From assembly GCA_903870305.1 (NCBI GenBank), contig CAIQCM010000102.1, positions 1-16,061 on the forward strand: a DNA stretch of 16,061 nt, in the 5' to 3' direction. The stretch comes from an uncultured bacterium. Its GTDB lineage: Bacteria > Patescibacteriota > Patescibacteriia > CAIQCM01. Made by a program: the position numbers and the translations under genes. Positions 1 to 16,061 of this stretch are shown here, one piece after another (position 1 is the stretch's first letter; each line of letters begins with the position of its first letter). The notes beneath the pieces are model-generated. The model searched no databases and was not told where the DNA came from. It was given only the letters and a program-made list of their open reading frames with translations.

Positions 1-113
1 GTCCTGATCAGTATTCCGTCGATGCGCAGAACAGGCGGCAAGCCGACGACGAGGTGCAGGTCGGAGGCCTTGTTGTCGAGCGCGACTTTGAGGATGGTCT
101 GAAGGTCGATCAT
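1..113 (-). CDS. pilT: PilT, type IV pilus retraction ATPase (N-terminal fragment, cut by window edge)
   Basis: The minus strand from an ATG at 113 reads as an open frame to the window edge, giving 37 residues. It starts MIDLQTILKVALDNKASDLH and continues into LVVGLPPVLRIDG. The ASDLH(L)xxGxPPxxRxDG pattern is the conserved N-terminus of PilT/PilB-type secretion ATPases, and the direct start with no long N-terminal domain fits PilT (pilus retraction, cytoplasmic hexamer at the pilus base) better than PilB. The Walker motifs lie outside the window, so PilT versus the related PilU cannot be settled. It follows rnc on the same strand but is separated from it by a terminator-like hairpin and has its own TATAAT box 11 nt before the ATG. 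Confidence 0.85.
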   Translation of the reverse strand, partial: MIDLQTILKVALDNKASDLHLVVGLPPVLRIDGILIR

Positions 114-124
114 AGTTCCCATTA

Positions 125-130
125 ATTATA
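125..130 (-). promoter_or_regulatory. -10 box for pilT, near-leaderless start
   Basis: A perfect TATAAT lies on the minus strand, with its 3' end 11 nt from the pilT ATG. With a usual 6-8 nt distance to the transcription start, the leader would be only about 5 nt. No good -35 is seen (TTTTGA at 17 bp spacing is poor). The box lies just after the rnc terminator, as expected for a new transcription unit. Confidence 0.5.
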
Positions 131-144
131 CCCGAAGTTCATGA

Positions 145-174
145 AAATCAAAATGTCCCGCTAAAAGCGGGACA
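145..174 (-). terminator. Rho-independent terminator after rnc
   Basis: 154-162 pairs with 166-174 as a perfect 9-bp stem (TGTCCCGCT / AGCGGGACA) with a 3-nt loop. On the minus strand it is followed by a T-rich run (TTTTGATTTT). It lies 40 nt after the rnc stop and before the pilT promoter, so it separates the two transcription units. Its core is nearly the same as the hairpin at 8771-8793. Confidence 0.7.
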
Positions 175-176
175 CT

Positions 177-211
177 GCCATTTGCCACAAGCCACATGCC
201 ACATGCCAAAT
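177..211. repeat. Heptanucleotide repeat array A, five units of GCCACAT type
   Basis: Five consecutive 7-mers read GCCATTT, GCCACAA, GCCACAT, GCCACAT, GCCAAAT. The GCCA half is invariant and the last three bases drift. The array fills the space between the rnc stop (214) and the terminator hairpin. It has no spacers or flanking palindromes that would suggest CRISPR. Confidence 0.85.
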
Positions 212-213
212 AA

Positions 214-915
214 TTACCACCCCTTTGCCTTGATCCCGTTCTCGGCCGCCTGAACCTGGGCTTCTTGTTTTGAGCTGCCCTCGCCTTCGGCGACCAGCTC
301 GTCGTTTAGGTACACGCCGATCTTAAACCACTTGTTGTGGTCCGGTCCTTTTTCATCGACAACCCGGTAGGTGGGTGTAACGCCGGCGACTTCCTGCGCC
401 GCTTCTTGAAAACGGCTCTTGGGGTCCAAGTAAAGCTTGTGTTCCAAAATATATGGCAGTTTGACCAAGACGCGCTCGGTGATGAATTTCTTGGACACAT
501 CATATCCCCCGTCCAAGTAGATCGCGCCGATGATCGATTCAAAAGCGTTCGCCAAAATATATTGCCGCGCTTTGGTGCCGGTATCCTTGCTCTCGCCGCG
601 CGAAAGAAAAAGATAATCCTCGGCGCCCATGTCCTTGCAAATGGCCGAGAGCGTATTGGCGTTGACCAGCGCCGCGCGCCAGTTGGTCATGTCGCCCTCC
701 GGGTTGGGATAATTATTGTGAAGATGCTCGGTTACAACAAGTTCGAGGACGGCATCGCCCAAAAACTCCAACCGCTCATTGTGCCCGAGGCGGAAGTCCG
801 GATGCTCGTTCAGGTACGATCGATGTACCATCGCTTGATTCAAGAGATCGATGTTTTTGAATTTAACGCCGAGCTTTTCTTCCAGCCCGGAAAAATCTTT
901 TTCTTCTGATGACAT
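214..915 (-). CDS. rnc: Ribonuclease III
   Basis: Double-strand-specific endoribonuclease that processes rRNA precursors and structured mRNAs, acting as a homodimer in the cytoplasm. The 233 residues have the usual bacterial size and two-domain order. The catalytic domain (about 1-155) carries the signature NERLEFLGD at 46-54, with metal-binding E47 and D54, and a second motif ending in FESIIGAIYLD with E126. A double-stranded RNA-binding domain follows (about 163-231, including the KQEAQVQAAENG helix). The residue matching E. coli Asp114 is Asn123 here. E126 (E. coli Glu117, the key catalytic residue) is kept, so activity is expected. It is last in the rpmF-nusB-rnc group and is followed by a clear hairpin terminator. 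No convincing Shine-Dalgarno precedes the ATG. Confidence 0.96.
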   Translation of the reverse strand: MSSEEKDFSGLEEKLGVKFKNIDLLNQAMVHRSYLNEHPDFRLGHNERLEFLGDAVLELVVTEHLHNNYPNPEGDMTNWRAALVNANTLSAICKDMGAEDYLFLSRGESKDTGTKARQYILANAFESIIGAIYLDGGYDVSKKFITERVLVKLPYILEHKLYLDPKSRFQEAAQEVAGVTPTYRVVDEKGPDHNKWFKIGVYLNDELVAEGEGSSKQEAQVQAAENGIKAKGW

Positions 916-925
916 ACGGACGCAC

Positions 926-960
926 CGAATGTCGAATATCGAATGTCTAATGTCGAATTA
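926..960. repeat. Heptanucleotide repeat array B, five units of CGAATGT type
   Basis: Five 7-mers in the nusB-rnc spacer read CGAATGT, CGAATAT, CGAATGT, CTAATGT, CGAATTA. Bases 941-958 are complementary to 995-1012 of array C with one mismatch, so B and C together could fold as a long imperfect hairpin in the mRNA between nusB and rnc. Confidence 0.85.
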
Positions 961-973
961 CCAACGCAAGGCG

Positions 974-1012
974 TCGGCGAATTAGTCATTAGTCATTAGA
1001 CATTAGACATTC
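974..1012. repeat. Heptanucleotide repeat array C, ATTAGTC/ATTAGAC units, inverted relative to B and D
   Basis: From 981 the units read ATTAGTC, ATTAGTC, ATTAGAC, ATTAGAC, then ATTC. On the minus strand this is the TAATGTC family found in arrays B and D. Its outer edge (974-983) reads TCGGCGAATT, the reverse complement of the AATTCGCCGA that ends array D. C and D are therefore inverted copies with the same boundary sequence, one on each side of nusB. Confidence 0.85.
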
Positions 1013-1028
1013 AAAAAATGTTAAGAAA

Positions 1029-1541
1029 TTATTCAGTTGGTGTTTGTACCGGTGCCTCATCAGCGATAACCGGCACATCTTCTTTTTTCTTTGGCACCGA
1101 CTTGTCAATTTCTTTCAATTCGCCGGCGGCGACCATATCCTTGAAGATCGCGCCGAGGACTCCGTTCACAAAACGGCCGGAGGACTCTCCGCCGAAGGTC
1201 TTGGCCAGCTCGATCGCTTCGTTGATCGCCACCTTCGAAGGAATGTTTGCGACCCACTTAAGCTCATAGACGCCAATGCGCAAAATATTGCGGTCAACGA
1301 CCGTGATCTGTTCAATAGGCCACTCAGGCGCGTAGTGCGTGATGATCCCGTCAATCTCCGCTTGGCGCGACAGCACGCCGTCGATCAGCTCCTTGATAAA
1401 CCCTTGGTCATCGTAGGTGGGCGCAAACTCGCTAATGCTATGACTGATAATTTCAGGCAAGGCCTCCGGAGAATTTTTCCGGAAGTCATATTGATAAAGC
1501 GCCTGCATGGCGATTGTGCGGCCGAGATGTCGATTAGACAT
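1029..1541 (-). CDS. nusB: Transcription antitermination factor NusB
   Basis: NusB binds boxA RNA together with ribosomal protein S10 (NusE) and supports antitermination in rRNA operons. The all-helical NusB fold is clear: N-terminal [13 protein letters not shown] (8-20), central [12 protein letters not shown] (83-94) and the hallmark [12 protein letters not shown]...[11 protein letters not shown] (106-132). The family core ends near residue 140. The remaining 30 residues form a charged, Pro/Thr-rich tail ([20 protein letters not shown]...) with no obvious fold. The gene sits between rpmF and rnc, with heptamer arrays in both spacers. No Shine-Dalgarno precedes the ATG, and the first codons (ATGTCTAATCGACAT) themselves resemble the heptamer family. 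Confidence 0.96.
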
Positions 1542-1552
1542 AGACGAAAGAG

Positions 1553-1592
1553 CGAATGACTAATGTCGAATGTCGAATGTCGAATTCGCCGA
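1553..1592. repeat. Heptanucleotide repeat array D, five units of CGAATGT type, upstream of nusB
   Basis: The units read CGAATGA, CTAATGT, CGAATGT, CGAATGT, CGAATTC and run into a GCCGATGACC flank. The array fills the spacer between the rpmF stop (1602) and the nusB start (1541). It is the inverted counterpart of array C and shares the AATTCGCCGA boundary. Confidence 0.85.
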
Positions 1593-1601
1593 TGACCAAA
1601 T

Positions 1602-1799
1602 TTACTTAGCGGTCTTTTTGACCGCCTTGGCTTTGGTCACTTGACGACCCTGATAGGTGCCGCAAAAGGCGCAGGCCGTGTGCGGACGCACCGGTTTGGC
1701 GCACTTCGGGCACTTGGTAAGCTGGGCCGGAGTAAGCGCAAAATGCGCCGCGCGGCGGCGTTTGTGAGAAGATGTTCGGCGATGGCCTGGTAATCCCAT
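1602..1799 (-). CDS. rpmF: 50S ribosomal protein L32
   Basis: A small basic large-subunit ribosomal protein. The 65 residues show the L32 N-terminus (MGLPGHRRTSSHKRRRAAHF, the usual start being MAVPKxxxSxxRxxxRR) and a zinc ribbon with Cys30, Cys33, Cys43 and Cys46 (CPKC...CAFC), so this is the zinc-binding form. A Lys-rich tail ends the protein. It is probably first in a unit with nusB and rnc. A strong promoter lies immediately upstream and the leader would be only about 8 nt, with no Shine-Dalgarno. Confidence 0.95.
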   Translation of the reverse strand: MGLPGHRRTSSHKRRRAAHFALTPAQLTKCPKCAKPVRPHTACAFCGTYQGRQVTKAKAVKKTAK

Positions 1800-1813
1800 A
1801 GGTTTAGTTAACT

Positions 1814-1842
1814 ATAATACCGCATTTCTGCGGTTTTGTAAA
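1814..1842 (-). promoter_or_regulatory. Sigma-70-type promoter for rpmF with palindromic spacer
   Basis: On the minus strand TTTACA (1842-1837) and TATTAT (1819-1814) are separated by exactly 17 bp, each one base from consensus. The spacer contains the inverted repeat CCGCA-GAAA-TGCGG (1833-1820), abutting both boxes, which could be an operator. The predicted start of transcription near 1807 leaves only about 8 nt before the rpmF ATG. Confidence 0.75.
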
Positions 1843-1953
1843 GCTATATATCCCCTTTTACACGATATCCTTGGTTCTGGCAAGCGTTTGGCCCGACAAA
1901 ATCCATAAACGCCGCGATTTTATAAAAAACACGTCTTTTGGCACGCATTTTTA

Positions 1954-1988
1954 AATCACCGAAACAGCCCCAATTGCTTGGGGTGATT
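1954..1988 (-). terminator. Possible terminator after gyrA
   Basis: Seven bases past the gyrA TGA, 1968-1973 (CCCCAA) pairs with 1978-1983 (TTGGGG) around a 4-nt loop. Outer complementary arms (AATCAC at 1954-1959 and GTGATT at 1983-1988) can extend it if the inner GG is rearranged. The following T-run is short (ATTTAAAAAT on the minus strand), so termination strength is uncertain. The rest of 1800-1953 holds the rpmF promoter and no convincing gene. Confidence 0.4.
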
Positions 1989-1994
1989 GTCCAA

Positions 1995-4460
1995 TCAAAC
2001 GATGGTGACCGACGAGAGTGTGTCTTTTTCTTCCTTAAAGCGCATGATGCGCACGCCTTGGGTGGCGCGGCCGATCACCCGAATTTCTTTAAGCGAAAGG
2101 CGGATGACCTGACCGTGGCCGGAAATGGCGACGATGTCGCGCTCGTCGTGAGCCGAAACCACGAAGCCGGTAACGACCTCGCCGGTTTTTGCCGTCACTT
2201 CGGCGGTCTTTATTCCGGTGCCTCCTCGGCCTTGCAAACGATATTCTTTAAGGTTGGTGCGCTTGCCAAAGCCGTTGGCCATGACGACCATGAGCTCCAG
2301 TATTCCCTTTTTAACTTCTTCTTGCGAAACCACGTCCATGCCGACGACCGCGTCGCCGCGGCGCAAATTGATCCCGCGCACGCCGGAAGCGGTGCGGCCC
2401 ATGGGACGAACGTCCTTTTCTTCAAAGCGGATAGACATGCCTTTCGCCGTCACGATCGCGATCTCATCCTTGCCGCACGATGGGCGGACGTATTCGAGCG
2501 AATCCTGTTCGCGCAGTTTGATGGCGATGAGGCCGCTGCGGCGCACCGCGGCGAATTCCGCGATCTCGGTCTTTTTAATCACACCCTCGCGGGTCACCAT
2601 GATCAAGTACTTGGCGTCCGGCATGTCGGAGACCGGCAAAATGGCCGTCACCTTTTCGCCGGGAGCGAGTTGAAGGAAGTTCACGAGCGCCTGACCCTTA
2701 GCCGTGCGCGAGGCCGCCGGAATGTCATAGGCCTTAAGCTGGAAGGCGCGGCCGCGGGAAGTGAAGAACAGCACGTCGGCATGGGTTGAGGTGACGAACA
2801 ATTGTTCAACCATGTCATCGTCTTTGGTGGCGACGCCGATCACGCCTTTGCCGCCGCGGCCTTGCGCGTGGAAAGTGTCGGGCGGAATGCGCTTTACATA
2901 ACCGTCGGCGGTGATGATGACCATCGTTGATTCATCGGGAATGACGTCTTCCATGGAGAATTCTTTTACGCCGTGGGCGACGACCTGCGTGCGCCGTTCG
3001 TCGCCGTATTTTTCCCGAAGGGCGACGACCTCGTCGCGGACAACGGTTAAAATGCGCTTGGGCGAAGCGAGAATGGCGGTCAATTCTTTTATTATCTTTA
3101 TTTTTTCCGCGAGCTCGGTCTCCACCCGCAAGCGCTCGAGGTTCGCAAGCTGCTGCAGGCGCATTTCCAAAATGGCCACCGTCTGCGGATCGGTGAGCTT
3201 GAACGACTTCATGAGGTTTATCTTGGCCTCGTCCTTATCAGCCGACTTTTTGATCGTCGCAATCACTTTGTCGATGTGCAAAATGGCGATCGAGAGCCCT
3301 TCCAAAATATGAGCGCGATCCTTGGCCTTCTTAAGGTCAAACTCCGTGCGCTTTCTGACGATTACCTGGCGATGCTTCACATATTCGTCGAGCAAGGTCT
3401 TCAAATTAAGCACGCGCGGCTGAATGCCGTCCACGAGCGACAGCATGTTCACGTGAAAGGTCTCCTGAAGCTGGGTGAGCTGGAACAGGCGGTTCAACAC
3501 CTTCTTGGGGTAGGCGTCCTTTTTGAGTTCGATGACCACCCGCACGCCGTCTTTGTTAGATTCGTCGCGGATGTCGCGGATGCCGTCAATTTTTTTGTCC
3601 CTGACCAGATCCGCGATCTTCTCCAAGAGCGTCGCCTTGTTAACCTGATACGGCACTTCGTTTACGATGATCCTGAAAGCGCCATTACTTTCTTCAACGA
3701 TCTCGGTTTTTGCCCGCATGACAATCGGGCCGCGGCCGGTCACATAGGTCGCCAAAATATCTTTCTTGTTGTAAATAATGCCGCCGGTCGGGAAATCCGG
3801 GCCGGTGATGACCGTGGTGAGGTCCTCCACCGAGCAGTCGGGCTCGTCGATAACCTTAATGATCGCGTTCGCGACCTCGGTAAGATTGTGCGGCGGAATA
3901 TTGGTGGCCATGCCCACCGCAATGCCGACGGTGCCGTTCAAGAGCAGGTTGGGAAGTTTGCCCGGGAGCACGACCGGCTCTTGGTGCGAGCCGTCAAAGT
4001 TGGGCGTAAAAGGAATGGTGTCTTTGTCGATGTCGAAAAGCAATTCTTCGGCAATGGGCGAAAGCTTGGCCTCAGTGTAACGCATGGCCGCCGCGCCGTC
4101 GCCGTCCATCGAGCCGAAGTTGCCTTGGCCGGTGACGAGCGGATAGCGCATGGAAAAATCCTGCGCCATGCGGACCATTGATTCGTAGACGGCCGAGTCG
4201 CCGTGCGGGTGGTATTTGCCAAGCACTTCGCCGACCACGGTGGCGGACTTCCTGAACTTGCCGCTCGCTTTAAGCCCCACCGACCACATTGCATAAAGAA
4301 TGCGGCGATGCACCGGCTTCATGCCGTCACGGACGTCCGGAAGAGCGCGCGCCACGATGACCGACATGGCATAGTCGAGGTACGACTCCTGCATTTCGGC
4401 GACAATGGGCCGCGACTCAATGTGTCCGATGGCGAATTCTTTGGGGTGTTTTTCTGACAT
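1995..4460 (-). CDS. gyrA: DNA gyrase subunit A
   Basis: Breakage-reunion subunit of DNA gyrase, which introduces negative supercoils as an A2B2 complex with GyrB. The 821 residues have normal length. The N-terminal winged-helix region carries HRRILYAM (51-58) and the active-site tyrosine Y128 in [12 protein letters not shown]. The quinolone-determining region reads [10 protein letters not shown] (84-93), with Ser89 (E. coli Ser83) kept and Glu93 in place of E. coli Asp87, a common natural state. The C-terminal beta-pinwheel contains the GyrA box QGRGGKG (533-539), which distinguishes GyrA from ParC. The gene starts 1 nt after the stop of the small membrane-protein gene, implying translational coupling, and ends in TGA. 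Confidence 0.97.
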
Positions 4461-4461
4461 G

Positions 4462-4770
4462 TTATTTGACGGCCGCCGTGCCGGCGGTGATCTTGTTTTT
4501 AAGATTTTGCACGACCGCCGCTTGCGCCTCCTGGGCGGCCATCGTTTTGCCGACGTTCTTCAAATTTAGATCAAGCTGTACCTGGGCTTTTGCAAGTCCG
4601 GAATTAACGGCGGTTTTTGCGCCGCCAAAGCCCGAGATGAGACCGGCGATACCTTTGTCTTCGCCGCGCGAAGCGTGCGCGATGATGTTGGGCAGCTGCC
4701 AAACCCAAATGCCGACGACCATCGCGAAGATCATGATCCCGATCACGTAGCCCCAAACATGGTTCTTCAT
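4462..4770 (-). CDS. Small single-span membrane protein of unknown function
   Basis: A 102-residue protein. Residues about 7-26 ([20 protein letters not shown]) form one hydrophobic segment suited to an inner-membrane helix, after a short N-terminus (MKNHVW). The rest, about 35-102, is Ala/Lys/Gln-rich and probably helical ([19 protein letters not shown]). No catalytic motif and no recognised family. It starts 3 nt after the stop of the metallo-beta-lactamase-fold gene and ends 1 nt before gyrA. It is therefore very likely a real translated gene in the gyrA operon, although a link to gyrase function is unproven. Confidence 0.75.
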
Positions 4771-4773
4771 AAT

Positions 4774-5424
4774 TTAATCGTTCTCTAGGATAACAACCTT
4801 GGTCTCTTCCGCGGGCAGATCCTTTTTAACGGCCTTCCATTTAGCGACGCGTTCGGGACTCCCCGCCCCCATCTCTTTTAAGAACTTTTCAACCGGATCA
4901 TGTTTTTGTTTTGAGCCGGGAAGGGCGTAATGCATGGGGATCACGATGCGCGGCGAAAGCGCCGTCACTATTTCCACCGCCTGTTTCGCATTCAAGACCG
5001 TCTCACCGCCGACCGGAACAAGAAGAACGTCGATGTCCTCAAGAAGCTCGCGTGCGGCGTCGTCGAGCCCGGCGGCAAGGCCGCCAAGGTGAGCCACGCT
5101 GAGGTCCCCGACCTCGAAACGGTACAGAACGCCGCCGCCCGGCGCGTCGATGCCGTAGACGAAGAGCCCGCCCACTTCGTATTCGCCGGGGTTTTTGACG
5201 ATAAAAAGCTTTTTCTCGCCCGCGGCTTTGACCGCGTCAATATTGTTGTAAGCCGGAAGGTCGCGCGAGACCGCGACCACATCGGCGGCAAGATTTCGCG
5301 GAACTTTCAATCCCGACTCAATGCCAAAAGGATCAGTCACCAAATTGGCGACGGCATCGCCGTTCTTGGCTTCGATCGAGAAGCACGAAACTCCATGCCA
5401 GATGAATTGGATCGATGCGCTCAT
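4774..5424 (-). CDS. Metallo-beta-lactamase-fold protein (UlaG/COG2220-like) lacking most metal ligands
   Basis: A 216-residue protein with the overall pattern of small UlaG-like metallo-beta-lactamase-fold hydrolases: WHGVSCFSIE (9-18), VTDPFG (29-34), GEYEVGGLFVYGI (80-92), IDVLLVPVGG (131-140) and RIVIPMHY (159-166). The metal-binding HxHxDH segment expected at 54-59 reads RDLPAY, so its three His and the second Asp are gone. The usual HLGDLGH is HLGGLAA (112-118), losing a further Asp. His112 and His165 remain. I infer a non-catalytic or strongly changed protein. I chose the ATG at 5424 because GGGAG precedes it and family similarity begins there. An in-frame ATG at 5484 would add 20 unrelated residues lying over a likely promoter. 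Confidence 0.85.
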   Translation of the reverse strand: MSASIQFIWHGVSCFSIEAKNGDAVANLVTDPFGIESGLKVPRNLAADVVAVSRDLPAYNNIDAVKAAGEKKLFIVKNPGEYEVGGLFVYGIDAPGGGVLYRFEVGDLSVAHLGGLAAGLDDAARELLEDIDVLLVPVGGETVLNAKQAVEIVTALSPRIVIPMHYALPGSKQKHDPVEKFLKEMGAGSPERVAKWKAVKKDLPAEETKVVILEND

Positions 5425-5455
5425 AATATAAAAATTCTCCCGATTTCGAGGTATC

Positions 5456-5484
5456 AATTTAACACGACCGGCTTCCGCTGGCAA
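5456..5484 (-). promoter_or_regulatory. Possible internal promoter upstream of the MBL-fold gene
   Basis: On the minus strand TTGCCA (5484-5479) and TAAATT (5461-5456) are 17 bp apart. The predicted start near 5449 would give a leader of about 25 nt containing GGGAG before the 5424 ATG. The 77-bp gap here is the largest inside the gyrA operon, so a second entry point for transcription of the MBL-fold, membrane-protein and gyrA genes is plausible. A weak hairpin at the end of the preceding gene (ACCC/GGGT) could partly terminate the upstream message. Confidence 0.4.
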
Positions 5485-5501
5485 TGGATAAACCCCCTCT
5501 C

Positions 5502-6185
5502 TTAAAGGGTCTGATCATCCATGATATCAATATAATATTGGATCTCGTGGCTTATGTCGTCGAGCGACGGTAGGCGTTCGGCGTAAGCAAAGCCCTGGCG
5601 GAACATTTTGACCTTGTCGAGGATCTCGGAGCGCGACGACGGCGAGCGCGCGGCGAGCGCGGCAAGCTCGTCGATCTTCGCCCTAAGGGCGTGCTGTTTA
5701 TCCTTTTGGTCCGAGAGGATGAGTGCGAAGTCGTTCCGGCGCTCGAGCGCGATCATTTTTTCCATCTCTTCATGCACGCCGTCGTGGGCGTCAAGTTCGG
5801 CGGCGACGATCTCCCGCTTCACATCGGCATCGAAGAACTGCTCAAACTTCGAGCCGTCGCGCACCGATTCAATGTTCCCTCCCCCCGCGACGAACTTATC
5901 GAGCGTGAGCCGCGCCGGTTCGGAAAGTTTTTGCCGCATAGCTTCGCGCTCGCGTGACTCGCCAAATATTTTATAAAACTGTTCGTAGGCCTCGCAATAC
6001 GGCCACAGCTCGTATCCAAATTCGATAAGCTCGGCTTCAATCGCCTCAAGCGTGGCGTTGGGATCGCGCTCGAGCGCGGCGATGGCATTCTCCATCTGCT
6101 GATGCCGCTCCTGCGGAAAAACGCCCGGCAAACGATGAATGACGGTTTTAATGAGATCGATGGTGGCTTGATATTGGTGCGGCAT
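5502..6185 (-). CDS. Conserved-looking cytoplasmic helical protein of unknown function
   Basis: A 227-residue soluble protein with no signal peptide or membrane segment. The sequence is almost entirely predicted helix, rich in Glu, Ala, Leu and Lys/Arg. The central part (about 125-175, including AELDAHDGVHEEMEKMIALE and LSDQKDKQHALRAKIDELAA) could form a coiled coil. Aromatic clusters occur in the first half (ELWPYCEAYEQFYKIFG, 59-75). I do not recognise a family and see no catalytic signature. It starts 11 nt after the preceding 203-codon gene on the same strand, and the frame is free of stops with ordinary codon use, so the gene call is firm although the function is unknown. No Shine-Dalgarno is visible. 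Confidence 0.8.
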   Translation of the reverse strand: MPHQYQATIDLIKTVIHRLPGVFPQERHQQMENAIAALERDPNATLEAIEAELIEFGYELWPYCEAYEQFYKIFGESREREAMRQKLSEPARLTLDKFVAGGGNIESVRDGSKFEQFFDADVKREIVAAELDAHDGVHEEMEKMIALERRNDFALILSDQKDKQHALRAKIDELAALAARSPSSRSEILDKVKMFRQGFAYAERLPSLDDISHEIQYYIDIMDDQTL

Positions 6186-6196
6186 AGGATTTTAAT

Positions 6197-6808
6197 TCAT
6201 TTTTCATCGTCTTCGCCGAACGGATCGACGGCAACGGCGAGTTTTTTGGGCGCGACCTGGCGCGGTATTGTGATATTCGGCGTCAGCTCGATCTTTTGAA
6301 CTTTTCGGGCCCCATTAGACGCGGCCTCCGTATCGTTCGCGTTTCCCTCGGATGCGGCGTCAAGCGCTTTGACGCCGGCGAAGTCAAGCGCGCGCGCCAT
6401 GTTCTTTACATGAAGCTCGGTTTTGGAGGTCGGCGCTTTTTCTTCGAACTTAAGACCGGCTTCTTTGAGCGCCGTTTGCTTTTCGGCCAAGCGCGCCGCA
6501 CGCACTTCCGATGCCGTCGGCGTTGCCGCATGATCTTCAATGCTCGCGATCTCCGCTTTCGCCAAACCCTTTTTGGTCATTCCGCGAACCGGCCGGCCGA
6601 GAACGGTTGTCTTCATCGTTTCCTTAGCTTCCATTTCTCCGAAGATGCTCGCGACCACGCTTTCTCGCACGGCTCTGTTTGAGGTCGCGGGCGTGTATTT
6701 GCTCACCTTGGCGTACTTAGCGGCGATCGCCATAGCGCCGGCGCGTTGCGAGCCGGCCCTGGTGTTGGCGATGATCGCTCTTTTTATCTCGCCGGCGGTG
6801 TATTTCAT
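6197..6808 (-). CDS. Ala/Lys-rich protein of unknown function, first gene of the gyrA operon
   Basis: A 203-residue soluble protein. The N-terminal third is basic and probably helical (MKYTAGEIKRAIIANTRAGS, then AKYAKVSKYTP). The middle is Ala/Lys/Glu-rich, and the C-terminus is Pro-containing and ends acidic (DPFGEDDEK), which suggests low structure. No membrane segment, no signal peptide and no family I recognise. The basic start could bind nucleic acid, but that is only a guess from composition. An extended -10 box lies 6 nt before the ATG, making it the likely promoter-proximal gene of the unit that runs through the 227-residue protein and the MBL-fold protein to gyrA. Confidence 0.75.
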   Translation of the reverse strand: MKYTAGEIKRAIIANTRAGSQRAGAMAIAAKYAKVSKYTPATSNRAVRESVVASIFGEMEAKETMKTTVLGRPVRGMTKKGLAKAEIASIEDHAATPTASEVRAARLAEKQTALKEAGLKFEEKAPTSKTELHVKNMARALDFAGVKALDAASEGNANDTEAASNGARKVQKIELTPNITIPRQVAPKKLAVAVDPFGEDDEK

Positions 6809-6814
6809 ACATGA

Positions 6815-6823
6815 ATACTACCA
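6815..6823 (-). promoter_or_regulatory. Extended -10 promoter of the gyrA operon, leaderless start
   Basis: The minus strand reads TGGTAGTAT, that is TG-n-TAGTAT, an extended -10 element that can work without a good -35 (none is seen at 16-18 bp). Its 3' end is 6 nt from the ATG at 6808, so transcription would begin at or next to the start codon. Confidence 0.5.
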
Positions 6824-6845
6824 TAAAAAAGGCGCAAACCGATAG

Positions 6846-6878
6846 TTGACTTTTCCCGTCCGGGGTGTAAGTTATGAT
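6846..6878 (+). promoter_or_regulatory. Tentative promoter for the 130-residue gene
   Basis: TTGACT (6846-6851) and TATGAT (6873-6878) are both near consensus, but the 21-bp spacing is too long for a standard sigma-70 promoter. TAAGTT at 16 bp is a poorer alternative. The elements lie upstream of the start at 6929 and divergent from the gyrA-operon promoter. If real, the spacing may reflect another sigma factor. Confidence 0.25.
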
Positions 6879-6910
6879 CCTGTACATCATCAAAAAACGA
6901 ACTTCCAAAA

Positions 6911-6924
6911 CAACGAAAGAGGTG
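6911..6924 (+). promoter_or_regulatory. Strong ribosome binding site that decides a TTG start
   Basis: CAACGAAAGAGGTG ends 4 nt before TTG at 6929. The same 14 bases, with one change, precede the sigma-factor ATG at the same distance (8678-8691, minus strand). This supports TTG as the true start of the 130-residue gene. Confidence 0.7.
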
Positions 6925-6928
6925 GATC

Positions 6929-7321
6929 TTGAGCAGAAAAAAAGTAAACAGAGAACAGCTCCCCGTTCGACTCGCAACCTTCGCCGCCGATCTTAGGGTG
7001 GCAATGGGGTTCCCGACATCGGTTCTCGAAAAAAGCACGACCGGATTCTATCTGAAGATTGAAGGGGCGGGAAAGAGTGACGGGGTCGAATCGATCGCGC
7101 TCTGGCATGGTTTGGGCGACCGGCAAACCCCCGTGATCATACTCGCTTCTCGGGTTGGAAAAAATAGGTTTGCCGCCAGCACAACGATCGAACGGCCCAT
7201 TCAACCGATGCGCGACCTGCTTGAAAAGGTCTTTGGCGCGGAAATACATGCAGACCTCACGCGCGACCAAGCCCTCGTCGTTATCTACACGATGATGCTG
7301 TACCTGAAAGTGCGAGGGTAG
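6929..7321 (+). CDS. 130-residue protein of unknown function with TTG start
   Basis: The only plus-strand gene I support. Translation from TTG at 6929 gives 130 residues beginning MSRKKVNREQLPVRLATFAA. It is a soluble alpha/beta-looking protein with no membrane span, Cys or obvious catalytic motif. The C-terminal part (PMRDLLEKVFGAEI, then LTRDQALVVIYTMMLYL) looks helical. No family is recognised. The case for a real gene is the strong ribosome binding site placed 4 nt before the start, a rho-independent terminator just after the stop, and no competing minus-strand gene. It lies between and divergent from the gyrA operon and convergent with the sigma-factor gene. Confidence 0.75.
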   Translation: MSRKKVNREQLPVRLATFAADLRVAMGFPTSVLEKSTTGFYLKIEGAGKSDGVESIALWHGLGDRQTPVIILASRVGKNRFAASTTIERPIQPMRDLLEKVFGAEIHADLTRDQALVVIYTMMLYLKVRG

Positions 7322-7341
7322 CGACCGCCGTTCCTTCGACC

Positions 7342-7372
7342 GACCCCGTTATTCGACGGGGTCTCTTTTTAT
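7342..7372 (+). terminator. Rho-independent terminator of the 130-residue gene
   Basis: GACCCCGT (7342-7349) pairs with ACGGGGTC (7356-7363) over an 8-bp stem with a 6-nt loop, followed by TCTTTTTAT. This is a textbook plus-strand terminator beginning 20 nt after the stop codon. Confidence 0.9.
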
Positions 7373-7406
7373 AATAAAACGGCCTTGGACATGAGATCCA
7401 AGGCCG
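7366..7406 (-). terminator. Rho-independent terminator of the sigma-factor gene
   Basis: 7380-7389 pairs with 7397-7406 in a perfect 10-bp stem (CGGCCTTGGA / TCCAAGGCCG). On the minus strand it starts immediately after the TAG stop at 7408 and is followed by TTTTATTATAAAAAG. It sits back-to-back with the plus-strand terminator at 7342-7372, so each gene has its own dedicated terminator. Confidence 0.85.
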
Positions 7407-7407
7407 A

Positions 7408-8673
7408 CTAAAGATCGATCAACTTTCCTTCCCCAATTACGCGGCGCAATTTGTTAAGCGCCGACGTTTCGATCTGGCGTACCCGTTCGCGCGACAAGCA
7501 CAGGGTTTCGGCGATTTGTTTGAGGGTTTGCCTTTTCGCGCCATCCTCCAACCCCAAACGCTTGCTGAGCACGTACCAATCTCTTGGCCCAAGCGTTTTC
7601 GCAACCGTTCTCATCAGCCAATCGCTGTTTTCCCTTTCTTCGAAGGAAGCGTTCGGCGCGGGGATCGTGGCATCAGCCGTCAGTTCAAGAATGGACGAGC
7701 CCCCCTCTTCACGATTTATTTTTCTGTCGAGAGACGATACGCTTTGAGCCGTCGTTATTGTCACGAGTGTTTTTCGTATTATTTTTTCGGTCGCTACGAT
7801 CTTTTTTTGGCTTGAAGCCATTTGAACGGCGATCCGGCGAATGTCTTCATCGCCGGCGGCCTGCAGATCAATGTCGTCTTGAGCGGCAATCCTGCAAATT
7901 CTCCCGAAGAATTCCGCCGCATGGATCGGAATGCGGATCGGCCGTCCGTAGTCGTGGGGCTCGCGCATGATGTATTGCCATATCCACCACGAAGCAAAGG
8001 TCGAGAACTGGAATCCCTTTCCCGGGTCAAAACGAATGACCGCAAGGACCAACCCTCTGTTCCCTTCTTGGATCAGCTCGATAAGCGGTATCCCTTTCCA
8101 CCGCCAATGGCTCCGTTTGGCAATGCTCGCCACCAGCTGAAAATTGGCGCGGCACATATCGCTCATGATCCGCTCCGCCTCGCGAAGGCCGAAAAAGCGA
8201 AAGAGACGGGGCATATTTTCCGAATCCAGCAACTCATTCGCCCACGCACCCAACTCATAAAACCCCTTTAGGTCGAGGGGAACAACCAGTTCGCGCGCAA
8301 GCGCATCAAACCTTGAGCAGGACGGACACATTGTTCGATCATGGCTTTCATCCTCCAGCATGCGGCAACCGACTATTTCTTTGACGCGTTCGATGGCCGA
8401 ACTTTTGAAACCGGCGAGTCGCCGCGCCAAAGCGGCAAATACTTCCTTCGGCATCGGTCTGTTTTTCGGCTTGTTCAGCTGCCGGAAAAAATGGTCCAAG
8501 GCATCCGCATCGCCGCCGCTCGCGCAAGAATCCTTCTCTTCATCGATGTCTGGCGGGGTCGCGTCATCGGCTTCGATCTCGTTATCGTTCTCGTTCTCGC
8601 CGTTTTCATCTTCGCCGGCGCCGATATTGCCAGGGTCTTCCTCTTCCAACGAAGAGGATTCGTAATTTTTCAT
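7408..8673 (-). CDS. Divergent sigma-70 family RNA polymerase sigma factor
   Basis: A 421-residue sigma factor that would direct RNA polymerase to a promoter subset. Residues 1-55 are strongly acidic (ENGENENDNEIEADD), resembling a region 1.1-like inhibitory arm. A region 1.2-like helix follows (56-100). Region 2 spans about 173-240, with LIELIQEGNRGL (197-208) and FQFSTFASWWIWQ (221-233). Region 3 begins RPIRIPIH (244-251), and region 4 has its helix-turn-helix at about 382-408 (LKQIAETLCLSRERVRQIE). Trp229/230 and Gln233 match E. coli Trp433/434 and Gln437, but Arg436 is Trp232 and Thr440 is Met236, so -10 recognition may differ. A CPSC motif (116-119) lies in the region 1.2-2 linker. It may be a second sigma besides RpoD, although a divergent primary sigma is not excluded. 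GAGGTG sits 4 nt before the ATG. Confidence 0.93.
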   Translation of the reverse strand: MKNYESSSLEEEDPGNIGAGEDENGENENDNEIEADDATPPDIDEEKDSCASGGDADALDHFFRQLNKPKNRPMPKEVFAALARRLAGFKSSAIERVKEIVGCRMLEDESHDRTMCPSCSRFDALARELVVPLDLKGFYELGAWANELLDSENMPRLFRFFGLREAERIMSDMCRANFQLVASIAKRSHWRWKGIPLIELIQEGNRGLVLAVIRFDPGKGFQFSTFASWWIWQYIMREPHDYGRPIRIPIHAAEFFGRICRIAAQDDIDLQAAGDEDIRRIAVQMASSQKKIVATEKIIRKTLVTITTAQSVSSLDRKINREEGGSSILELTADATIPAPNASFEERENSDWLMRTVAKTLGPRDWYVLSKRLGLEDGAKRQTLKQIAETLCLSRERVRQIETSALNKLRRVIGEGKLIDL

Positions 8674-8677
8674 CTTA

Positions 8678-8691
8678 CACCTCTTTCATTG
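8678..8691 (-). promoter_or_regulatory. Strong ribosome binding site of the sigma-factor gene
   Basis: CAATGAAAGAGGTG lies 4 nt before the ATG. It differs by one base from the site upstream of the 130-residue gene and contrasts with most other genes here, which have no recognisable Shine-Dalgarno. Confidence 0.75.
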
Positions 8692-8718
8692 AATTGATTG
8701 TCAAAGACGCTTCGTATC

Positions 8719-8747
8719 TGTTTATCACTTATCAATATGATGGTCAA
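8719..8747 (-). promoter_or_regulatory. Weak candidate promoter for the sigma-factor gene
   Basis: On the minus strand TTGACC (8747-8742) and TAAACA (8724-8719) are 17 bp apart, with TG at the extended -10 position. The -10 is poor. The 124-bp region 8674-8797 holds this, the ribosome binding site and the terminator of the preceding operon, and nothing else I can identify. Confidence 0.3.
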
Positions 8748-8770
8748 TGGCTCCGCCTTGCGACATCAAA

Positions 8771-8793
8771 ACGCCCCGCTTAAAGCGGGGCGT
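8771..8793 (-). terminator. Rho-independent terminator of the surface-protein operon
   Basis: 8771-8780 pairs with 8784-8793 as a perfect 10-bp stem (ACGCCCCGCT / AGCGGGGCGT) with a 3-nt loop, followed by TTTTGATG on the minus strand. It starts 4 nt after the stop of the 448-residue gene. The core and the TTTTGAT tail match the terminator at 145-174. Confidence 0.8.
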
Positions 8794-8797
8794 AGGT

Positions 8798-10144
8798 TCA
8801 TGGGACGATCGGATCGCCGATGCGGTAATTGACGAAGAAAGCATCACTTACATCATCGATCTGTTTGTTCCAATGGTCGCCAAAAAGAACCCGTGCGATC
8901 GCCTCAGTGCTCACCCAGCGGAGTACGCCGCCGCGGGAAACGACATAGACGCGCGGATCCGATTGGATCTTGATCATTTTCTTGCCGGGACGGTAGGTGA
9001 CGTTGCCGCCCAATGGTATCTCTGCGAGGTCGGCGTTGGAAATGACCTGCACGCCGCCAAATCCGTCATACCACGACAAGAAAATGGAACTGTTCACGAA
9101 GACGTAGCGCTTGCCATCGGCGCCGCAGAAATAAACGGCCGGGAGCGACCCTTTAATCAGCGTGCCGGAAACGCAGTTTGGGGTTGTTGGTTGTTGGTTG
9201 TTGGCGGTTGGAGCCGCTAAACCCTTGTCGGTATTGATGTCGGGGGTGCTCACGATGGCGATGGCGGGCGTATAGGCGCCGGTCGCGGTCGGGTCAACGA
9301 CGGGGGGCGGAAGGATTGGCGGGTTGTTGTCAGCCGGGGACTGATCCGCCTTTGGCGGAGTTATTGGTTCCGGATTGACCGCTGCAGTATTGCCGATGAT
9401 CGTAAAGGTGCCATTAGAGAGCGCCGAGGCGAGCAATCCGCCGTTCGAAGCGTATCCTTCAATCTTTATCTTCCCGAGCGTTGTCGGGCTGTTGGGAACC
9501 GTCCAGCTTAATGACGCAGCCGCGGCGTTGTCGGAGATCGTTGTCCAGCTGGCACCGCTGTCGATTGAATAAGAGACCTTGTATTTGGTGAAGGCGCCGT
9601 TAGCTGACGTCCAGTCGAGACCGATCGTCGAACCGGCATTGTAACTGCCTCCGCCGTCCGGCGTCTGGATTATGATGGAGGGGATGTAGACGATCGCCGG
9701 GCCGCCGCCTCCACCACCGCCGCCGGTTTGCGGTGATGATGGTCGCCAAGTCGTCTGGACACAGTTAGGACTACAGCTTGAAGGAAAATCGATGGTCGAA
9801 ACGATGTTGCCGGTAGCCGTACCGGTGAATTGACCGGAGGAATTGATTGTGACGCCAGCGAAATTTATCCAGCCAACATTTTTTCCCCAAGCGTAGCCGG
9901 ACAATGAACCTGACACGTTATTGCCTACTCCGTTCAAATCTATCCAGCCGTAATTGCCTCCCCATGCCTGCCCCACTAGGCCGGTATCCGTAACGCCGGC
10001 TTGACTGAAGTCAACCCAGCCGATTTGCGGTGACCAAGCAAAATTATGGGGAGAGCTAATCGTTCCAGTGCCAGCTAGGGCGGCACCGACACCGAATATC
10101 ATGCTCAACAAAATGGCAAAAATTGGAAGAAAAAATCTTTTCAT
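8798..10144 (-). CDS. Secreted GWIxF-repeat protein with Ig-like domain and C-terminal duplicated domain
   Basis: A 448-residue exported protein. Residues 1-24 are a signal peptide (MKRFFLPIFAILLSMIFGVG then AALA, cleavage after A24). Three degenerate repeats follow: AWSPQIGWVDF (36-46), AWGGNYGWIDL (60-70) and AWGKNVGWINF (85-95). An eight-Gly linker (141-148) leads to a beta-rich Ig/fibronectin-like domain (about 155-250). A Pro-rich, probably extended stretch (255-325) follows, then a C-terminal domain (about 328-448) with two similar halves, each with VYxx...Gxx(R)(Y/W)V (about 336-358 and 399-421). I associate both the GWIxF repeats and this C-terminal domain with CPR surface proteins; the function is unknown. 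The ATG overlaps the stop of the giant upstream gene as ATGA, so translation is probably coupled. A heptamer array lies in the linker. Confidence 0.9.
   Translation of the reverse strand: MKRFFLPIFAILLSMIFGVGAALAGTGTISSPHNFAWSPQIGWVDFSQAGVTDTGLVGQAWGGNYGWIDLNGVGNNVSGSLSGYAWGKNVGWINFAGVTINSSGQFTGTATGNIVSTIDFPSSCSPNCVQTTWRPSSPQTGGGGGGGGPAIVYIPSIIIQTPDGGGSYNAGSTIGLDWTSANGAFTKYKVSYSIDSGASWTTISDNAAAASLSWTVPNSPTTLGKIKIEGYASNGGLLASALSNGTFTIIGNTAAVNPEPITPPKADQSPADNNPPILPPPVVDPTATGAYTPAIAIVSTPDINTDKGLAAPTANNQQPTTPNCVSGTLIKGSLPAVYFCGADGKRYVFVNSSIFLSWYDGFGGVQVISNADLAEIPLGGNVTYRPGKKMIKIQSDPRVYVVSRGGVLRWVSTEAIARVLFGDHWNKQIDDVSDAFFVNYRIGDPIVP
9183..9210. repeat. Heptanucleotide array E inside the coding region of the GWIxF protein
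   Basis: Three perfect GTTGTTG units (9183-9203) and one diverged copy (GCGGTTG) encode the Pro/Thr/Asn/Gln-rich linker at about residues 312-321. Since 7 is not a multiple of 3, gain or loss of one unit would shift the frame and remove the C-terminal domain. Confidence 0.8.
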
Positions 10145-13100
10145 TGCGACGGCGTTATTGTCGCGGCTGGCTGATTGGTTGAAGCTGGTTCCGTTACAGT
10201 GTCGGCGGTTGGAAGAGTTATTGTAGCAGGCAACGTTTCGGTCAGCGGTGGAGGAGTGGTCGGGAGAACGGTCGACGTGGCGTCAGTGGAAGTAGTTGTC
10301 GTTGCCGGTGCGGTCACGACCGGAGTCGTCGTTTGCGTCGTGTCCGTGGTCGAGGCGGCGGGCATGATTTGGGCATTTACGTTTACTACTGGACTAGCGG
10401 GCGGCGTCAATACTGGAATCGACGGTGCGGACGGCGCATTCAAGGCGCCGCCTTGACTTTGAAGAAATTGATCGAGTTGAATCTTGGTGATGCAGGTCTC
10501 ACCGCCGTTCGCGGCATCGCCGACGCAAAGCGTATCTTGATGCGACTTTTTGGCGAAGGTTTGATTGGCGAAAGTTTCGTCAAAGTATCCACGAATCGCG
10601 GTTACGCGGGCGGCAAAAAAATCAGCGAACAAGCGCGTTCCGTCGCTGATTTGGTTCATAATAATCGAAACGGGATCGCGCGGCGTTTCCGTTTGAACGT
10701 TCGACACGAGTTGCGCAATGTCGTTAGCCGAAACGATATCGAATTGCCAGCCGACATCAACCATCACACGGATCGTGCCACGATGCGTTCCGTCCGTGGG
10801 AGCGAAAGCGTCCAAGGCGCGGCCGACCGTCACGCCCGATTCCGTCGCTTTCATCGCGACGCCCGGAGTTGAGGAGGCGGCTAAATAGTCGCCAACGGCA
10901 ATCGGGCCGTTTTCATCGTTTACCTTGACCGGCACGCGGCCGCGCAAAGCCACCGGTTGCGGGTTGGTGACGTCTCTAACGCTGCCGTCCTCCGAGATGC
11001 CACTCATAAGAAGGCCGGGGCTCGTAGAAATAACGCCGACGATCGGCGCATAGGCGGCATTGGACTTAACGACTTTCAAATTGCCGCTCGCGTCCAAGGC
11101 GACCAAGTCGCCCGCCTCTATTCCATCGGCCGGATCAGTGGAATAATTTTCCGCGAGGTCGGTGTTCGAAGAATTAAAGGCGCTGGCGAAGTAAGAAAGC
11201 GTGTTAGAATTACTTATACAAATGTGGCCGCGCTGGGTGGTGGTATTGCCGCCTTCAAAAATTCTTATGCCTTCGCTCGCGCCGTTCGCACATGCTCCGG
11301 CGCTCGCGGGAATCTGCCACAAGAAGGTGTTGCCGGAGGTCGAAGCGAAATCAATCTTAGTGCCAGTACCGGAAAAATATATTCCATTGTTCCAGCCGGA
11401 ACCAATCGCAACGGCGTTTTGCGTTCCCCCGGAGCCGGTAGTATTGCCGATGTTCACGCCGGTGAGCGTTCCTACGCTTGTCCCGTTCGAAGCGATATTC
11501 AAGCCGTATTGGGTGCCGCCGGTCGTCATCGTGCCGGTATTGATATACACGCCGCTTGAGGTGATCGTGCCGGTGGAACTTTGCGTGAGGTTCGGCATCT
11601 TAATGGCCGCGCCGTTCCATGTGAGGAGGCCGGTGCTTGAAGTCGCAATGGTCGAATTGCCGTTGCCGCCGTTCACGGTATTGTTGGCGGTGTATTCGAT
11701 GGAAAAGCCGTTGTAAAAATCGTTGTTAGTAGCGCTGCTATTTGTGACTGATGGCATATTAACGACATAGCCGTCTACGTTGCTTTTGGTTGAAGAGGCC
11801 GTCATAGAATTAAAATCCACTAATGAACCCACGATACCTGCAGAGTTGCTACTTTGAGCCGCGGCATTAGAAAGATAAAAAAGAGCGCCTTCACCGCCAG
11901 CAACACTGGCGTTGTTTCCGGCCAAGGTCAATAAGGTGCCTGTAAAGCCGGCAGTGTTCGTTATTTGCACAATATCATTAGTGTCTCCGCCATTATTATC
12001 ATTGAAATAAAAGGACGGACTGCTACTGGTTGTTGAGGTAAAGTTCATCGTGCTTGCGCCGTTGCCGATGTTTGCCGCCAGAACGTTTCCGTTTAAAGTC
12101 GTCGTCTGACCGGTGCGGCCGATCGACACGCCTGTTGCGGTCGCGGTTCCGAGAGAGAGCGCGCCGGCCGAATCAACATATAACGCCCCCGCGCCCGTGA
12201 TATTGGCTCCAAGGTTGGTTATGCTATAGCCGCCAGCGTTAATGTTTGATGTCCACGGCGTCTGCGAACCGCCGCCGACAACCCAAGAAAGGTTTCCCGA
12301 AAGGTCGCTCGCAAGCACGTAGCCGCTTGTTGTGGGATAAGCGGCTGGAAGGGTGTAAGTGCTGGTGGTGGTGGCGGCGGCCGGTTGCAAGGTGATCATG
12401 CCGGAAGTGGCGCCGGCCATGCTAAAGACACCGGCGGTGGCGCCGGCCGTGCCCAAGGTCAATAGCGAACCCGGCGTCGTCGTCCCAATTCCGACATTGC
12501 CTCCCGTAATCCAGGAAGTGCTGGTGGGATTGATGGAATTGACATAAGCCGTGGTAATGCTCGGGGGTAGGCCGGTTGATGGCGAAGCTACGGTATCGGT
12601 AAAAGAGTTTGTCGACGATGTACCGACCAACGAAGGGTCTGTATACGTCATCGAAACGGTTGTACGGTAAATTTTGTATGAAGAAGCCCCGGGAACAGCC
12701 GTCCACGTGAGGGCGACCGACCCGTTACCGCTTCCGCCGCTCACTGTTTGTGAATTCGACTCGATACCTTGAACGGTTTCCCCGGATCCGTTCAGGGCGG
12801 TTATAATATAATAATAAGTTCCGTCCGGTATTGAGCCGCCCGAAGCCGAAGGCGTGCCGGTCGGAGCCGTCGGTATCTCCATTCCCTGAGTCAACGCGCC
12901 GTTAGATACGAAATCGGTGGCGATGGGCGTAGATAAAGGAACACCATAAAAATCTACGGAATAGGAAACAAATCTTCCATTGGATCCACTACCCGACCCG
13001 CCGATGACGACCATGGGTTTGAGTCCGGCTGCGAAATAAAAAAGGTCGGCAAAATGTTGATTAGACGCGGGTTTAACGCCCGAATTGACCGAGGTGGTCG

Positions 13101-15228
13101 TATTGTAAAGCAAAATTGAGGCGGGCACGATATTGGTGCTAGCTCGATTGAATACGGCAGAGGCCGTCGTGGCGCCGTTATTACCAGCGCTCGATACGAC
13201 AATATTACTGTTGTAAATCGACAATTTTGAACCATCTGTCCCCCCTACCAACCCTACCCCTCGCTGGGTGCCGGCGCTCGTCCATCCTCCGTAATGATAA
13301 GAGACGCTGGCATAGCAGTTGTGCAACTCTACCGAAGAGTTGGTTGCGCCCATATTAACGGCATCGAAAGCGGAGTAGAGATCGCAGTCGTATAGATACC
13401 AGTGGATATTGTCATATGTCAAAGCGGATGGTGCTACATAAATGCCATCAGAACCACCATGAATCGCGACGTTGTAAAAATAGACAGTTGAATTCGATGT
13501 TGCCGGGCTTACCGCCCTAAAAAGGCCATCATTAGCGGTCATGTCGAACATCAAATCGTAAATAACATCGCCATCACTCAACAAGATGGTCTGAAGGTAC
13601 ACACTGTTTGAGTATTGCGACTTAATTATGGTTGTATTCTTTCCAGAACCCTTTATTACGACGTTGGCGGGGACGGTCAACTGCGTTGCTCCGCAGTCGT
13701 ATGTTCCTGGACCAAGAAGGATAGTGCTGCCGCCAGAAACGGCCGAGAGCGCATTTTGAAATGCCGTGCCTCTTGCGGCGTCGGTATTGGCTGATGCTTT
13801 ATAAAACACTATCGTTCCGTCTGAACTTCTTATTTCTATTTGACCGTTGGCAAAACTTCCGAATGTTCCGGCTCCGGTAGTACTTATAGGATTCGCCGTG
13901 CTGATTGTCCCAAAGCCGGAGGCAATGCTGCCGGCGGCAAGCGCACCGACGGTCGTGAGCGATGAAGTGACGACGCCAGAATTAAGCGCCGTGCCGGTCA
14001 AGGTTCCGGCGGCGGCGGCGACGGTGATGTCGGCCGTGCCATTGAAACCCACGCCGTTGATATTCCTAGAAGTTGCAAGCGCCGTGGCTGTTCCGGCGTT
14101 ACCAGTGATCGTCGTCTGATCGCCGGTGTTGGTGCCCGAGGAGGTGCCGGAACCGGATGGGGCGCCAACCATGGCGGCAGTGATTCCGGCGACGGTTCCG
14201 GTGAAGGTTGGCGAATTAAGCGGCGCAAAGGCGGTGCTCGTATAAGCGTTGGTGCCCAAGGTTCCGCCGGATCCGATGTTCAAGGTTGAAGAGTCGGTTC
14301 CCGACAAAGTTAAAATATTATTAACCGTTAGGGTTTTCCCGGCAACGAAGGAAAGCCCCGTCACGGTGGCGGCGTTCCCCGATATATTGGTCTGATCGCC
14401 GGTGTTGGTGCCGGAGGAGGTGCCGGAGAAGTTTGAGGCGCCGATGGTACCGGTCACCGACAAGGGACCGTTCACGGTGGTAGTGACGCCGGTGCGGCCG
14501 ATGGAGACGCTGGTCGCGTTCGTCGCGCCGAGGTTGAGCGCGGCACCAGCATCAAGGTTGAGCGCGGCACCCGAAGTGAACGACGATGCTCCGGTCGGGG
14601 TGAGGTTCACCGAGCCGGCGCCGAAGACGGTCAGGTTTCCGGAAGTGAGATTAATGCTTTGCCCGGCGTTATATACGGTCTGTAAAGTGGGTGCTGAGGT
14701 GCCGCAGGTGGGACAGCCGATGTCGCCGTTCGCGGAAAGGGTGATCGGGCCGGTGGCCGAAACCGCGACCGTACCGCTCGCGTTCGGGAAGGTGATCGTA
14801 CGTGCCGCAGTCGGATCAGTGATAGCAAAGGTCGTTTTGTTGGCATCAGATGTTGCCCCATCAAAGACCAACGGCGAAGCACCTACTATGTTTCCGCCCA
14901 TGAGATTCACATTCCCTGTTGTCACAATAAGGCCGTTCGAGCCGGTGAGGAGTCCAGCTGAGGTGATGGTGCCGGTTCCGATCGTGGAAAAATTTCCCGA
15001 ACCAGAAAAGTTGGAAACGAAATTATCGGTTATCGGCGAATCAACGTCGCAAAAGGGAGTACCCGGAACGCAAGAAGGTGCTGATGTCTGTTCGCCAGGA
15101 TGAAAATTCCTTGATACCCCCCCGCCACCAGCAGCCAGAACACGTGTGTTAATACAAAAAAGGATAAGTACAACAATCACTGTAACGGCTATCGAAATCC
15201 TGGCGAATATAACGGATTCTCGCTTCAT
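10141..15228 (-). CDS. Giant secreted fibre-like surface protein (tail-fibre-like repeats, beta-helix, Fn3-like domain)
   Basis: A 1695-residue exported protein. A hydrophobic signal segment (about 11-29) leads to a likely cleavage site in VLAAGGGG (30-37). Residues about 40-465 are Gly/Ser/Thr-rich, with phage-tail-fibre-like motifs, including two copies of SGTNTGDQT and paired VSIGRTG...TT segments. About 470-740 resembles a right-handed beta-helix (pectate-lyase-like), starting near GPGTYDCGATQLTVPANVVI. About 780-870 is fibronectin-III-like (VPGASSYKIYR). About 910 carries NVGIGTTTPG. About 1350-1480 resembles the domain beginning DLAENY in other large surface and fibre proteins (GDLVALDASGNLKVV, LRGRVPVKV). 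About 1566-1582 has LCVGD...ETCITK, and the last 100 residues are a Pro/Thr-rich tail. No sortase motif is seen. It follows the TrmB-like gene by 31 bp. Surface display and adhesion are inferred, not shown. Confidence 0.9.
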   Translation of the reverse strand: MKRESVIFARISIAVTVIVVLILFCINTRVLAAGGGGVSRNFHPGEQTSAPSCVPGTPFCDVDSPITDNFVSNFSGSGNFSTIGTGTITSAGLLTGSNGLIVTTGNVNLMGGNIVGASPLVFDGATSDANKTTFAITDPTAARTITFPNASGTVAVSATGPITLSANGDIGCPTCGTSAPTLQTVYNAGQSINLTSGNLTVFGAGSVNLTPTGASSFTSGAALNLDAGAALNLGATNATSVSIGRTGVTTTVNGPLSVTGTIGASNFSGTSSGTNTGDQTNISGNAATVTGLSFVAGKTLTVNNILTLSGTDSSTLNIGSGGTLGTNAYTSTAFAPLNSPTFTGTVAGITAAMVGAPSGSGTSSGTNTGDQTTITGNAGTATALATSRNINGVGFNGTADITVAAAAGTLTGTALNSGVVTSSLTTVGALAAGSIASGFGTISTANPISTTGAGTFGSFANGQIEIRSSDGTIVFYKASANTDAARGTAFQNALSAVSGGSTILLGPGTYDCGATQLTVPANVVIKGSGKNTTIIKSQYSNSVYLQTILLSDGDVIYDLMFDMTANDGLFRAVSPATSNSTVYFYNVAIHGGSDGIYVAPSALTYDNIHWYLYDCDLYSAFDAVNMGATNSSVELHNCYASVSYHYGGWTSAGTQRGVGLVGGTDGSKLSIYNSNIVVSSAGNNGATTASAVFNRASTNIVPASILLYNTTTSVNSGVKPASNQHFADLFYFAAGLKPMVVIGGSGSGSNGRFVSYSVDFYGVPLSTPIATDFVSNGALTQGMEIPTAPTGTPSASGGSIPDGTYYYIITALNGSGETVQGIESNSQTVSGGSGNGSVALTWTAVPGASSYKIYRTTVSMTYTDPSLVGTSSTNSFTDTVASPSTGLPPSITTAYVNSINPTSTSWITGGNVGIGTTTPGSLLTLGTAGATAGVFSMAGATSGMITLQPAAATTTSTYTLPAAYPTTSGYVLASDLSGNLSWVVGGGSQTPWTSNINAGGYSITNLGANITGAGALYVDSAGALSLGTATATGVSIGRTGQTTTLNGNVLAANIGNGASTMNFTSTTSSSPSFYFNDNNGGDTNDIVQITNTAGFTGTLLTLAGNNASVAGGEGALFYLSNAAAQSSNSAGIVGSLVDFNSMTASSTKSNVDGYVVNMPSVTNSSATNNDFYNGFSIEYTANNTVNGGNGNSTIATSSTGLLTWNGAAIKMPNLTQSSTGTITSSGVYINTGTMTTGGTQYGLNIASNGTSVGTLTGVNIGNTTGSGGTQNAVAIGSGWNNGIYFSGTGTKIDFASTSGNTFLWQIPASAGACANGASEGIRIFEGGNTTTQRGHICISNSNTLSYFASAFNSSNTDLAENYSTDPADGIEAGDLVALDASGNLKVVKSNAAYAPIVGVISTSPGLLMSGISEDGSVRDVTNPQPVALRGRVPVKVNDENGPIAVGDYLAASSTPGVAMKATESGVTVGRALDAFAPTDGTHRGTIRVMVDVGWQFDIVSANDIAQLVSNVQTETPRDPVSIIMNQISDGTRLFADFFAARVTAIRGYFDETFANQTFAKKSHQDTLCVGDAANGGETCITKIQLDQFLQSQGGALNAPSAPSIPVLTPPASPVVNVNAQIMPAASTTDTTQTTTPVVTAPATTTTSTDATSTVLPTTPPPLTETLPATITLPTADTVTEPASTNQPAATITPSQ
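14114..14151. repeat. 38-bp direct repeat, copy 1, in the giant surface gene
   Basis: This copy matches 14390-14427 at 37 of 38 positions, 276 bp away (92 codons, in frame). It encodes the SGTSSGTNTGDQT-type motif. The two copies could support in-frame deletion or duplication by recombination. Confidence 0.85.
14390..14427. repeat. 38-bp direct repeat, copy 2, in the giant surface gene
   Basis: Second copy of the repeat at 14114-14151, with one G/C difference. The near identity at third codon positions, in a protein whose other repeats have diverged at DNA level, suggests recent duplication or gene conversion. Confidence 0.85.
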
Positions 15229-15259
15229 AATGGGTGGCGACGTTTATTTAATTTTGCGC

Positions 15260-16036
15260 TTAAGACGCTTTTTCCCAGAGCTTATCAAAGATTGACTGCA
15301 TCATCATGGTTATATGCTGGTCATCGACGGCGATCGCCAAAGGGGTCGCAATTTGCCAAAAGACGACGGTATGGGCGGATATGTGAAAGGAAGATGTGAA
15401 CGTCATGTCCTTGTGAAGCAATTTCACCTGCAAGCCGGGACCGCTGTACAACTCTTTAAGCGCGGCATTTTCTTGATTGGCGACCAACAGGGCCCGAGCT
15501 TTGATTTTCTTTCCGGAGCGGAACTCTTCAGCCACAACCTCGAAAGCATGGCTCATTAGGCCGATCACCTCGGCGCCGCAACCAAAGAAAGAAATGTCAT
15601 ATTTGGCGACGTTGTAAATGCGATCGATATAATCGCGTAAATTCCGCCGCCCTTCGATCATGCGGACCAGGGGCAAATTCTCGCCTTGCTGATAAGAGGC
15701 CAGCAGATTAGGCAAAATACCCATCACTGCATCCTCTGTCTTACTCACGGATTCCATCTTGAGCCGCAGGCGATCAATGAGCAATGACGGCGAGCTGACG
15801 ACGAATGACCGCGAAAACTTCCGTCGATCTTTCAAATCGGCCAAACCGCGCCGTTCAAGCTCACGAATGGCGGTGTAAAGCTTGGGTCGCGACCACTTGA
15901 GTTCCACGGCCAGCTTTGAAATACTGACGGGGCCGAGCCGCACCGAGGATGTGTAGAGTCGCGCTTCGGATTCAGAAGCCCCTAGCTCTTTAATACCATT
16001 GTAAACGCTTTGGGTCAATTCTTCTGCTGTATACAT
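15260..16036 (-). CDS. TrmB-family winged-helix transcriptional regulator
   Basis: A 258-residue cytoplasmic regulator. The N-terminal winged helix-turn-helix (about 12-90) has the TrmB pattern: LGASESEARLYTSSVRLGPV, then SISKLAVELKWSRPKLYTAI as the recognition unit and LERRGLADLKD leading into the wing. A short helical linker (about 90-115) probably dimerises. The C-terminal effector-like domain (about 122-258) contains VRMIEGRRNLRDYIDRIY, similar to the sensor region of TrmB proteins, which bind sugars in characterised archaeal members. The ligand here is unknown. It is first in the unit with the giant fibre gene (31 bp downstream) and the GWIxF gene, so autoregulation and control of surface-protein expression are plausible. 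A TATAAT sits 10 nt before the ATG. Confidence 0.9.
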   Translation of the reverse strand: MYTAEELTQSVYNGIKELGASESEARLYTSSVRLGPVSISKLAVELKWSRPKLYTAIRELERRGLADLKDRRKFSRSFVVSSPSLLIDRLRLKMESVSKTEDAVMGILPNLLASYQQGENLPLVRMIEGRRNLRDYIDRIYNVAKYDISFFGCGAEVIGLMSHAFEVVAEEFRSGKKIKARALLVANQENAALKELYSGPGLQVKLLHKDMTFTSSFHISAHTVVFWQIATPLAIAVDDQHITMMMQSIFDKLWEKAS

Positions 16037-16046
16037 AGAAAAAATA

Positions 16047-16052
16047 ATTATA
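16047..16052 (-). promoter_or_regulatory. -10 box of the TrmB/surface-protein operon, near-leaderless start
   Basis: The minus strand carries a perfect TATAAT in an A/T-rich stretch, its 3' end 10 nt from the ATG, giving a leader of about 4 nt. The -35 position falls beyond the window edge. Confidence 0.55.
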
Positions 16053-16061
16053 TTTGTAAAA

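Follow-up and report, generated by a model that had tools for sequence, protein, structure and literature searches.

Intergenic heptanucleotide arrays, many of them hairpin arms, across the genome of a patescibacterium

The spacers around rnc and nusB in this uncultured patescibacterium hold short tandem arrays whose period is always seven bases and whose unit differs from array to array, which raises the question of what keeps the period while the word changes. The initial annotation listed four such arrays and proposed a process that generates 7-bp repeats rather than copies of one element. We analysed the window (the whole stretch of 16,061 bases on contig C102; the genome comprises 947,774 bases in 160 contigs) together with samples of the genome and of other genomes. 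All four arrays were recovered by Tandem Repeats Finder (TRF; scores 45–52 across arrays 1–4), and the gene names given to their surroundings (rnc, nusB) are upheld by Pfam matches; the inventory lacked a fifth array within an open reading frame (ORF). The features of the window are as follows.

152–176, minus strand: terminator-like hairpin beside array 1, with a similar stem in the same-genus species G001
183–208, unstranded: array 1, ~3.7 heptamers TGCCACA, single, downstream of rnc (TRF)
214–915, minus strand: rnc, RNase III (Pfam PF14622, PF00636, PF00035)
926–958, unstranded: array 2, ~4.7 heptamers CGAATGT, first arm of the nusB–rnc hairpin (TRF; partner 20/24 complementary)
927–1012, minus strand: heptad hairpin, taking up most of the 113-base nusB–rnc spacer
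959–980 (about), unstranded: hairpin loop, containing an inner G+C-rich stem (RNA fold)
981–1011, unstranded: array 3, ~4.4 heptamers ATTAGAC (reverse complement GTCTAAT), second arm of the hairpin (TRF; partner 21/24)
1029–1541, minus strand: nusB (Pfam PF01029)
1553–1585, unstranded: array 4, ~4.7 heptamers CGAATGT, single at the partner threshold used (TRF)
1602–1799, minus strand: rpmF, ribosomal protein L32 (Pfam PF01783)
1995–4460, minus strand: GyrA gene
about 9176–9213 (TRF 9182–9204), unstranded: fifth array, GGTTGTT, inside ORF 8798–10144 (TRF, lag scan)

A scan of the window for self-matches (18/21 matches) returned five segments at lag 7, two at lag 3 and one each at lags 6, 14, 24 and 30, with none at lags 2, 4, 5 or 8–13; 100 dinucleotide shuffles of the window gave no segment at lag 7. 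The fifth array is translated within its ORF as NNQQPTTPN. Rfam models matched nothing in the window at gathering score.

Arrays 2 and 3, which had been described as separate arrays, are the two arms of one hairpin, an architecture that the initial annotation missed. Their units are approximately one word on opposite strands (CGAATGT versus ACATTAG, that is, CTAATGT), and on the gene-sense strand the arms form 27 Watson–Crick pairs and one G–U pair, with five other mismatches. The minus strand of 920–1020 folds as RNA at −37.5 kcal/mol (z −6.79) and the gene strand folds as DNA at −20.0 (z −5.35), neither value being equalled in 200 shuffles. A diverged counterpart of this hairpin is present in G001. 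The hairpin does not have the make-up of an intrinsic terminator, in which a U-run comes after a G+C-rich stem: terminator calling placed no terminator-like site at 926–1012, and no T-run follows the hairpin on either strand. A search of 130 bases around arrays 1 and 4 turned up no inverted partner that reached the threshold.

The same period prevails across the genome. We read 43 usable sequences including the window (323,889 bases; 62 were taken and 19 masked) from contigs sampled at even number steps, plus C5 (extra), C157 (which held an element match) and C107 (a transposase gene); the match-holding contigs C34, C35 and C75 fell within the even-step series, and the match-holding C97 was left out. 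At 17/21 matches this sample contained 84 arrays of period 7 and none of period 4, 5, 8, 10, 11 or 13; the other short periods numbered three (period 3), five (period 6), two (period 9) and four (period 12), and among the longer ones there were 41 of period 14 (a multiple of 7), six of 15, four of 18 and a few beyond. At 18/21, 47 arrays of period 7 stood beside three of period 6 and two of period 3, with none of period 4, 5 or 8–13. Ten shuffled sets of the sample gave nothing at lag 7, and 200,000 bases of Escherichia coli K-12 held no period-7 array. The arrays are thus neither confined to this locus nor lacking a period-7 excess, either of which would have spoken against the earlier proposal; the excess over periods 6, 8 and 9 is strong, and the observation is confirmed as real, beyond chance and genome-wide.

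These arrays, of which there is roughly one per 4 kb in the sequence read of the 0.95-Mb genome, lie mainly in spacers. By the calls of a crude gene finder, 66 of the 84 period-7 arrays fall in noncoding DNA, which makes up 46,246 of the 323,889 bases; the arrays of period 3, 6, 9 or 12, 14 in number, all fall in coding DNA. Among the 84 there are 34 distinct majority units. The pattern noticed in the window, a constant period whose unit varies and a concentration in spacers, holds for the genome as well: the arrays around rnc and nusB belong to a genome-wide population of intergenic heptad elements. Among spacers of at least 30 bases (crude gene calls), an array was found in 38 of 132 between same-strand genes, 2 of 31 convergent and 3 of 28 divergent ones (same-strand versus the rest, Fisher p 0.0014), a count that takes in 52 of the 84 arrays, the others lying at contig ends, being called coding or being unplaced. 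The parallel once drawn with promoter tuning in Haemophilus hmw finds no support in this distribution, which is mostly between same-strand genes and reaches only those three divergent spacers.

Pairing is common in this population. An inverted partner was taken to be a stretch with 18 or more complementary bases of 24, lying no more than 130 bases away. By this rule 28 of the 49 arrays in the initial 202,243 bases are paired, versus 2 of 98 controls; the distribution is bimodal, with the unpaired arrays near background. One further array, at L085:951–1039, forms a hairpin on its own as judged by eye. Long hairpins, sought blind to period, numbered 22 in a sample of this genome (211,249 bases), 13 of them with arms of best period 7, and 12 in G001, one of them with best period 7; a looser rule gave 39 elements in the former sample and 8 in the latter. 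Two opposed arms around a loop are the commoner form and single arrays the other. The hairpins span 65–170 bases (mostly 70–100), with arms of ~4–5 heptamers.

Whole hairpins also recur, as scattered families that have different heptamers. Among 24 elements of this genome that were compared with one another, L244:4786–4875 and L024:17168–17265 agree at 86% over 85 bases, the L028 and L015 elements agree at 89% over 62 bases, and hairpins of the CATGTTT type agree at 68–80% over 80–97 bases among themselves. The flanks of such near-copies disagree, and their loops vary more than their arms. An Rfam search of 11 sources gave no match for the elements. The earlier idea that a process, and not the copying of one element, made the arrays is supported in part: units do change while the period is fixed, but whole hairpins also occur as dispersed near-copies.

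The change of unit can be followed at shared sites in G001, whose NusB is 91% identical and whose main matches are ~70–85% identical in DNA; its contigs were chosen through three contigs of our genome and through element matches. Thirty-seven elements with flanks led to 16 orthologous spacers in the G001 sample, of which five hold a period-7 array in G001 (16/21 matches) and 11 do not, and none holds an array of period 5, 6, 8, 9, 10 or 11. This frequency is weakly above the background of 12 among 102 G001 spacers of at least 40 bases (p 0.054). At the five retained sites, with units read by eye, one unit is kept (the window hairpin) and four are changed, so that the changing word at fixed period seen within the window is borne out between species of one genus. 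The clearest case is CTTTTAG versus GGATTAG (L015:309–381 versus L110), in which the TTAG of every heptad is aligned in phase between the two species and both arms differ in the remaining three letters. Two further sites, by eye, carry AATATCT versus the TTTTAGG type, and the weakest case is GGAATTA versus NNNTTAA (L024:17170). These four differences could also be replacements by another element. In the G001 spacers orthologous to those of arrays 1 and 4, period-7 arrays are absent. The reverse comparison, starting from G001, returned 3 of 10 elements, at the sites already known. G001 is the poorer genome, with 12 arrays at 17/21 in 189,414 bases despite the choice of contigs through element matches.

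The likeness of units within an array bears on how arrays grow. In 89 long arrays (loci from named genomes, ends trimmed), identity falls from 0.924 at a distance of 7 bases to 0.906, 0.881, 0.861 and 0.851 at 14, 21, 28 and 35; in 41 arrays of our genome, untrimmed, it falls from 0.777 at lag 7 to 0.559 at lag 28. Neighbouring units are thus more alike than distant ones, which favours stepwise duplication of neighbours and not repeated copying from one fixed template. An alternation of units in 14-bp order occurs in individual arrays but was rejected as a rule, lag 14 exceeding lag 7 in 9 of the 41 arrays. Exact short duplications outside arrays, counted with all lags treated alike, show no excess at lag 7 (9, versus 17 at lag 8 and 7 at lag 6); the birth of arrays from 7-bp duplications in plain sequence is therefore unsupported, and we rejected it.

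Heptad arrays also occur outside this genus. A scan of GTDB genomes for four consecutive ATTAGNN gave at least 115 stretches, with Cyanobacteria, Bacteroidetes, Acidobacteria, Planctomycetes, Chloroflexi, Proteobacteria and others among the matches listed. Because these loci were selected by a period-7 pattern, their period counts are no unbiased survey, and the reversed pattern is no valid null because GATT heptads are common in several of the named genomes. Ten named genomes (379,747 bases), picked because each held a heptad match, were sampled in stretches taken regardless of arrays; these gave 53 arrays of period 7, nine of period 8, one of period 6 and 38 of period 14, with none of period 4, 5, 9, 10 or 11. 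An inverted partner accompanied 24 of the 53 (control, 0 of 53). The period-7 arrays came from Moorena (21), an acidobacterium (15), Scytonema (6), Microcoleus (5), a chloroflexote (5) and Hymenobacter (1), and the stretches of Flavobacterium, Flagellimonas, Rubripirellula and Pseudoalteromonas held none.

Among relatives of the same class, 19 usable 20-kb stretches contained eight arrays of period 7 and one of period 8 at 18/21, and ten of period 7 (half of them in G029) versus 0–7 at other periods at 17/21. Across 192 genomes of the phylum, TTAG three times running occurs at period 7 in 92 genomes and at period 8 in 30, with 1,505 versus 193 overlapping matches (hand-copied counts). Period 8 exceeds period 7 by this measure in G204, G139, G131, G091 and G185, among others, and stretches chosen by their period-8 matches contained octamer arrays in five of six genomes (none in G172; a hairpin, by eye, in G131). 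The idea of a clean change from period 7 to period 8 between lineages is weakened by unselected stretches of G204, which hold almost no period-8 arrays.

The best-supported reading, to which we give close to an even chance, is that slippage with a step of ~7 nt acts on dispersed hairpins; slippage as the cause is inferred. Tandem duplication and deletion during DNA replication would favour steps of ~7 nt, or of 8 nt in certain lineages, copying between neighbouring units would expand and homogenise each arm, and point mutations would spread among the units, so that the word drifts and the period stays. Formation of the hairpin on single-stranded DNA may promote misalignment, and whole hairpins would in addition be copied to new places; the order of these events is likewise a proposal. 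Effects on the cell, such as those on mRNA 3′ ends or processing, are probably secondary. Several observations run against slippage: short duplications outside arrays show no excess at lag 7, 11 of the 16 shared sites are without a period-7 array in G001, G001 is array-poor, with only one of its 12 long hairpins having best period 7, and the four unit differences may be replacements by another element. MutS was found in 42 of the 192 phylum genomes; its loss was tried as a cause and rejected: a raw trend (p 0.08–0.18) gave way to a median p of 0.8 with one genome per family, and there is no association once families are controlled.

The main rival, which we think somewhat unlikely, is that the hairpins are mobilised in trans by a single-strand Y1/HUH transposase (RAYT-like; compare REP), the units then being element families and a change of unit the replacement of one element by another. 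The near-copies with unrelated flanks among the 24 elements compared are what such mobility would leave, and in G001 a CATGTTT-type hairpin lies in an 87-base alignment gap where G000 has four bases. Y1_Tnp (PF01797; Y1 alone among transposase families was scored) was found in 93 of the 192 phylum genomes and co-occurs with period-7 TTAG arrays (odds ratio 5.6, p 2.6e-8), an association that persists when each family is represented by a single genome (median p 1e-4) and under permutation within 19 mixed-state families (87 genomes; p 0.0028). G000 and G001 have one Y1_Tnp match each. Of the 24 TTAG-richest genomes 19 have a Y1 match, but five (G095, G158, G173, G191 and G259) do not.

The neighbourhood of the Y1 gene in our genome (L244:4965–5648) points both ways. 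A heptad hairpin (L244:4796–4865) lies 100 bases past the 3′ end of the gene, with a tRNA-Val gene on its other side; the Y1 gene itself, however, is abutted and interrupted by a different palindrome, GCCGAGGCGAAGCCTCGGC, and the Y1 gene of G001 is likewise abutted and interrupted by a palindrome, CCTCGAGGCTTAGCCTCGAGG, on a contig without a period-7 array. REPs are not known to have heptad arms. The elements resemble REP/BIME sequences with RAYTs in being dispersed intergenic hairpins in a genome with a Y1 gene and differ in that this gene is abutted by another palindrome; we rejected RAYT–REP identity as simple membership on this ground and kept it as a rival because of the Y1 co-occurrence and the heptad hairpin near the Y1 gene. 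Mobility sits poorly with the agreement of arms within families whose loops differ, and leaves period 7 and the single arrays unexplained.

Selection at the RNA level, keeping the hairpins as mRNA 3′-end, processing or translation elements between co-transcribed genes, appears quite improbable. The preference for same-strand spacers (38/132, versus 2/31 convergent and 3/28 divergent) and the strong folding of the window hairpin as sense RNA agree with such a role, as does the placement of the Maribeggiatoa TAACTGA repeats mostly just before start codons, as described in part of PMC4679880. Selection on RNA would favour sense-strand G–U pairs over A–C oppositions, however, and the former number 34 versus 72 of the latter (elements of our genome and G001, same-strand contexts), opposite to that prediction, although family copies are non-independent and we make no claim for the A–C surplus itself. 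Two of the three window elements are also without a period-7 counterpart in G001, and the window hairpin, as noted, has neither a terminator-like call nor a T-run.

An enzyme with a 7-nt stagger, which would nick, fill in and rejoin at the feet of hairpins and so duplicate any seven bases at the cut (a variant giving period 8), is very improbable: it would suit the fixed period despite 34 majority units, the Y1 association and the octamer arrays, which are real (TTAG matches of period 8 versus 7, 19 versus 0 in G204 and 15 versus 1 in G139), but two-copy 7-bp duplications are not in excess outside arrays, period-8 arrays are sparse (a CT run is the only one in 47,602 unselected bases of G204), and we know of no enzyme that duplicates 7 bp by staggered cutting at hairpin feet.

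Considering known repeats, the elements are a hairpin-form variant of bacterial heptanucleotide repeats. STRR sequences of heterocystous cyanobacteria are short intergenic heptanucleotide arrays, whose published sets comprise a few fixed units. The comparison with them, made in the initial annotation, is apt: the cyanobacteria that we sampled, namely Scytonema, Microcoleus and Moorena, have period-7 arrays in the stretches taken, some of them single and several paired. PMC4679880 credits Mrazek et al. 2007 with the finding that heptamers are the predominant class of simple repeats in prokaryotes and with the proposal that slippage, through a 7-nt contact of the polymerase, may be the reason. 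Our genome has the traits of these long simple sequence repeats (LSSR), with period 7 in excess over all other periods from 5 to 11, multiples of three in coding DNA and other periods mainly outside. As cited in PMC4679880, that work concerns repeats whose length exceeds chance expectation, and the citing passages say nothing of arms of hairpins, of short degenerate arrays or of units that change at shared sites.

The TAACTGA arrays of Beggiatoaceae, cyanobacteria and Bacteroidetes, in the parts of PMC4679880 that treat them, are mostly intergenic with other heptamers mixed in, and Cyanothece strains differ mostly by 7-nt increments; the likeness lies in the intergenic heptamers, whereas TAACTGA repeats have one dominant unit and are direct, not inverted (one case apart). 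A structural likeness exists to the P6b stem-loop in the tRNA-Leu(UAA) intron of Nostoc, which, in the sections of PMC4476775 on this stem, is built on seven-nucleotide motifs, with an NNTGAGT class repeatedly replaced by TDNGATT while the structure is kept. Here too, stems consist of complementary degenerate heptamers (28 of 49 arrays paired) and the unit is replaced with the stem kept at four of five shared sites (by eye, one weak). As described in those sections, however, P6b is one group I intron site with two motif classes, whereas the present elements are genome-wide, intergenic and of many units. Nor is the location that of a tRNA-Leu intron: the window hairpin lies between rnc and nusB, and the seven tRNA matches in Rfam came only from ten other sources. 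Heptameric G4 repeats of Xanthomonas and Nostoc are reportedly the subject of PMC4692102. We found no description of heptad hairpins in CPR bacteria among open-licence PMC papers; that this bacterium belongs to the CPR is plausible from its 0.95-Mb genome and its small relatives.

What is new here is the genome-wide hairpin form in a 0.95-Mb genome, the in-place change of unit, the octamer arrays in some lineages and the co-occurrence with Y1. As a broader conjecture, which we regard as unlikely, bacteria may have a sequence-blind generator of tandem repeats that acts on single-stranded DNA hairpins and whose step, 7 nt in the majority of lineages and 8 in others, is determined by a protein, Y1 (HUH) transposases being the first candidates; if so, the word would be free to change while the step is inherited. 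A small, array-dense genome, unit differences within one genus, octamer lineages and a co-occurring gene family together offer comparisons for asking what sets the step, and heptad hairpins bear on transcript ends and on annotation in streamlined genomes.

Dispersed hairpin elements in the source genome of the window and in its same-genus relative G001 have a similar loop of approximately 60 nt (AGACGAGGACTGT...GCGAGTTCCGCAG), which occurs in both orientations:

L111:3712-3830, G001, shared-loop hairpin
L111:6166-6284, G001, shared-loop hairpin
L109:4718-4828, G001, shared-loop hairpin
L123:4878-4990, G001, shared-loop hairpin
L124:11101-11215, G001, shared-loop hairpin
L095:7505-7622, source genome, shared-loop hairpin

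Pairing of the arms around this loop was good or perfect, and their outer letters varied between copies. Judging from these sequences, the elements may be either structured RNAs with a covarying stem or insertions into hairpin loops. Rfam searches of these five stretches (L111, L109, L123, L124 and L095) matched only tRNAs and none of the elements. A second long hairpin (AATGCATGCGAATG ... ATTCGCATGCATTAGT and variants), lacking the 7-base period, is also dispersed and present in both genomes:

L089:5484-5614, long hairpin
L110:3503-3634, long hairpin
L117:2984-3094, long hairpin
L032:803-909, long hairpin
L085:6-105, long hairpin

The Y1_Tnp (PF01797) transposase genes are surrounded by several palindrome copies, one of which lies within the gene itself in the source genome:

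L244:4943-6330, source genome, GCCGAGGC-type palindromes
L245:1767-2590, G001, CCTCGAGGC-type palindromes

Five other genomes of the phylum (G204, G139, G131, G184 and G091; stretches L314-L327) carry octamer arrays (TTAGCTTG, TTAGTCAA and others), which form a hairpin in G131, as judged by eye; in some of these genomes, same-word heptamers are rarer than octamers or absent. Within the window, one heptamer array lies inside an open reading frame (every three units, 21 bases, equal seven codons):

9176-9213, heptamer array, reads NNQQPTTPN

Across the hairpins of the source genome and G001, whose family copies are not independent, A-C mismatches outnumbered G-U pairs on the gene strand (72 versus 34), the opposite of what is expected for a selected mRNA hairpin.
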